Under the pieces are notes generated by a model, which worked only from the letters and a program-made list of their open reading frames with translations, was not told where the DNA came from and made no database searches. This document shows positions 1 through 64,000 of a stretch of 64,000 bases of DNA, piece after piece. The DNA is from Methanohalophilus levihalophilus (GTDB lineage: Archaea; Halobacteriota; Methanosarcinia; Methanosarcinales; Methanosarcinaceae). The DNA lies in contig NZ_JAGGLK010000001.1 in assembly GCF_017874375.1 (NCBI RefSeq), positions 1 to 64,000 of the forward strand. The letters run 5' to 3'. Position 1 is the first letter of the stretch. Every line of letters starts with the position of its first letter. Position numbers and translations under genes: made by a program.

Positions 1-440
1 CCTCCTGTGGAATTTATATCCCTGGCAATGTAGCTGATTTTGAGATATATGACAGTGTCATCACCGATCCAACATATGGTATTCAGAGCTATTACCAGAA
101 TACCCTGAATGGTTTTGATGCTGTCAATGTTACCATTCTGAACCCCAGTTCCCGAGGAATATCTCTTCGCGACTCCTCTTCGTGGGGCAGTTTCATCAAG
201 GACATTTATCTTGAAAATGTGACTGTTGACGGTTCTTCCGGTGAAGGCATTTACATCACTAACAGTCATCCTTCAAGTTCCAACACAACCATTGTTAACA
301 GCAATGTAAATGGTTCTTCAAGTCATGGTATCTCTTTAACTTCCATGAAAAGCGTCATTCTGCTTGATAGCAACAATGTGACCTCTAACGGAGATTCTGC
401 TTCAGAGTATGGTATTTATGTAACCAATTCCGGTATAACC
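1..440 (+). repeat. Long tandem duplication in the beta-helix region (period 828 bp)
   Basis: Bases 1 onward match bases 829 onward. The first ~94 bases are identical, and the match continues with scattered differences to about base 440 against 1265. The offset of 828 bp equals 276 codons, so the frame is kept. This looks like a recent internal duplication or gene conversion in the surface protein gene. The unit may also recur upstream of the window. Confidence 0.8.
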
Positions 441-3413
441 AATCTGACTGTGGTTGATAATGTCATTACTCGCAACTCTTATGGTGCATATCTTCAGGCA
501 GCTCTCTACTCTGATGTAACCTTGCTTGACAACCAGGTTTCAGACAATGATAACGGAATCCATCTACTTGGCTTCTCTAATCACACTTTATCCCCCACAA
601 ACCAGATATTCAACAACACTGGCACTGCATTTTCCCTGACTTCAACTGACAATGTAACTCTCCAGGATATTGTTATCAATTACCCGCATACTACCGGTGT
701 GTATTTGAATGCAAACACCAATTTGACGCTTTCAAATGTCAGTATTTTGTACTCTGCAGGAAATGCAATCTCTTTCGGTGGTACAAGTTCCAACATTACA
801 TTTGAAGATCTTACCATTACCGATCCTGCCTCCTGTGGAATTTATATCCCTGGCAATGTAGCTGATTTTGAGATATATGACAGTGTCATCACCGATCCAA
901 CATATGGTATTCAGAGCTATTACAGGAATACCCTGAATGGTTTTGATGCTGTCAATGTTACCATTTTGAATCCAAGTTCCCGAGGAATTTCCCTTGAAGA
1001 ATCTTCTTCATGGGGTAGTTTCATCAAAGATGCTTATCTTGAAAATGTGACAGTTGACTGTTCCTCTGGAGATGGAATCTATATCCAAAACAGCTACTCT
1101 GCCAGTAGTAACACAACTATTGTTAACAGTAATGTAAACGGCTCCTCTGGCTATGGCATTTACTTGGGTTATATGCGGGGAACAATTGTGCTTGAGAACA
1201 ACACAGTCAGTTCCAGTGGATCATATGGACTTGACCTGCATAACTCTTCAATTACAGAAGTTACCCTGTTCAACAACACATTTGATTCCAATGCCAACGG
1301 ATTCCGGGCCACACGTGTGACTTCAAACCTTAATGAATCTGTTTTCAACAGTTCCGGTGGTGTTGACATCACACTGAGTTCATCAGATATTGATGCATAC
1401 AACACAAGCTTCAATACTTCCAGAACAAGTATTGATTCCAATTCAGAACTCAATGTCTACTGGTACATGGATGTGACTGTAGTGGATGGTTTCAGCTCTC
1501 CGGTTTCATCCGCTTCAGTGAGCATCTACAACTCAACCGACTCACTTGTTTACTCCGGTTCAACATCAGGAAGCGGTGCAATCCCTACTCAATTGTTCAG
1601 GGAATTCATGGACAATAGTTCAAGGTACTATGACTCCCCTTATCGTATCCTTGCGACTAAAGCAGCTACGGGTTCCAATGAAAGCACTTTTGATCTGAAT
1701 GCATCTGCAGGATTCACTTTAATGCTTCTTCCAGAACCACCGATAATCACTTCATGGGGAAACAACCAGACTTCAGACAATAATCTCAATTTGACGATTG
1801 AAAAGAATTCTGTAGTCCGCTTCAATGCTACATCTGATCTGGTTGCAAACTGGATCTGGACAAATGCAACTTACATTTCAGGAAACACTACCGTCTCATC
1901 AGAAGCTGAATCTGCATTCAACGATGTGGGTAATATGCTTGTTTATGTAGTTGCTTCCAACTCTAATGGTTCCAGTAATATTTTGCAATGGAACTGTACG
2001 GTTGTTGATACCACCGGCCCTGCTTCAGTATCAGGTTTGGATGAGGATTCTGTAGGATACACCTGGATTAACTGGACCTGGACTAATCCGATTGATGCTG
2101 ACTTTAACCATTCTATGGTTTACTTGAATGGTAGTTTTGTCCAGAATTCATCAGATGCTTTCTTCAACGCTACCGGTCTCAATGACAACAGCAGCTATGA
2201 AATTGGAATAAGGACTGTGGATCTTTCCGGCAACGTTAACTCCACATGGATTAATGACACGGCTTCAACACCGCTCATTCCGGATATTACAGCACCTGCC
2301 TCGGTTTCAGTTCTTGGTGAAGACTCTATAGGATATACATGGATTAACTGGACATGGACCAATCCTTCGGACTCTGACTTCAACTATAGCATGATTTACC
2401 TGAATGGCAGCTTTGTCCAGAATTCATCAGATGCTTATTTCAACGCCACCAGTCTAAACGATAACAGCAGCTATGAGGTTGGAATAAGGACTGTAGATAC
2501 TTCAGGTAATATCAACTCTACATGGGTTAATGATACGGCTTCAACATTGCTAATGCCTGATACTAATGCACCTGCTTCTGTCACAGGTTTGGGTGAGGAT
2601 TCTGTGGGGTATGAATGGATTAACTGGACCTGGACTAATCCGGTGGACGCTGACTTCAATTATTGTATGATTTACCTGAATGGCAGTTTTGTCTTGAATT
2701 CTTCGGATACTTACTTCAATGCAACAGGACTCGATGAAGACAGCTCTTATGAACTGGCTATTCGAACTGTTGATACTTCATACAATGTGAACTCTACATG
2801 GGTAAACGACACAGCTTCTACAGCTGATGATTCAACTGCACCAGCTTCGGTTTCAGACTTGAACGAAACTGCTGTTTCACATAATTGGATCAATTGGACA
2901 TGGACGAATCCTGCAGATTCCGACTTTAATTATAGTACAATCTATCTGAATGGAATATTCCTTGAGAATGCTTCATTGGAATATTGCTACGTCAGCAACC
3001 TTGACAGCAATTGTACCTACGAAGTTGGTATCAGGACAGTCGATATCTATGGTAACGTCAATACAACCTGGATGAATGATACTGCAACAACTGATGTAAA
3101 TCCTCCAGTTTCTGAGAAGAAGTCATCTGGAGGAACTGGAAGTGCTACAATTCGAACCAACGTGGACAACGTTAACGACACTGTAACAAATTCATCTGTA
3201 GTAGTTGATGCTGATAAAGGAGAGAAATCAGGTTCAATTGGAGATAGTACTTCAGGGAATAAAACTTATGCTTCAGTTCTCGGAGCAGAAGAAACTGATG
3301 ATTTAGGAAATGGGACAAAGCCAGAACAGCAATCTCCTGGATTTGGTTCTTTGTTCATGGTTGCTGGTATCAGCATTGCTTTCATAATTCTCAACCGTTG
3401 CAGGAAAGCCTAA
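3..3413 (+). CDS. Large cell-surface protein, beta-helix plus Fn3-like repeats, 5'-truncated
   Basis: The frame is open from base 3, so the true start lies outside the window and about 1,136 codons are visible. The first ~470 residues are short repeats rich in N, S, T, G and I, of the right-handed parallel beta-helix (NosD/PbH1) type. Four Fn3-like modules of 90-92 residues follow, starting near bases 2019, 2295, 2571 and 2841. Each carries the motif WINWTWTNP and ends near NDTAST. After a Ser/Gly/Asn-rich linker comes SPGFGSLF, a hydrophobic stretch and a basic RCRKA tail. This resembles PGF-CTERM signals, which archaeosortase processes in other archaea. The many N-x-S/T sequons fit an S-layer-associated glycoprotein. 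The exact function is unknown. A perfect hairpin terminator overlaps the stop codon. Confidence 0.85.
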   Translation, partial: SCGIYIPGNVADFEIYDSVITDPTYGIQSYYQNTLNGFDAVNVTILNPSSRGISLRDSSSWGSFIKDIYLENVTVDGSSGEGIYITNSHPSSSNTTIVNSNVNGSSSHGISLTSMKSVILLDSNNVTSNGDSASEYGIYVTNSGITNLTVVDNVITRNSYGAYLQAALYSDVTLLDNQVSDNDNGIHLLGFSNHTLSPTNQIFNNTGTAFSLTSTDNVTLQDIVINYPHTTGVYLNANTNLTLSNVSILYSAGNAISFGGTSSNITFEDLTITDPASCGIYIPGNVADFEIYDSVITDPTYGIQSYYRNTLNGFDAVNVTILNPSSRGISLEESSSWGSFIKDAYLENVTVDCSSGDGIYIQNSYSASSNTTIVNSNVNGSSGYGIYLGYMRGTIVLENNTVSSSGSYGLDLHNSSITEVTLFNNTFDSNANGFRATRVTSNLNESVFNSSGGVDITLSSSDIDAYNTSFNTSRTSIDSNSELNVYWYMDVTVVDGFSSPVSSASVSIYNSTDSLVYSGSTSGSGAIPTQLFREFMDNSSRYYDSPYRILATKAATGSNESTFDLNASAGFTLMLLPEPPIITSWGNNQTSDNNLNLTIEKNSVVRFNATSDLVANWIWTNATYISGNTTVSSEAESAFNDVGNMLVYVVASNSNGSSNILQWNCTVVDTTGPASVSGLDEDSVGYTWINWTWTNPIDADFNHSMVYLNGSFVQNSSDAFFNATGLNDNSSYEIGIRTVDLSGNVNSTWINDTASTPLIPDITAPASVSVLGEDSIGYTWINWTWTNPSDSDFNYSMIYLNGSFVQNSSDAYFNATSLNDNSSYEVGIRTVDTSGNINSTWVNDTASTLLMPDTNAPASVTGLGEDSVGYEWINWTWTNPVDADFNYCMIYLNGSFVLNSSDTYFNATGLDEDSSYELAIRTVDTSYNVNSTWVNDTASTADDSTAPASVSDLNETAVSHNWINWTWTNPADSDFNYSTIYLNGIFLENASLEYCYVSNLDSNCTYEVGIRTVDIYGNVNTTWMNDTATTDVNPPVSEKKSSGGTGSATIRTNVDNVNDTVTNSSVVVDADKGEKSGSIGDSTSGNKTYASVLGAEETDDLGNGTKPEQQSPGFGSLFMVAGISIAFIILNRCRKA
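2019..3105 (+). repeat. Four tandem Fn3-like repeats (276, 276, 270 bp periods)
   Basis: Four tandem copies begin at the Pro codon of the (A/G)PASV motif, at bases 2019, 2295, 2571 and 2841. Each copy contains WINWTWTNP, an acidic D-F-N stretch, YLNG, and a (G/A)IRTVD strand. This is the pattern of a beta-sandwich Fn3-like domain. Conservation at DNA level is high, which makes the region prone to copy-number change. Confidence 0.85.
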
Positions 3414-3436
3414 ATTGGCTTTCCTTTTTCTTTTTT
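3402..3436 (+). terminator. Hairpin terminator of the surface protein gene
   Basis: AGGAAAGCC (3402-3410), loop TAAATT, then GGCTTTCCT (3417-3425) give a perfect 9-bp stem followed by a T-rich tract. The stop codon lies in the loop. Confidence 0.75.
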
Positions 3437-3587
3437 AATCCTTAACCACAAGAAATATATCTTACTAAATAAGGACTCTTTATGGGGGTTTTGGGAAACT
3501 TAAGGTATCACGGTTGTATTTTCGAAGATGTATGTGTTTGGAAACAACATGTGTGTCCACACATCATACCTAAAAATAGGTGATAAA

Positions 3588-5219
3588 ATGTTCTGCTACC
3601 AGTGTGAAGAAACAATGAATTTTGAAGGCTGCACAAAGAACGGTGTTTGCGGCAAGAAAGGGGAAGTTGCAGACCTTCAGGATGATCTAATATACGTTCT
3701 AAAAAGCGTTGCATTCTACAATCAGAAAGCAAGAGATGCAAAACTTTCTGAAGAAAGTACTGATGAGTTTATGTTTGATTCATTGTTCTCAACCATAACA
3801 AATGCCGATTTCAGTGCCTCTGCAATTCAGGCACGCATTGACAGGGGATTCGAAATTCGGGATGATATCAGGCAGAAACTCTTGGATAATGATGCACTTG
3901 ATGAGAGCGATTTACCTGAGATTGCCACTGTCACACCGGAAAATCTCAAGGACAGGAATACCGGTGTACTGGCGACAGAAGATGAGGATATTCGTGCACT
4001 GAGGGAACTGATAATTTATTCACTTAAAGGAATTGCAGCCTATGGATCTCATGCCATGATGCTTGGAGCCAGAAATAAGAAAATCACTAAATTCGTGGAA
4101 CATGCCCTTGTTGCAACCACAGATGACAGCCTGACTGACAAAGATCTCATGTCACTGGCACTAAAATGCGGTGAACATGGTTTTGATGTAATGGCAGATC
4201 TCGATAAGGCAAATACCGGTGCATTCGGAACGCCTGAGCCTACAAATGTCAATATAGGAACCGGGAATAATCCCGGAATTCTGGTAAGTGGTCATGATCT
4301 AAAGGATTTGAAAGAATTACTGGATCAGACTGCGGGAACAGGCATAGATGTCTATACGCATGGTGAAATGCTGCCTGCACACGCATATCCGGAATTTAAG
4401 AAATACGATCATCTGGTAGGCAACTACGGTGGATCGTGGTGGACACAGAGAAACGAATTTGAGAGTTTCAACGGGCCCATACTGCTGACAAGTAATTGTC
4501 TGGTACCTCCAAAGGATACCTATCTTGGCCGGTTATACACCACAGGTGCCGTAGGTTTTGACGGTGCTACACATATTGTGGCAGAGGATGGCAAGAAAGA
4601 TTTCTCGGCGATTATCGAGCAGGCAAAGGCATGTGAACCTCCGGTACAACTTGAAGAAGGTACTGTTCTTACCGGTTATGCTTACAACCACATATTGACC
4701 AATGCAGACAAGATAGTTGAGGCAATCCAGTCAGGTAAGATCAAGAGGCTCATGGTAATGGCAGGCTGTGACGGCCGTCAGAAAGACAGGGAATATTACA
4801 CTGAGTTCGCAGAAGCCCTGCCCAAGGATACTGTGATACTTACGGCAGGATGTGCAAAATACCGTTTCAACAAGCTTGACCTCGGGGATATTGATGGAAT
4901 CCCAAGGCTCTGGGATGCAGGGCAGTGTAACGATTCATTCTCTTTGGTCATCATTGCTCAGGGATTAATGGCTCGCCTTGGCTTTATTGATGTTAACGAA
5001 GCCCCATTCTCATACAACATTGCATGGTATGAGCAAAAGGCAGTACTTGTGTTGATTACTCTTCTGAGGCTTGGTGTAAAGGACATTATGCTGGGTCCGA
5101 AACTTTTCCCATTCATCACACCGAATGTTTACAATACTCTGATGAAGGAGAAGTACGGTATGGTTCCAAATAGCACTCTGGAAGAGGACATGAAGACTCT
5201 TTTAAAACAAGACAATTAA
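3588..5219 (+). CDS. hcp: Hybrid cluster protein (hydroxylamine reductase)
   Basis: This is a class I Hcp/prismane protein of 543 residues. The family reduces hydroxylamine or nitric oxide and is tied to nitrosative-stress defence in anaerobes. The N-terminus has four cysteines spaced C-x2-C-x8-C-x5-C (residues 3, 6, 15, 21), which bind a cubane Fe-S cluster. Hybrid-cluster ligands are visible in order: HGEMLPAH, the Cys of SNCLVPP, the Cys of GCDG, TAGCAKYRF, DAGQCND and EQKAV. The frame is open further upstream with an ATG at 3528. I prefer ATG 3588 because the family starts at MFCYQC and AGGTGA lies 5 bases upstream. It is followed by a T-rich terminator, so it is probably monocistronic. 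Confidence 0.95.
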   Translation: MFCYQCEETMNFEGCTKNGVCGKKGEVADLQDDLIYVLKSVAFYNQKARDAKLSEESTDEFMFDSLFSTITNADFSASAIQARIDRGFEIRDDIRQKLLDNDALDESDLPEIATVTPENLKDRNTGVLATEDEDIRALRELIIYSLKGIAAYGSHAMMLGARNKKITKFVEHALVATTDDSLTDKDLMSLALKCGEHGFDVMADLDKANTGAFGTPEPTNVNIGTGNNPGILVSGHDLKDLKELLDQTAGTGIDVYTHGEMLPAHAYPEFKKYDHLVGNYGGSWWTQRNEFESFNGPILLTSNCLVPPKDTYLGRLYTTGAVGFDGATHIVAEDGKKDFSAIIEQAKACEPPVQLEEGTVLTGYAYNHILTNADKIVEAIQSGKIKRLMVMAGCDGRQKDREYYTEFAEALPKDTVILTAGCAKYRFNKLDLGDIDGIPRLWDAGQCNDSFSLVIIAQGLMARLGFIDVNEAPFSYNIAWYEQKAVLVLITLLRLGVKDIMLGPKLFPFITPNVYNTLMKEKYGMVPNSTLEEDMKTLLKQDN

Positions 5220-5229
5220 TTGCTAAAGG

Positions 5230-5272
5230 GAAGCCTCTCCGGGCTTTCTTTATTTCTTCTTTTTGTTTCTTA
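5230..5272 (+). terminator. Weak hairpin and T-rich terminator after hcp
   Basis: AAGCC (5231-5235) and GGCTT (5242-5246) form a short stem. It is followed by a long T-rich stretch, typical of archaeal termination. Confidence 0.5.
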
Positions 5273-5290
5273 ACTCACTTCTTACATCAT

Positions 5291-5304
5291 AAATTATTTA
5301 TCAT
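5291..5304 (+). promoter_or_regulatory. TATA box for a leaderless transcript
   Basis: AAATTATTTATCAT is centred about 27 bases before the ATG at 5325. No Shine-Dalgarno sequence precedes that ATG (TTTGTTTCC). Transcription probably starts at or next to the start codon. Confidence 0.5.
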
Positions 5305-5324
5305 AACAATCTCTATTTGTTTCC

Positions 5325-6389
5325 ATGAGCTGGTATGTAGCAGATGCCCTGGATGGGGCTTATCGGAGAACAAAAAGTTGTCTTCTTGAACCATTTGATT
5401 TCTGGAAATGGATGAAGCTTGCCATCATTGTCATGCTTATTGGTGGCAGTGGGAGCAATTTCAATAGTGGTGGAGATATTTTTTCATCAGATTACTCTGA
5501 TTCAGGTACCTCTGATGAGTTTAATGTTCTTTTCGAAGAAATCTTTGAATTCTTTTCAGATCCAAATCTCGTTCTCATCCTAACGATAGTTTTCTTTATA
5601 TTGATCTTAATCCTGTTCTTCTCATATGTATCAAGCGTAATGGATTTCGTATTTGTGGATTCGCTTGTGAGCAATGACGTGCGATTCTGGGAATACACAC
5701 GCAAATACCTTGGAAAAGGTCTGGGACTTTTCGGATTCAGAATACTGATAACAATAATCTTCCTCGCACTTATCGCACTAGTTTCTCTCCCGGTAATACT
5801 TCTACTGATTGAAAGCTCAGCCAATGGTTTTTCAGATTTTACTTTTGCAGGCTACTTTGCTTCCATAATGCTTGCTCTTGCAGGAATTATAGTTTTGTCT
5901 ATCGTGGGAGCGATGGTAGATTCTTTTGTAAATCTGGCAATACCTGTAGCTCTTTACAGGGAATCCGGAATTATCAGTGCTTTCTCTGATGTATTCAGAC
6001 AGTTCAGGAAAGACTGGAAGCAGATAGTTGTATATTGGTTCGGAAGAATACTTCTGGGTCTCGGTGTTGGAATTGCATTTGGCATACTGTTGCTGATAGT
6101 GATGCTTGCTGTGGGTCTTGTTTTTGCAATAATGGATGTAATGATTTATTTTGCACTATCAGCCCTGATTCCGGGTTCAGATACCTTGATCTGGATTATT
6201 CTCGGACCAATAATTGCCATACAGTTTATCATTCTGATTCTGGTACTTGCCCTTGTGGGTATGCCTGCAAGTGTATTCATGAAATATCACATGCTAACCT
6301 TCCTGCAGCAGTGGTATCCGGAAGTGGAAATCCCTGTATTTGACATGCAGGAAATCACTGAGAAGGAAATGCTTATTTCAGAAGAGTGA
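5325..6389 (+). CDS. Polytopic membrane protein of unknown function
   Basis: A 354-residue integral membrane protein with about six or seven hydrophobic segments. They lie near residues 29-43, 84-110, 130-160, 175-205, 235-275 and 285-320. The N-terminus, with aromatic and charged residues (AYRRTKSCLLEPFDFWKW), is cytoplasmic-looking and amphipathic. I do not recognise a named transporter family. Similar-looking proteins with this N-terminus are annotated only as archaeal membrane proteins. The start is fixed by a TATA box 27 bases upstream and the absence of an SD, which suggests a leaderless mRNA. The downstream gene is convergent, so this is a single-gene unit. Confidence 0.8.
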   Translation: MSWYVADALDGAYRRTKSCLLEPFDFWKWMKLAIIVMLIGGSGSNFNSGGDIFSSDYSDSGTSDEFNVLFEEIFEFFSDPNLVLILTIVFFILILILFFSYVSSVMDFVFVDSLVSNDVRFWEYTRKYLGKGLGLFGFRILITIIFLALIALVSLPVILLLIESSANGFSDFTFAGYFASIMLALAGIIVLSIVGAMVDSFVNLAIPVALYRESGIISAFSDVFRQFRKDWKQIVVYWFGRILLGLGVGIAFGILLLIVMLAVGLVFAIMDVMIYFALSALIPGSDTLIWIILGPIIAIQFIILILVLALVGMPASVFMKYHMLTFLQQWYPEVEIPVFDMQEITEKEMLISEE

Positions 6390-6470
6390 AAGTTGCTTAT
6401 TCGAAAAAAGAGGAGATGCAGCAGTTAAATGCTGCTGCATTCTTTGGATTTCAGGAATTATTCTTCATCG

Positions 6471-7706
6471 TTATTCATATCTCAAAGCATCCACGGGTTT
6501 TAGTTTTGATGCCCGGTATGCCGGTACGGCTCCAGAAACAATTCCTATCACAACAGCGATAGCCAGGCCGGATAGCATGAGGGTGGGTGAAAGGACAATT
6601 GAAGCACTTCCTCCCATTAAAGTCACTCCCAGCATAGGGAATAGTGAAGTTGCCAGTGCCCCGCAGGCCACTCCTAGGAGTCCTCCTACAAGTCCCACAA
6701 GGGCTGAATTGACAATAAAAATCATCATTATATCGTGATTTTTTGCACCTATCGCCTTCATTGTCCCGATTTCTTTTGTGCGTTCAAGAACTGAAGTAAA
6801 CATGGTATTGGCAATTCCCACGGCACCCACAAGCAACGACACGGCCGCTATGGCACTGAGGAACAATGTCATGGATTCGGTCATTTCGGATACACTGTCT
6901 GCCATTGACATAGAAGATGTAACACTAAAATCCCTGTCATCCTCATTATGAATCTGCCTTGAAATCATCAGCTTTTCTTCTATTTCTTCCGTGACTGAAT
7001 CAACAACATCAGTGCTTTCGACTTTTATGGAAATGGAATCAAACACATCTTCCTCGGCATCTTCGATAACTTCGACTGCGCCATCAAGGGGCATAATTAT
7101 TCCATTATCGGATCTTCCACCTTCAGATGCCAGTATTCCTACTACACGGATAGATTTTCCGTTAATTGAGATAATCTGGTTTAAACCTATTTCCCGGCTG
7201 AATACGTCTGTGGCGAGACTACTGCCTATCACAGCGACATTTTTATCAGCTGTTTCGAGCATCCTCCCGCTCTCCAGCTCCGAGGTTGTCATGTACTGCC
7301 ATACCTGCGGATCAACACCTGTGATAGACAGGGATGCTGTTTCTCCCGCATAATTGATATCCTCCTGTCCTGATATCTGCCCGGATATGTATAATATGCC
7401 GTCAATGTTCTTGATAGCGTCAATATCCTTGTCTGTTATTTCCGTGTCATCGGCTGTGGAACTTCCTCCGCCTCCCGGGGGACCCATCATGGACTGGGCT
7501 CTTGTATATCCCGGAGATATGGATATGGTTGTCAGATCCATATCGTTCAGACGGGACTGGATATCCTGTTCCATACTGTCACCCAGGGAAATAATGCTGA
7601 CAACCGCTGCAACCCCTATGACAATGCCGATAATAGTCAGCCAACTGCGGAGTTTGCTGTGTATCAGTATGTTGGTTGCCATCTTCAGGTAGGTTCTTTT
7701 TCTCAT
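6471..7706 (-). CDS. ABC transporter permease, MacB/FtsX type
   Basis: A 411-residue permease of the MacB-like class. One N-terminal TM lies around residues 20-42 (WLTIIGIVIGVAAVVSII). A large extracytoplasmic MacB_PCD-type domain follows (about 45-285). The C-terminal FtsX block has three TMs and the conserved ERTKEIGTMKAIGA loop. These proteins couple ATP hydrolysis to mechanical work on extracytoplasmic substrates rather than forming classic channels. It is the last gene of a three-gene minus-strand operon: ATPase (9103-9813), secreted CARDB protein (7734-9089), permease. The spacings are 13 and 27 bases. The substrate is unknown; export or extraction of a peptide, lipid or drug are all possible. 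Confidence 0.9.
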   Translation of the reverse strand: MRKRTYLKMATNILIHSKLRSWLTIIGIVIGVAAVVSIISLGDSMEQDIQSRLNDMDLTTISISPGYTRAQSMMGPPGGGGSSTADDTEITDKDIDAIKNIDGILYISGQISGQEDINYAGETASLSITGVDPQVWQYMTTSELESGRMLETADKNVAVIGSSLATDVFSREIGLNQIISINGKSIRVVGILASEGGRSDNGIIMPLDGAVEVIEDAEEDVFDSISIKVESTDVVDSVTEEIEEKLMISRQIHNEDDRDFSVTSSMSMADSVSEMTESMTLFLSAIAAVSLLVGAVGIANTMFTSVLERTKEIGTMKAIGAKNHDIMMIFIVNSALVGLVGGLLGVACGALATSLFPMLGVTLMGGSASIVLSPTLMLSGLAIAVVIGIVSGAVPAYRASKLKPVDALRYE

Positions 7707-7733
7707 TCTAATCCTCCCTGCGGCAGTTGCACT

Positions 7734-9089
7734 TCAGTCTTTATTCTCTGGCTTTTCTTTTTTCAGGTACATTTTTATCCGGTTAAAAGGAAGTTCTTTT
7801 TCTTTCCTATAATAGACAACCCCTCCGATCAGCAGTAATACAACCGCCCCTATAAGGTATCTATTTGAAAGCAGGCTGCTATCGCTATTTCCTCCGGGTC
7901 CTCCGGTGGGCATATCTCCCATAGTGCCGGACGACGACATAAGATCGATTTCTACTTCTTTTGTAACTGAATGCCTTGTACCGATAGAGTCCGTGTACTC
8001 AATTACAACCTGAAGAATATTGTTTTGGGAATTCATGTCCTGCATCCCTATTTCCTCGGCTGCCCAGGCAACTCCTTCCTCTTCCCCACTCATAGAAGAT
8101 GGGCCCGAAGCTGAACTCATCAGATCAAAAGATGCTATGGTATAGTCACCTTTTTCCAGGTTCCCAACAATTGTTGATGAGCTTCCGGAAACGGCGAAAT
8201 TATCCTGTTCGGGAATTGAAACTTTTATCGAATAGGCCTGATTATTTCCCACATTAGCAAGTGATAATGATACGGTTCCGCTGTCACTTTCCGAGAATGA
8301 AACATCAAAATCTGTTTCTCCTCCCACAAAAAGCCCTGCGGTTGTTTGGATAGTGCTAACTGATGAGGTATCATAATCTTCAAATTCAAGGTTTATATTG
8401 AGGGTATACAACGCCGGATCAGCATTTACGTCAGCCATAATTGTATAAGAAACATCAATAGATTCCCCTGCATCCAGATAATTTATATATTTTGTATTAT
8501 CCGAATAGACAGGAAGAATAACACCTTCAGGATCTTCCCATGAAATAACCATGTTCTTTAGGGCTGAATTACCTGTATTTGTAACGATAAACTCAAGCGG
8601 TTCTTCCGATCCCGGGTTAATACTTGCTTTGTTGATAGTTACAATCTGGGCATATTCCTTACCATGTACTTCCAGTTCTACGGTTCTCGTGGTAGTATAC
8701 GAGTCTCCGTCTTCATTTGTCACGGTAGCCCGGATGTCAATTTCATAAGTTCCCGCTGCAGCACTGGAATCTGTCATTAACCTGAATTTCAGGGTTACAG
8801 CATCATCTTCATCCTGTCTTGCATCAAGATAGGCAATTTCCTTTGACAGGGATTCGCCTGTAATTTCACTGAATGGGTATTCAGGTTCAATTTCTATCGT
8901 AATGTCTTCAAGGTCTGAATTTCCATTATTTTGTACACTCAATACGATTTCTACCGGTTCCCCCGGTCGGGCCGTATCGGGATTCTGGGATGTAAGATCA
9001 ACTTCAAGCGAAGGAGTATTGATATATGCGCTGGCATTACACACTAACGCAAGCATTAAAAAGGCGGCTAGCAGACAACTTTTCTTCAT
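7734..9089 (-). CDS. Secreted CARDB/S-layer-like protein of an ABC operon (COG1361-like)
   Basis: A 451-residue exported protein. A signal peptide covers about residues 1-21 (MKKSCLLAAFLMLALVCNAS). Three or four Ig-like beta-sandwich segments of the CARDB/COG1361 type follow, each with a strand pattern such as VQNNGNSDLEDITIEI or VTNTGNSALKNM. A Gly-rich linker near residue 395 leads to a C-terminal TM (YLIGAVVLLLIGGVVYY) and a basic Lys-rich tail, so it is anchored with the bulk outside. It sits between the ATPase and permease genes of a MacB-like ABC system. By position it could play the adaptor role that MacA-type proteins play in bacteria; that is inference, since it shows no sequence likeness to MacA. 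Confidence 0.85.
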   Translation of the reverse strand: MKKSCLLAAFLMLALVCNASAYINTPSLEVDLTSQNPDTARPGEPVEIVLSVQNNGNSDLEDITIEIEPEYPFSEITGESLSKEIAYLDARQDEDDAVTLKFRLMTDSSAAAGTYEIDIRATVTNEDGDSYTTTRTVELEVHGKEYAQIVTINKASINPGSEEPLEFIVTNTGNSALKNMVISWEDPEGVILPVYSDNTKYINYLDAGESIDVSYTIMADVNADPALYTLNINLEFEDYDTSSVSTIQTTAGLFVGGETDFDVSFSESDSGTVSLSLANVGNNQAYSIKVSIPEQDNFAVSGSSSTIVGNLEKGDYTIASFDLMSSASGPSSMSGEEEGVAWAAEEIGMQDMNSQNNILQVVIEYTDSIGTRHSVTKEVEIDLMSSSGTMGDMPTGGPGGNSDSSLLSNRYLIGAVVLLLIGGVVYYRKEKELPFNRIKMYLKKEKPENKD

Positions 9090-9102
9090 ACAATTCCTCT
9101 TG

Positions 9103-9813
9103 TTAATTCTTTTCTTTATGTTCGATTTTTTCTATCATTCCGTCTTTGATATGGACGACACGTGTTGCATACCTCACAGGTAGCCTGTCGTGTGTTACAA
9201 TGATGATTGTCTTGCCTTCTTCACGGTGCAGCTTGTCTAGGAAATCCAGGATATAGGCACCGGTTTTACTATCGAGATTTCCAGTGGGTTCATCTGCAAG
9301 AAGTATGGGGGGATTGACAGCCAGGGATCGAGCAATTGCTACCCTCTGTCTCTGCCCTCCCGAAAGCTGTGAGGGGAGGTTCTTGAGTTTGTCAGAAAGT
9401 CCTACGATTTCAAGTAAGAATTCAGCTCTTTTTTTTGCTTCTGATGGGTTAGCTTCCTGAAATTCCAACGGAAGAAGTACATTTTCAAGTACGCTTAGTG
9501 TAGGCAAGAGGTTGAAACTCTGGAAGATGAAGCCGATTGTCTGGCCCCGGATACGGGACAGCTCAGATTCATCCATTATGGCAATGTCATTTTCATTAAG
9601 GCAAACGATACCTTTTGAAGGGATATCCAGACACCCGATAAGGTTCATAAGTGTACTTTTCCCACTTCCACTGGGTCCCAGAATTACGATGAATTCACCT
9701 TCATAGATTTCCAGATCAATTCCCCGAAGAGCTGCAAATTCAACTTCCCCCATCTGGTATATTTTCCAGGCATCTTTTGTTTTGATTAAAGGACTTGCTT
9801 TTGAGGCTAGCAT
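9103..9813 (-). CDS. ABC transporter ATP-binding protein, LolD/MacB type
   Basis: A 236-residue nucleotide-binding subunit. Walker A is GPSGSGKST (about residues 49-57), the Q-loop lies in FQSFNLLP, the signature is [16 protein letters not shown], Walker B is [12 protein letters not shown], and the H-loop is IIVTHD. The signature and the GNLDS pattern place it in the LolD/MacB/FtsE-like subfamily that pairs with FtsX-type permeases, in agreement with the permease two genes downstream. It is the first gene of the operon, read leftward from the AT-rich region at 9814-10178. Confidence 0.95.
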
Positions 9814-10178
9814 ATTTTTCTCTCATTATCTTTTCAAAGGTTGTAATAGGAAATCTTTTACAGGTGGGAGACATCCTCTGGAAAGGATGCCTCAATGTAG
9901 GGTGGTGGCTTGTTAGGCTGGCTGATATTCTTCTTCCAGCATTCAAAAAAAGGCACAAAAGTCAATAAAAAGATACTTATTTCGATTTATCGACAAATAT
10001 GAAAATATATGCTCAGAAAACTTTACAATTCTTTATTTGCAAAAATAAAGCTTAATGGTAAGCTATTCTGTAAAACAAAAGGATAATGGAGCTTTTATTT
10101 AAGAAAAACTCTATTAATTAACTATTTAATAAACAAATTCAAAAAAGGAAGTCGCGAACTCCTTGGAGAAATGCTCCA
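9814..10178. other. Gene-poor 365-bp region upstream of the ABC operon
   Basis: No credible gene is visible. It should hold the promoter of the ABC operon (minus). An imperfect hairpin spans 9868-9893: stem CATCCT/AGGATG, loop CTGGAA, extended by GAG/CTC across one mismatch. The part from 9950 to 10150 is very AT-rich with several TATA-like strings, none of which I can assign. A short minus-strand reading frame across 9740-9958 overlaps the ATPase gene and has no RBS. Confidence 0.5.
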
Positions 10179-10952
10179 TCACTTTAGCAGCTTTTCCATA
10201 ATATTTTTGAATCTTGTTTTGCTGATGGGATGATCAGCAATAACTTTCCCGTTGTAAACTATATAAAAAACTCCAAAAGGACATCCTGCGTTCTGGACTT
10301 CTTCGTTGTTATCAAATTCCACAATTTGTGCCTTTAAGCCATAGAGCTCTTCGGCAACAGGTGGAATCTCTGACACGGGTTTTGCAGATGCCGGACATTG
10401 GCCAGAGGTTACAATTGTCAGGCCTTTTTCATATTTTTCGAGATTTTGATCCCACTTTCCTGTAAATTCAGGATCTGGTGCATCATCAGTAAATTTTCTT
10501 GCGACAAGCTGGAATCCTGGCGGAGCCTCATCGACAATTTCAAATCCGTTTTTCAGGAACAACTCATTGCCTGCCATCCATGTTCCCTTGCTTGTAACCA
10601 CAGCTACTCCTTTCATGCCGGATTCTTTTGCGTCCTTCAAACATTCCTCAAGTAAAAGTGTTCCGTAACCTTTTCCCTTATAGTCTTTTTTGAGGATGAA
10701 TATGCAATGTATGAACATATAATCAGGAGCTATTACAGGTCTCCATGCGTGTTTTCCCGGAATGTATTCGATGGCACCCAGAGCTTTCCTGTCTTCTGAC
10801 ACCAAAACCTTGTATCGCAATCCTTCTGCGAGCCTCTTTTCCATCCATTCCAGTTTCTTGCGATAACCTTCCTGCTTTTCATTCTTAAAGCCACAAATAC
10901 CAAAATCTCGAATATTTTCAATATTTGTATCAATTATTTCTACTTTTTTCAT
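10179..10952 (-). CDS. GNAT N-acetyltransferase with C-terminal YoaP-like domain
   Basis: A 257-residue two-domain protein. Residues ~1-150 form a GNAT acetyltransferase fold with the acetyl-CoA loop KDYKGKGYGTLLLEECL and the beta6 segment FLKNGFEIVDEAPPGF. Residues ~165-257 resemble the YoaP C-terminal domain, with cysteines in TSGQCPAS and the motif NAGCPFGVFYIVYNGK and a final basic helix. Bacterial YoaP-type proteins share this architecture. The acetyl acceptor is unknown. It stands alone between AT-rich flanks. Confidence 0.85.
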   Translation of the reverse strand: MKKVEIIDTNIENIRDFGICGFKNEKQEGYRKKLEWMEKRLAEGLRYKVLVSEDRKALGAIEYIPGKHAWRPVIAPDYMFIHCIFILKKDYKGKGYGTLLLEECLKDAKESGMKGVAVVTSKGTWMAGNELFLKNGFEIVDEAPPGFQLVARKFTDDAPDPEFTGKWDQNLEKYEKGLTIVTSGQCPASAKPVSEIPPVAEELYGLKAQIVEFDNNEEVQNAGCPFGVFYIVYNGKVIADHPISKTRFKNIMEKLLK

Positions 10953-11211
10953 GCTTTTGAATTAATCACAGATTGTATCTATACTTTTGTGCCTCATCTT
11001 TTGGAGGAAATATTTCTGAACTCTTCTCTGAATCCCTGATTTCTTCGTTGCTTATATTCAGTTTCACAAAAATGAAACATGAAACACATCTTCTGAAACT
11101 GGTTTTAAGGAACTCCAAAGTACTGTTTCAACGTATAGTCAATTGCAGTAATGGGTGTCAATCATCCATTCACATGAAGAAAATGAATGAAAAATACACA
11201 AGAGGTTATGT

Positions 11212-12375
11212 ATGATGCATAGAGAAACGAAAAAAATGATCTCAACGGCACTTGTATTTTGTCTGTGCCTGAGTTTTGTGCTGCCTGTCAGTGCCAGCGC
11301 AATCAATGGTTCTGAGCAAGAATCTGAAATTGCATTATGTGAGATAGACGATACGTGGGAAGAGTGGTACGATGAAGATTTTGACTACAGTTATTCTTTC
11401 CCCGTAGAAATGTTTGATGACGATTTCTATGGCGACATTCTTGAGCAGGTATGGGAAGAATATCCTGATGATGTAACTAAAGTTGACAATACATATCAAC
11501 AAGTTCTAATCAAAGGGGAAGCTCTTGAAATGTTCGATGAGCTTTGCATGGAAGGTCATGAATTTGAAAATGATTTTTTTCCATTTTCTCTGGAGATACC
11601 TGATGATGAACACTTCGATGTATTCTTTGGACAGGCTCAGAACGGCTCTTTGAATCTTGTTGAAAGCGAAGATTGTGAAGTAATTCTCAAGGGTATGGCT
11701 GTTGTAAAACCGGATGAATTCTTCTCCGGAGAACAAATCGTTGAAGGAATTCCTTTCCCTCCTGAGATGCTTGATGAAGAGCATCTAGATTCGGTTTTTG
11801 TGCAGGTTCAGGATGGGTTCCAAAAGCCTTTTGAAAGCAAAGAAGGTGAAATAATTCTCAAAAGCAAATCCATTGTAAAATTTGATGAATCCGCCTTTGA
11901 AGAACAAATGTCTGAAGGTGTTTCTTTCCCTGCCGAAATGTTTGATGATGAGTTCTACAGTGAGATTCTCGATCAGGTGAAGCAGGAATTCCCAGAACTT
12001 GTCGAGGAAGAGAATGTAACTTACACTGAAATTGTCATTGAAGGAGAAGCAATGGATCTGTTCGATGAGCTTTGCTACGAGAAAGAACTTGCTGAAGGTG
12101 TTCCTTTCCCTGCTGTAATGTTTGATAATGGGCTATACAGTGAGATTCTCGATCAGGTGAACGAAAAATACCCGGACCTTGTTGAAACCAAAGATGGTGA
12201 AATCATAATCAAAGGAGATGCTCTTCAGATGTTCGATGAGCTCTGCTGGGAAAACATGGAATTTGAAAAATGCTTTGTCTGTGGTATGGAATTTGGTGAA
12301 ATGAAAGACGATGAAAATGGAACCGCTGCATTCATTGCGGGCATCGATTTGGGATGTATGCTTGTTCCATATTGA
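11212..12375 (+). CDS. Acidic secreted protein with five ~60-residue repeats
   Basis: A 387-residue exported protein with a signal peptide (about residues 1-30, ending VLPVSASA) and a very acidic body. It contains five degenerate repeats of 57-62 residues. Each has an opening (S/P)FPxEMFDD, a helix like YSEILDQVxxEYPDLV, a strand (I/V)(I/V)IKGEA and a closing MFDELCxE. The cysteine of DELC recurs in repeats 1, 4 and 5. Repeats 2 and 3 are more divergent. I recognise no named domain. The same module occurs in the next gene (12652-13533). Start codons ATG 11212 or 11215 follow AGAGGT by a few bases. The role may be extracellular or S-layer-associated; the function is unknown. Confidence 0.8.
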   Translation: MMHRETKKMISTALVFCLCLSFVLPVSASAINGSEQESEIALCEIDDTWEEWYDEDFDYSYSFPVEMFDDDFYGDILEQVWEEYPDDVTKVDNTYQQVLIKGEALEMFDELCMEGHEFENDFFPFSLEIPDDEHFDVFFGQAQNGSLNLVESEDCEVILKGMAVVKPDEFFSGEQIVEGIPFPPEMLDEEHLDSVFVQVQDGFQKPFESKEGEIILKSKSIVKFDESAFEEQMSEGVSFPAEMFDDEFYSEILDQVKQEFPELVEEENVTYTEIVIEGEAMDLFDELCYEKELAEGVPFPAVMFDNGLYSEILDQVNEKYPDLVETKDGEIIIKGDALQMFDELCWENMEFEKCFVCGMEFGEMKDDENGTAAFIAGIDLGCMLVPY

Positions 12376-12606
12376 AAAAGCAGGAGAATGCATAATTCCT
12401 GAATTAAAGTAATATCCATTCTTTTGCCTGTCCTTGTCACAGAGACTGTTCAGGGGACACAAGGGAAGATATTGCATGAGAGGGCAGGTCATACCCCACA
12501 TAACAAGTCACCATACACCTGCTCCCTCTTTTCCGTTAATCCTGGGATTTTTGTCCCTGTATATGCAATATGCCACTGGCAGGATAGATAAAAAAAATCA
12601 CAATCA

Positions 12607-12616
12607 TTTATAAATA
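12607..12616 (+). promoter_or_regulatory. TATA box of the 12652 gene
   Basis: TTTATAAATA lies 45 bases before the ATG. It predicts a start near 12638-12642, just ahead of the GGAG ribosome-binding site at 12643-12646. This shows that the second repeat protein gene can be transcribed separately from the first. Confidence 0.6.
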
Positions 12617-12651
12617 ATGGCCTGTAGAATAATCATGCAGATGGAGATATC

Positions 12652-13533
12652 ATGGATCTGAGTAACAGCAGGACAATGGTTCTGTTAATTTTATTATGTC
12701 TGGCTGCGGCACTTTTGGGAGCTGCAAGCAGCTATGTATTTCTTGGATTCGAAGAACCCGGCTATCCGCCGGAGAGTTCGGAAGAATTGCATATTTCCAC
12801 AAATCTTCTGAATAATAATGTATCCCTTGTTCTTGAGGAACTTGAAAATAAATATCCTGATGATGTATCTATTGGAACGGATGAAGTTGTCATCAGGGGA
12901 TTTGATGCCATAACAGCATTCGATTCTTCATATTTTGAAAATGAACTCGAATTTAACTGGGACTTACTCGAATCTCAGGACGGTTACATCACCTACATTA
13001 TTGATGTTGATGGTATTCGTTATTCACAGAACATTTCTGATTACTATAGGATGAGTTTAGCAGTTGGAGAACTGTATATTTCCAGGAATCTGGTTAATGA
13101 CGAGATCAACATGACATTAAGTGAAATTAATGAAACATATCCGGGTTCTGTCTACATCAGCGATGGCGAGGTTGTTATTACAGGCTCGGAAGCACATGTT
13201 GAGTTTGATACATCCTATTTTGTAAATGAAATATCATTTGATTGGGATTTCAACTCATCTGAAAAACAACAGGTGATGTTTGTAGTAAAGGATGATGATT
13301 ATATCCTGCATTCTTCAGATGTCAGCGGCCTTTACATGAAGGGATTCAAGGATCCGTTCCTGGCTGGTTATGGAATGGGTTTTGTTACAATTGATGAACC
13401 GGATCATATTTTTGTTACCTATGAGGAATTGGAAAATTTGCTGAATGGGGACAATGAAACAGTGCAGCATTTCCAGGGAATACTTGACATGCATCACGAA
13501 ATGCAAAGTGATAAAATACACAATCATGACTGA
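12652..13533 (+). CDS. Membrane-anchored protein with two copies of the same repeat module
   Basis: A 293-residue protein with one N-terminal TM or uncleaved signal (about residues 9-32, MVLLILLCLAAALLGAASSY) and an acidic extracytoplasmic body. Two tandem modules of ~95 residues follow. Each starts E(E/L)LxIS, has a helix ending xYP(D/G)(D/S)V, a strand VV I(R/T)G, then AxxxFD(S/T)SYFxNE and FDWD-like segments. The core from the helix to FD matches the five repeats of the preceding secreted protein (YPDDV, then xVIKGEA, then MFDE). The C-terminus is His- and Asn-rich. The family is not recognised. It has its own TATA box and sits 28-40 bases ahead of a membrane-bound regulator gene. Confidence 0.8.
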   Translation: MDLSNSRTMVLLILLCLAAALLGAASSYVFLGFEEPGYPPESSEELHISTNLLNNNVSLVLEELENKYPDDVSIGTDEVVIRGFDAITAFDSSYFENELEFNWDLLESQDGYITYIIDVDGIRYSQNISDYYRMSLAVGELYISRNLVNDEINMTLSEINETYPGSVYISDGEVVITGSEAHVEFDTSYFVNEISFDWDFNSSEKQQVMFVVKDDDYILHSSDVSGLYMKGFKDPFLAGYGMGFVTIDEPDHIFVTYEELENLLNGDNETVQHFQGILDMHHEMQSDKIHNHD

Positions 13534-13573
13534 ATCCGGATAATAAGCGTGAAGTTTTGTATTGGTGGCAAAG

Positions 13574-14191
13574 ATGGAAAAGAAAGATACAATATACGTA
13601 ATTCTTCTTGCATTTTCTCTCTTTTCCTTATCTCTAATGCTTTTTTCACAGGGAATTACCAGCCTGTCTGTCTCCCTTCGTGACGGGAACAATGTTGCTG
13701 TGGAAGTTCCAAATTTATTTCCCCTGACACATGTTGTGGGAATGTTGTTCATGACAATGATTGCCACTTTTTGCCTGACAATGCTGATACAGGATATTCT
13801 TGTATCAAAAAGTGTTATCCCTTCATCCAACAGGCAAATTGCTGCTTCTCTTCCATATATTGAAGATCCCCGGATAGTTTCCGGACAGGTTCAGGATTGC
13901 AAAACAGTGGATGAAGCTACTTCCTCTAATCCATATGTTCCAACCAAAACTTCACATCTGCGAACTGATCCGGAACAAAAGACTATGATCGCATCTAAAA
14001 TTCTGGAAGGCGATGTGCGAAAGGTCTACAAAATAATCGCTGAAAATGGAGAAATCCTTCAGAGTGATCTGGTTCTTGAATCCGGATTTTCAAAAGTAAA
14101 GGTTAGCCGGACTCTTAAAAAACTGGAGGATAAATCCCTCATTGAAAGGAAACCATATGGGAATACTAACAAGATAATTCTGTCAAAATAA
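13574..14191 (+). CDS. Membrane-anchored winged-helix transcription regulator
   Basis: About 205 residues. Two TM segments (about residues 8-30 and 48-73) are joined by a short extracytoplasmic loop. A linker follows, then a C-terminal MarR/ArsR-like winged helix (about 140-205): VYKIIAENGEILQSDLV, recognition helix SKVKVSRTLKKLEDKSL, wing IERKPYGNTNKIIL. This is the layout of COG2512-type membrane-associated regulators of archaea. I chose ATG 13574, preceded by GGTGG, over a TTG at 13562. Its position right after the two repeat-protein genes suggests that it senses and controls that surface module, which is inference. Confidence 0.85.
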   Translation: MEKKDTIYVILLAFSLFSLSLMLFSQGITSLSVSLRDGNNVAVEVPNLFPLTHVVGMLFMTMIATFCLTMLIQDILVSKSVIPSSNRQIAASLPYIEDPRIVSGQVQDCKTVDEATSSNPYVPTKTSHLRTDPEQKTMIASKILEGDVRKVYKIIAENGEILQSDLVLESGFSKVKVSRTLKKLEDKSLIERKPYGNTNKIILSK

Positions 14192-14227
14192 CAAAAATTC
14201 GAATTTGTTTTTCTTACCTCTGCAAAC

Positions 14228-14237
14228 ATTATAAATC
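14228..14237 (+). promoter_or_regulatory. TATA box of the VOC gene
   Basis: ATTATAAATC lies about 40 bases ahead of the ATG at 14272. A GGGG ribosome-binding site lies between them at 14260-14263. Confidence 0.5.
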
Positions 14238-14271
14238 TCATGAAGAGGTAGTTTTTATCGGGGTTTGAAAT

Positions 14272-14646
14272 ATGCCAACAATAACTCACTTAGACATCCC
14301 AGCGGATGATGTTGAGCGTGCAACGAAGTTTTATTCCGACGTCTTTGGATGGAAAATAGAGAAAGTTCCCGGACCGATGGATTACTACATATTTGAAACA
14401 ACAGACAATGAAGGTAATCCAGGCGTAGGTGGTGGAATTGGTGAACGTTCCATGCCGGATATGCATACTACCAGCTTTGTTGATGTTCCTTCAATTGACG
14501 AATATATTGCAAAAGTAGAAGACAACGGGGGAAAGATCATCATGCCGAAAGCCCCTGTTCCCGGGATGGGCTATATGGCAGTTTTCCTTGATACTGAGGA
14601 AAATCCAGTTGGGTTGTGGGAAACCGACGAGACTGCTACAGAATAA
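14272..14646 (+). CDS. VOC (glyoxalase/bleomycin-resistance) family protein
   Basis: A 124-residue single-chain VOC protein with paired beta-alpha-beta-beta-beta modules. The opening ITHLDIPADDVERATKFY contains the typical first metal-ligand His. FYSDVFGWKI, the middle THTTSF-like strand (MHTTSFVDVPS) and the ending GYMAVFLDTEENPVGLWE match small VOC proteins annotated as glyoxalase-like. The substrate is unknown. The gene has its own promoter and shares a bidirectional hairpin with the convergent GTPase gene. Confidence 0.85.
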   Translation: MPTITHLDIPADDVERATKFYSDVFGWKIEKVPGPMDYYIFETTDNEGNPGVGGGIGERSMPDMHTTSFVDVPSIDEYIAKVEDNGGKIIMPKAPVPGMGYMAVFLDTEENPVGLWETDETATE

Positions 14647-14665
14647 ATTTAAAAATGAAATTATG

Positions 14666-14689
14666 CTTGATTGCCTTTAAGCAATCAAG
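14666..14689. terminator. Bidirectional hairpin between convergent genes
   Basis: CTTGATTGC (14666-14674), loop CTTTAA, then GCAATCAAG (14681-14689) form a perfect 9-bp stem between the VOC and GTPase genes. The stop codon of the GTPase gene lies in the loop. Confidence 0.65.
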
Positions 14690-15735
14690 TCATCGATTTT
14701 TATTGTGTGATGATGTTCACAGGATTCGCCTTCTTTTTTGAAGTGTGCACCATGCCTTTTCAGTGACTTTTCAGTGAAATCCTTCATGAAGGACTTTAGT
14801 TTTTCCTTATCAATATTCGTGACTGCGCAAAGCAGAGCAAGGAATGGGCTTGTCCTGGCCTGGTTCTCCAGAACCTGTATGCCGATTTCCGCTTCTGCGG
14901 ATGTTATACTTGCACGAATAAGTTTGCTACCTGTATTTACTGCAATTTTCATATGTCCTACGAATTCAGGATTAAGTTCAAGGATTGCTTCTTTCAGATT
15001 AGTAAGAACACCGATTGCAATGTTTTCTGCAATTTCTTCGTTAATTGTTCCTTCCTCTAGCTGGTATTTGATGGAATAAGCTGCAACGCCAGATTCTTCA
15101 ATGGAGTTTCTGTCTGTGTCTTTCCTTGCTCTTGTGCTACTATGAGCAAGAATATCAATCAACTGCTGGAAATTCTGGTTTTCTTCGGTAGCTGAAGTTT
15201 TAAGAATAGTCGCTTCCGGGTTAATTTCCTGTAATGCATTGAAAACAGCTTCCACTTTTTCCTCGGGGGCAATATCAATCTTGTTGATTACAAGGATTTC
15301 AGCATCTTCTATCTGTGTCTGGATAAACTTTGGTGCCTGTCGGATTTCCGCACTGAAGCGAGTGCCGTCAATAATATTTACCAGAGGAGCAAATGTAACT
15401 CCTTCAAGATCCATTATTTCCAGATCATCCTTGATTTGTTTTGGAAAGGCCAATCCTGTAGGCTCCATTATAATGGTATCCGGTTCGTATTCTTCCTTCA
15501 GGCTCTGGAGAGTGTATTCCATGCTGATTTTGAGAGTGCAGCAGATACATCCGTCTGTTATTTCCCGGGTCTGGATGCCGGAAGTCGCAAGCGTAGTTCC
15601 GTCAAGTCCCACTTCTCCGATTTCGTTTACAATAATTGCGATTTTACGTCCCTGCTCGGTCAGGGTTTTTCCAAGGTTTAATAGTGTAGTTGTTTTTCCG
15701 CTTCCTAAAAAGCCGCCAATGATTATAATTTGCAT
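14677..15735 (-). CDS. CobW/G3E-family GTP-binding protein
   Basis: A 352-residue G3E GTPase. Walker A is GGFLGSGKTT (about residues 7-16), the metal-binding CxCC motif lies in DGCICCTL (about 62-69), Walker B/EPTG is IMEPTG, and the base-specificity motif is INKID. The C-terminal CobW_C-like domain ends in a His/Cys-rich tail (HGAHFKKEGESCEHHH). Family members deliver zinc or cobalt to target proteins or help load corrinoid enzymes. The tail suggests metal binding. In a methylotrophic methanogen a role in corrinoid protein metabolism is possible but unproven. Confidence 0.85.
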   Translation of the reverse strand: MQIIIIGGFLGSGKTTTLLNLGKTLTEQGRKIAIIVNEIGEVGLDGTTLATSGIQTREITDGCICCTLKISMEYTLQSLKEEYEPDTIIMEPTGLAFPKQIKDDLEIMDLEGVTFAPLVNIIDGTRFSAEIRQAPKFIQTQIEDAEILVINKIDIAPEEKVEAVFNALQEINPEATILKTSATEENQNFQQLIDILAHSSTRARKDTDRNSIEESGVAAYSIKYQLEEGTINEEIAENIAIGVLTNLKEAILELNPEFVGHMKIAVNTGSKLIRASITSAEAEIGIQVLENQARTSPFLALLCAVTNIDKEKLKSFMKDFTEKSLKRHGAHFKKEGESCEHHHTIKIDDLIA

Positions 15736-15808
15736 AAGTACACCTGATTATCCTGAAGTAATGAGAAAAAAGCTTGAATATTTATCTTTTTGGACGTCTG
15801 GCATCTTT

Positions 15809-16183
15809 TTATTTTTTCCCCTTAGTGGCATGGTAGAGACCAGCTACATAGAGTAAAAATCCCAATGACCAGATGTCAGTATTTGTACCTGCACCTGCCA
15901 CAGTCAGTAAAAACCCGACTGTAAAAACCAGCATTTTTTTTGTGAAAACCAGATTCATGTCCATTTTTTTGGTATGAACGAAAAATGCAGTGACGTAAAG
16001 CAGCAGTGATGTGATGAGATATTGTCCTCCGGATATCGATCTAATATCTCCTATTAAAAACAATGCACTTAGTAATGAAAAGAAGATTCCTCCCACTGCA
16101 AATAAGACTGTCCATATTTTCAAAGAGTTCGCTGCCATAGTCTGGTTTAGATTCATGGATATTAAAATGCGGAACAAGAACAT
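15809..16183 (-). CDS. Small membrane protein, four TM, unknown
   Basis: Up to 124 residues with four hydrophobic segments, three of them near residues 25-45, 52-68 and 83-105. A GTNTDIWSLG loop and a Lys-rich tail are also seen. I do not recognise the family. The start is uncertain: ATGs at 16183, 16156 and 16138 are all in frame and none has a clear ribosome-binding site. The shortest, MAANSLKIWTVL, would still keep all TM segments. Confidence 0.55.
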   Translation of the reverse strand: MFLFRILISMNLNQTMAANSLKIWTVLFAVGGIFFSLLSALFLIGDIRSISGGQYLITSLLLYVTAFFVHTKKMDMNLVFTKKMLVFTVGFLLTVAGAGTNTDIWSLGFLLYVAGLYHATKGKK

Positions 16184-16255
16184 ATATTTTATTATTCCGT
16201 GAGGAGAAGATTCTTATCTAAAGCTTAAGAGAAGTATATACTAAGGGGTAAGATA

Positions 16256-16903
16256 ATGTCGTCTTCAAATGAAGAGAATAAACCAACTATCAAAGTAACA
16301 AAAGATGGTCCTTATATTGTTAGTAATCTGGAAAACCTGAGGAATTCCAAGGGCGTTTTCATTGAAACGAAACCTGTTATTGCTCTTTGCAGATGTGGGG
16401 GTTCAACAACAAAACCATTCTGTAGCGGAGCACATACTACAAATGGATTCTCTGGTGACAAACAGGAAGATCGAGTTCCTGATCAGGTAGACACGTATGT
16501 GGGAGAAAAGATTACAATTCATGACAACAGAGGTGTCTGCTCTCATATGGGTCATTGTACTGACAATCTGCCAAATGTTTTCCGCATGAAAACCGAACCC
16601 TGGATTGATCCTGATGGTGCATCCCCTGAGGAAATAGAACATGTAATCAAGATGTGTCCATCGGGAGCATTAAGTTATACTAAAGATGGGGTTCTTCACA
16701 AGGAATATCCCCATGAACCGGAAATCTTTGTGGGTAAAAACCGGTCTTATAATGTTGTTGGCGGAATCGAACTTGAAGATCCCGATGGTTCAAAACCCGA
16801 AACTCAGGATCATTATACCCTCTGTCGCTGTGGTGGCTCCAGGAACAAACCCTTCTGTGATGGTACCCACTGGTACAATGAGTTTGACGATGAAACTAAT
16901 TAA
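16256..16903 (+). CDS. Triple Fe-S protein: CDGSH - divergent 4Fe-4S - CDGSH
   Basis: A 215-residue soluble protein. Residues ~42-62 carry a CDGSH iron-sulfur motif (CRCGGSTTKPFCSGAH), with 2Fe-2S ligands Cys, Cys, Cys and His. Residues ~95-140 resemble the divergent mono-cluster 4Fe-4S domain (Fer4_19): CSHMGHC then IKMCPSGALSY. Residues ~184-204 form a second CDGSH motif (CRCGGSRNKPFCDGTH). It could therefore hold two 2Fe-2S clusters and one further cluster, as an electron carrier or redox sensor. It stands alone with a GGGG-type RBS and a strong hairpin terminator downstream. Confidence 0.9.
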   Translation: MSSSNEENKPTIKVTKDGPYIVSNLENLRNSKGVFIETKPVIALCRCGGSTTKPFCSGAHTTNGFSGDKQEDRVPDQVDTYVGEKITIHDNRGVCSHMGHCTDNLPNVFRMKTEPWIDPDGASPEEIEHVIKMCPSGALSYTKDGVLHKEYPHEPEIFVGKNRSYNVVGGIELEDPDGSKPETQDHYTLCRCGGSRNKPFCDGTHWYNEFDDETN

Positions 16904-16984
16904 TCGAAATTTAAGGGTGCAGCAACGGCATAATATAATTTATATATAATAAAGTGGAATATTAGTCTGAGTTTGCGGCTCAAC

Positions 16985-17020
16985 GTTCCCTACTCATGGG
17001 AACACTTTTATTTTTTTGTT
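16985..17020 (+). terminator. Hairpin/T-tract terminator after the CDGSH gene
   Basis: GTTCCC (16985-16990), loop TACTCAT, then GGGAAC (16998-17003) is followed by a T-rich tract. Confidence 0.7.
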
Positions 17021-17051
17021 TTTCATGATGATTTAAAAGGAGAATATTATT

Positions 17052-17918
17052 TTGTCTCTTCCTGAATTGCGCGAAGTATCCATGACATCATTGCTAACTC
17101 TCTATTGTCACGCAATTGAAAGTCAGTCACGGGAACCCATCCTTGAAGATGAAAAGGCTGTTGAAATTACATCCTTGCTTGATAGGGAATTGTCGGATTC
17201 CAGAGATGCCCTTGCTCAGGTTCTTGTTCAAAGAAAAATAAAAAAACAGATGTTTATTCATATTGCTATCCGGGCTAAAAAGTATGACAAATATGTGACT
17301 GATTTCCTGCAACAGAATCCTTCAGGAGTTGTCGTAAACATTGGTTGTGGACTTGATTCCCGTTTCCTGAGGATTGATAATGGCAAGGTTATTTTTTATG
17401 ATCTTGATTTTCCTGAATTGATTTCACTTAAAAAACGGTTCTTTGAGGAAACCGGAAGGTATCGTTTCATTCCATCTTCAGTACTTGATTTTGAGTGGAT
17501 TGTTCAACTGAAAAATGAAAAAGGGCCATTTCTGTTTGTTGCAGAAGGAGTTTTCATGTATCTTCCACAAAAAGATGTGAAGGCTCTGGTACTCAAACTG
17601 CGTTCCGAATTCCCGGACTCGGAGTTGGTTTGTGAAGTATTCAATTCCTTCTGGCTCCAGAAACCTTTTAAGAAAATAGTAAATTTCAAAATGCAAAAAC
17701 AACTTCACCTTGGAAAAGATGCGGAATTTCTTTCGGGGATTCGTAGTAGCAATGAGATGCAGCAATGGGGTTGTGGCATTGAATTGCTCGACGACTGGTC
17801 ATATTTCGACAGTAATGAGAAGAAACTCGGATGGCTTAAACTATTAAGAAATTTTGGTTTTATCAGGAAAACCCAGTGGACGGTTCATTACCGGCTGGGA
17901 GGGTGCAAACATCCCTGA
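17052..17918 (+). CDS. SAM-dependent methyltransferase, LCM/COG3315 family
   Basis: A 288-residue class I methyltransferase of the leucine carboxyl methyltransferase/TcmP O-methyltransferase family. Motif I is VVNIGCGLDSRF (about residues 96-107), with an acidic D/D pair in YDLDFPELI, and the family signature VAEGVFMYLP sits near 172-181. The substrate cannot be told from sequence. The start is TTG 17052, placed 9-10 bases after AAAGGAGA. An in-frame ATG at 17082 has no RBS. The DNA is isolated by the terminator upstream and by its own promoter region. Confidence 0.85.
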   Translation: MSLPELREVSMTSLLTLYCHAIESQSREPILEDEKAVEITSLLDRELSDSRDALAQVLVQRKIKKQMFIHIAIRAKKYDKYVTDFLQQNPSGVVVNIGCGLDSRFLRIDNGKVIFYDLDFPELISLKKRFFEETGRYRFIPSSVLDFEWIVQLKNEKGPFLFVAEGVFMYLPQKDVKALVLKLRSEFPDSELVCEVFNSFWLQKPFKKIVNFKMQKQLHLGKDAEFLSGIRSSNEMQQWGCGIELLDDWSYFDSNEKKLGWLKLLRNFGFIRKTQWTVHYRLGGCKHP

Positions 17919-18033
17919 ATAAGCATTCCACTTTATTATCTGGATGAATCCCCATGGGTAGCCATATAAATCATGATTAACATAATACAACAGTGAACAG
18001 AAATCTGATTATTTTCGGGGTAAATGAACTAAA

Positions 18034-19047
18034 ATGAATCTAGTTGTCTGGATACTGATTTTTCTTTGTTTGGTACAATCTGCTATATTTTCCGGGCTCA
18101 CAATAGGGCTTTTCGGATTAACCCGTTTAAGGCTTGAAACTGAAGCCGAAGCCGGGAATAAGAGTGCAGGAAAAATCCTGAAAATCAGGAAGGATTCAAA
18201 TTTCCTGCTAACCACACTATTGTGGGGTAATGTCAGTGTCAATGTATTGATAGCGCTGCTTACTGATTCCGTTATGACAGGAACTGCAGCATTTATCTTT
18301 TCAGCAGTTTTCATCACCTGTTTCGGGGAAATTGCTCCTCAGGCTTATTTCACAAGAAAGGCTATGAGGGCTGGCGCATATCTTGTTCCACTGGTCAGGT
18401 TTTACCAAGTATTATTTTATCCCGTGGCGAAACCGTCGGCCATGATGCTCGATCACTGGCTTGGAAAGGAGCAGATGACTTATTTCAAGGAAAATTCTTT
18501 CCGTATAATGCTTGAAAAACACATTAAATCTTCGAAAACAGACATCGGAACCCTTGAAGGCATTGGTGCCCTGAATTTCCTTTCAATAGATGACATAAGT
18601 ATTTCCGATGAAGGTTCTATAATAGATCCCCGCAGCATTATTACCTTACCAATCGATAATGGTAGACCTGTTTTCCCGGAAATCGCAAGGGATCCTTCTG
18701 ATCCGTTTCTCAAACGGATTGATATGTCCGGCAAAAAATGGGTCATTATCACAGATCACCTTTTCCAGCCAGTCATGGTTATGGATGCCGATGGTTTTCT
18801 CAGGGCAGTTTTGTATACAGACAAACCATTCTATCCATTTACGTACTGTCATCGCCCAATTGTGATAACTTCTCCGGAAACAAAACTTGATAGTGTAATC
18901 CCCAGACTCAAGGTCTATCCGGTTCATCCCGAAGATGATGTCATCGATATGGATCTACTTCTCTATTGGGGGCCTGATGAAAAGCGCATTATCACAGGTT
19001 CCGATATCCTTGGAAGATTGCTGCGTGGAATCGTTGTGAGGGTTTGA
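18034..19047 (+). CDS. CNNM/DUF21-type membrane protein
   Basis: A 337-residue protein of the CNNM/CorC family. The N-terminal DUF21 transmembrane domain (about residues 1-135) has the motifs FSGLTIGLFGL, LLTTLLWGNVSVNVLI and FGEIAPQAYFTRKA, which match the core of these Mg2+/divalent cation transport proteins. The C-terminal part (about 165-337) is soluble and replaces the usual CBS pair with a divergent sequence I cannot assign. A TTG-start methyltransferase gene begins 1 base after its stop, which suggests co-transcription. Confidence 0.8.
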   Translation: MNLVVWILIFLCLVQSAIFSGLTIGLFGLTRLRLETEAEAGNKSAGKILKIRKDSNFLLTTLLWGNVSVNVLIALLTDSVMTGTAAFIFSAVFITCFGEIAPQAYFTRKAMRAGAYLVPLVRFYQVLFYPVAKPSAMMLDHWLGKEQMTYFKENSFRIMLEKHIKSSKTDIGTLEGIGALNFLSIDDISISDEGSIIDPRSIITLPIDNGRPVFPEIARDPSDPFLKRIDMSGKKWVIITDHLFQPVMVMDADGFLRAVLYTDKPFYPFTYCHRPIVITSPETKLDSVIPRLKVYPVHPEDDVIDMDLLLYWGPDEKRIITGSDILGRLLRGIVVRV

Positions 19048-19048
19048 T

Positions 19049-19720
19049 TTGGTATCCCCTTCCAGAAGAAGAAAAAGGGAACGCAGATTCTGGACAAAAG
19101 TCTCCAGTGGATACGATGAGTGGATTAACAGGGATTTTGCAGATCAATACGAAACATTCAAGCCAAGGGTTGCATCTGCTGTGCTTCCGGAAGATGAAAT
19201 CCTGGAGGTGGGAACCGGTACCGGAGAAATCGCAATTCATCTTGCACCAAAATGCCGGAGCGTGAACGCTGTTGATATTTCACCGGAAATGATTGCGATT
19301 GCAAACAGCAAGAAAATGGAATCCGGGACTGAAAATATCGAATTTAAAGTGGAAGATGCCTACAGTCTTTCTTTTGATGATTGCAGTTTCACGAAAGTGA
19401 TTGCCGTTAATTCCCTGCAGACGATGAAACAGCCATCTGAAGCGATGCTGGAAGGTTACAGGGTTTTAAGAAATTCCGGTGAATTTATCAGCATAACGTA
19501 TTGTTACGGTGATACAGGTCTTTTTGAAAGACTTAAGCTAATGAAATGGGCTTTCCAGTATGGTATTCCCGGCTACTGGAACAATTTCAGGAAAAAGGAT
19601 CTGGTTTCAAAATTCAAGGAAGCTGGATTTGAGATACTTGAAACCGAATGGGTCTGGAAACATCCCCGAGTTCTGTTTCTCAGGTGCAGGAAAAATATCG
19701 GTTGTAATGATTATTCATGA
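19049..19720 (+). CDS. Class I SAM-dependent methyltransferase
   Basis: A 223-residue UbiE/Methyltransf_11-like enzyme. Motif I is LEVGTGTGEIAIHLAP (about residues 50-65), the acidic loop is AVDISPEMIAIA, and motif post-I/II is ALFSLQT-like (VIAVNSLQTMKQPSEA). The N-terminus is basic (SRRRKRERRFWTKVS). The start is TTG 19049 or GTG 19052, directly after the stop of the CNNM gene with a weak GTGAGG upstream. No ATG is available before motif I. The substrate is unknown. The gene converges on corA with a 5-base gap. Confidence 0.8.
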   Translation: MVSPSRRRKRERRFWTKVSSGYDEWINRDFADQYETFKPRVASAVLPEDEILEVGTGTGEIAIHLAPKCRSVNAVDISPEMIAIANSKKMESGTENIEFKVEDAYSLSFDDCSFTKVIAVNSLQTMKQPSEAMLEGYRVLRNSGEFISITYCYGDTGLFERLKLMKWAFQYGIPGYWNNFRKKDLVSKFKEAGFEILETEWVWKHPRVLFLRCRKNIGCNDYS

Positions 19721-19725
19721 AACAT

Positions 19726-20805
19726 TCAAAGCCACTTTTTCTTCCTGAAGTAATATACCATTGCCAGCAGAATTGCAGTCATCACAAACCAGACTGCAGG
19801 GTATCCCCATCTCCATTGAAGTTCCGGCATGTATTCAAAGTTCATGCCGTATATTCCAGCAATAAATGTGAGTGGAATGAATATAGTAGCTATAATTGTC
19901 AAGATCTTCATGACTTCATTCATACGGTTGCTGACGCTGGAAAGATACAGTTCCACCATTCCGGAAAGCATTTCCTTGTAGGTTTCAACAGTATCAATGA
20001 TTTGTATGGTGTGATCATAGAGATCTCTCAGGAAAATAACTGTTTTTTCCTGTATCAGAGGAGAATCCCTTCTCTCTAAATTGCTTATCACTTCCCTCAG
20101 GGGCCAGACGGCTTTTCTCAGGAATATCATCTCTCCTTTGAGGTAATTGATTTCTTCGAGAATTTTTTGGTCTGGATCTCCTATCAGCTCTTTTTCTGTG
20201 TCTTCAAGATATTCTCCCAGCTTCTCAAGCATCAGGAAATAATTGTCTATGATTGCATCCAGCAAGCTGTAGGCAAGGTAGTCAGATCCCATTGTCCTGA
20301 TTCGACCCTTTGATTTTCGAATCCTTTCCCGAAGGGGATTAAACACATCCATTTCGGCTTCCTGGAATGAAATCACGTAGTTTTCCCCCAGTATCAGGCT
20401 GACCTGTTCTGATGTAATGTCATTTTCCTCTTCCTCAAAATAGAGCATTTTCAGGACTATATACATCAGATTCCCAAAATCTTCCATCTTTGGGCGTTGG
20501 TTTGTGTTAAGAATATCCTCAAGAACAAGGGGGTGCAAACCGAAATTTGAACCTATTTTTTCAATAACGTCGATGTTGTCAATACCGATTACATTGATCC
20601 AGGTAATTTCAGGTGTATTTTTGTATGGGTAAAGTTCCTCTACATTTTCGATGATTCGTTCTTCAAATTTTTCCGGACTGTAGTCAATAACAGTAATAAT
20701 AGTCTTATCAGATCGTTTTTCCCCCACTCTCATCAATGTACCAGGGGGGAGACCTGCCTTCTTTGAAACCTTGGACGAATATCTTAACAAAAGGTTCACC
20801 CTCAC
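19726..20805 (-). CDS. corA: CorA-type magnesium/cobalt transporter
   Basis: A 359-residue CorA channel. The N-terminal alpha/beta cytoplasmic domain (about residues 1-200) is followed by a long helix, then two C-terminal TMs (about 296-320 and 333-352). The signature GMN is in FIAGIYGMNFEYMPEL, and the basic RKKKWL tail is typical. It moves Mg2+, and often Co2+ or Ni2+, inward. Its start overlaps the stop of the upstream rubredoxin-flavoenzyme gene by 4 bases, so the two are translationally coupled on the minus strand. Confidence 0.95.
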   Translation of the reverse strand: MRVNLLLRYSSKVSKKAGLPPGTLMRVGEKRSDKTIITVIDYSPEKFEERIIENVEELYPYKNTPEITWINVIGIDNIDVIEKIGSNFGLHPLVLEDILNTNQRPKMEDFGNLMYIVLKMLYFEEEENDITSEQVSLILGENYVISFQEAEMDVFNPLRERIRKSKGRIRTMGSDYLAYSLLDAIIDNYFLMLEKLGEYLEDTEKELIGDPDQKILEEINYLKGEMIFLRKAVWPLREVISNLERRDSPLIQEKTVIFLRDLYDHTIQIIDTVETYKEMLSGMVELYLSSVSNRMNEVMKILTIIATIFIPLTFIAGIYGMNFEYMPELQWRWGYPAVWFVMTAILLAMVYYFRKKKWL

Positions 20806-22004
20806 ATTTTGAATATAATATCTTCATTAATGTCTTCAAGTCTATTGCATGAAGTCATTACCATGGCTTTTTTGAGGTCAGCTTTCATGAAATCAATTAG
20901 TCGCTTTACTCCTTCACTGCCATGGGGAACAGCTTCTCTCACAAGCGGTCTTCCCGCCAGTACAAAATCAGCTCCAAGAGCAAGCATCTTCATAATGTCA
21001 AAACCTGTTCTGATTCCACCGTCAGCCGTGATGACAGCATTTTTTCCGTTTTTCGTGTTTCGTATTGTATTCACAATTCCGGGCAGCACTTCGGCAACAC
21101 CGGGGTTTGCATCCAGCACACGTCCACCGTGATTTGAGATCCCTATTATATCGGCACCTGCTTCAAGAGCAGCCACTGCATCTTCTTCACACATTATGCC
21201 TTTTACCATAAAGGGCAGAGTTGTTGATTTTTTCAATTCCCTGAGGTCTTCAATTGTTTTCCTGTAAACCGGCTTTCCTGCAAGTGTAAAATTCACGGAA
21301 CCTGCGCCATCGAGATCAATTCCTGCTGCAATAGCGCCTGCTTTTTCGGATTGTTTAAGCAGATCAAGCAGGACTTCCTGCGATTGGGGCTTGAAGATAT
21401 TAACTCCGTTTCCGCTATATTCCTTTAAAGCATGAATTCCCGGATGTTCTGTGTATTCTTTCGCAGTATCGCCTGTGAATCCGATGGTTCCTGCTTCCTC
21501 ACATCCTTTCAGGATAAATTTGATGAAATCCTCTTCCTCAATACTTTCAAAATAGCTTAATCCACCCATTGGTGCTCCGAAGAGTGGTATTTCCACTTCC
21601 TTTCCGAAAAAATCAGCTTTTGTAAAAGGTTCGTTGTGTTCTGAAATAAGCCGGGTACGTAGCTTGATTTTTTCCAGTGCCTTGAAATTATTGAGATATG
21701 ATGAACCACTGCCAATTCCCGCAAGTCCAAGAGGTTTTCCGTATTCCTGTACAAGTTCAGGTCTCACCAGTGGGTTATCGGCAGCAATTGTGACAGTGAC
21801 TTTTTTATCATTTCTGGAAGCCTCAGCCTGATCCCTGGTTTCATCAACTGGCCTCAGTTTGTCCTTTGTTGCCCCGCAAACAGGGCACTTCCAGTCATCA
21901 GGAAAATCATCCGGTAATGTTCCCGCTTCAATTCCGGTTTCCGGATCTCCCGTCCTGTCATCGTAGTGATAAATATTGCATACGGTACAATACCATCTTG
22001 TCAT
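20802..22004 (-). CDS. Rubredoxin-fused FMN alpha-hydroxy-acid oxidase family enzyme
   Basis: About 400 residues. Residues 1-50 form a rubredoxin domain with Cys pairs CTVC and CPVCG. The rest is an FMN-binding TIM barrel of the lactate/glycolate oxidase type, with LFGAPMGGLS, the catalytic ISNHGGRVLD segment, and the phosphate-binding end ADGGIRTGFDIMK and LAGRPL. Substrate-binding residues are too divergent to name a substrate. I place the start at ATG 22004 (MTRWYCTVC) because GGGGGA precedes it; an ATG at 22019 is also in frame. The fused rubredoxin probably passes electrons to or from the flavin. It is coupled to corA by a 4-base overlap. Confidence 0.85.
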   Translation of the reverse strand: MTRWYCTVCNIYHYDDRTGDPETGIEAGTLPDDFPDDWKCPVCGATKDKLRPVDETRDQAEASRNDKKVTVTIAADNPLVRPELVQEYGKPLGLAGIGSGSSYLNNFKALEKIKLRTRLISEHNEPFTKADFFGKEVEIPLFGAPMGGLSYFESIEEEDFIKFILKGCEEAGTIGFTGDTAKEYTEHPGIHALKEYSGNGVNIFKPQSQEVLLDLLKQSEKAGAIAAGIDLDGAGSVNFTLAGKPVYRKTIEDLRELKKSTTLPFMVKGIMCEEDAVAALEAGADIIGISNHGGRVLDANPGVAEVLPGIVNTIRNTKNGKNAVITADGGIRTGFDIMKMLALGADFVLAGRPLVREAVPHGSEGVKRLIDFMKADLKKAMVMTSCNRLEDINEDIIFKM

Positions 22005-22155
22005 AATTCCCCCGCTCATTTAAATCTTAGAGAGGCTTTCCAAACCAGAAAGCTGAAAACTTTTATTTAAACTATTTTTTTGTAATATGACTTAAAGCTA
22101 TCCGGGTACACAAACCGATTAATAGAATTGTTTCCAAAACTTACCATGGAATAAA

Positions 22156-23283
22156 ATGGGGTTTTTTATGGAAGGTAATATGCCAAGGGGTCTTGAGAAT
22201 ATAATAGCACTTGAGTCCGAAATTACATTTATTGATGGTGAGCAGGGGATTTTGAAATACAGGGGTCATGATGTCCAGTCGCTCTCTTCACATTCTTATG
22301 ATGAAGTTTCTTATCTTCTCATAAACGGGAGACTGCCGGATAAGTTTGAGCTGGATTCTTATTCGAAAAAGCTTAAACAGGAGCGTGTAATTGGGGACGA
22401 TGCCATTGCAATTCTCAAATTCTGTAATTTCAATATTGAAGCAATGGATGCTTTAAGGACAGCGGTCTCATACATGTCTCATTGTGATCCGGAACTAAAC
22501 GATAATTCTGCGGAAGCAAATGTAAATAAGGGAATACGGATGATAGCCAAATTTCCAACTATGGTAGCCGTATTTTCAAGACAAAGACGGGGTCTTGATG
22601 TGATACAACCTGACCTTTCCCTTTCACATGGTGCAAATTTCCTTTACATGCTCAAAGGTAGCAAACCAACGGATCTGGAATCCAGGGTACTTGAATCGGA
22701 TTTTATCCTGAGCGCTGATCACGAATTGAATCCTTCAGCTTTTACGGCAAGGACAATTGCTTCCACATTGTCTGATATTTACTCATCTGTTATCGGTGGT
22801 CTTTGTGCACTCAAAGGGCCACTGCATGGCGGAGCCCGGATGGCGGTTATGGAAATGATAGATGAGATTGGTTCCCCGGAAAATGCTGAACGATATGTGA
22901 TGGATAAAGTCTCCAACAAGCAAAAACTAATGGGATTCGGGCACAGAGTCTATAAAACATATGATCCAAGGGCAAGGGTTTACAAGCAGCTTGCACGGGA
23001 AATTGCAATTGAGAGTGGAAATATGCTGTGGTTTGATATTGCGGAAAAAATCGAAGAAATTGCTTACCGGGAATTTGTTGAAAACAAAGGCAAACCTATT
23101 TATCCAAACGTTGATTTTTACTCCGCAGTCGTCTATAAATACCTTGATATTCCGCCCAAGCTCGCAACAGCGGTTTTTGCAATTGGCAGGAGTTCGGGGT
23201 GGATAGCGCATTGTCTTGAACAGTATTCAGATAACAGGTTGATACGACCACGTGCAAAATACGTAGGTCCTGATCTTGACTAA
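22156..23283 (+). CDS. gltA: Citrate synthase
   Basis: About 367-375 residues, of the short archaeal/Gram-positive citrate synthase size. It condenses oxaloacetate and acetyl-CoA. The conserved start region is RGLENIIALESEITFIDG. Catalytic and binding motifs are visible: ILSADHELNPSAF (His), GPLHGGAR (His), MGFGHRVYKTYDPRA (His, Arg) and PNVDFYSAVVY (Asp), plus SGWIAHCLEQ near the end. Three in-frame ATGs are possible: 22156, 22168 (after GGGG) and 22180 (after GGAAGGT). A TATA-like TTTATTTAAA lies at 22061-22070. Aconitase follows after 11 bases, so the pair forms the oxidative entry branch to 2-oxoglutarate. Confidence 0.95.
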   Translation: MGFFMEGNMPRGLENIIALESEITFIDGEQGILKYRGHDVQSLSSHSYDEVSYLLINGRLPDKFELDSYSKKLKQERVIGDDAIAILKFCNFNIEAMDALRTAVSYMSHCDPELNDNSAEANVNKGIRMIAKFPTMVAVFSRQRRGLDVIQPDLSLSHGANFLYMLKGSKPTDLESRVLESDFILSADHELNPSAFTARTIASTLSDIYSSVIGGLCALKGPLHGGARMAVMEMIDEIGSPENAERYVMDKVSNKQKLMGFGHRVYKTYDPRARVYKQLAREIAIESGNMLWFDIAEKIEEIAYREFVENKGKPIYPNVDFYSAVVYKYLDIPPKLATAVFAIGRSSGWIAHCLEQYSDNRLIRPRAKYVGPDLD

Positions 23284-23294
23284 TTGCAGGTGTA

Positions 23295-26072
23295 ATGATG
23301 AATAATGATTCCGGCGCCTTTGGAGCCAAAGATACATTCAAACTTAATGAAAAGGAAATTACTATTTACCGTTTGAGCAAACTTGAAGAGGAAGGAGTTT
23401 GTACCGTTTCCTCTTTACCCTATTCAATAAGGGTGTTGCTTGAAAACCTTCTGAGAAATGTTGATGGAAGCGTTGTAACCGAAGATGATGTCAAAAATCT
23501 TGCAGGTTGGGTTGCAGACAATGTTCCAAAAACTGACATCCCTTTTACTCCTTCAAGGGTTATCCTGCAGGATTTTACAGGTGTGCCGGCAGTTGTTGAT
23601 ATTGCAGCAATCAGATCTGCTATGGAACGACTTGGCGGGAACCCCGAGGAAATCAATCCGGTAATCCCGGCAGATCTTGTTATTGATCACTCTATACAGA
23701 CAGACTGCTATGGAAGCTGCAATGCACAGGAATGCAATGAGAAATATGAGTTCCAGAGAAACAGGGAAAGATATGAACTCTTGCACTGGGCACAGAATGC
23801 TTTTGACAACTTCCGCGTTGTACCTCCAGGTAGCGGAATTATTCACCAGGTAAACCTTGAAAACCTCGCAAATGTTGTTCACTTTAAGGAGCAGAACGGT
23901 GAACTTGTAGGTGTTCCTGATACTCTTGTAGGAACCGATTCCCACACTACCATGATCAACGGTCTCGCCGTTCTTGGTTGGGGTGTTGGCGGAATTGAAG
24001 CTGAAGCCGTCATGCTTGGCCAGCCATACTACATGCCGATTCCGGAAGTAGTCGGATTCAAACTATACGGTGAATTGCAGGAAGGCGTAACTGCCACAGA
24101 TCTTGTACTTACCGTAGTTCAGATGCTAAGGGAGCATGGTGTTGTAGGTAAGTTTGTCGAATTCTATGGTCCCGGTTACAGGGAACTTACACTTACAGAC
24201 AGGGCAATTCTCGCAAACATGGGTCCCGAATACGGTGCAACCATGGGATTCTGTCCGGTTGACGATGTTACTCTTGATTACATGCTAATGACAGGCAGAA
24301 GTGCAGAGCATGTGGAAATGGTTAAAGCATACTGCATGGAACAGGGCTTGTTTGCAGCAGCAGATGCACCTGATCCTGAATACTCTTCAACACTTGAGCT
24401 TGATATGGGAACTGTCAGGCCTTCCCTTGCAGGTCCAAAGAGGCCACAGGACAGGATATTGCTCGAGGACATGTCATCCAGTTTCCACCAGACAATGAAA
24501 GATGTTTTTGCCCTGAAAAAAGGTGGGGAATTTGAGGAAGATTCCGAATACAGTCAATGGCTTGAAGAGGGTGGCTACAGTTGCGTGGAAAAAACCCACG
24601 AACACCACAGTGGTATTTCAAAGATGAAATGCGAAGATAACACTTCAGTCCTCTCACATGGTTCAGTGGTCATTGCATCAATTACTTCCTGCACCAATAC
24701 CTCAAACCCTGCGGTTCTTATGGGTGCAGGTTTGGTGGCAAAAAAAGCTGTTGAGCGTGGATTAAAAGTCAAACCGTTTGTGAAAACAAGTCTCGGACCG
24801 GGTTCACGCGTGGTAACCGATTACCTGGAAGCTGCAGGTCTGATGCCATACCTCGAAGCACTGGGCTTCCACCTTGTAGGTTATGGCTGTCTTACATGTA
24901 TCGGAAACAGTGGCCCACTTCATGAATCCATCTCAAAACAGATTGAAGATAAGGAATTGACGGCTGCAGCTGTTCTTAGCGGAAACAGGAATTTCGAAGG
25001 CAGGATAAGCCCTCATGTCAAGGCAAACTATCTCGCATCCCCAATGTTGGTTGTTGCTTTTGCTCTTGCAGGTAACGTTGACGTTGATCTGACTTCCGAG
25101 CCAATTGGATGTGATCCAAACGGACAGCCAGTGTATCTCGAGGAAATCTGGCCAACAAATGATGAGATTGAACAATACATCGCTGATTATGTGAAACCGG
25201 AAATGTTTGAAGCGGAGTATTCCAATGTATTCGAGGGAACCGAACTCTGGAGGGAACTCGATGCTCCAAAGGGTCTGCTTTATGACTGGGATGCAGATTC
25301 CACATACATTCAGGAGCCACCATTCTTCCAGGATTTCCCGCTGGATATCGGGAATATGGGAGATATTAAGGATGCCCGTGCACTTGTATTCGTTGCTGAT
25401 AGTATCACAACAGATCACATCTCTCCTGCAGGTGCGATTCCACCGGAATATCCGGCAGGTAAATACCTGATTTCAAAGGGTGTTCTCAAAGAGAATTTCA
25501 ATTCATACGGTTCCAGAAGAGGAAACCACGAAGTTATGATGCGTGGGACTTTCGGTAACGTTCGCCTCAAAAACAAACTTGTTCCGGGTAAGGAAGGCAC
25601 TTGGACCATTTACTTGCCAGATGGTGAGGAAATGGCAATCTACGACGCATCCATGAAGTACATTGAAAACGATATTCCACTGATAGTTGTTGCAGGTAAG
25701 GAATACGGTACAGGCAGTTCACGTGACTGGGCTGCTAAAGGAACCCAACTCCTGGGTGTTAAAGCTGTAATTGCTGAATCCTATGAGAGAATCCACCGCA
25801 GTAACCTTGTGGGTATGGGTGTTCTCCCATTGCAGTTTAAGGAAGGCGAAAGTGCAGAAACCCTTGACCTGAATGGCAATGAGACTTTCAGTATTCTTGG
25901 CATTCCAAACATGCAGCCAGGTGGGGAATTGCAGGTTGTGGCAAAAGCTGCAGACGGTAACGAGAAAACTTTCAATGCAATTGTAAGACTTAATTCCAAC
26001 ATCGAAGTTGAATACTGCAGGAACGGTGGCATTCTGCACAAGTTCCTGAGGGATAAAGCGAAAGGGGAGTAA
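23295..26072 (+). CDS. acnA: Aconitate hydratase (AcnA type)
   Basis: A 925-residue AcnA/IRP-type aconitase, full length. It isomerises citrate and isocitrate. The three cluster cysteines lie in SCTNTSNP and in GCLTCIGNSGP. Substrate-binding motifs VGTDSHTTMING, SLGPGSRVV, SGNRNFEGR and the C-terminal swivel-domain motif EYGTGSSRDWAAKG are present. The segment between residues ~370 and 450 is acidic and His-containing (THEHHSG), longer than a minimal linker. It is transcribed with citrate synthase and followed by a hairpin terminator. Large AcnA-type aconitase is mainly bacterial, so ancient lateral transfer is plausible. Confidence 0.97.
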   Translation: MMNNDSGAFGAKDTFKLNEKEITIYRLSKLEEEGVCTVSSLPYSIRVLLENLLRNVDGSVVTEDDVKNLAGWVADNVPKTDIPFTPSRVILQDFTGVPAVVDIAAIRSAMERLGGNPEEINPVIPADLVIDHSIQTDCYGSCNAQECNEKYEFQRNRERYELLHWAQNAFDNFRVVPPGSGIIHQVNLENLANVVHFKEQNGELVGVPDTLVGTDSHTTMINGLAVLGWGVGGIEAEAVMLGQPYYMPIPEVVGFKLYGELQEGVTATDLVLTVVQMLREHGVVGKFVEFYGPGYRELTLTDRAILANMGPEYGATMGFCPVDDVTLDYMLMTGRSAEHVEMVKAYCMEQGLFAAADAPDPEYSSTLELDMGTVRPSLAGPKRPQDRILLEDMSSSFHQTMKDVFALKKGGEFEEDSEYSQWLEEGGYSCVEKTHEHHSGISKMKCEDNTSVLSHGSVVIASITSCTNTSNPAVLMGAGLVAKKAVERGLKVKPFVKTSLGPGSRVVTDYLEAAGLMPYLEALGFHLVGYGCLTCIGNSGPLHESISKQIEDKELTAAAVLSGNRNFEGRISPHVKANYLASPMLVVAFALAGNVDVDLTSEPIGCDPNGQPVYLEEIWPTNDEIEQYIADYVKPEMFEAEYSNVFEGTELWRELDAPKGLLYDWDADSTYIQEPPFFQDFPLDIGNMGDIKDARALVFVADSITTDHISPAGAIPPEYPAGKYLISKGVLKENFNSYGSRRGNHEVMMRGTFGNVRLKNKLVPGKEGTWTIYLPDGEEMAIYDASMKYIENDIPLIVVAGKEYGTGSSRDWAAKGTQLLGVKAVIAESYERIHRSNLVGMGVLPLQFKEGESAETLDLNGNETFSILGIPNMQPGGELQVVAKAADGNEKTFNAIVRLNSNIEVEYCRNGGILHKFLRDKAKGE

Positions 26073-26105
26073 CTTCCCTTTTCCAGATTCTTTTTTTTCT
26101 TTTTC
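26061..26105 (+). terminator. Hairpin/T-tract terminator after acnA
   Basis: AAAGGGGAGT (26061-26070), one base, then ACTTCCCTTT (26072-26081) form a long stem with one G-U pair. A T8 tract follows within 26091-26099. Confidence 0.65.
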
Positions 26106-26117
26106 CCTGCCGAAAAT

Positions 26118-26128
26118 TCTTAAATCCT
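26118..26128 (+). promoter_or_regulatory. TATA box for a leaderless transcript
   Basis: A TTCTTAAATCC-like element sits about 27 bases before ATG 26150. No SD precedes the ATG, which suggests a leaderless mRNA. Confidence 0.4.
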
Positions 26129-26149
26129 CTTGACTTCATAGTTTATTCA

Positions 26150-26893
26150 ATGCCCTCTAACAAGGAATTGGTTACAATTCTCCAATCCCGGCTGGAATCA
26201 GTCGCGAAAATCAAGACAAAGGACTGGTGGGAAAAGTACCTGAAATATACCATTGAGTTTCGGGGTGTAAATCTCGCTGTAATCCGGGATGAACTCAAAG
26301 TCTGGTATACTGAACAGGGAATCGATAATCTTTCGTTAGATGATCAGTTGGATCTTGCCCTGTCCTTTTTTGAAGAAGAGTATGCAGAGGATAAGCTTGC
26401 AGGTGTGCTTTTCCTGCAGCTTTACCTCTATGATAGGTTTGAATGGAAGCTCCTGTTTCCAAGGTTTGAGGGGCTTTTTGAGAATAATTACATTTTTGAC
26501 TGGAATGTCAACGACTGGTTTTGTGTCCGGGTTCTAGGTCCTATAATAGAGAAAAATGGAATGGAATGTGCAAAAGCAATTTCCGGATGGCATAGTTCTG
26601 GAAATGTATGGCAGGCAAGATGTTCTCTTGTGGCTTTTGCAAATCTGACCGGCAACGAAGAGTTTCGGACAATGCTTCTGGAATCATGTTCTATCCTGAT
26701 TCAAAGGGAAGAGAGGTTTGCAAAAAAAGCGGTTGGGTGGATTATGAGGGAACTAGCCAAATCCGATGAAAAAGTTGTTGTTGGTTTCATTCAGGAAAAT
26801 GGAAGCTTTTTTTCACGGGAAAGCCTTGAAAATGCAATAAAGTATTTCGATAAGGAAGAAAAGAAATACCTTCGTAAGTTCCGTTCATCCTGA
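26150..26893 (+). CDS. AlkD-like DNA alkylation repair protein
   Basis: A 247-residue all-helical HEAT-repeat protein resembling the AlkD/AlkC DNA alkylation repair family. Features include TKDWWEKYLKYTIEFRGVNL near residues 24-43, DWNVNDWFCVRVLGP around 115-130, and the repeat-like SGNVWQARCSLVAF and RFAKKAVGWIMRELAK. Bacterial AlkD excises bulky alkylated bases without base flipping. The DNA-contacting residues cannot be checked by eye, so enzyme activity is inference. The gene is single and likely leaderless. Confidence 0.75.
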   Translation: MPSNKELVTILQSRLESVAKIKTKDWWEKYLKYTIEFRGVNLAVIRDELKVWYTEQGIDNLSLDDQLDLALSFFEEEYAEDKLAGVLFLQLYLYDRFEWKLLFPRFEGLFENNYIFDWNVNDWFCVRVLGPIIEKNGMECAKAISGWHSSGNVWQARCSLVAFANLTGNEEFRTMLLESCSILIQREERFAKKAVGWIMRELAKSDEKVVVGFIQENGSFFSRESLENAIKYFDKEEKKYLRKFRSS

Positions 26894-27024
26894 GACTCTT
26901 ATCAGGAAAGTCAATATATGAAGATACTACAATAAATTGTTTCAGTAAGCTGGCCTGCCGTGATTCAAAATAGTTATTAAGATTGCAGAGTATTATTTAC
27001 ATACCTATTTAGGAAGGGGTCGAT

Positions 27025-27462
27025 ATGAAGAAAACAATATTGATGTTAGCAATAGTCTTAGTTGCTTTCCTTGCAATCGGATGTACGCAAGATGGTGGGG
27101 AAACACCGGTAGTTGAAGAAGAAGCTCCGGCTGAAGAGACGCCTGAAGATGCTACGGAAGAATTGCCGGTTGATGATACTGAAACCACAGAGGATGAAGA
27201 AGAGCCTGCTGGTGTGGTTGTTGAAGTGGCAATAGAAGACTTTAAATTCGTACCTGAGTCCGTCACAATTACAACCGGGGACACTGTGATGTGGACAAAC
27301 TTTGATTCTGCTCCACATACGGCAACAGGTAATGAAGGTGAATTTGATTCAGGTACTCTCCAAACAGATGAATCATTCAGTTTCACATTCGAGGAAGCTG
27401 GTTCATTTGACTATATTTGCACCATTCATCCGAGCATGGAAGGTGTAGTGATAGTAGAATAA
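27025..27462 (+). CDS. Cupredoxin-domain lipoprotein
   Basis: A 145-residue secreted copper protein. The signal ends at a lipobox-like LAIGC (Cys ~20). An acidic Glu/Thr/Pro linker of about 40 residues follows, then a plastocyanin/azurin fold (about 65-145). Type 1 copper ligands are visible: His in SAPHTA, then Cys, His and Met in YICTIHPSMEG. It probably carries electrons at the cell surface or binds copper. The linker is long and strongly acidic, which fits a salt-adapted cell surface. GGAAGGGG lies 7-10 bases before the start. Confidence 0.9.
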   Translation: MKKTILMLAIVLVAFLAIGCTQDGGETPVVEEEAPAEETPEDATEELPVDDTETTEDEEEPAGVVVEVAIEDFKFVPESVTITTGDTVMWTNFDSAPHTATGNEGEFDSGTLQTDESFSFTFEEAGSFDYICTIHPSMEGVVIVE

Positions 27463-27484
27463 GATCAGATTTTTGTTTAATCAA

Positions 27485-27503
27485 GGGCTGATATTTCCAG
27501 CCC
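27485..27503. terminator. Hairpin between convergent genes
   Basis: GGGCTG (27485-27490), loop ATATTTC, then CAGCCC (27498-27503) sits between the stops of the cupredoxin and rubredoxin-GltS genes. It may end both transcripts. Confidence 0.5.
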
Positions 27504-27514
27504 CTGAACTCATT

Positions 27515-29005
27515 TTATACATGTTCAATATTTGTTCTATCTGAAATTTCGGAGTTTACAGTGCAGAGGTCTTCAGAGCTCAGCATGTGGACATCGTCGT
27601 TTCCTGTAAGCCTTGCAAAATCTTTCAGTTCATTGGTTGAAACCCGGAGGAAATTTTCCAGCTTTTTGGCAGAAAACGGAACCTTCAAACGCTTGCGCAA
27701 TTCCGGATCCTGAGTAGCTACTCCTACCGGACATTTTCCTGTATCACAAAGCCTGTACTGCTGGCAGGCACATGCCATCAAAGCAGCGGTACCAATTGCA
27801 ATTGCATCAGCGCCCATTGCCAGTGCCTTGGCAAAATCGGATGAAACCCTCAATCCTCCCGTTATTATCAGGGATATATCCTTGATATGATGTTCGTCAA
27901 GGTATTTCCTTGCCCTGTACAGCGCAAAAATGGTTGGTACTGAAGCAGTTTGTTTGACAAATTTATTGGAAGCTCCGGTTCCTCCACCTCTTCCGTCAAT
28001 TGTAATAAAATCAGGATTTGCAAAAGTCGCTACCTCCATGTCGGCTTCGATGCTTCCGGCAGCGATCTTAATTCCTATTGGTTTACCTCCGGACATCTCC
28101 CTTAAGGATTCAACTTTTTTCCTGAGATCAAACTTGTTATTTATATCATCAAATCTTGCAGGACTGATTATGTCCACGCCTTCAGGGAATCCGCGGGATT
28201 TCCCGATTTCAGCAGTCACTTTTTCAGCAGGCAGATGACCTCCCATGCCCGGTTTTGTTGATTGCCCTATCTTAATTTCAATGGCATCAACAGCCTGCAG
28301 TGTCTCTTCATTCACATTATACTTGTTGGGGACGTATTCAAAAATGTATTTGTATGAACGCTCAAAGGATTCTTTCAATATTCCCCCTTCTCCGGAGCAC
28401 ATTGCTGTCTGCATTGCAGCACTTCCACTTGCAAGTGCCATTTTAACTTCTTTTGAAAGGGCACCAAATGACATGTGGGTAATGAAAACAGGAGTCTCGA
28501 TAACAAGGGGATATTTTGCTTTTGGGCCGATAACAGTTTTGACACTGACCTCTTCATCAGGATTCAGAGGCATTTTCGCCAGCTGTGCACCTTTTACAAG
28601 AATCTCATCCCATGACAGAATGGGTAATTTGGTTCGCATGGGTTCATAAAGTGATTCACCGGTGACGGAAATCAGGTGAATATCACCCATGTGTGTTTCC
28701 AGGGCATCAGTCTCACGTCGCCATTCGCCAAGGTATCCACCTAATTCTTTTTTGGAGACCGTAAGCATAACTGAAAGCTTCTTGCCTTCCTTTGCGTCGT
28801 AAAGCATCGCTTCGGTTGGCTCAATGATAGTCTCTTCTTTTTCAATAACCGGTTTTAAGTGCGAACGTTTTGCCTTACAGATCGGGCACTCCCATTCCTC
28901 GGGGAAATCCTCGGGACTGGTTCCGGGTTTGATGTCAGTAAGAGAGTTTCCTCTTGTGTCATCATATTCAAAAGTCTGGCAAACATCACATCGGTATCTT
29001 GTCAT
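27515..29005 (-). CDS. Rubredoxin-fused FMN glutamate synthase-family protein
   Basis: A 496-residue protein. Residues 1-50 are a rubredoxin domain (CDVC and CPICK Cys pairs). The rest is the FMN and Fe-S domain of the glutamate synthase large subunit (GltB2-type): ITHMSFGALSKEVKMAL, GQSTKPGMGGHLP, IDGRGGGTGASN, and a cysteine cluster CACQQYRLCDTGKCPVGVATQ that fits a 3Fe-4S centre. No amidotransferase domain is present, so it is the archaeal-type stand-alone synthase domain. Ammonia- or glutaminase-independent activity cannot be judged. The small Cys-rich gene 29048-29299 lies 42 bases upstream on the same strand. Confidence 0.9.
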   Translation of the reverse strand: MTRYRCDVCQTFEYDDTRGNSLTDIKPGTSPEDFPEEWECPICKAKRSHLKPVIEKEETIIEPTEAMLYDAKEGKKLSVMLTVSKKELGGYLGEWRRETDALETHMGDIHLISVTGESLYEPMRTKLPILSWDEILVKGAQLAKMPLNPDEEVSVKTVIGPKAKYPLVIETPVFITHMSFGALSKEVKMALASGSAAMQTAMCSGEGGILKESFERSYKYIFEYVPNKYNVNEETLQAVDAIEIKIGQSTKPGMGGHLPAEKVTAEIGKSRGFPEGVDIISPARFDDINNKFDLRKKVESLREMSGGKPIGIKIAAGSIEADMEVATFANPDFITIDGRGGGTGASNKFVKQTASVPTIFALYRARKYLDEHHIKDISLIITGGLRVSSDFAKALAMGADAIAIGTAALMACACQQYRLCDTGKCPVGVATQDPELRKRLKVPFSAKKLENFLRVSTNELKDFARLTGNDDVHMLSSEDLCTVNSEISDRTNIEHV

Positions 29006-29047
29006 GTAGTCCCCTCGTGTTAGAAAAAAATAATCATGGATGCAGTT

Positions 29048-29299
29048 TTACATCCCAAGCTGCTCTTTTTCTGAACCGCGTGTACAGAAATAAACGTTTT
29101 TAAGCCTCAATTCTTCGGTAACAGGGCAACCACCGCAAATACATCCACTTTCATCAGTTATGCAGTTGCTTTTACCGATTGCCGGTAAACAGTACCCGCC
29201 TTTCTCATCACATTCCACCCATGAAGGACAACTGGAACAAATGCACATGGATAGCACCATTTCCTCCTTTTGTTCCATTTCTTCAGGACTCATTACCAT
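29048..29299 (-). CDS. Small cysteine-rich protein (DUF2769-like)
   Basis: 83 residues with ten cysteines arranged CICSSCPSWVEC, then GGYC, NCITDESGCICGGCP and FC. This pattern resembles small metal- or Fe-S-binding archaeal proteins such as DUF2769, which I suggest only tentatively. GAGG lies 8 bases before the first ATG (29299), supporting that start. It is encoded just upstream of the rubredoxin-glutamate synthase gene and may be co-transcribed with it. Confidence 0.7.
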   Translation of the reverse strand: MVMSPEEMEQKEEMVLSMCICSSCPSWVECDEKGGYCLPAIGKSNCITDESGCICGGCPVTEELRLKNVYFCTRGSEKEQLGM

Positions 29300-29688
29300 T
29301 TTTATATCCTCTATAAAATTTATTGGCTCGCTCGTAAGAATATCAACTCTAATAAGACGCGCTAATATGCCGATCGACCTAAATAATGTAAGTAAATAAA
29401 GAACTGTATTCTACAGTTTCCATTACGGTTTTTGTTTAATGCTATAAACAATTAATGGAAGTAATCCTGTATTTATTGGTAGTATCAAGTTAGTTACCAA
29501 ATCATTCATTTTGGTTGACTGGAATTTACACCACACGCTTATTTATGGTTGCGGTGTTTTTTTCAATCAACTTTCATATTTATAGTTGCTAAAACTTCGT
29601 TTTTAATTACGGTGTTTCAGGTTTGGCATCATTTAATTAATAGATACAATTAAATAAACGTGTCAATATATTTAGGAAGGGTGTTTTT
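29300..29688. other. 389-bp intergenic region upstream of the cohesin cluster
   Basis: No gene is seen. It holds divergent promoters. A hairpin ACACC (29528-29532)/GGTGT (29553-29557) followed by T7 looks like a terminator or attenuator. A second element, ACGGTGTTTCAGG, lies near 29610. GGAAGGG at 29674-29680 is the RBS of the 29689 gene. The region is AT-rich with several TATA-like strings. Confidence 0.45.
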
Positions 29689-31479
29689 ATGATCTTTAAC
29701 GCTAATAAAAAATTATTACTTATCTTTATCTTGATTATAGCTTTATGTTCTTCCATTGCTTCGGCAGAATCTTCGACATTCGAACCTTATAGTGTCGCAG
29801 TTTATGATAAAATAATCGACAGTGAGGTTTCGGGCATAGAAATATTTCATAATTCTATGAGCAATGATGGCAATGTGATATATTTTAATGGAATTGAAGT
29901 GGCAACTGATGAAATGATTGTGGGTCGCATTAATTCGGATGGATCAGGACTTGAAACATATCCTGCTCCTTTTGGTTCTGCAATGAATATTGTTACAAAT
30001 GGTGATGGTTCGATCGCTTATTTTAACAGCCTTAATGCCGTCCACAAAATAGAAGATGGAAGTATAGATGTTGTTGTAGAATTTGATGATGAGTTTTATG
30101 TTTGGATGCTTCAGACAAATGACAAAGGCGACTATGTGTACATAACCATTGAAAGCATAGGGAATATATGGAAAATAAACTCTGATGCAACTCATGATGT
30201 CTCTGTGGTTGACAAAGATGATGTCGAAGTGGATGATAAAAACGTTTCTAAAATTCTTGATTTCCGCGTCGCTGATGACGGAATAAAAACCAGTTTCATT
30301 CCTCATGGATATAGGGAAGGCGTAAATGTCAATGGATATTGGGAAGGCGGAGATACGCACGAATTAACTGAAGTGTTCTATTCTGAATATGGTAATTCAA
30401 ACCAAATGACATTTGATGATGAAGAAGATGATGGAATTACAAAATTCCTTTTTGATATGAGTGGGAATGGTGCTGTAGTTCTATATGGTGTTGAAGAAGA
30501 CACTTATATTGTCAAACCGGGAACTAAATTTGTTACAAAACTTGGGTCATTTACAGGTTGGGGGCACCTGAACTATGACGGTTCTATTATGTTTACTTCA
30601 GATGATAGCGATGGGGTACTTGTAAGCACACTTGATAAACAGCTTTTCCCTCTTTCACTTGGGGACCACCTTGAAGAAGATGTTGGGAGTATGGATGGAA
30701 CTCTGATCAATAACGATGGGGATATTGTTTCCTTCATTGTAATGGCAGACGACTATTCCTCAACATCACTCTACGTCGGCCATTTCTACAGTAGCGCTGA
30801 TGATGTCCCGGCAGCATCTCCAAATGCTCTTTATTCTGCAACGATTGCATACTCAGGTGAGCTTCCAGAGCCAGTCCTGATTTCTGAAGAAGTGGATGCT
30901 CTTGTCTTCGAGTCCCGTAGCAAACCAGCAGGGAGCAGTGTACAGATTCCGATTACACTATATGGGAATGAGGAGCCTGTCGGAAACATGGATCTTGCAT
31001 TAAGCTATGATCCAGAAGTTCTCGAATGTGTGGAACTTATTAAAGGCGGTTTGACTGAGAACTCCATTTTTGAATATAATATAATGGACGAAACTATCAA
31101 AGCAAGTCTTATTGATATGGATGGTTTCAGTGGTGATGGCTCTGTCTGCTATGTAAAGTTTAATGTTATTGGTTCTGCGGGTGATACTTCCCCACTAAGA
31201 ATCGATAATCTTGCAATCAATAGTGCTTCTGATCTCTCAGTTATCGACATGGAGGCTACTAATGGTGTCTTTACCGTTCTTTCAAGTGATGAAGGGAAGG
31301 GTGATGCAGAAGGAGATGGTGGTGAATATTCCGCATATGATGCATTATATGCGTTATTGATGTCTGTTGACAAGATTGATGCACATGAATCTATGGATAT
31401 AAATGATGATGGGATTGTATCTTCTATTGATGCAAGACTCATACTAAAATTAGCTTCTGAAGACAAATCAGTTGAATAA
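29689..31479 (+). CDS. Secreted beta-propeller-like protein with cohesin and dockerin domains
   Basis: A 596-residue exported protein. The signal peptide (about 1-27) ends IASAES. Residues ~30-370 form repeated beta strands with TolB/propeller-like character (INSDGSGLETYP, YFNSLN, GSIMFTSDDSDGV). Residues ~405-530 form a cohesin domain: SVQIPITLYG, GNMDLALSYDPEVLE, GFSGDGSVCYVKFNVIG. The C-terminus has a dockerin-like Ca-binding repeat DINDDGIVSSIDARLILKL, with a weaker first repeat before it (GEYSAYDALYALLMSV). It is the first gene of a three-gene cluster, with an acidic body. Cohesin-dockerin pairs assemble extracellular complexes. The partner here may be a neighbouring product. Confidence 0.85.
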   Translation: MIFNANKKLLLIFILIIALCSSIASAESSTFEPYSVAVYDKIIDSEVSGIEIFHNSMSNDGNVIYFNGIEVATDEMIVGRINSDGSGLETYPAPFGSAMNIVTNGDGSIAYFNSLNAVHKIEDGSIDVVVEFDDEFYVWMLQTNDKGDYVYITIESIGNIWKINSDATHDVSVVDKDDVEVDDKNVSKILDFRVADDGIKTSFIPHGYREGVNVNGYWEGGDTHELTEVFYSEYGNSNQMTFDDEEDDGITKFLFDMSGNGAVVLYGVEEDTYIVKPGTKFVTKLGSFTGWGHLNYDGSIMFTSDDSDGVLVSTLDKQLFPLSLGDHLEEDVGSMDGTLINNDGDIVSFIVMADDYSSTSLYVGHFYSSADDVPAASPNALYSATIAYSGELPEPVLISEEVDALVFESRSKPAGSSVQIPITLYGNEEPVGNMDLALSYDPEVLECVELIKGGLTENSIFEYNIMDETIKASLIDMDGFSGDGSVCYVKFNVIGSAGDTSPLRIDNLAINSASDLSVIDMEATNGVFTVLSSDEGKGDAEGDGGEYSAYDALYALLMSVDKIDAHESMDINDDGIVSSIDARLILKLASEDKSVE

Positions 31480-31490
31480 TAAAAGGTGAT

Positions 31491-32054
31491 ATGATGATCA
31501 AAAAAATAATTTTATTAGTAGCTTTTATTTGCTTGACAGCAACAACAGTTTCTGCAGCTGTCGTTCCGGTAACCGTCTATACTGCTGATATGGAAGCGTC
31601 AAGCGGTGGTACCGTTGAAGTGCCAGTTTATTTTTCAGGTGCAGATGAAGTTGGAAGTATGGACCTTGTCCTGAACTATGACAGTGGGGTTCTTCAGGCA
31701 ACAGGTGCTTCAACTTCCGATATTGGCAACAATGCATTCGTCGAGTCTAACATTGCAATTCCGGGAAAGATCACTTTAGCAATGGCTGATTCTTCCGGTA
31801 TTTCCGGTGATGGAGAAGTTTTATTGATATCATTCACAGTTCTCGGAGATGTTGGTTCATCAACAACTGTTAGCATTGAGAGTGTTGAGCTTCACAACGT
31901 TGAGCTTGTAGAAGTTATGACCGAGACTGAAAATGGTATTGTAACCGTTGCAGATGCTGCATCTGGTTCAGAAAGTGCCGGATACGGTGGAATGATGCTG
32001 ATAAGTCTGGGTGTATTTTGTCTTTGTGCTTTTTTAATGAAGAGAAAGAACTGA
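31491..32054 (+). CDS. Surface-anchored single-cohesin protein
   Basis: A 187-residue protein. The signal peptide (about 1-21) ends TVSAAV. One cohesin domain spans about 22-155: GTVEVPVYFSGADEVGSM, LVLNYDSGVLQATGA, GISGDGEVLLISFTVLG. A Ser/Gly linker leads to a C-terminal TM (GMMLISLGVFCLCAFL) with a KRKN tail. The topology is that of an anchoring protein: the cohesin lies outside and is fixed to the membrane. It begins 11 bases after the stop of the cohesin-dockerin gene, with GGTG just before ATG. Confidence 0.88.
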   Translation: MMIKKIILLVAFICLTATTVSAAVVPVTVYTADMEASSGGTVEVPVYFSGADEVGSMDLVLNYDSGVLQATGASTSDIGNNAFVESNIAIPGKITLAMADSSGISGDGEVLLISFTVLGDVGSSTTVSIESVELHNVELVEVMTETENGIVTVADAASGSESAGYGGMMLISLGVFCLCAFLMKRKN

Positions 32055-32078
32055 TAGTAAGCTAAGGAGTGTTATAGA

Positions 32079-32720
32079 ATGAAGAAGATTATTGCACTTT
32101 CATTCATGTTATTAATGCTACTTGCCGCTCCTGTACAGGCTGACTTGTATTATGATATGGGTCAGAAGGTTAGCATATACAATGCAAATGTTGATTTGGT
32201 TCCCGATCTTGTCAAAGATCTTCTGGGCAACGAAGAGATCTATGGAATCATCGAAATGGAAGATGAAAGCATACTTGAAGTCAAAACTGTGACTTCTAAT
32301 GGTGTGGTTGTTGAGTTCACCAAGGTCTCTATTGAGATTGAGGCAGGAAAAGGTGATCATAATTCCGATGGCAAATTAACTGCATTAGATGCGCTTTCTG
32401 CCATAAAGATGTCTGTTGGCAAGATTCCTGAAGATCTTACACTTGATGTTGACAACAGTGGCTCTGTAACCTCCATGGATGCAAGATCAATTCTCCAGTC
32501 TTCAGTGGGTCTGAGCTCAGAAGTAAATCCGACAATATTGCTAAAAACAGATGAAGAAACGTTAAGAAGTCTGATGATGTCTTCAACGCCTTCTAATGAT
32601 TTCTTAGATGCATACAACAGCGGTGCTATCGAGATAGAGCCTGTAGGTTTTGGGAACAAAGTTAAGTTCAGCATAGGCAAAATTGTCTTGAAAATAACTG
32701 ATGCATTAGGACTGGTCTAA
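32079..32720 (+). CDS. Secreted dockerin-containing protein
   Basis: A 213-residue exported protein. The signal (about 1-21) ends APVQA. Residues ~95-150 hold a two-repeat dockerin: GDHNSDGKLTALDALSAIK and DVDNSGSVTSMDARSILQ, both with EF-hand-like Asp/Asn/Ser ligand positions. The flanking segments have no recognised fold: about 22-90 (IIEMEDESILEVKTV) and 160-213 (VKFSIGKIVLKITDAL). It is the third gene of the cluster, 24 bases after the anchor gene, with AAGGAGTG as RBS. It is the likely docking partner of one of the two cohesins. A T-tract follows the stop. Confidence 0.88.
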   Translation: MKKIIALSFMLLMLLAAPVQADLYYDMGQKVSIYNANVDLVPDLVKDLLGNEEIYGIIEMEDESILEVKTVTSNGVVVEFTKVSIEIEAGKGDHNSDGKLTALDALSAIKMSVGKIPEDLTLDVDNSGSVTSMDARSILQSSVGLSSEVNPTILLKTDEETLRSLMMSSTPSNDFLDAYNSGAIEIEPVGFGNKVKFSIGKIVLKITDALGLV

Positions 32721-32993
32721 TCGACTGGTCCATTTTTTTGTTTTTCTTAATTTTATCTACTTTCTTAGGCTTGTGCCTTTGATTCGTGTTGAAACAATAG
32801 CTATTTGCAGAATAAAAAGTTTTTTTGTCAGTGCCAATAAGAACACAAATTGCCATATGTATGCATAATTTTTATTATGGGGTATTCGATTCACAGAGGT
32901 AAGCAAACCCGAAAATTGTTTCATAGGTAGAACCCATAGTAATAATTGGAAGGTTTGGAGTCTGGTCATTGGTAGTATTTCTTTGGTGAAAAT

Positions 32994-34445
32994 ATGGGAG
33001 TATACAAAACCATTAAAAACCCTGAAATTCGAATTCAAAAATCCAAAAGCGTTTGTCCGGTCTGCCTTCAAACAATTGATTGCAACATCATCTCCCGCAA
33101 TGGAAAAGTTTTTCTACAGAAAACATGTGCCGAACATGGTGATTTTGAGACAATCTTATTTTCAGATTCAGATTCTTACATAAAAGCCATCAAAGAAAAC
33201 GTTCCGGGAACAAAACCCAAATTTATCCAGACAAAGGTTTCCAAAGGATGTCCGAATGATTGCGGTTTTTGTGATGAGCATCAACAACATACGTGTGTAG
33301 GGATTATCGAAATAACTGATGTCTGTAACCTTCATTGTCCAGTTTGTTTTGCAGCTTCAGAAAGCAGTTTCAGTTTGCCTCTTGTCAAAGTAAAAGAAAT
33401 GATAGATATCTTTGTTGAAAGAGAGGACAATCCGGAAGTACTCCAGATTAGTGGTGGTGAACCCACTTTGCATCCGGATATTCTTGAAATCCTTGAATAT
33501 GCCGGGAAGAAAGGCATTCTTTATCCTGTGTTGAACACAAATGGAATAAAGCTTGCAGATCCACAATTTGCTAAACAGGTTGCTTCTACCGTTCCAGAAG
33601 ACAGGTCTTCTGTGGGTAAACCTGTAATCTACTTCCAGTTTGACGGTTTTAGCAACGCGATATATGAAACCCTCCGGGGTAAACCTTTACTTGAAACCAA
33701 AATGAAGGCATTTGAAAATTGTAAAAAAGAAGGTATGACGGTTGCCCTTGTTTGTACTCTTGTTAAAGGGATAAATGATCATGAAATTGGCAGGATAATC
33801 GACTTTGCTATGAATGAAAGTTACATTAAGATGGTCAACTTCCAGCCCGCTACTCTTGCCGGAAGGCATGACCTGCCGGATAAACAAGACGGGAGAATGA
33901 CAATTCCGGATGTGATTTCTGAGGTTGAAATCCAAACAAAAGGCACATTGAAGAAAGATAGCTTCATCACGACCCCTTGTCCGTACCCAACCTGTTCGGT
34001 ATGTGCATATGTTTATAGTAACAATGGAAGAGATGTTGTCTTAACCAGATTCCTGAATTCTGCGGCTTGTCGTGATTATCTCGTTGGTCGTGCAATACCG
34101 GATATTGAGGTAGTTGCAAGAATAGAAAAATCCCTGACTACTTTTGGGAGTCTTCTTTCCAGATCTTCCATTTTATCGGGAAATAGTCATGATGATTGTT
34201 GCTGCAGTGGGAATTGCAGCGGAATAATCGCTGAAATTGGCAGTGTTCTGGATAACGTAACACTGGTTTCTATCCATGCTTTCATGGACGAGCATAATTT
34301 TAGCGTTGAGAGAACAAGGAAGTGCTGTATAACAGAAATAATGCCTGACGGGCGGATGATTCCTTTTTGCTCGTACAATATTCTTTATCGGAAAGAACTG
34401 GCTGAACAATTCAGGAACGATACCTATTCATTGTTTGATGCTTAA
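32994..34445 (+). CDS. Radical SAM protein, Tes/COG1964-like
   Basis: A 483-residue enzyme. The N-terminus has two Cys pairs (SVCPVCLQTIDC, then GCPNDCGFCDEHQQHTC), which suggest extra metal or cluster sites. The radical SAM motif C-x3-C-x2-C is in DVCNLHCPVCF, followed by ISGGEPT. The C-terminal part carries further cysteines (PCPYPTCSVC, DDCCCSGNCSG, RKCCITEIM). The layout matches COG1964 iron-sulfur oxidoreductases, the family that includes the archaeal tetraether lipid synthase Tes. Its stop lies 6 bases from an arsM-type gene, so a role in organoarsenic metabolism is the competing hypothesis. Confidence 0.8.
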   Translation: MGVYKTIKNPEIRIQKSKSVCPVCLQTIDCNIISRNGKVFLQKTCAEHGDFETILFSDSDSYIKAIKENVPGTKPKFIQTKVSKGCPNDCGFCDEHQQHTCVGIIEITDVCNLHCPVCFAASESSFSLPLVKVKEMIDIFVEREDNPEVLQISGGEPTLHPDILEILEYAGKKGILYPVLNTNGIKLADPQFAKQVASTVPEDRSSVGKPVIYFQFDGFSNAIYETLRGKPLLETKMKAFENCKKEGMTVALVCTLVKGINDHEIGRIIDFAMNESYIKMVNFQPATLAGRHDLPDKQDGRMTIPDVISEVEIQTKGTLKKDSFITTPCPYPTCSVCAYVYSNNGRDVVLTRFLNSAACRDYLVGRAIPDIEVVARIEKSLTTFGSLLSRSSILSGNSHDDCCCSGNCSGIIAEIGSVLDNVTLVSIHAFMDEHNFSVERTRKCCITEIMPDGRMIPFCSYNILYRKELAEQFRNDTYSLFDA

Positions 34446-34451
34446 TCGTCA

Positions 34452-35300
34452 ATGGGTTTAAAAATGGATTCGAATGATGTCAAAAAACTTGTAAAAAAAG
34501 AATATGGGGAGGTGGCCAAACATGGCTCTTCCTGCTGTGGATCATTGAATTTGTGCTGCAGTCCGACTGATGTGGCTCAGGATATCAGCAAAGAAATAGG
34601 CTATTCTGAATCCGAAATGAGCAGTGTTCCCGGAGGATCAAACCTTGGACTTGGCTGTGGGAATCCCACTGCAATAGCATCCCTGCAAGAGGGTGAAACT
34701 GTATTGGATCTGGGTTCTGGTGCCGGATTTGATTGCTTCCTCGCAGCAGGCAAAGTGGGCCCAAAGGGAGTAGTCATCGGCGTAGACATGACTCCTGAGA
34801 TGCTGGAGAAAGCCCGGGAGAATGCCCGGAAAAGTGAGTACGAAAATATAGAATTCAGGCTCGGTGAAATTGAGGCTCTGCCGGTTGCGGATAATTCTGT
34901 TGATGTTGTAATTTCGAATTGTGTCATTAATCTCTCCCCCTCCAAGGCGGATGTCTTCAGGGAAATTTTCAGGGTTTTGAAACCCGGTGGCAGGTTTGCC
35001 ATATCAGATATTGTTCTTCTGCAGGACATACCTGAAAGCATAAAACAATCTGCTGCTGCCTATGTTAGCTGTATTTCCGGTGCTATACTCAAAAGTGACT
35101 ATCTGGACTTGATAGAAAATACAGGCTTTAAAGACATTGAAATTATCGAGGAAGTGAGATATCCATTTGATCTGGTTGCTGCGATTCTTCCCCCTGAAGA
35201 ACTGGAAAAAATTCTCGGTGAAGCAAACCTTTCAATGGAAGAAGCCAGAAGCTTTGCAGACTCTGTTATCAGTATCAAGATACATGGAATAAAATCTTAA
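34452..35300 (+). CDS. arsM: Arsenite methyltransferase
   Basis: About 278-282 residues, a class I SAM methyltransferase of the ArsM type. It methylates trivalent arsenic. Motif I is VLDLGSGAGFDCFLA, followed by GVDMTPEMLEKARENA. Cysteines at the expected ArsM sites are seen: the N-terminal CC/CC cluster (SSCCGSLNLCCS), VISNCVINLSP, and YVSCISGA. An in-frame ATG at 34464 gives MDSNDVKKL and is an alternative start. It is co-directional with the radical SAM gene only 6 bases upstream. No arsR or arsenite pump gene is seen nearby. Confidence 0.92.
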   Translation: MGLKMDSNDVKKLVKKEYGEVAKHGSSCCGSLNLCCSPTDVAQDISKEIGYSESEMSSVPGGSNLGLGCGNPTAIASLQEGETVLDLGSGAGFDCFLAAGKVGPKGVVIGVDMTPEMLEKARENARKSEYENIEFRLGEIEALPVADNSVDVVISNCVINLSPSKADVFREIFRVLKPGGRFAISDIVLLQDIPESIKQSAAAYVSCISGAILKSDYLDLIENTGFKDIEIIEEVRYPFDLVAAILPPEELEKILGEANLSMEEARSFADSVISIKIHGIKS

Positions 35301-35447
35301 AAGTTCTCCTTCCAACATCATTTATAAGTACTATTGGCAAGCTCTTTTATTTGGGTACTATTGGGATGTTGCATCCGGATATCGGAAGATGTCAATGTCT
35401 TTGTTTACTTGTCAAGAACTTGCAATCCGATTGAATTCTGGGGGAAA

Positions 35448-37376
35448 ATGATGAAGTGGAATAATGTTCCTCTAAAGTCAAGATTGATCCTGTCAATGGT
35501 TTTAATTCTTTTTCTCGTTCTCGCAGCCACTACTGCGATTATTATTTCCACTGCAACTTCCCAGCAGGAAGAGCTTGCATATGAGCAATCTATTGAAACA
35601 ACCAAAAACCTCGCGAATCGATTTAACGGGGATATGCAAAGCTATCATGCAATAGGTCGGACAATTGCCAATTCCATGGTTGAATATGAATCAGGAGACA
35701 GAGACGAGGTCAACGCCATTCTAAAACGCCTGATGATTGAAAATCCGAATTTGATAGGTACTTACGTTGCCTTTGAACCCGATGCTTTTGATGGAAAGGA
35801 CGAATTATATGCCAATACATTCGGGCATGATTCTACAGGCCGTTTTATTCCATACTGGACGAAAATTGGCGGATCCCTTCATCTCGAACCATTGCTTGAT
35901 TATGATACACTTGATTATTACCAGGGGCCAAAAAATACCAAATCCGAAGTAATAACTGAGCCATATCTGTATCAGGGAGAGTTGATAGTCAGTTACGTAA
36001 CTCCTGTTATCCGGAATGATGAGTTTCTCGGGATAGGTGGAACTGATGTCTCACTGAATTACATTGATGAGGATGTTAATCAGGTACGGATTTTTGATAC
36101 CGGATATGCTTTGGCAACCAGCAATGGCGGTATAATCCTGTCCCATCCGGTAAATAAGGAATGGATTGGAGCCAGGACTCTGGCTGATTTCGATGATCCT
36201 TTAATTGGACTGATGGCAGAAGATATTCGAAGCGGTAGGGGAGGAAACATTGAAACTCTGGATCCAACCACCGGCAAGGAAGTCATTATGTTCTATGAAC
36301 CTGTTAAAACCGGGAACTATTCTTTCATTCTTGTTGTACCGAAGGACGAAATGCTTGCTGGAGTGACAGCTCTAAGGAATGATCTTGTTGTTATTTCCAC
36401 AATCGCCCTGTTTCTTATGGGTGTTCTGGGTTATCTGATTGCTTTGTCAATTACAAGGCCAATTGGTACGATTGTGGACGATTTCAAACATATTTCGGAC
36501 GATGCCCTTCACGGGAAACTTGATTCCAGGGCGGATACGGATGTTGAAATCGATTTCAAGCAGATACCCGTGGGTTTGAATGAAATACTTGATAGATTAA
36601 AAAACAATTCAGATCAACTACGAACTGCTAATATGGAGCTCAGGAAATACTCGGATGAACTGGCAAAGGCTAATGAACAGCTTCAATCCCTTGACCGGAT
36701 GAAAGATGAATTCCTGTCCAATGTAAGCCATGAACTCAAGACACCTCTGGTTTCCATAATGGGATATGCGGAAGTTATGGATGATGGCTCATTGGGAGAA
36801 ATTAATGAAGCCCAGAAAAATGCACTTGATACCATTGAGCGCAATTCCGACAGGCTCCGGCGTCTGATTGACTCGCTCCTGTATATTAGCATGGCCCAGT
36901 CAGGGCAGGTCAAATACATTTTCGGGCCTGTAAAAATTGATGCTGTAATAGATAACGTTGTTCAAGATCTTTCCATACAGGCACATAATAAGGGTCTGAG
37001 TCTGGAGCAAGATGTGGCAGAAGACATATCGCTAATTGACGGTGATCAGAATAAATTGACGGATATGCTCAGCAACCTTGTGGATAACGCTATTAAATTT
37101 ACACCTACGGGTGGATCAATTACAGTTGAAGCCAGGGAAGATGTTGACTACGTACATATTTCCGTCATCGATACCGGTATAGGAATTCCTCGGGAATTAA
37201 TGCCTCTTCTGTTCCAGAAGTTTTACCAGATTGATTCTTCAACAACTCGCAGGTATGGGGGCACAGGTTTGGGTTTGTGTATTGCAAAAGAAATTGCCCA
37301 GGCCCACCATGGCCATATATGGATTGAAAGTGGCAAAAATCAGGGGACTACGGTTCATATCAAGCTTCCAAAATGA
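35448..37376 (+). CDS. Sensor histidine kinase with dCache-like sensor and HAMP
   Basis: A 642-residue membrane kinase. TM1 (about residues 11-32) precedes an extracytoplasmic double-Cache-like sensor (about 35-310), with VAFEPDAFDGKDELY and EPYLYQGELIVSYVTPV. TM2 (LVVISTIALFLMGVLGYL), a HAMP region and a coiled coil follow. HisKA has an intact FLSNVSHELKTPLVS (phospho-His), and HATPase_c has N-box LSNLVDNAIKF, DTGIGIP and GGTGLGLCIAKE. The start is ATG 35448, preceded by GGGGGA; the longer frame from 35334 lacks an RBS. Family sensors of this kind bind small ligands. No response regulator gene is adjacent. Confidence 0.9.
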   Translation: MMKWNNVPLKSRLILSMVLILFLVLAATTAIIISTATSQQEELAYEQSIETTKNLANRFNGDMQSYHAIGRTIANSMVEYESGDRDEVNAILKRLMIENPNLIGTYVAFEPDAFDGKDELYANTFGHDSTGRFIPYWTKIGGSLHLEPLLDYDTLDYYQGPKNTKSEVITEPYLYQGELIVSYVTPVIRNDEFLGIGGTDVSLNYIDEDVNQVRIFDTGYALATSNGGIILSHPVNKEWIGARTLADFDDPLIGLMAEDIRSGRGGNIETLDPTTGKEVIMFYEPVKTGNYSFILVVPKDEMLAGVTALRNDLVVISTIALFLMGVLGYLIALSITRPIGTIVDDFKHISDDALHGKLDSRADTDVEIDFKQIPVGLNEILDRLKNNSDQLRTANMELRKYSDELAKANEQLQSLDRMKDEFLSNVSHELKTPLVSIMGYAEVMDDGSLGEINEAQKNALDTIERNSDRLRRLIDSLLYISMAQSGQVKYIFGPVKIDAVIDNVVQDLSIQAHNKGLSLEQDVAEDISLIDGDQNKLTDMLSNLVDNAIKFTPTGGSITVEAREDVDYVHISVIDTGIGIPRELMPLLFQKFYQIDSSTTRRYGGTGLGLCIAKEIAQAHHGHIWIESGKNQGTTVHIKLPK

Positions 37377-37720
37377 TTTTCTTGGGCAATACTTCGACGA
37401 AAAATGTAAATACATTTGATAAATATGGCAATTAAGTGCAAAAAACAGTTTTATAGTGAAACACTTTTATACTTTTAAAGAGATAGAAGATGTGTTTGCT
37501 TTCCCTTAAGATAAATCCGAAGGGATCACATAAGGCCGGGTCATCGGGGGGATGATCCGGTAACTCTCCTGTTTTGGATTACTTTGCATTATTCTACTGA
37601 AAAGTGCTATTGATGCTTATGTGCACCTTTCCGCAGTTCACTTTCAAATTATGATCCATTCCAGTTACCAGTCCTTTTGGAAAATCAGATATACAAAAAC
37701 GGCTATCCTGAGTATGGACA
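37377..37720 (+). other. 344-bp intergenic region with a structured leader or small RNA
   Basis: No gene is seen. A TATA-like TTTATACTTTTA (37466-37477) predicts a start near 37495. Two hairpins follow at once: CCCTT (37503-37507)/AAGGG (37520-37524), and a stronger one, CCGGGTCATC (37536-37545)-GGGGG-GATGATCCGG (37551-37560). The downstream coding start is at 37721. This could be a small RNA or a long 5' leader with a regulatory fold. It does not match a riboswitch that I recognise. Confidence 0.5.
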
Positions 37721-38356
37721 ATGGTAAAAGGGGCTAATAGGGGCAACCCGAACAAATCTTATTTATCGAATATGTGCACGATATCAAGAGACGGTGTTTC
37801 TGATCGGGGCAGAAACATCCATTTCCTCTTTATAGCACTTTTTTTAATCCTGATCTGGTCGATAATCCTCTTTTATTATTCCCCTGCGGAAATAGTTGAA
37901 AGTTTTGGAGTGCACAACATTTATCTTTTCGTTTTTCTGCTTGCTATGATTGGCGGTGTTTCAACCTTTACATCCACTACGTTTTATACGGTTTTAATTA
38001 CACTGGCTTTAGGGGATGTGAATCCTATATTGATGGCACTTTTTGCAAGTATAGGCCTGACGTTTGGGGATCTTGTTTTCTATTATCTGGGTTCAAAGGG
38101 CAGGCAATGCATTCCGGGTAAGTATGAACGCACTGTTTTCCGGCTGACAACATGGATGGAAAAAATTGATGACAGGGTTACCATGCTTATCATTTTTCTT
38201 TATTCTCTCACCCCTCTCCCCAGTGATATAATTGCGATTGCCCTTGCAGTTGCAGGTTTTCCTTTCCGAAAAATGATTTTCCCCCTTCTTGCAGGTAACT
38301 TTACCCTGATAATCCTGCTTGTGGAACTTGCAAAGCTGGGCTATAGTCTGGTTTAA
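37721..38356 (+). CDS. VTT/DedA-like membrane protein
   Basis: A 211-residue protein with about five hydrophobic segments. The VTT (SNARE-associated/DedA) signature is visible: FGDLVFYYLGSKGRQ around residues 121-135, and SLTPLPSDIIAIALAVAGFPF around 165-185. Archaeal and bacterial members act in lipid transport or membrane homeostasis. The first ~28 residues (KGANRGNPNKSYLSNM) are hydrophilic, so translation might start at an internal Met (codon 18). It is preceded by the structured region at 37495-37560. Confidence 0.75.
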   Translation: MVKGANRGNPNKSYLSNMCTISRDGVSDRGRNIHFLFIALFLILIWSIILFYYSPAEIVESFGVHNIYLFVFLLAMIGGVSTFTSTTFYTVLITLALGDVNPILMALFASIGLTFGDLVFYYLGSKGRQCIPGKYERTVFRLTTWMEKIDDRVTMLIIFLYSLTPLPSDIIAIALAVAGFPFRKMIFPLLAGNFTLIILLVELAKLGYSLV

Positions 38357-38418
38357 TTAAATGGTAGTTTCTAAAGCGATTGCGAATGTCCTGGAAAACA
38401 AAGCTGTACGAATGGTTC

Positions 38419-39267
38419 TCAAGATGATATCAGTATCACTGCAATGAGAGCTGCAAGCACTCCTATCCATTGTTTGTGTGTCATTTTTTCCTTCAGTATC
38501 AGCCATGCAAGCAGCACAGTGCCTGCCGGGTAAAGGGAGGAAGTTATTGAGGCTATATCCAGCCTGCCTGCCTGGGATGCCAGCGCAAAGAATGTGTTTC
38601 CTCCGGTATCAAAAATCCCTGCAACAATAATTATTGGGAGAACACTTTTGGAAGGTGCTGAAACGGTGCCTTTGTAAGCAATAAATGCAAGTAACGTTAC
38701 AACTGCCGCGATTCGTGCAGCAGTAAGCGGCCACAAAACAGCAGTGTCACTTACTCTATCTATGGAAATAAAGAAAAGGCCGAATCCTGTTCCTGCGATA
38801 AGGGGAAGTAAAAGATCGCTTCGATCAATTTTTTCCAGCCCTTCCCCGCCTCCGGCAATTAGCCAGACAGCTACGAGTGCGAAAGCAAATCCTAACATCT
38901 GGTAATATGCAGGCAACCCTTCATAGAAAGCGCTGAAGATGACCGGAACAGATGCTGCAACAACTGCGGAAACAGGCGCAACAAATCCCATTTTCCCCTG
39001 TGAGAGTCCGTGATACAGTGCGAGAAGTCCGATGCTGATGAAAATCCCTGCAACGACCCCCCAGATCATTCCACCAATTGGTGGCATCTCCTCAGCTATC
39101 AAATAAGCTGAAGCAGCTAAAAGAAACACGCCAACAGTTTGGGTTATCAGGACGACGCCATAAACGTTAGCTTTCTTTGATGCGAATCCTCCGCTGAAAT
39201 CTCCTGCACCCCAGGATGCAGCTGCCATCAGTCCGAAAAAAACAACGAGAAATTCAGCGGGTATCAT
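38419..39267 (-). CDS. EamA/DMT-superfamily transporter
   Basis: A 282-residue protein with ten predicted TM helices in two EamA halves. The N-terminal half starts VVFFGLMAAASWGAGDFSGGFASKKA; the second half starts near LLLPLIAGTGFGLFFISID. It ends with the LYPAGTVLLAWLILKEKMTHKQWIGVLAALIAVILI signature typical of drug/metabolite exporters. The substrate is not predictable. It is convergent with the VTT gene and has its own upstream region next to rtcA. Confidence 0.88.
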   Translation of the reverse strand: MIPAEFLVVFFGLMAAASWGAGDFSGGFASKKANVYGVVLITQTVGVFLLAASAYLIAEEMPPIGGMIWGVVAGIFISIGLLALYHGLSQGKMGFVAPVSAVVAASVPVIFSAFYEGLPAYYQMLGFAFALVAVWLIAGGGEGLEKIDRSDLLLPLIAGTGFGLFFISIDRVSDTAVLWPLTAARIAAVVTLLAFIAYKGTVSAPSKSVLPIIIVAGIFDTGGNTFFALASQAGRLDIASITSSLYPAGTVLLAWLILKEKMTHKQWIGVLAALIAVILISS

Positions 39268-39358
39268 TTTTGCTCCTTAGTTGCCAGTGTATTATCATAT
39301 GCCTTTTGCTGGTAAATGCATATAAGCTTAAGTCTGGCTTTAACAAAAAATATCATTT

Positions 39359-40414
39359 TTACTTTATTGGTGTGATTGAAACCATGGTCAGGCCGTCTTT
39401 CTCTTCTATGGAATAATCGACATTAATGAATTTTGAAATGATGTCCATGTTTGTTCTGGCATGGCTGCTCAATGATTTTGTAACAAATCGGGATGTTCCT
39501 TCAGCCAATGCCATATAAGGCAGAAGCTGGTCACTTAAGAATTCGTCAACGCTTACACCGGAATCGATGTCTGATGCGAGTTTTTTAGAGCAATTCCGAC
39601 CTACAACTTCTGCCGGCACTCCTCGTTTTCCGAGGATATCTGCACCAATGATGGTATTTTCAAATATTGCACGAAGCAGAATCCCAGAACCTGTGGAATA
39701 GCACTGGGAATAGGCTGCTTCGATGTTTATGGGAACATTATATTTGCTGGTTAGGTGCTCCCTAGCAGTTTCAGCCTCGCGGGAAGACACTTCTGCCTTT
39801 TCAAGATCTGATGACGAATGAGAAATTCCGTCAATCCTTAGCAGTTTTCCTCTTTCAGACAAATCAAGAGCTCTCAGTGCTCCACCACTTAAAGGTTCCA
39901 CAGAAACGTAGACTCTGGCTCCACCTTTTGGGTAATAACCTTCTCTTTCAGTACGAATTGCTATTTCATAACCCATTTTTGAAAGCATATGGCACAGGAT
40001 ATCCCTGATATATACAAGTGGAGGGCTCCATTTTCCATATGTTCCACCGCCTTTGATGGTAATATCAACTTTCTTTTGAATCCCTGTCAGAGGTATCATG
40101 AGTGCCTGAAGAACAAGCCCGATGGATCCGGCAGTGGGGATCTCTATTTGGATATCGTTTGATACGATTGATCCCGGTATAAACTCAAGTTCCTTAGAAC
40201 CTATGACTGCTCCTTTGACTTCTGCATTGCAAATTTTTGCAACGGCTAGTATTCCGGAAACATGTTGGGCTTTTAGTCCGGGTGTTTCCCGTCTCAAACG
40301 TATGTTCTCGAGTTTTAGCGGAGTACCAGTAACAGCTGAAAGAGCGACAGCAGTCCTTACAATTTGTCCGCCACCTTCTCCATGGGATCCGTCGATTGTG
40401 GTCATGGTATGCAT
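39359..40414 (-). CDS. rtcA: RNA 3'-terminal phosphate cyclase
   Basis: A 351-residue RtcA. It turns 3'-phosphate RNA ends into 2',3'-cyclic phosphates using ATP. The N-terminal motif is DGSHGEGGGQIVRTA (residues 7-21). The central Gly-rich segment is IKGGGTYGKWSPPLVY, and the catalytic His near the C-terminus sits in KSLSSHARTNMDIISKF. ATG 40405 (MTTIDGSHGE) is an alternative to 40414. Archaeal RtcA may act in RNA repair or processing. It stands as a single gene, divergent from the small secreted protein gene. Confidence 0.95.
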   Translation of the reverse strand: MHTMTTIDGSHGEGGGQIVRTAVALSAVTGTPLKLENIRLRRETPGLKAQHVSGILAVAKICNAEVKGAVIGSKELEFIPGSIVSNDIQIEIPTAGSIGLVLQALMIPLTGIQKKVDITIKGGGTYGKWSPPLVYIRDILCHMLSKMGYEIAIRTEREGYYPKGGARVYVSVEPLSGGALRALDLSERGKLLRIDGISHSSSDLEKAEVSSREAETAREHLTSKYNVPINIEAAYSQCYSTGSGILLRAIFENTIIGADILGKRGVPAEVVGRNCSKKLASDIDSGVSVDEFLSDQLLPYMALAEGTSRFVTKSLSSHARTNMDIISKFINVDYSIEEKDGLTMVSITPIK

Positions 40415-40624
40415 AGGAATAGAAACTTCCTTTCTTTGAAAAGTTTGGTGTTTGTTCTATCAATGTTCTTTTGCTAATCGATAGGTGCAATAATTTGTAG
40501 AATTTTCAATTTCTTTATTTTTTTTGATGACTTATGGTTCTGATGAATACTTATGCTATACAAATTAATTACTTTCATTCAAAATTAATTCATTTGATGT
40601 TTTATTAATGTGGGCGGTGGTGTA

Positions 40625-41098
40625 GTGAAAATTAGTATCTGGATAGTTCTTTCTTTAGTCTGCTTATTATTCATGTCAGTTCCAGTGTCAGCGGATGAAG
40701 TATCTGAATTTCCGCTTATTCTTAGAGGGAATGTATCTATAAACGGAGACCCTGCTCCTGCAGGTACCGAGATTGTGGTAAAGCTGGATGGGATTATTGT
40801 TGGACAGGTAACTACAAATCAGGAAGGCGTATATGGTGATACTCCAACCAGCAGGTTGCTTCTTACACCTCCATCTGAACGGTATGGAGATCTAGTTTTT
40901 TCGATTGATGGGATTAAAATCAATATCGAAAATATGGCAGTAATCACAAATGCAAGTCCCGGTGATTCTATAATTTTTGATATTGATGCAACTATTCCTG
41001 AAGACGATATTACTTCGATAAATACTGCCAATCCCTATCTGACAGCAAGCATTTTCGGGATTGTCCTTGTGCTCTTCTTAAAGAGAAAACAGGATTAA
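40625..41098 (+). CDS. Small secreted/anchored beta-rich protein
   Basis: About 157 residues with a GTG start at 40625, preceded by GGTGG; a longer GTG frame from 40610 also exists. The signal peptide (ISIWIVLSLVCLLFMSVPVSA) is followed by a small beta domain (about 25-125) with the carboxypeptidase-regulatory-like feel of LRGNVSINGDPAPAGTEIVV and GQVTTNQEGVYG. A C-terminal TM (YLTASIFGIVLVLFL) with a KRKQD tail anchors it. The function is unknown. Confidence 0.7.
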   Translation: MKISIWIVLSLVCLLFMSVPVSADEVSEFPLILRGNVSINGDPAPAGTEIVVKLDGIIVGQVTTNQEGVYGDTPTSRLLLTPPSERYGDLVFSIDGIKINIENMAVITNASPGDSIIFDIDATIPEDDITSINTANPYLTASIFGIVLVLFLKRKQD

Positions 41099-41611
41099 AC
41101 AGTGAAATACTGCTTTTCTGAGAAATATTTGTATGAATATAAGTGGGAATATGGTTTACTCCATACTCCCATTTATGTGCCCTATACCACCCCGCTTACA
41201 GTTTAAGTCCCCCAAGACCTTTCTCTGTATTGGTCAGAGCCCCTTCATTGGAATTCAGCTTCCAAAAGCCAATTTATTTTTTTTGGATATAACCTAATGC
41301 ATGTGGTATCTTAAAGATAAGTTGAAAATTATAAGGGGAACTAAATACATTTAAAAACAAGTAGGAGACACGTAAATAATCTGAAAAAGTATACTGTTGG
41401 ATACTTAGTATATATGTTGTTGAGGCTAAATACAGTCAGCTTCCAAAAAGGCAATGAGTATCTTTTTATATTACTCATTATTAAATAAATACTCATCATT
41501 TCATAAAACAAATCTGAAATTACTTCACATTGTCATTATTCATCAGGTGGTATTTATATAGAAAAACGTTTAGGGAACTCTAAAACAACTGAACCACTTT
41601 CCCTTTTTGAA
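41099..41611. other. 513-bp AT-rich intergenic region before the PAS kinase
   Basis: No gene is seen. A 13-base direct repeat TCAGCTTCCAAAA occurs at 41255-41267 and 41436-41448. TATA-like strings occur near 41402-41415 and 41478-41490. AGGTGG at 41545-41550 looks like a ribosome-binding site but has no ATG, GTG or TTG in the kinase frame at proper distance. Confidence 0.45.
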
Positions 41612-43798
41612 GTGATGGAAGAGGGGGTTTGTCTTCATGAATTCATATATGATGACGCCGGCAATGCCATAGACTATGCAATAACTGATATTAATCCCGC
41701 ATACGAACTCATTCTTGGTTTGAAAAGGGAAGATGTTGTTGGAAAATGTGCAACTCAGGTTTATGGTTCAACGTCCCCATATAAGGATATTTTTTTGGAG
41801 GTTGCTGAATCCGGTATTTCCACACGTTTTGAATCATATTTCCCGCCAATGGACAAACACTTCAGCATTTCTGTATTCTCATCTAAAAAAGGTACATTTT
41901 GTACAGTATTTAGCGATATCACGATCCAAAAAAAGAATGAACAAGAGCTTCAGGAAGCAAAAAAGAGTCTTGAGTTTGCAATGGAAGTAGCTGAAAATGG
42001 ATTTTGGGACTGGAACCTGGATACCGATGCAGTCTTTTGCAGTCCTCAATGCATGGCAATGCTGGGTTATACAGCTGATGAATTTCCACAAACCCTTGAA
42101 TTCTGGGTAAGTCTCTTGCATCCTGAAGATCGTGAGATGGTGCTTCAGACGATTGAAGACTATACTCACCAAGCCCGGCCCTATAGCATAGAGTGCAGAC
42201 TACGTACTAAAGATCGAGGATGGCAATGGTTCTCAGATTCTGGTAAATCTTTTGAGTTAGACGAAAACGGTCACCCTCACAGGGCAATTGGGGTTCTAAG
42301 TGATATAAGTGAAAGAAAAGCACATGAGGCAAGACTAAGGGAAAGTCGGGAGCGTTATAAAGGTCTGGCTGAAAGCACGCCTGTCGGTATCCTGACCTGC
42401 GACACAAAAGGCAATATCGATTATGTAAATCCGAAATTACTGGAGATTCTTGGGTCCCCGGGTGCAGAGGCAACCAAGAAAATCAATCTTTTTACTTTTC
42501 CTCCGGTTGTAAAACTTGGCTTCCCTGGATATCTGGAAACTGCTTTTGAAACAGGTATTGAAATCACTTTTGAGGATCAATATAAGACCAAATGGGGTAA
42601 GTCCCTTCATTTCAGGTGTCACATTAATCCGATAAAAGTAGATGGTTCTGTAAAAGGTGCAACCGTAGTATTTGATGATATTACTGATCGAAAGAATGCT
42701 GAACTGCGCCTTCAGGAAAGTGAAGAATTATATCGGGCTGTAACAGAAAATAGCCAGGAATGCATCTTCATTCTGCAGGATAACAAGGTTATTTTTGTTA
42801 ATGGTACTTTGTGTGGTATGCTTGGTTACACAAAAGATGAAATTTATTCGATGGATATTTGGGACTTTGTTCATCCTGAGTGCATACACGATGTGCAGAC
42901 AAAAATTAACTCTATTTCAATAACAAATCCTGTGTCGTCAGTTTGTGAAGCTAAAATTCTTACTAAAGATTACAGGACAATAGAAGCAGAGTTTTCCATA
43001 ACTGCGACTCTTTACAAAAGCAGGCCTGCTTTGATAGGAGCCTTCAGAGATATAACACATCGAAAAAGTGCAGAGGAGGCTCTCATTCAGGGAAAAGCCC
43101 TTGCAGAAGAAGCAAGTCGTACTAAATCCGAGTTCCTTGCCAACATGAGCCATGAACTCAGAACACCTCTAAATTCCATCATTGGTTTCTCCCAGATGCT
43201 TGGTACAAATTCTTTCGGTAACCTTAACGAGAAACAAAACAAGTACCTTTCAAACATCCGGCACAGTGGTGAGCTTCTTCTTGAAGTGATTAACAATATT
43301 CTGGATATCTCAAAGGTCGAAGCCGGAGTCATGGAACTAAATATTGAAAACATACTAATCCATGAGATTCTGGAAAGCACGGAGACACTGGTTCATCCTC
43401 TTGCCTTGAAGAAGAATATCACTGTAGAAATCGATGTAAATCCTCGGAATCTCGAGATATGTGTTGACAGGATCAAATTAAAAGAAATAATCTATAACCT
43501 CCTTACAAATGCTATCAAGTACACTCCTGAAGGGGGCAGAGTTTGTATCAAAACCGGTTACGTTAATAATGAACTGCGGTTTTCAATTTCTGATAATGGA
43601 ATTGGCATTCCTCCCCATATGCAGGATGATATCTTTGAACCGTTCAAACAGATAGGTTCATTTTCCAACAAAGAATACAAAGGAACAGGTTTGGGACTTG
43701 CACTCGTGAAAAAGTATGTAGAACTGCATGATGGTCGTATCTGGGTGGAAAGTGAGGAAGGAAAAGGTAGTGCGTTCAGCTTTACAATCTCCGATTAG
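41612..43798 (+). CDS. Multi-PAS soluble histidine kinase, ends in TAG
   Basis: About 728 residues, no TM. Four PAS-type sensor domains occupy residues 1-105, 110-235, 240-365 and 370-490, each closing with a DIT/DIS-type motif (FSDITIQKKNE, VLSDISERKAHE, FDDITDRKNAE, FRDITHRKSAEE). HisKA is intact with FLANMSHELRTPLNS. HATPase_c has LLTNAIKYTPEGG, DNGIGIP and GTGLGLALVKK. The GTG 41612 or ATG 41615 starts cut into the first PAS cap helix. The frame is open to 41507 and a good RBS lies at 41545, so the real start is unresolved. It is the only gene in the window ending in TAG (43796-43798), with an in-frame TGA two codons later. Confidence 0.85.
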   Translation: MMEEGVCLHEFIYDDAGNAIDYAITDINPAYELILGLKREDVVGKCATQVYGSTSPYKDIFLEVAESGISTRFESYFPPMDKHFSISVFSSKKGTFCTVFSDITIQKKNEQELQEAKKSLEFAMEVAENGFWDWNLDTDAVFCSPQCMAMLGYTADEFPQTLEFWVSLLHPEDREMVLQTIEDYTHQARPYSIECRLRTKDRGWQWFSDSGKSFELDENGHPHRAIGVLSDISERKAHEARLRESRERYKGLAESTPVGILTCDTKGNIDYVNPKLLEILGSPGAEATKKINLFTFPPVVKLGFPGYLETAFETGIEITFEDQYKTKWGKSLHFRCHINPIKVDGSVKGATVVFDDITDRKNAELRLQESEELYRAVTENSQECIFILQDNKVIFVNGTLCGMLGYTKDEIYSMDIWDFVHPECIHDVQTKINSISITNPVSSVCEAKILTKDYRTIEAEFSITATLYKSRPALIGAFRDITHRKSAEEALIQGKALAEEASRTKSEFLANMSHELRTPLNSIIGFSQMLGTNSFGNLNEKQNKYLSNIRHSGELLLEVINNILDISKVEAGVMELNIENILIHEILESTETLVHPLALKKNITVEIDVNPRNLEICVDRIKLKEIIYNLLTNAIKYTPEGGRVCIKTGYVNNELRFSISDNGIGIPPHMQDDIFEPFKQIGSFSNKEYKGTGLGLALVKKYVELHDGRIWVESEEGKGSAFSFTISD

Positions 43799-43859
43799 AA
43801 CAAGTGAAGTGCATCGATCATTTGATCAATATTCCTAAAAATTGACCAGAAAAAACTTG

Positions 43860-43947
43860 TGGTGCGAGGGAAGGGATTCGAACCCTCGAATTCCTACGAA
43901 ACTAGGCCCTGAACCTAGCGCCTTTGGCCTGGCTCGGCAACCCTCGC
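43860..43947 (-). tRNA. tRNA-Leu (CAG)
   Basis: On the minus strand the gene reads from 43947 to 43860. The acceptor arms GCGAGGG and CCCTCGC pair. The anticodon stem CTAGG/CCTAG encloses the loop TTCAGGG with anticodon CAG. A long variable arm and the T-arm GAGGGTTCGAATCCCTT follow, as expected for a class II leucine tRNA. The discriminator is A, and CCA is encoded in the DNA (43860-43862). Confidence 0.95.
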
Positions 43948-44302
43948 ATTTTGATGGCTATACATAGCACTTGTGATTATTAAGGGTTTTGGTAATTTGA
44001 AAAAGCAGGAGAAGGTGTTGGAGACGTGAAGGCGCCTCCAAACTAACACTACTGTCGAATTAATGAGGATGACAGCTTGGGGAGGTTGTCGGCTGGAGGT
44101 ATGGAGCACCTCCAACCATTTGGATCTGGTCTTGGAAAGATTCTGTTGACCATATTCTTCTAGAATTAGATATTATATAGCCTCTTTTGGAAGGATTATT
44201 CACCAGACTCTTTAAACTGACAAAGGCTTTAAAATAGTAGTCAGGGATGAAAACCCAGTTATTACTGTTTTGAAAGGCAAGAAAACGAACAAATGATGGC
44301 AA
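43948..44302. other. 355-bp region with repeated hairpins between tRNA-Leu and argF
   Basis: No credible gene. Two similar inverted repeats stand out: TTGGAG (44018-44023)/CTCCAA (44036-44041), and TGGAGGT (44094-44100)-ATGGAGC-ACCTCCA (44108-44114). They share the GGAGG/CCTCC core. They could end the argF transcript (minus) or belong to a small RNA. No long T-tract follows on either strand. Confidence 0.4.
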
Positions 44303-45208
44303 TTACGCCATCAGTTTGAGAATAAGTGCTTTTTGTGCATGAAGGCGGTTTTCCGCTTCATCAAAAACCACTGAGTGAGGACCGTCCATTACTTCTGCAG
44401 ATATTTCTTCTCCCCTGTGTGCAGGAAGGCAATGCATAACAATAACGTCGTTCTTTGCAGTTTCTACAAGGCGGGAATTAATCTGGTAAGCTTCAAGGTC
44501 ACTAAGTCTTTTATCCCTTTCATCCTCATCACCCATGGAAACCCAGACATCCGTATAAAGAACATCCGCGTCATTTGCAGCTTCCAGTGGATCAGACGTA
44601 ACAAGTACATTTCCACCCATTTCCCTTGCCTGGGCTACGATGTCTTCATCAGGTTCATATCCCGGCGGGCATGCAACAGCTATCTCCATGCCCATCAGGG
44701 CACAACCGAGGATCATGGAATTGCAAACGTTGTTGCCATCTCCGACCCATGTTAGCTTTAGGCCTTTAAGGTGGGATTTGTATTCTTTTATGGTAAGGAA
44801 ATCTGCCAGGATCTGACAGGGATGTTCCTTATCAGAAAGAGCATTAATAACAGGAATAGAGGAGTATTTTGCGAGTTCGGTAACAGTTGAGTGATTGTTT
44901 ACCCTTGCAGTAATGGCTGCAAGATATCGTGAAAGCACCTGGGCAGTATCAGCAATTGTTTCCCCTCTTCCAATCTGGAGATCCCGGTAATTCAGGTACA
45001 ATGCATGCCCTCCCAGATCAGCCATTCCGACTTCGAAGGATACACGTGTCCTGGTTGATGATTTTTCAAAAATCATTCCAAGACTTTTGTTTTTGAGAAG
45101 GTCTGTAACCTTACCTCGCATACGTTTTTCCTTGAGGTCTTCTGCCATTTCCAGGATTTCCATGATCTCATCATGGGAAAGGTCTGCCATTGAGAGCAGG
45201 TGTTTCAT
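44303..45208 (-). CDS. argF: Ornithine carbamoyltransferase
   Basis: A 301-residue enzyme of arginine synthesis that joins carbamoyl phosphate and ornithine to give citrulline. The carbamoyl-phosphate motif is [13 protein letters not shown] (about residues 52-64). The middle motif is [13 protein letters not shown], and the ornithine-binding motif is [14 protein letters not shown] near 262-275. The sequence length is typical. It is the last gene of a minus-strand run behind purD (19-base gap), so they may be co-transcribed. Confidence 0.96.
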
Positions 45209-45227
45209 CTAATCAACTCCGTAAGTC

Positions 45228-46532
45228 TTAGTATCCCCGGATCTCTTTCATGTGGTTAACTTTCTTTGCGATCAAGGCTTCAGTTCCAATGTCACTTCTG
45301 TAATGAAGATCGCCTATGATATTCTCAATACCTTCCTGTGCAAGCAGCTCTGCTTTCTTGATGCTGTCTGCAACAGCGACTACGGCAGCGGATCTTGATG
45401 AGGTTGTGTAGATTTTTCCGTTCATCTCATACACGCTGGAGTAGAACAGGATTGCATCGCCCATATCTCCGAAAATAACTTCCTTGTCAGCATCAGGGTT
45501 GTCAGGATAGCCTGCGGGTACAACATACTTGCACACGGTTGCTTTCTTTGCAAACTTAACTTCCAGATCGCCCAGTTTGCCGTTTGCGATGGCATCGATG
45601 ACATCTGTCATGTCAGTTTCGAGAAGTGGCAGAACGTTCATAGCTTCCGGATCACCAAAACGTGCATTGAACTCAATGACTTTTGGTCCGGCCTTTGTTA
45701 GAATAAACTGTCCGTAAAGAATTCCTTTGTAACCGACACCTGTTACTGATTTAAGGGCTTTTACAGTCTGTTTCATGATCTTCTTGCCGGTCTCCAGATC
45801 CTCTGCTACCATGAAAGGAAGTATTACATCGACATCCGAGTATGCTCCCATTCCGCCGGTATTTGGTCCGAGATCATTCTCAAATGCACGCTTGTGATCT
45901 TGTACGCATGGAGCAAAAGCAAGATTTTCTCCATCAACAAAAGCCTGCAGGGTGAATTCTTCGCCCTTAAGGTTTTCCTCAATTACAACTGAATCATTTT
46001 CAAGAAGCTCTTTTGCATACTCGTAAGCTTCATTTGTATCGGTTAGCTGATCCCCCATTATCCTGACACCTTTACCACCTGTAAGGCCGGCAGGTTTCAC
46101 AGCCACATCCTTTAGCTCTGCAATGAATTCCTTTAATCCTTCATCAGATGAAAATACCCTGTATGCAGGACAACCATCAATATTGTTATCATTCATGAAG
46201 TCTCTTGCCCAGGCTTTATCAAATTCTATACAGGCAACTTCCTTCTTTGGACCAGCGACCGGAATTCCTGCATCTTCAAGGGAATTGGCAAGCCCTGCAG
46301 CCAGGGGAGCTTCGGGACCGATTATTGCGATATCGATTTTATTCGCAGTGGCGTAGTCCACTACCCATTTAACATTTGTTTCTTTTTCAAGCAGGAAATC
46401 CTTGCATAGCCTTGCGATTCCCGGATTTTGTTTTGCCATTACTGCATATATTTCAGGGTGTTTTGGACTTCTGGCAATGGCTTTTGCAATAGCGTGTTCT
46501 CTCCCTCCGCCGCCGATAACAAGAACTTTCAT
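45228..46532 (-). CDS. purD: Phosphoribosylamine-glycine ligase
   Basis: A 434-residue GAR synthetase of purine synthesis. The opening [17 protein letters not shown] forms the N-terminal nucleotide-binding fold. ATP-grasp motifs are visible: [14 protein letters not shown] (about 147-160), [11 protein letters not shown], and [16 protein letters not shown]. The C-terminal B domain is complete. Only the plain ligase domain is present, unlike fused eukaryotic versions. It lies upstream of argF on the same strand. Confidence 0.96.
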
Positions 46533-46644
46533 TTATAAACCTCATTTCTAAAAAAGTTTAACATAAATTTCAATAGGTGCTTTCTCTGATTTTGATAGAT
46601 TGATAGATTCCTGATACACAATAAATAGTTTCCGATCTATGTTT

Positions 46645-47202
46645 TCACACATCATCGCCTGCTTTTTCAAGAATCCGGGAGGCTCTGGCAAGCGGAATCA
46701 ACTCTATGTTTTTAGCCTTAAGGTTCTCCAGTGCTCCCTCTTCCCTGTCAACTACCGTAATCACCGTGTTGACAACAACACCTTCGCTCCTGAGAACATC
46801 GATTGCATCAATAACTGATCCACCGCTTGTTGTGACATCTTCTATCAGGATCACAGTTTCTCCCTTGTTAACATCCCCTACAAAACGTCCACCTGTTCCG
46901 TAATCCTTCTCTGATTTTCGGATCAGGAGTAATGGATCTTCTGTTATCAATGACACAGCAGTTGCGAGAGGCACCCCCCCCAGGGCTACTCCGCCGATTC
47001 TGTCAACCTGCATATCCCTGATCTTCTCTGAAGCCATTTCTGAAATCAGTTTCAGGACTTTTGGCATGGAAGTTGCTTTTTTAATGTCAATATAATATCG
47101 GCTCTTATTCCCGGAAGCAAGAGTGAAATCCCCGAATCGAATGGCTTCGCAATCCCTGAGAGCTGTAATCAAATTATCTTCTGTATATTCCATGTAAACC
47201 AT
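46645..47202 (-). CDS. pyrE: Orotate phosphoribosyltransferase
   Basis: A 182-185-residue type I phosphoribosyltransferase that makes OMP from orotate and PRPP. The PRPP-binding motif is VILIEDVTTSGGSVIDAI (about 115-132), with LASGNKSRYYIDIKKAT near the N-terminus and IGGVALGGVPLATAV. ATG 47202 follows GGGGAG very closely, while ATG 47193 (MEYTEDN) is the alternative start. It begins 6 bases after the stop of carS, so the two share an mRNA. Confidence 0.95.
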   Translation of the reverse strand: MVYMEYTEDNLITALRDCEAIRFGDFTLASGNKSRYYIDIKKATSMPKVLKLISEMASEKIRDMQVDRIGGVALGGVPLATAVSLITEDPLLLIRKSEKDYGTGGRFVGDVNKGETVILIEDVTTSGGSVIDAIDVLRSEGVVVNTVITVVDREEGALENLKAKNIELIPLARASRILEKAGDDV

Positions 47203-47208
47203 CTCCCC

Positions 47209-47730
47209 TCACCAAGGTTCTTTTTTGACCCCAAGCAGGTATCCGATTATGTTTGTTGTGATATGAAGCAGAGGTGTAATGATAATTACTGCCAGTGCCA
47301 CAGATGAAGTAAAATTGCTGAAAAACCAGGCAGGGCTTGTAATAATCGTAATTAGCCATGCACCGGCAACGAAATCAAGCTGGTCGACCCCGGGCAGGGG
47401 TGCACCTCTTTTCTTCCCGATTCTTCGCTTGACAAAACTCATGGCCATATCCCCAAACAATGAACCAACTGCCAAGGAAGCCGTGACTAGAAAAGCTGAA
47501 AAAACCGAATCTCCAAAAGACGGAAGGTTAATTCCGAAAACCTGGATGTCTCCCATCCAGAAAAGCATCATTCCCAGAATTATTCCGCAAAGAGAACCGG
47601 CTACAAATCCGCGAATTGTCTTCCCGTCGCCGAGAATCCTGTTCCCGTCAGCCATGGTCCGGCCACCATCGATGGGTCTTCCTCCACCAAAAAGGGCAGC
47701 ACAGGGGCTGGGAATGTATGCGGGTAACAT
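47209..47730 (-). CDS. carS: CDP-archaeol synthase
   Basis: A 173-residue integral membrane enzyme with about five TMs. It transfers CTP to digeranylgeranylglyceryl phosphate, giving CDP-archaeol for archaeal polar lipids. The conserved start is LPAYIPSPCAALFGGG, then RPIDGG and GDGKTIRGFVAGSLCG (about 33-48). A cytoplasmic basic loop VKRRIGKKRGAPLPGVDQLDF follows the third TM. It is the first gene of the carS-pyrE pair. Confidence 0.93.
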   Translation of the reverse strand: MLPAYIPSPCAALFGGGRPIDGGRTMADGNRILGDGKTIRGFVAGSLCGIILGMMLFWMGDIQVFGINLPSFGDSVFSAFLVTASLAVGSLFGDMAMSFVKRRIGKKRGAPLPGVDQLDFVAGAWLITIITSPAWFFSNFTSSVALAVIIITPLLHITTNIIGYLLGVKKEPW

Positions 47731-47872
47731 TAACCAGAGTGCAATAACAATTATCTCAAGCGTAATATCAGTCCCTAATCTTTGTTTCCAATATAATGAC
47801 CCTTTATTAAGATTTTTCCATCCGGCTAAAACGATGGCTTATACGAGCTCTTCAATTGCCTTATGGCATTGA

Positions 47873-47881
47873 TTTATATAC
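47873..47881 (+). promoter_or_regulatory. TATA box of the ccmF genes
   Basis: TTTATATAC lies 37-45 bases before ATG 47918. It predicts a transcription start near 47905 and a very short 5' leader. Confidence 0.55.
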
Positions 47882-47917
47882 TTCCCATTCTAATTCCAGT
47901 TCAGGTTTGAAGAAGGG

Positions 47918-48856
47918 ATGCATTTGGAACTGGATTCTGATTTAATATCAAAAAACAATCTCGTATCTGCAACGGTTTTTTCGTTTACTGCCCTTGTAAT
48001 TTTAATAACAATTGGAATGCTCACACCCCTTATTGTAAGGTTCACTATAGGTGTGGAACTCAGCATGGATGCTGAATATTTCAATCTCCGTACAGGTCCA
48101 TTTGCGATACTTCTGACCTTGATTTTATCCGCCTGTCTTCTTGCAGGAAAATACTCGCAAAAACAGGTTGGCCTATTTGTTGGAGGCGTTATCTTAGTTT
48201 CCCTTCTATTTCTGTTTATCTCACCGACGGGAGACTGGAAAACAGATTTAATCCTGCCAATTTTTATGGGCTCGCTTCTGGTAGTCTTGTACAGATTGGT
48301 TACGATTACAAAAGAGCGACAAGGAAACGCACTTGTCCGGGGAATAGGGGCACATATTATTCATATAGGTATCCTATTGATTATTTTTGGTGTAATTGCC
48401 AGTTCTGCTATGAAAGTTGAAGACTCTGCAATACATTCAGAGAACACTCCCGTTTAGTTTGAGAATCTGGATTATAACATAATAGTTACAGGTATGAGTT
48501 CAGGTTATGAAGGAACTCCCTACAGGGAATATCCGGGTTCCTCTTATGTAACTCACATAGGATTTGATGTCTACAAAAATGGTGCCTACTTTGATTCAGG
48601 ATCACTTGATTACATAACCGATATTAAATGGAGGCAGACTTACACAACCACTTACATAAATCGCGGTCTTGGCGAGGAGCTTTTCATAGCACCGCGCGCG
48701 ATTGATGAGGAAAATAGTGCTATTGATCTTTATGTTCGTGTCGTGCCTTTCATAACTTTTGTCTGGGCCGGAATTTCACTGATGCTTCTGGGAATGATAA
48801 TACTTCTTGCTCCGGGATTGCTTCCAGCAGGTGATAAAAGGGAGGCTAAAAAATGA
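47918..48856 (+). CDS. ccmF: CcmF C-terminal half, with in-frame UAG
   Basis: One frame runs from 47918 to TGA 48856, broken only by TAG at 48455-48457 (codon 180). The N-terminal part has five TMs; the last (GIGAHIIHIGILLIIFGVI) matches the His-bearing helix of CcmF. After the TAG the frame continues FENLDYNIIVTGMSSGYEG through a soluble beta region (about 181-280) to a final TM (FITFVWAGISLMLLGMIILL). This is the order of the CcmF C-terminal half. Translation reinitiating at ATG 48494 would split the periplasmic domain. Read-through as pyrrolysine is the simplest reading; a nonsense mutation is the alternative. It overlaps the next gene by 4 bases (ATGA). Confidence 0.75.
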
Positions 48857-49896
48857 ATTTCGGTATGGTTTTTATATGGGTCTCATTTATTCTTGCGCTT
48901 GGAGCTGCGGTTCTTTCCAGTTCATATGCCGGTAAGTTCCAAAACAAACAATTATCTGGAAGGCTTGAGATTGCAGCTTTTTCCTTGATTTCACTTGCTT
49001 GCATCCTGATCCTGTATTATTTGAACGCAGTGAATGCTTCCTATGCCTATGTGTACCAGCATTCAAGTCTGGATCTTCAATGGTACTACAGACTATCGGC
49101 AATGTGGGCAGGACAGCAAGGTTCACTCTTGTTGTGGGTATGGGGAATAAGTGCAATATTGCTTATTATCAAATACAAATCAAAAAACCTTCCTGAAAAA
49201 TTGATGGAACACACAAGAACAATTTCCTTTCTCATAATTTCAGTATTTTTACTGGTTCTTGTGCTGGATAATCCATTCGCCGTGTATTATGCAAAAGCCC
49301 AGTCTATAGCTGTATCCAACTGGAATCCTTTTGTTCATGCTTATCATCTGACAGATGGTCAGGGAATGAATCCACTCCTTCGCAACCCATGGATGGCTGT
49401 CCATCCGCCAGTTTTGTTTATGGGCTATGCAGCTTTCACAATTCCGTTTGCTGCAGCGATTTCCGGAATGCTGCTAAATGATGATGGATGGAAGAATATT
49501 GCCGGGAATTGGATGAGAGTAGGTTGGCTTTTCCTGACTGCAGGAATAGGTCTCGGGGGTTTCTGGGCCTATGAAGTTCTCGGATGGGGGGCATGGTATT
49601 GGTCATGGGATCCGGTTGAGACTTCTTCACTCATTCCATGGATTGCTTCGACTGCTTACCTGCATACGCAATACAGCAAAAAGGAAGCTTTTAGGTTTAC
49701 TGCACCACTACTTTCGGTTTATTCATTTATACTGGTGGTCTTTGCAACATTTGTGACCAGAAGTGGTATGTGGGTTTCCGTACACTCATGGCAGGACTTC
49801 ACTGCAGAAAGCCTCTTGATTGGCTTGTTTTTAGTAACAATTACTGTTTCAAGCACTTATCTTCTTGCAAAAAGGTACTTTGAAGAACAAAGATAA
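48853..49896 (+). CDS. ccmF: CcmF N-terminal half (heme lyase, WWD domain)
   Basis: A 347-residue membrane protein corresponding to the first half of bacterial CcmF, which attaches heme to apocytochrome c. Typical motifs occur in order: AGQQGSLLLWVWG (about residues 92-104), GMNPLLRNPWMAVHPPVLFM, and the tryptophan-rich heme-binding WWD segment LGWGAWYWSWDPVETSSL near 238-255. About nine TMs are predicted. The protein stops where the second half of CcmF would begin; that half is encoded by the gene just upstream, so the gene order is reversed. This points to cytochrome c maturation in the organism. Confidence 0.9.
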   Translation: MNFGMVFIWVSFILALGAAVLSSSYAGKFQNKQLSGRLEIAAFSLISLACILILYYLNAVNASYAYVYQHSSLDLQWYYRLSAMWAGQQGSLLLWVWGISAILLIIKYKSKNLPEKLMEHTRTISFLIISVFLLVLVLDNPFAVYYAKAQSIAVSNWNPFVHAYHLTDGQGMNPLLRNPWMAVHPPVLFMGYAAFTIPFAAAISGMLLNDDGWKNIAGNWMRVGWLFLTAGIGLGGFWAYEVLGWGAWYWSWDPVETSSLIPWIASTAYLHTQYSKKEAFRFTAPLLSVYSFILVVFATFVTRSGMWVSVHSWQDFTAESLLIGLFLVTITVSSTYLLAKRYFEEQR

Positions 49897-49930
49897 TTTT
49901 TCTTCATTTCCAGATTGTTCAAAAAAGGAA

Positions 49931-51505
49931 TCAGTTGTTATATCCGCAGGAGCCCACCGGTAATTTTGCAAAGTTTTCAGGTACCATCTCGGGATTCTTT
50001 GTTGGTAGGGAAATTGTAAATGTGCTTCCAACTCCCACCTGGCTAGCTACAGAAATCGTTCCCATATGCTGCTCAACAACTTTTTTGCAAATATATAACC
50101 CGACACCTGTGCCATCGTATTTACGCGTGGTTGAGCCATCAATTTGATAGAAACTCCTGAAAATATCGTTAATTTTCTCAGGAGGAATTCCTATTCCTGT
50201 ATCTTTAATTGCAACTTCAATGGAGTTGTCTTTGGGTAATGCCAAAACCTGAATGATTCCGCTTTCAGGGGTAAATTTAATAGCATTATCAAGTAAATGG
50301 AAAAATACTCTCTTAAGGTGTGCTTCATCTCCCCACATTGTAGGAAGTTCTTTAATCTGTTTTTCGATTGTGATCTTTTTCTTAGAAGCCAGAGGTTCCA
50401 TTTCCTTGATGATATCGTCCAGATTCTCCTGAAGATTTACTGAGCAAAAATCAAAATGTACTTGCTCAATGAGTTCTTCACTTGTATAAAGAAGGGAATC
50501 TATTAGATGATGAAGTCTTTCGGCGTTCCGGGAGACAGTTTCAACAGCCTTTTTTTGTGAAGGTGTTAAAATGCCGATTTCATCTGAATTAAGGAGCTTA
50601 CAAAATCCCTTTATGGATATAATTGGTGTTCTTAGTTCCCGGCTGAGGTTCACCATGAAATCGTTTTTCATTTTGTCGAGAACATAATACTCCTGATTTG
50701 CCTGCGTCAGGGCTTCTTCTACTTGTTTGCGTTCAGTGATATCTTCGCCTGAACTGATGGTTCCTATGATCTGGTTATTGTCATCACGCAGTACCACATC
50801 ATGCCAGAAAACTAATCTCTCCTCACCACTTTTGGTGAGAATCGGTTTTTCGGAGAACTCAGGTGGCTCCAGTTTTCCTTCAAGTACCTGTATATAGCCT
50901 GCTTTGATGAAGTCACGAACCCTCTCCGGCAGGAAAATATCAAACCAGTTTTGTCCAATAATTTCTTCCTGAGGATACCCCAGTACTTCTGAAGCTCCTT
51001 TATTTGCCAGAATAATGTTCAGGTTTGTATCCACGACACCAACAACACAATTTGCCACATCTATGTATGTTTGTGCCTGATCCCTTTCACGGAGCAAGGT
51101 ATCGTGAAGTTTCTTTATCCTCATAAGTGAATTAATTCTGGTTTCAAGTTCCAGTGTGTCAACCGGTGCAATGATAAAATCATCGATGTAAGACGTCATT
51201 TCTTCATCAATGTTATCAGATGTAATCAAAAGAATGGGGACGTATTCATCTTTTTTCAGGCTCCCTGCGTGCTTGCAAATTTCATAGCACTTTTGTTCAT
51301 CATGGGAAATGGCGATAATAAGATCCGGATTTCCAGTTTCTTCCTGTGGTTTGGTATCGCTGGAAATTTTATGGATTTCAAAATCATGCCGTAGTCGATT
51401 TTCAATATCTGCAGCAAGTGTATCTGATTCACAGATTAAAAAGACGCTGGGTTTCTCGCTTTGAGATATTTTCATTAACGGCACCTGATAGCTTTTAACA
51501 GACAC
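49931..51505 (-). CDS. PAS histidine kinase with degenerate receiver and H-box
   Basis: A 524-residue soluble protein. Residues ~18-130 resemble a receiver domain, but the phospho-Asp position is replaced (DLIIAISHDE) and the conserved Lys of the KP motif is Ala (DDFIIAPVDTLEL). A PAS domain follows (about 145-265, ending SSGEDITERKQ). The HisKA H-box reads FMVNLSRELRTPIIS: the phosphoacceptor His is Arg. HATPase_c keeps LLDNAIKFTP, DTGIGIPPEK and GTGVGLYICKK, so ATP binding looks intact. It lies convergent to ccmF and downstream of nothing obvious. It may work as a pseudokinase partner. Confidence 0.88.
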   Translation of the reverse strand: MSVKSYQVPLMKISQSEKPSVFLICESDTLAADIENRLRHDFEIHKISSDTKPQEETGNPDLIIAISHDEQKCYEICKHAGSLKKDEYVPILLITSDNIDEEMTSYIDDFIIAPVDTLELETRINSLMRIKKLHDTLLRERDQAQTYIDVANCVVGVVDTNLNIILANKGASEVLGYPQEEIIGQNWFDIFLPERVRDFIKAGYIQVLEGKLEPPEFSEKPILTKSGEERLVFWHDVVLRDDNNQIIGTISSGEDITERKQVEEALTQANQEYYVLDKMKNDFMVNLSRELRTPIISIKGFCKLLNSDEIGILTPSQKKAVETVSRNAERLHHLIDSLLYTSEELIEQVHFDFCSVNLQENLDDIIKEMEPLASKKKITIEKQIKELPTMWGDEAHLKRVFFHLLDNAIKFTPESGIIQVLALPKDNSIEVAIKDTGIGIPPEKINDIFRSFYQIDGSTTRKYDGTGVGLYICKKVVEQHMGTISVASQVGVGSTFTISLPTKNPEMVPENFAKLPVGSCGYNN

Positions 51506-51557
51506 AGTTTAAATCCAATTATATATATAATTATGTAAAAAGCTTGCCTGACAAAGT

Positions 51558-52733
51558 TTAATTCTGTATCAGGCCAATATTCTCTTTTTTGATGACATGA
51601 TCATAATTCTTGTAACCAAGGATTTCTGCAATCATGTCTGTGTGTTTGCCCTTAATTTTCTGGAGTTCCTCGGAATTATAATCAGTAATTCCTTTAGCAA
51701 AAATTTCCCCGTTGCAGTCAATCTCCACAATATCCCCACGATCGAAATTACCTGCAATATCGAGAACTCCTGAAGGGAGTAAACTCATCCGGTTCTGGAG
51801 GGCGTTACATGCGCCTTCATCAACAATGATTTTTCCGGTTGTGCGTGCAAGTAATATCCAGCGAATCCTGTTTGAATGTACATCCTTATCCGCAACGAAC
51901 AGGCTTCCAATATCTTTCCCTTCAACAATATCCTCAATCACTTTTTTTATCTGGCTATTGGCAATTACCATATGACAACCTGCAAGATTGCATATTTTAG
52001 CAGCTTCTATTTTTGTTCTCATACCACCAATGCCTTTGGTGCTTGTAGGGCTGCCACCGTAACTTTCAATTGTAGGCGTGATTTCCTCAATTGTTTTTAG
52101 CAATTTAGCATCTGGATTCCTTTTAGGATTTTTATCGTAGAGGCCGTCAATATCTGAAAGCAATATGAGTATGTCAGCTTCGGTTTTGCTGGCTACCATT
52201 GCTGATAGCTTGTCATTATCCCCAAGAGTTGCTTCAATTTCATGAACGCAGGTGGGATCGTTTTCATTAATGATGGGAATAACTCCATAGTCAAGCAGCG
52301 TGGAAATGCTGTTGCGCAAATTCAGGTAAGTAAGCCTGTTTGTAAAAGATTCGTAAGTCAGCATTATCTGGGCAACATTTAGATTATATTCCCTGAATGC
52401 TTCCATCCATTTCTGCATGAGGATACTCTGGCCCACCGCAGCTGCTGCCTGACGTACTGGTATTTCTTTTGGTCTGCAATTCAGGCCCAACACTTCAATA
52501 CCAACGCCAATAGACCCGGAACTTACTAAAATAACCTGTTTTCCTTCAGCATGAAGACTGGATACCTGTGAAGCCACTCCTTTCATAAAGTCAAGATCAA
52601 GACTTCCGTCTTCCCTGCTAATTGAAGTGGTTCCGATTTTGACCACAATTTTTTGTATGTCTCCCAGTAATTCTTTCCTGGATTTCAAATGTGTTGGCTC
52701 CTCAGTAATATCGTAATCCATTTCAAAGCGCAT
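51558..52733 (-). CDS. proB: Glutamate 5-kinase with PUA domain
   Basis: About 391 residues. It makes gamma-glutamyl phosphate, the first step to proline. The kinase domain (about 25-290) has IVVKIGTTSIS, LVSSGSIGVG, INENDP and GTGGMRTK-like GIGGMRTKIEAAK. A C-terminal PUA domain (about 300-375) has LLPSGVLDIAGNFDRGDIV. It overlaps the end of proA. ATG 52733 is used; TTG 52739 and ATG 52721 are alternatives and none has a strong RBS, so coupling to proA translation is likely. Proline pathway genes also serve osmotic adaptation. Confidence 0.95.
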   Translation of the reverse strand: MRFEMDYDITEEPTHLKSRKELLGDIQKIVVKIGTTSISREDGSLDLDFMKGVASQVSSLHAEGKQVILVSSGSIGVGIEVLGLNCRPKEIPVRQAAAAVGQSILMQKWMEAFREYNLNVAQIMLTYESFTNRLTYLNLRNSISTLLDYGVIPIINENDPTCVHEIEATLGDNDKLSAMVASKTEADILILLSDIDGLYDKNPKRNPDAKLLKTIEEITPTIESYGGSPTSTKGIGGMRTKIEAAKICNLAGCHMVIANSQIKKVIEDIVEGKDIGSLFVADKDVHSNRIRWILLARTTGKIIVDEGACNALQNRMSLLPSGVLDIAGNFDRGDIVEIDCNGEIFAKGITDYNSEELQKIKGKHTDMIAEILGYKNYDHVIKKENIGLIQN

Positions 52734-54063
52734 CTTCAATTTTCAAATTCAGTTCTTGATGCGTATAGCTCTTTGCATCCGAACCGCTGTAATCGGCAAC
52801 TTTGTCACCGTTTCCGATGAGAATATACTTGTAAATAACCAGTCCTTCCATTCCAACAGGACCCCTTGCATGGATTTTGTTTGTGCTTATTCCTACTTCA
52901 GCACCTTTTCCATACCTGAAACCATCAGCAAATCTTGTGGAGGCATTTATCATCACACTTGATGAATCAACAAGAGCGGCGAAATCCTTCTTTTTCTGTT
53001 GGTTTTCGGTGACAATTGCGTCGGTATGATGTGATCCGTATTTATTGATATGATCAATTGCTTCTTCCATATCGCCTACAATTTTTACTGAAAGAATCAG
53101 ATCATTGTATTCGGTACGCCAGTCATCATCTGTAGTGCTTTTTGCGGATATTGCTTCTTTGTATGCAAAACCCATTGATTTCTCATCAAGTCTTAATTCA
53201 ACATCTGAGTTTGTGAAAGTCTTGAACATCTCCGGCAAAAACGTCTCTGCGATTTCAGAATGCACCAGCATGGTTTCCATGGCGTTGCAAACCGCAGGAT
53301 ACTGGACTTTTGAATCAAGACATACATTAACAGCCTTTTCGATATCAGCTTCATTATCAACATATACATGGCATATGCCATCAGCATGTCCAAGTACAGG
53401 TATTTTTGTGTTATCCTGTATGTATTTCACAAATTCGTTGGAACCCCTTGGGATAAGTAGATCGATGTGGTTATCAAAAGAAAGAATGTCCATCACTTCT
53501 TCCCTTGTTTCCATCAACTGGAATGCTTCCTCGGGAATTCTTTCGGTATTCTTAATTGCATCCTTGAGGATGTTGAAAATGGTACGATTGGAATTGAGAG
53601 CTTCACTTCCGCCCTTGAAGATAGTGGCATTCCCACTCTTCAGGCAAAGTGACATGACCTGTGGGACAACATCAGGTCTTGATTCAAAAATGACTCCTAT
53701 AAGGCCGATTGGACAGCTGACCTTGTAAAGCACGAGTCCTTTATCAAGTTCAAGACATTGCAGGGTTTCGCCGGTTGGATCATCAAGCTTCATCACATCC
53801 TTTATTCCGGCAATCATTCCATCAATCTTGCTGTCATTTACTTTCAGCCTGTCAACAAGAGCCTGTGAAAGCTTGTTTTCCTGAAGCATTTTCCCGGCAA
53901 TTTCCAGATCCTTTTTGTTTGCTTCAAGTATTGCTTCCCTGTTTTTCCCGAGTGCTTCTGCCATATTTTCAAGAGCTTTGTTCTTAATGGCAGTATTTAC
54001 ACTGGAGAGTCGGATGGATGCGTTTTTTGCTTCAATGACTTTACTTTCAATATCACTGGTCAT
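52723..54063 (-). CDS. proA: Gamma-glutamyl phosphate reductase
   Basis: A 446-residue NADPH-dependent reductase that turns glutamyl phosphate into glutamate semialdehyde. Typical motifs are CPIGLIGVIFESRPDV (about 115-130), KGGSEALNSN, PRGSNEFV, and the catalytic Cys in VQYPAVCNAMETMLVH (about 281-296). A C-terminal PVGMEGL segment is present. It is slightly longer than bacterial ProA. It starts the proA-proB pair, with a 5' region facing the mcr terminator. Confidence 0.96.
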   Translation of the reverse strand: MTSDIESKVIEAKNASIRLSSVNTAIKNKALENMAEALGKNREAILEANKKDLEIAGKMLQENKLSQALVDRLKVNDSKIDGMIAGIKDVMKLDDPTGETLQCLELDKGLVLYKVSCPIGLIGVIFESRPDVVPQVMSLCLKSGNATIFKGGSEALNSNRTIFNILKDAIKNTERIPEEAFQLMETREEVMDILSFDNHIDLLIPRGSNEFVKYIQDNTKIPVLGHADGICHVYVDNEADIEKAVNVCLDSKVQYPAVCNAMETMLVHSEIAETFLPEMFKTFTNSDVELRLDEKSMGFAYKEAISAKSTTDDDWRTEYNDLILSVKIVGDMEEAIDHINKYGSHHTDAIVTENQQKKKDFAALVDSSSVMINASTRFADGFRYGKGAEVGISTNKIHARGPVGMEGLVIYKYILIGNGDKVADYSGSDAKSYTHQELNLKIEDAL

Positions 54064-54156
54064 GAGTACCGCCTGTTTATGGAGATTATGAATAGAATGG
54101 CCATATACAGATAAAACTATCGGATTTCAGATAGGTTACCCTATGGGTTAATGAAT

Positions 54157-54196
54157 AAAAAAAACAGGAATTACAGGTGCAAAAGCACCTGCAATT
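54157..54196 (-). terminator. Strong hairpin/T8 terminator of the mcr operon
   Basis: On the minus strand AATTGCAGGTGC, loop TTTT, then GCACCTGTAATT (54196 to 54169) form a 12-bp stem with one mismatch. A T8 tract follows at 54164-54157. Confidence 0.85.
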
Positions 54197-54209
54197 AGAT
54201 ATTTCAAAT

Positions 54210-55928
54210 TTATTTTGCTGGAATGACGAGTGATCTTTCTCCAGCAGGCTCGAACTCTCTGAGAGCTCCTCTTCCGAACTCCTTCCTTGGTGCGGTGAAG
54301 TCGAAAGGCAGCAAGTCGTCTGCGAAACAGATCTTGATGAGTGGGTTGAGCGTGAATGCGTCCCCACGACCTGCGTGTGCAGCGGCTGCAATAGCGGTGT
54401 AACCACCCTGGTGACCTACGTTCATAGCGTAGTTTGGATAGTTTGGACCACGGAGTTCAGCTGGCAGACCTTCGTCTCCCTGGTAGGAGAGAGTGTTGGT
54501 TGCACCACACTGATCCTGCAGGTCGTATCCGAAGAAACCAAGACGGCCGTGGCCTTCCTTGTGGAGGTACATTGAAAGGTACCATGCGGAGAGACCTGCG
54601 TTTCCGTTTCCGGTTGCGAGGGATACTGCGCTACCTGCTGCAGCGGACATGACTGTTGCTCTCTGGGAACCACCAAAGTGGTCTTCGAGTGCTGTTGGGT
54701 ATTTCTCGTAGTTCTCAAGACCGTAGAGTGTGGATTCGGTTGCGATGTCTTTGACAACTTCAAGGGTTGCTTTGATCTTGTTGTCAGTACCCTTGTTTGC
54801 TGCACCATCGTACTTGTCGTTGATGTAGTCAACGTCATAGTAGAGGTTGTCGTCAAGGATGTTGTTGGTGTATGCAGCGGTTGCATACTGTGTGAAACCA
54901 ACACCACCAGACATGTAGGAACCGAGCCAGATCTGGTCGTAAAGCATACAGCCTGCACCGACTACCTCAAGGGGTATGTGTGCAGGATCTTCTGGGTCTA
55001 CACGGCTTGTCTGAATGATATCTGCCATGTTACCGAAGGTAATTCCTCCAGGCTCGTTTGGTGCACGTGCACGTCTTGCAGGAAGCATGTCACCCATGTT
55101 GACAACACCAGCGTGTTTTGCAGCAAAGGAAAGGTCAGCTACTGCTGCTTCACCGGCGCACATTCCATATGCTGAAATGTAGGACATACCTATTTGCATT
55201 GCAACCCATCTGCTGGTCTGACCACCGTCTGTAGTTCTGGTTACGATGGTTGGAATGTGAGCTGCCTGCCAGGTTGTCTTACCGATAGCGGCTTTGAGCT
55301 GTTCTGCCTGTTCTGCAGGGAACTGCTTGTTGATGTCAATGAGGAACTGGTCATCGATTTCATCTGCAAGTTCATCGTCACCGGTAAAGACCTTTACGTA
55401 ACAGTCATCCACGAGTGCTGGATGTGTTTCTACCATGTGTTCCTGAACGACTGCTCCACCAGGGAGTGCGTGGTTGAGGGTTTCAAGGTAGTGGTTGATG
55501 GTCTCCGGGGTAACTTCGAGGCCGAGACGCTTCTCGAGGGTCTCGTGTGCCATGTCCATACCGACAATTGTGGTTCTTCTGATGTCATCCCACATCTGCT
55601 GCATTGCAGCGTTGTTGACGTAGTGAAGGTCATCTGTTTCTACCATCATGTCAGTGCCGGAAATGAATGAAGGTGTGAGTGCTCTCTGTCCGAGTGGGAT
55701 ACCACCGCAGTGCATCATTGGGTTATATCCGACAAGACCCCTCTTTGAAGCCATTTCCTGGCCTGCTTTCTTCATTTCAAGTTTTCTTGGATTCTGGTCT
55801 ACACCAAGACGGTGGTACTTAATCCTCATATCGGTGATTTCGCCGCCTTCCATCTTGTTGGTGCCGTGTTCCTTTGTGAACTTAATTTCTAAATCTTTCT
55901 GGAACATTCTCTTTCTATCATCTGCCAT
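54210..55928 (-). CDS. mcrA: Methyl-coenzyme M reductase subunit alpha
   Basis: A 572-residue McrA, full length. It releases methane from methyl-CoM and coenzyme B at the nickel cofactor F430. The arginine methylated in other methanogens is the second Arg of [12 protein letters not shown] (residue 286 here). The His of AAKHAG (272) and the Gly before YDLQDQC (467) match the methyl-His and thioglycine sites. The C-terminal DDLLPFDF motif is intact. It is the last gene of mcrBDCGA. GAGGTGAT stands before ATG, and a strong terminator follows. Confidence 0.99.
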
Positions 55929-55938
55929 TTATATCACC

Positions 55939-56685
55939 TCAGAGTGGCTGGAAGCCATACTTGGTCCTCTGGTCAAATACCCTGTGAACCCACTCGATGA
56001 CTTCTGCGTCATCCCTGTAGGCTACATTGTCCACACGGTAGATGGTAGTTCTCTTTGCAGCTTCTTCGTCAGACATAGGTTTGCCCATGTCGACCTTCTT
56101 GTCGATTGGTCTTCCTACCTGATCCTTAACTGCCATGATCTGTCCGTTTTCAAGGACTGTCCTCTCAAGCATGTCAAACATTACACCATCTTCCTGGAGA
56201 CGGAGTGAGTGACCGTGGACAGTAGCGCCACGAAGGCTTGCAAGTGCTGGACAGGTCATTTCTGTCTCGAGCTGGAATTTTGCAATAGCTTCCATGTCCC
56301 TTTCACGGGCCTCAACGACCTGACGGCCGGAGAGTGTACCTGGGTCTACGCCTCTGAAGTTGATTGCAGCGTTGTATGACCTGAAGTATGGGGTGGAAGG
56401 TGCGTTGTACATTGAGTCTACAAACTGTACGTACCTTACCCTGTCACCAGCTTTTGCGCCAGCTGTAGGTTCGACGAGTTCACGGATTGAGCATTCTGGT
56501 TCACCCATTTCTGCAAGTGGTGGGTGGGTGCTTGGGTAGTCAGTACCTGGTGCACGGTGTCCAAGAACGGTTGTTAAGTCGTCATCAGAGATTTCCCTGA
56601 GCTTCTCAACATCACCGGACATGTGCTTCCTTCTGTTTTCTGCAACGGATGTTGCGCCTGGGTAGAATTGTGGTTCATATGCCAT
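55939..56685 (-). CDS. mcrG: Methyl-coenzyme M reductase subunit gamma
   Basis: A 248-residue McrG, which with McrA and McrB forms the (alpha-beta-gamma)2 enzyme. It opens AYEPQFYPGATSVAENRRKHM and has VLGHRAPGTDYPSTHPPL (about 39-56), SLRLQEDGVMFDMLER and VGRPIDKKVDMGKPM. An AGGAGTG RBS lies ahead of ATG. It is placed between mcrC and mcrA, 10 bases before mcrA, as in the conserved operon. Confidence 0.99.
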   Translation of the reverse strand: MAYEPQFYPGATSVAENRRKHMSGDVEKLREISDDDLTTVLGHRAPGTDYPSTHPPLAEMGEPECSIRELVEPTAGAKAGDRVRYVQFVDSMYNAPSTPYFRSYNAAINFRGVDPGTLSGRQVVEARERDMEAIAKFQLETEMTCPALASLRGATVHGHSLRLQEDGVMFDMLERTVLENGQIMAVKDQVGRPIDKKVDMGKPMSDEEAAKRTTIYRVDNVAYRDDAEVIEWVHRVFDQRTKYGFQPL

Positions 56686-56690
56686 AATGA

Positions 56691-57308
56691 TTACACTCCT
56701 CTATGATTGATTGATTTCATGGTGGAATTCACTGCTTTGACAAGTTCATTTAATTTGTCTCTAGGACAAGTTTCACCTCTTGTCACGCCAGTTACAATTT
56801 CCATCACTTTTCCCTTTGTCTGGATGTTATTTTCCTGTGGTTTCACCAGTCTTGTCTTAGTACCGATTTTAGCAAAATCCTCAAAATCGACCATAGTCTG
56901 AGTGACGACTACAGCGGGGACTTCTGCATATTTCAGTATTTCCCTGACCTTCTTCACAACGTGATCCCTGATATTTCCCGTGTGGATAACAGCCATCTTA
57001 TGCCTGTTGATCTGCTCTACTTCATCCGGGCTGATTCCAAATGAACCTGATTTCATTTCTGCATTAGGTTCCCCGGAACCGGTGTTGAGGACAAGTACAC
57101 TCACCTGGATGCCTTCTTTGCGCATTCCATAGGTGAGCTCACATACCGGTTTGGTAATGTGCCTTCTGCCGGGGCTCATAGCAACTGCAACAACATCGGT
57201 GTGTCCGGCTTCTGAAAGAGTGCCGCGCTGTGCAAGCCCTCCTCCACGGCCAAGACCCATACCGTGTCGGCAATCAACTACCTGAGTTTCCCGGTCAAAA
57301 GTTACCAT
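56691..57308 (-). CDS. mcrC: Methyl-coenzyme M reductase operon protein C
   Basis: A 205-residue McrC. It is not part of the purified reductase but has been linked to the ATP-dependent activation complex of MCR. The conserved opening is QVVDCRHGMGLGRGGGLAQRGT, followed by AMSPGRRHITKPVCELTYGM, VLVLNTGSGEPNAEM and the basic segment GTKTRLVKPQ. It lies 5 bases upstream of mcrG and 4 bases downstream of mcrD. Confidence 0.97.
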   Translation of the reverse strand: MVTFDRETQVVDCRHGMGLGRGGGLAQRGTLSEAGHTDVVAVAMSPGRRHITKPVCELTYGMRKEGIQVSVLVLNTGSGEPNAEMKSGSFGISPDEVEQINRHKMAVIHTGNIRDHVVKKVREILKYAEVPAVVVTQTMVDFEDFAKIGTKTRLVKPQENNIQTKGKVMEIVTGVTRGETCPRDKLNELVKAVNSTMKSINHRGV

Positions 57309-57312
57309 TTAA

Positions 57313-57807
57313 TTATGCCTCACTTTCCTCGGAGTTCAGTACAGTGATATTGTCCACTTTGCTTTTTGGATCATAAAGGCCCAGAAGCTTTGGATCAGCT
57401 CCCGGACCCCTTTTGGCGTAGTCTGAAACAGTTTGTTTCTTCTGGATGAAGAGTCCCTCCCGGAATTCAAATCCGAATGGAAGTACTCGCTCACATACTT
57501 CCCGGAGGTTTTCTTTTACATCTTCATCTTCTATTTCCAGACGTATCCTACCAACCAATACTGATAATTCAATATCGGTATCCCCAATCTGGATGTGCTC
57601 TCTTGAAGGGTGATTTACCACACTTCCTTTGGCAGGTCCGTATGGGACTTGAGTTGGCAATCGGGGTCCCTGAATAAAAGCCCTTATGATCCCATCGAGG
57701 TTGCTGATTTCAGTCAGCAACTCTTTAGCAGTTTCAGGTCTAACTAACCTGCTTGGGAAAATTTCGATTTGAATGGGATTTCCGTTATCTGAAGAAGTTT
57801 CTGTCAT
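57313..57807 (-). CDS. mcrD: Methyl-coenzyme M reductase operon protein D
   Basis: A 164-residue McrD. The family binds MCR during assembly or activation and is not a subunit of the mature enzyme. Typical features are IEIFPSRLVRPETAKELL (about 14-31), IQGPRLP, and the C-terminal PFGFEFREGLFIQKKQTVSDY and GLYDPKSK. It lies between mcrB and mcrC in the usual order. Confidence 0.97.
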   Translation of the reverse strand: MTETSSDNGNPIQIEIFPSRLVRPETAKELLTEISNLDGIIRAFIQGPRLPTQVPYGPAKGSVVNHPSREHIQIGDTDIELSVLVGRIRLEIEDEDVKENLREVCERVLPFGFEFREGLFIQKKQTVSDYAKRGPGADPKLLGLYDPKSKVDNITVLNSEESEA

Positions 57808-57835
57808 TGTGAAACCTTAACATCCTGTGACAATC

Positions 57836-59140
57836 TTAGAGAGATTCTGCGATCGCGTCAATGGGCTCTCTGAACTCTTTGATGGATCCAAACACGTCAC
57901 CAATGAGTCCTGATGTCTTTTCGATGGTAAACATCTGGGTACCTGCGTCAAGAGCAACTGCAGCGGATACACATGGAATTGCGAATCCTCTGGAGTGTCT
58001 GGTTACGACGTGGTTACCGTTGAATACACCTGGTCCACCGCCACCATAGATTGAGTGGCTGAAGAAGGAGAAACCGACTGCTGTACCCTGGATTCTTCCC
58101 ATGTCACAGCCTGGTAAACCTGTTTCCTTCTCAATGATATCGTTGAAGTAAAGAATTGTAGATGAAACGTTCTGAGCTGCCCTGCCAGCACCCACGTTTA
58201 CCATGGTTGCTGCAAGAAGACCTGCTGCTGCGTATGCGTTCCATGCGGATACATCGTTTGCTTTGTAGAACTTGTATCCGGAAGGTGCAGTCGCGTCAAC
58301 ACTGATTACACCATCTTCAATTGCCCTGCCAACGGTAGACTGAATCACAGTACCGATGGTACCGTCTTTGCCGTTCTCTTTAACGATGTCGTATACGACA
58401 TTGTTTGCGTTAAGACCCTGGCATGCAAATCCGAGAAGCTGGTGTCTCTCGAATGGACCTACTGCGTTACCCATTTCGAACATTCCAGTCTGTTCATAGA
58501 CTGAAGAAAGTGCTGCAGCGTTCATTGCCTTGCGGTGTGTGATTGCTGCAATGTGGTTTGTCATAATGTTCCTCAGGGAGTATCCCAGACCTTCGTTGTT
58601 CTGTGGGATATTGAGGATAGATGCGACGTTACCGCCCTTCATGTCCATTGTCTGTGGGTAGTTACCCCAAACAGCACCCTTTACGATTGGTGCATCGAAC
58701 ATGTCAACATTGTACATGTCAATGAGGGTCTGGACAACTGCAGCTGCACTGACTGTGAGGGAAGCAGTGTAATCTGCACCTGCATTGATCCTTGCGGTTG
58801 GAAGCTGTACGAGTAACTGCTTTCCGCCACTGAGGGTCTCAATGTTGGTGTCGTCACCATCTTCGACCATAACGAGTTCGTTTACTTTGTCAGCGATTGC
58901 TCCTGCATCGTCGACAATGTTGAAGTTCATTCCACGGCCGCTAATCTGGGCACCTTTGCCACCCATTTTACCGGTTGCGAGTGCCTTCTCGATTCCAGCG
59001 AGGTTGACAGCCACTGTTCTCTTGGTGTCGGTAATGATACGTTTGATGGCTGCGTTCCTTGTTGGAGCAAGGTCTGCAATATCAACGCCGCTTTCTAACA
59101 GTTTTCCTTTGTCACTGTAGATGTCTACTTTATCAGACAC
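57836..59140 (-). CDS. mcrB: Methyl-coenzyme M reductase subunit beta
   Basis: A 434-residue McrB, the length of characterised homologues. It opens [16 protein letters not shown] (initiator GTG read as Met) and contains [33 protein letters not shown], and the active-site region [20 protein letters not shown]. The longer frame to 59221 is not real: the GTG at 59140 follows a perfect AAAGGAGG by six bases, and the family starts there. It is the first gene of the mcrBDCGA operon. Confidence 0.98.
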
Positions 59141-59145
59141 GTATT

Positions 59146-59155
59146 TTCCTCCTTT
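59146..59155 (-). promoter_or_regulatory. Strong ribosome-binding site of mcrB
   Basis: AAAGGAGG on the minus strand, about six bases before the GTG at 59140. It decides the GTG start over the upstream ATG at 59221. Confidence 0.85.
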
Positions 59156-59292
59156 AGTTGTTGGTAAGAAATTCCCCATTTGGAAAACAACTACACTTGA
59201 GCGAGGACGATCTGGCGACACAATCCAATGGTAGCTAGAATTCCAGTCGGTTTTTCTTGAATGTAATGCACTTCAGCAATGTGACCTTTTAG

Positions 59293-59307
59293 GTTTAAAG
59301 CTTTTGG
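59293..59307 (-). promoter_or_regulatory. Candidate mcr promoter (BRE/TATA)
   Basis: On the minus strand, CCAAAAG followed by CTTTAAACC resembles BRE plus TATA. Transcription would start near 59270, giving an mcr leader of about 130 bases. Not confirmed. Confidence 0.45.
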
Positions 59308-59397
59308 ATTAGGTTCGAAGGTAGAAAGCAAATCTCCTGATTATTCGTTATGTTTTTGCAAATTTGGTGTAATATCAAGCCAACTTGACCACAACAG

Positions 59398-59409
59398 TTT
59401 AGTAATACC
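59398..59409 (+). promoter_or_regulatory. Candidate mmp10 TATA box (leaderless)
   Basis: TTTAGTAATACC is centred about 28 bases before ATG 59431. No Shine-Dalgarno sequence precedes that ATG, which suggests a leaderless mmp10 mRNA. Confidence 0.45.
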
Positions 59410-59430
59410 TTTTTCTACCTTCCCCACACC

Positions 59431-60663
59431 ATGGAGATTGTCGCAGATATCGGAGGCAGCCCGGGAGTAGATTGCAACGGTTTTTGTTCATACTGCTACT
59501 TCCGCAAAGTAAGGGATGTGCCACCCTTTGGATGTAAACATTGTTTTCCCTTTTCAAAGGGGTGTGATTACTGCACAAGAAGTATTAAGGAATCCTATCC
59601 GGGCTTCAAACCCTCTCAGGTTGTTATGCGGGAAGTATCCCAGTCTATTCATTTCTCGCAGGGTAATGTGGAAAAATTCACGGTAAGTGGTGGAGGGGAT
59701 ATAAGCTGCTACGAAGAGCTGCCGGATCTGGTATATTTCCTGTCCCAGTTCGAGCGACCCATTCATCTCGGTTATACCAGTGGTAAGGGTTTTAATTCCG
59801 TTGAAGAAGCAGATTTCTATATACATGCAGGTGTGACTGAAGTATCTTTTACGGTTTTTGCAACAGACCCTGATCTCAGACGCAAATACATGAATGACCC
59901 TGAACCGCAATCATCTCTTGAAGCTTTGCAACGTTTCTGCGAGTCATGTGAAGTTTATGCTGCAATTGTTGTAATACCTGGTGTTAATGATGCCGAAGTA
60001 CTTGACAGGACTTTGCAGGATCTCGAAGTCATGGGAGCAAAAGGTGCCATTCTAATGCGTTTTGCAAATTCCTTTAAGGAAGGTTTAATACTTGACAACG
60101 CTCCGGTTCTTGATGACATCACAACTCATAGTATTGAGGAATTCACTTCAATTGTACGCAATGCGGCTTCGAAGTATAATATAAGGATAACAGGCACTCC
60201 TCTTGAGGACCCCCTTATAGGTTGCCCCTTCGCTATAAGGAATGAACCTGATTATCTGGCCAAACTCCCTGAAATAACAAAAAAAGCTACTGTTCTCACC
60301 AGTATGGCTGCGCATCCGCGCCTTCAGGATATTTTTGACAGCCTTGGAGGGCAGGTCAACGTTGTGCCTGTGGGAAAGGACATCGGTTGTCTGATTACAA
60401 TCGGGGATTTCAGGAATCTGGATCTTTACGATCTTGAAGAGACTATTATAATACCCGGTCGAACACTTGCTCACGACAATGAGATCAAGGAAGCTTTGAG
60501 CAGGGATGGTGTTGACCGGCTTGTTCGACGTGGTCCTGACCAGCTCACTTACGACGGCGAAATGTCCATTGGACTTACAAAAGAAAAAGTGTTGAATTTT
60601 GAAGTTGAGCAATTCAGCGAGCTCATTCAGCAAATAAACGCTGTGGGAATGCCTCTTACATAA
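59431..60663 (+). CDS. mmp10: McrA arginine C-methyltransferase (methanogenesis marker 10)
   Basis: A 410-residue cobalamin-dependent radical SAM enzyme. In Methanosarcina and Methanococcus, Mmp10 adds the C5-methyl group to the McrA arginine. The radical SAM motif C-x3-C-x2-C lies in [11 protein letters not shown] near residue 15. A compact cysteine cluster follows ([15 protein letters not shown], about 34-48), as in this family. The C-terminal part (about 290-380) carries [17 protein letters not shown] and [11 protein letters not shown]. It is divergent from mcrB and shares its 290-bp promoter region. The 3' end overlaps polC by 8 bases. Confidence 0.96.
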
Positions 60664-63600
60664 AATCTGCAAGTCCCATCTGTTTTGAGCGGTCGTTGCT
60701 AAAGAGTGAGTCAATGTCCTTTCCGACCAGTTCTATTCTTTGTCGGGTGTAATCAGATACATTGTACTTCTCAGCGACCCTCATGGATACTTCAAGATAT
60801 TTCCTGACTGCTCCTTCGTGAACAGTGAGAATCACCCTGCCACCGCAGAATGGGCAGGTTCCGGTAAGAGGTGGTCTCCGGAATTTCCCCCCGCATTTGA
60901 CGCAGCGAGTTCCCTGTCTTGAAAATGCCCTAAGGTTTCCGAACATATCCGGCAGGAAGTGTGATACAAGAACTCTTTCCGCTACGTTTCCCACATCTAC
61001 GGCACGTATCTTGTTTCCGAGGGATAGCTGGGCATCCATTTTTTCCACCATGCTTCCAAGGGTTTTGTAGGCGCTTTTTTGTGGTCCGGCTGCAATGTCC
61101 GTCGTGTCGTGAGTAAACATGAAATTATCATATTGTTCCGGGGTTCCAAGGCGATTACCTACCAGATCCATGATGTCTTCAAGGTCTTTAGGATTTGTAA
61201 AATCCTGTGTTGCTTCATAGAACTCCAGAGGATAAGATGCAGCTACATCAATATTATGGGCTTCCTTATCCACTTCCTTCGGATCTATCCTACTGGTGAG
61301 CACAAGTGGGGCGTCCATTTGCCCTCCACGTTTGTCCGGAAGGAACTCGCGTGAAAAATTCAGCAGTCCGTCCATCAGTAGCATGACACAGTCCTCATCA
61401 CCATCACAGTTGCGTCTTTTTGCAGCGTGGAAAAACGGATGGGCATACCCGACAGAAGCTTTTGTAAATCCTACAAGCCTTCCCAGCACACCGGCGGAAG
61501 TGTGGGGAGCCAGGCCAATTAGCAAAACCCCGACAATATCTTCAAGGGTTTTTGCATTGTAGTAGGGTTCCTGATGGTAATATTTGACAAGCAAATCATC
61601 AATGAATCGGGTAGTATTGAGGATGTATTCCCCGCAGTCATAGGAAACTACTAAGTCCTGCACCCTGAGGCAGACAACCTGTTCATCTTTTTCCAGAGGA
61701 TTTCCGTGAATATCTTCTGAGTATCCAAGCTCCTGTAGTTTACTTACAGGAATTCCCAATTCTGACGCTCTTATGTGTGTAAGGGGTATGTCCGACATGT
61801 CGTACCTTACGGTTCCGTCCTTGAAAGTGAACAAATCATGTTTGGCACGAAGGATTCCCTTTTCAAGGGGTTCGGGACTCATGTTTTTTGACATCATTCG
61901 CTTGACGCCCTTGAAAACCTCAAGATTGTCTCTTTCCCCCAGCCTTTCAAAGGCTTTCTGGTATATCTGTTTGAAATCGATATTCCTTTTTGTTGTGCAG
62001 GTAGTGGTAGCCCCGCATTTGGGGCATACTTCCTTGTTAATCGAAAGTCCGCATCTGGGGCAGAATAGTTTTGGGACGGTGTGGGTTCCACATTCACATC
62101 TGAATTCATGGGTTTCCATTCCACATGAAGGGCATATGCGGTTTCCGATTTCTACTTTTATGTCGCCGGGTTTGCCGTTTGCCATTTCTTTGTAATCAAC
62201 AGCATTTGTCAGTTTTCGGGTATTTCCTCCTGCTTCTCCGATAGGGAAAAGAACATGTGGTGCAGGAGACATTTTGCGGCGGTTTGCTTTTTCAGGTCTT
62301 CCCATCCTTGCCCCAATTCTTATCGGAGCTCTGGCACGAACCGTCCATCCTGATAATTTGTTAACAGCATCAAGGGCCCCTGTTTCTTCAATAGTTTCCC
62401 ATCTTTTTTTCAGGTTTTCAGTAAGGCCAAGGCAGTGAATAAGAGGTAGTGGGTCATTGATGCAGATTCTGTCGTCCTCGATTGTGTGCTGCACCAGAAG
62501 TTTTTCCAGTATTGTTTTTGACACACCGTCGCAACACTTGGTGTAGGGGATGTAGAGTGATTCCTTGTTGTCACTTATTTCGGAATTTTCAACAATGCAA
62601 TTTGCAAGCTGGATAAATTCCTCCATTTCAATATCATGCCACAGGTATGTGAAAGAAGGATGTAGCGGTACGCCATGATTCTGGCATAGTTCAAGTGCTT
62701 TTTCCTGGGAAATGTTTGAAAGATCATTTTCGGTTTTTTCACCAAGGATTTTTTCATATTCCTGCACCCACCACTCGTAGCAGTAGGATGAAGGAATAAG
62801 AGGATGATTATTCTCAAGGAAATCGCCATAATTGATCAGGATTTCACCGATGTCTATTATAGACTCTACCTGTGAATGTAATTCAATGGCTGTTTCCTCG
62901 TCATCAATTCGAAGCACGTCACCTGAAAACAGTCTTACCGTGGGACCCTCAATTGAATCAACTGGTGCCATTCCTGCGGCTTTTCCCGGTCTTTCAACTT
63001 TCAGCTGGGTTCCCGCGACAATGAAACTGTCCATAATTACCATGCCAGCGGGACTGATGCCTGCTGCTGCAAAGGAAGTATTTCTTGAACGACCGTAACG
63101 CAACCTGAAACCGCCCGGTCTGGAGGGATGGGAAAAAACGGGTCTTCCTGCAATCAGATCCCGCATGTACTTGTCTTTTGGCTTGATGCCTTTCGTTTCC
63201 TCTTTTCCCTCGTCGTCCGAAGGAGTGGTACTAGCCATGAATTTCTCAAGCCAGTTCCAGCCATCAATCCCGAGCTTGTTTACGTGTTTCATTATTTTCG
63301 GGGCTTTTAGGGCCAGCCCTTCCGCGAGAACAAGTGCCATTCCACCCCTGAGGCGGTTTGTACCTACCCTGTCAAGGTTCCTATAACCTTCGACTTCCTC
63401 CTGCTCGGTGGGTTCCCCGTCAATGCATATGGGACAATTTTCAACAATAAGCCTGATTTCGGCCTCAGATGGCATGTACTGCAAGGTCGCAACACGGCGA
63501 TACATTAGGATTTCTTCCACATATCTCTCCACTTCTTCCTTGCGGGGTTTGTATCTGTCAATTCCCACGCCTCTTCGGACATAATCGCCGACTAGAACTG

Positions 63601-64000
63601 AAAGGGCCTGTGCGGTACCTCCGGCACTTCGGATAGGTCCTGCATAATAAATTCTTATAAATTGGGTTCCGTCATCGTTGTCGGATATTTCTACCCTGTC
63701 AATACCTTCAATGGGTGCAGCAACGACACCTTCTGTAAGCATTGCAACAGATGTGCGGATAGCGCTTTCAATAGCTTGCTCCTTGGTGTCAAAATTTCCA
63801 ACTTCTCCTTCGGCAATTGCCCTGCCAAGTGCAAGCGCAGCTTCTTCCCTTGACAGGTCAACTTCAAGCTCACGAATCTTGTCGGCAACACCCTCAACAC
63901 CCATGAGGTTTTCCACCCTGTCCGCCAGATCCTTTGCAATGGGAATTTCTACATGTGGTTTAGGATCTTTCCCGGATTCACGGGCTTTATTCGCAATTTC
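60656..64000 (-). CDS. polC: DNA polymerase D large subunit (DP2), 5'-truncated
   Basis: The frame is open to the window edge. A GTG at 63916 is only an internal Met/Val, and 28 more codons upstream ([10 protein letters not shown]...) continue the reading frame. About 1,114 residues are visible, nearly full length. Catalytic and metal sites include the [18 protein letters not shown] segment with its Asp cluster. Zinc-binding cysteines occur in [16 protein letters not shown] and [18 protein letters not shown], and again near the C-terminus ([14 protein letters not shown]). No intein is present. DP2 pairs with the exonuclease subunit DP1 to form the archaeal replicase. Confidence 0.97.

Follow-up and report, generated by a model that had tools for sequence, protein, structure and literature searches.

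An in-frame UAG codon in the ccmF1 gene of Methanohalophilus levihalophilus, probably decoded as pyrrolysine

The ccmF1-ccmF2 locus

The window considered here is a stretch of 64,000 nucleotides (positions 1 to 64,000 of contig NZ_JAGGLK010000001.1) from Methanohalophilus levihalophilus, a salt-loving methanogen of the Methanosarcinaceae whose genome measures 2.1 Mb and which shares its GTDB genus with Methanohalophilus profundi. On the plus strand, at 47918–48856, lies ccmF1, the gene for the C-terminal half of a split CcmF, named after ccmF1 (MA3305) of Methanosarcina acetivorans (PMC9084895). It runs for 312 codons and closes with a TGA at 48854–48856. Its sole internal stop is a TAG at 48455–48457, codon 180, the predicted codon for pyrrolysine (Pyl), the rare 22nd amino acid, so that the reading frame confirms the original prediction of a frame unbroken save for this triplet.

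Do the two sides of the TAG belong to one protein? They had been described as a single CcmF C-terminal half, and this description holds. Read through, CcmF1 matches the Pfam family CcmF_C (PF16327) over residues 9–297 (E 2.4e-13), the joined protein scoring 50.5 bits against 29.8 and 19.1 for the separate pieces, and its homologues align throughout. This homology places it among the split archaeal CcmF1 proteins. The predicted model (mean pLDDT 87) contains five long helices, a beta domain and a final helix, in agreement with the anatomy proposed earlier (a His-bearing helix, a beta domain outside the cytoplasm and a last transmembrane helix), and it resembles CcmF of T. thermophilus (6zmq; fold E 1.9e-11, profile E 3.7e-6). 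In this model, codon 180 falls in a surface loop (residues 176–185) joining strands 1 and 2 of the extracytoplasmic domain. The tryptic peptide predicted to span it is VEDSAIHSENTPV[Pyl]FENLDYNIIVTGMSSGYEGTPYR, where the residue before Pyl is Val 179.

Directly 3' of ccmF1 stands an intact ccmF2 (48853–49896, plus strand), encoding the N-terminal half of CcmF (Cytochrom_C_asm, PF01578, E 3.1e-38). Its ATG overlaps the ccmF1 TGA in the sequence ATGA, an overlap that probably couples ccmF2 translation to ccmF1 readthrough. The Ccm pathway is represented by this neighbor and by CcmE, found in the genome, in which no second intact CcmF1 copy was detected. With one CcmF1 copy and CcmE present, a working Ccm pathway is to be expected.

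The arrangement is that of M. acetivorans, in which ccmF1-ccmF2 form a split cytochrome c synthetase with the same order of halves and the same CcmABCEF pathway, and in which deletion of ccmF1 strongly lowers holo-cytochrome yet leaves some (PMC9084895). Unlike the M. acetivorans gene, the one described here carries an internal UAG, a feature known only from this genome and from Methanococcoides among the 79 family genomes with CcmF1.

Distribution and history of the UAG codon

CcmF1 homologues occur in 79 of 112 Methanosarcinaceae genomes and were aligned across the whole frame. Eight of the 79 have an in-frame stop, which is TAG in every case; internal TAA or TGA was found in none of the 79. 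The seven other TAG-bearing genes all come from Methanococcoides species, M. vulcani among them, with the TAG in the identical alignment column, and all eight genomes belong to genera in whose samples TAG terminators are few or absent. A base error is very unlikely, since eight assemblies have TAG in the same column.

The closest CcmF1 is that of Methanohalophilus sp. DJKA121 (75% identity); cultured Methanohalophilus stand at about 53%. After the TAG, comparison with DJKA121 gives a dN of 0.144 and a dS of 2.2, a value so large that it is rough, and amino-acid identity with this nearest relative is 79% after the TAG and 71% before it. Likewise, dN is well below dS in every pair of Methanococcoides CcmF1 genes, where the large dS values are again rough. 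Purifying selection acts on either side of the TAG in the window gene, which has no other lesion. The shared column, the kept frame and this selection together weigh heavily against chance and against a sequencing error.

The original prediction had proposed aligning homologues to see which residue sits at codon 180. The answer is TAG in the seven Methanococcoides, Ser (TCA) in the nearest relative, Ser, Thr or Ala in other Methanohalophilus, and His in one Methanococcoides clade (CAT in M. seepicolus). The column of codon 180 accommodates 12 residue types and ranks as the 14th most variable of 288 CcmF1 columns, in keeping with the earlier view, which the predicted loop also favors, that the site is a soluble loop open to many residues.

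A tree of CcmF1 places the window gene among Methanohalophilus and apart from Methanococcoides, and the distribution of TAG on it requires at least three changes. Two gains and one loss are the preferred history; alternatively, there may have been one old gain followed by several losses. If about 15 columns are as tolerant as this one, two gains at a single column are only a mild coincidence.

Pyrrolysine machinery and UAG usage

A first check suggested for the prediction was whether the genome carries the pyl genes, and the full set is there in one cluster: pylT, with its CUA anticodon, pylS, pylB, pylC and pylD lie at about 319–324 kb of contig C2. The assignment of pylB is backed by a radical SAM domain; pylC and pylD were identified from their place in the cluster and their sequences. 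A search for the PylC-like N-terminal Pfam family gave no match in the genome though pylC sits in the cluster, which makes this family a poor probe.

How often does UAG still end a gene in this organism? In a sample of 456 kb out of the 2.1 Mb, TAG closes 6 of 346 called genes (1.7%). In genomes with normal use the share is 11 to 15%: 10 of 67 genes in one resembling Methanolobus and 8 of 70 in one resembling Methanomethylovorans. Three of the six TAG-ended genes, one of them a methylamine methyltransferase, continue coding beyond the TAG, where their coding scores are good, and their family profiles extend across it. Domains running across an internal TAG in the genome are MTTB, NosD/beta-helix, TPD, PAS and TPR. 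The sampled 456 kb therefore have the profile of an archaeon using a Pyl code, in that UAG seldom terminates and several genes are read through it; ccmF1 has that of a candidate UAG-encoded Pyl protein, with pylTSBCD present and both coding character and homology continuing through the UAG.

Termination at UAG has not vanished altogether. One aRF1 scores over the cut-off in the genome, and pylB (L033:13244-14299, minus strand) ends in TAG, with a 39-codon extension over pylC that is non-coding. This looks like a true UAG terminator, the sole one among the six TAG-ended genes; a pylB ending in TAG is also known in M. burtonii (PMC2933860). Together, aRF1 and the pylB end indicate that UAG still terminates in places and that readthrough may be partial.

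Other genes with TAG were met along the way. A PAS histidine kinase in the window (41612–43807), one of the six TAG-ended genes, ends in TAG-AAT-AAA-TAA, with a TAA backup two codons after the TAG, and an isocitrate/isopropylmalate dehydrogenase (L043:5185-6180), also one of the six, has a TAG ten codons before its end, the tail completing the Pfam profile. Two overlapping neighbors, a TPD-domain protein and an HhH-GPD endonuclease (L048:190-984 and L048:977-1618, minus strand; G000:C3, about 60.2–61.6 kb), each have an in-frame TAG of their own; the TPD gene has homologues throughout the family, and all relatives found are free of the stop. A NosD/beta-helix gene (L044:10297-11754), a second PAS histidine kinase (L039:16666-17676) and a TPR gene (L041:6443-7069), all on the minus strand, carry a TAG within the recognised domain and are further Pyl candidates. 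In another genus, the Methanohalobium-like g6, none of 73 called genes of genome G012 (samples L078-L082) ends in TAG, so that this genus also looks UAG-sense; its CcmF1 has no UAG.

How is codon 180 read?

The explanation that we favor, with a probability of roughly 0.9, is that ccmF1 is intact, that UAG 180 is decoded as Pyl to give full-length CcmF1, and that the site is near-neutral. PylS would charge tRNA-Pyl (CUA), which would read codon 180 as pyrrolysine and meet little opposition, given how seldom this organism ends a gene with UAG. Full-length membrane protein would then be made, and the ATGA overlap could let ribosomes that finish at the ccmF1 TGA start again on ccmF2. In archaea, the two halves together form the cytochrome c heme lyase of the CcmABCEF pathway. 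Efficient readthrough, the coupling of ccmF2 and a neutral role are what we infer. As for Pyl insertion itself, as originally proposed, readthrough is supported in every comparative test, while the identity of residue 180 follows from the pylTSBCD machinery.

No PYLIS-like fold stands out downstream of the TAG beyond shuffled sequences (z -0.19); such an element is not required for UAG decoding (PMC9499178, PMC2933860). In M. acetivorans, a foreign UAG is read at 20–30% (PMC2933860).

Does the residue matter for the enzyme? Pyl 180 is probably tolerated rather than catalytic or required, because the column is highly variable and the sister gene has Ser. The position lacks the conservation of a catalytic Pyl of the methylamine methyltransferase type, and its hypervariability gives no indication of a special role in heme ligation. 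With its place in an exposed beta-domain loop, Pyl 180 would most likely have arisen and persisted by near-neutral drift, and UAG 180 looks like a by-product of life in a group that reads UAG as sense almost throughout.

The opposite answer is that selection keeps Pyl 180. Its imine could be a reactive group at the surface of the heme lyase, for instance an electrophile close to heme or apocytochrome; or the residue could act as a switch tied to pyrrolysine supply, by which cytochrome c maturation, with ccmF2 coupled, is made Pyl-dependent. Such selection would account for the UAG in one column of two genera, which takes three or more changes on the tree, and for its retention in seven Methanococcoides species. 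We regard it as unlikely, given the 12 residue types of the column, the Ser, Thr, Ala and His of close relatives, and a predicted location in a beta-domain loop rather than in the invariant His-bearing helix.

If UAG is not read through, translation could stop there and restart at the ATG at 48494–48496 (plus strand), making two proteins and a three-piece CcmF. This ATG lies 36 bases past the TAG and opens a frame of 120 codons, yet no clear Shine-Dalgarno sequence precedes it, and the codon, internal Met 193, is common to most stop-free CcmF1 homologues. A restart would also part strands of one beta domain in the model (E167–175 from E186–198), much as the original prediction had objected, and would leave unexplained why the stop found there in relatives is always UAG and never TAA or TGA. 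On the conserved Met and the split domain the restart was rejected, and it is now very improbable.

A pseudogene, in which UAG ends CcmF1 and the remainder decays, is hardly credible: there is one nonsense codon, and the residual holo-cytochrome of the M. acetivorans ccmF1 mutant (PMC9084895) means that a partly defective gene could be tolerated, but strong purifying selection past the TAG, the lack of any other lesion, a column and frame kept across Methanococcoides and the intact ccmF2 downstream all oppose it. Nor is it likely, to any appreciable degree, that the codon is read by a tRNA for a canonical amino acid (Lys, Gln or Tyr), whether near-cognate or suppressor; this is opposed by the dedicated CUA tRNA, its synthetase and the Pyl biosynthesis genes, and by tRNA-Pyl being the established UAG decoder in the family (PMC2933860).

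Relation to known pyrrolysine proteins

Pyl in a CcmF protein had been put forward as new; this must be given up in so far as Pyl outside methyltransferases is already known, in Thg1 and transposases (PMC2933860, PMC8211752). A 2021 review names only these two as Pyl proteins beyond the methyltransferases (PMC8211752). Further candidates come from two computational surveys, whose main texts do not contain the word "cytochrome" (PMC1242214, PMC3639795), and a search of open literature turned up no paper that mentions both pyrrolysine and CcmF. Since UAG hardly ever terminates genes in this genome and several unrelated genes are read through, CcmF1 belongs to a large set of such cases. It is a well-supported case of Pyl outside the methyltransferases, comparable to Thg1, with no new heme-lyase chemistry.

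The tRNA-His guanylyltransferase Thg1 of M. acetivorans is a close parallel, and a tolerated Pyl 180 fits the neutral origin accepted for Pyl in that enzyme (PMC2933860). The two differ in spread: the Thg1 UAG is confined to M. acetivorans, whereas that of CcmF1 occupies one column in two genera and recurs in most Methanococcoides examined. With MtmB, MtbB and MttB, CcmF1 shares a single in-frame UAG and the PylS/tRNA-Pyl decoder, and an MTTB-family UAG gene is present in the genome. In those enzymes, however, Pyl is catalytic and its place conserved, while in the hypervariable CcmF1 column other residues serve.

The genome also resembles the Pyl code reported for Methanococcoides, in that UAG is depleted as a terminator and internal UAG occurs in many unrelated genes. 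A 2025 Science paper on this code reportedly describes archaea that read all TAG codons as Pyl, and is said to include proteomics of Methanococcoides burtonii and Pyl in very many families. If so, CcmF1 is one more instance of the Pyl code.

A membrane-bound heme-lyase subunit is hereby added to the proteins predicted to contain pyrrolysine. The gene can also serve as a test case for comparison: two genera have UAG in the same column, a matched sister bears Ser, and in one clade of Methanococcoides UAG was lost again. Where ccmF1 carries the UAG it will be annotated as truncated, and cytochrome c maturation there probably depends on pyrrolysine synthesis.

A last observation concerns the splitting of CcmF itself. 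Two genomes of genus g4 hold a distant match (G034:C36:16347-17186 and G134:C226:11266-12120) in a frame of about 680–690 codons that looks like an unsplit CcmF, and both have it in addition to the split CcmF1.
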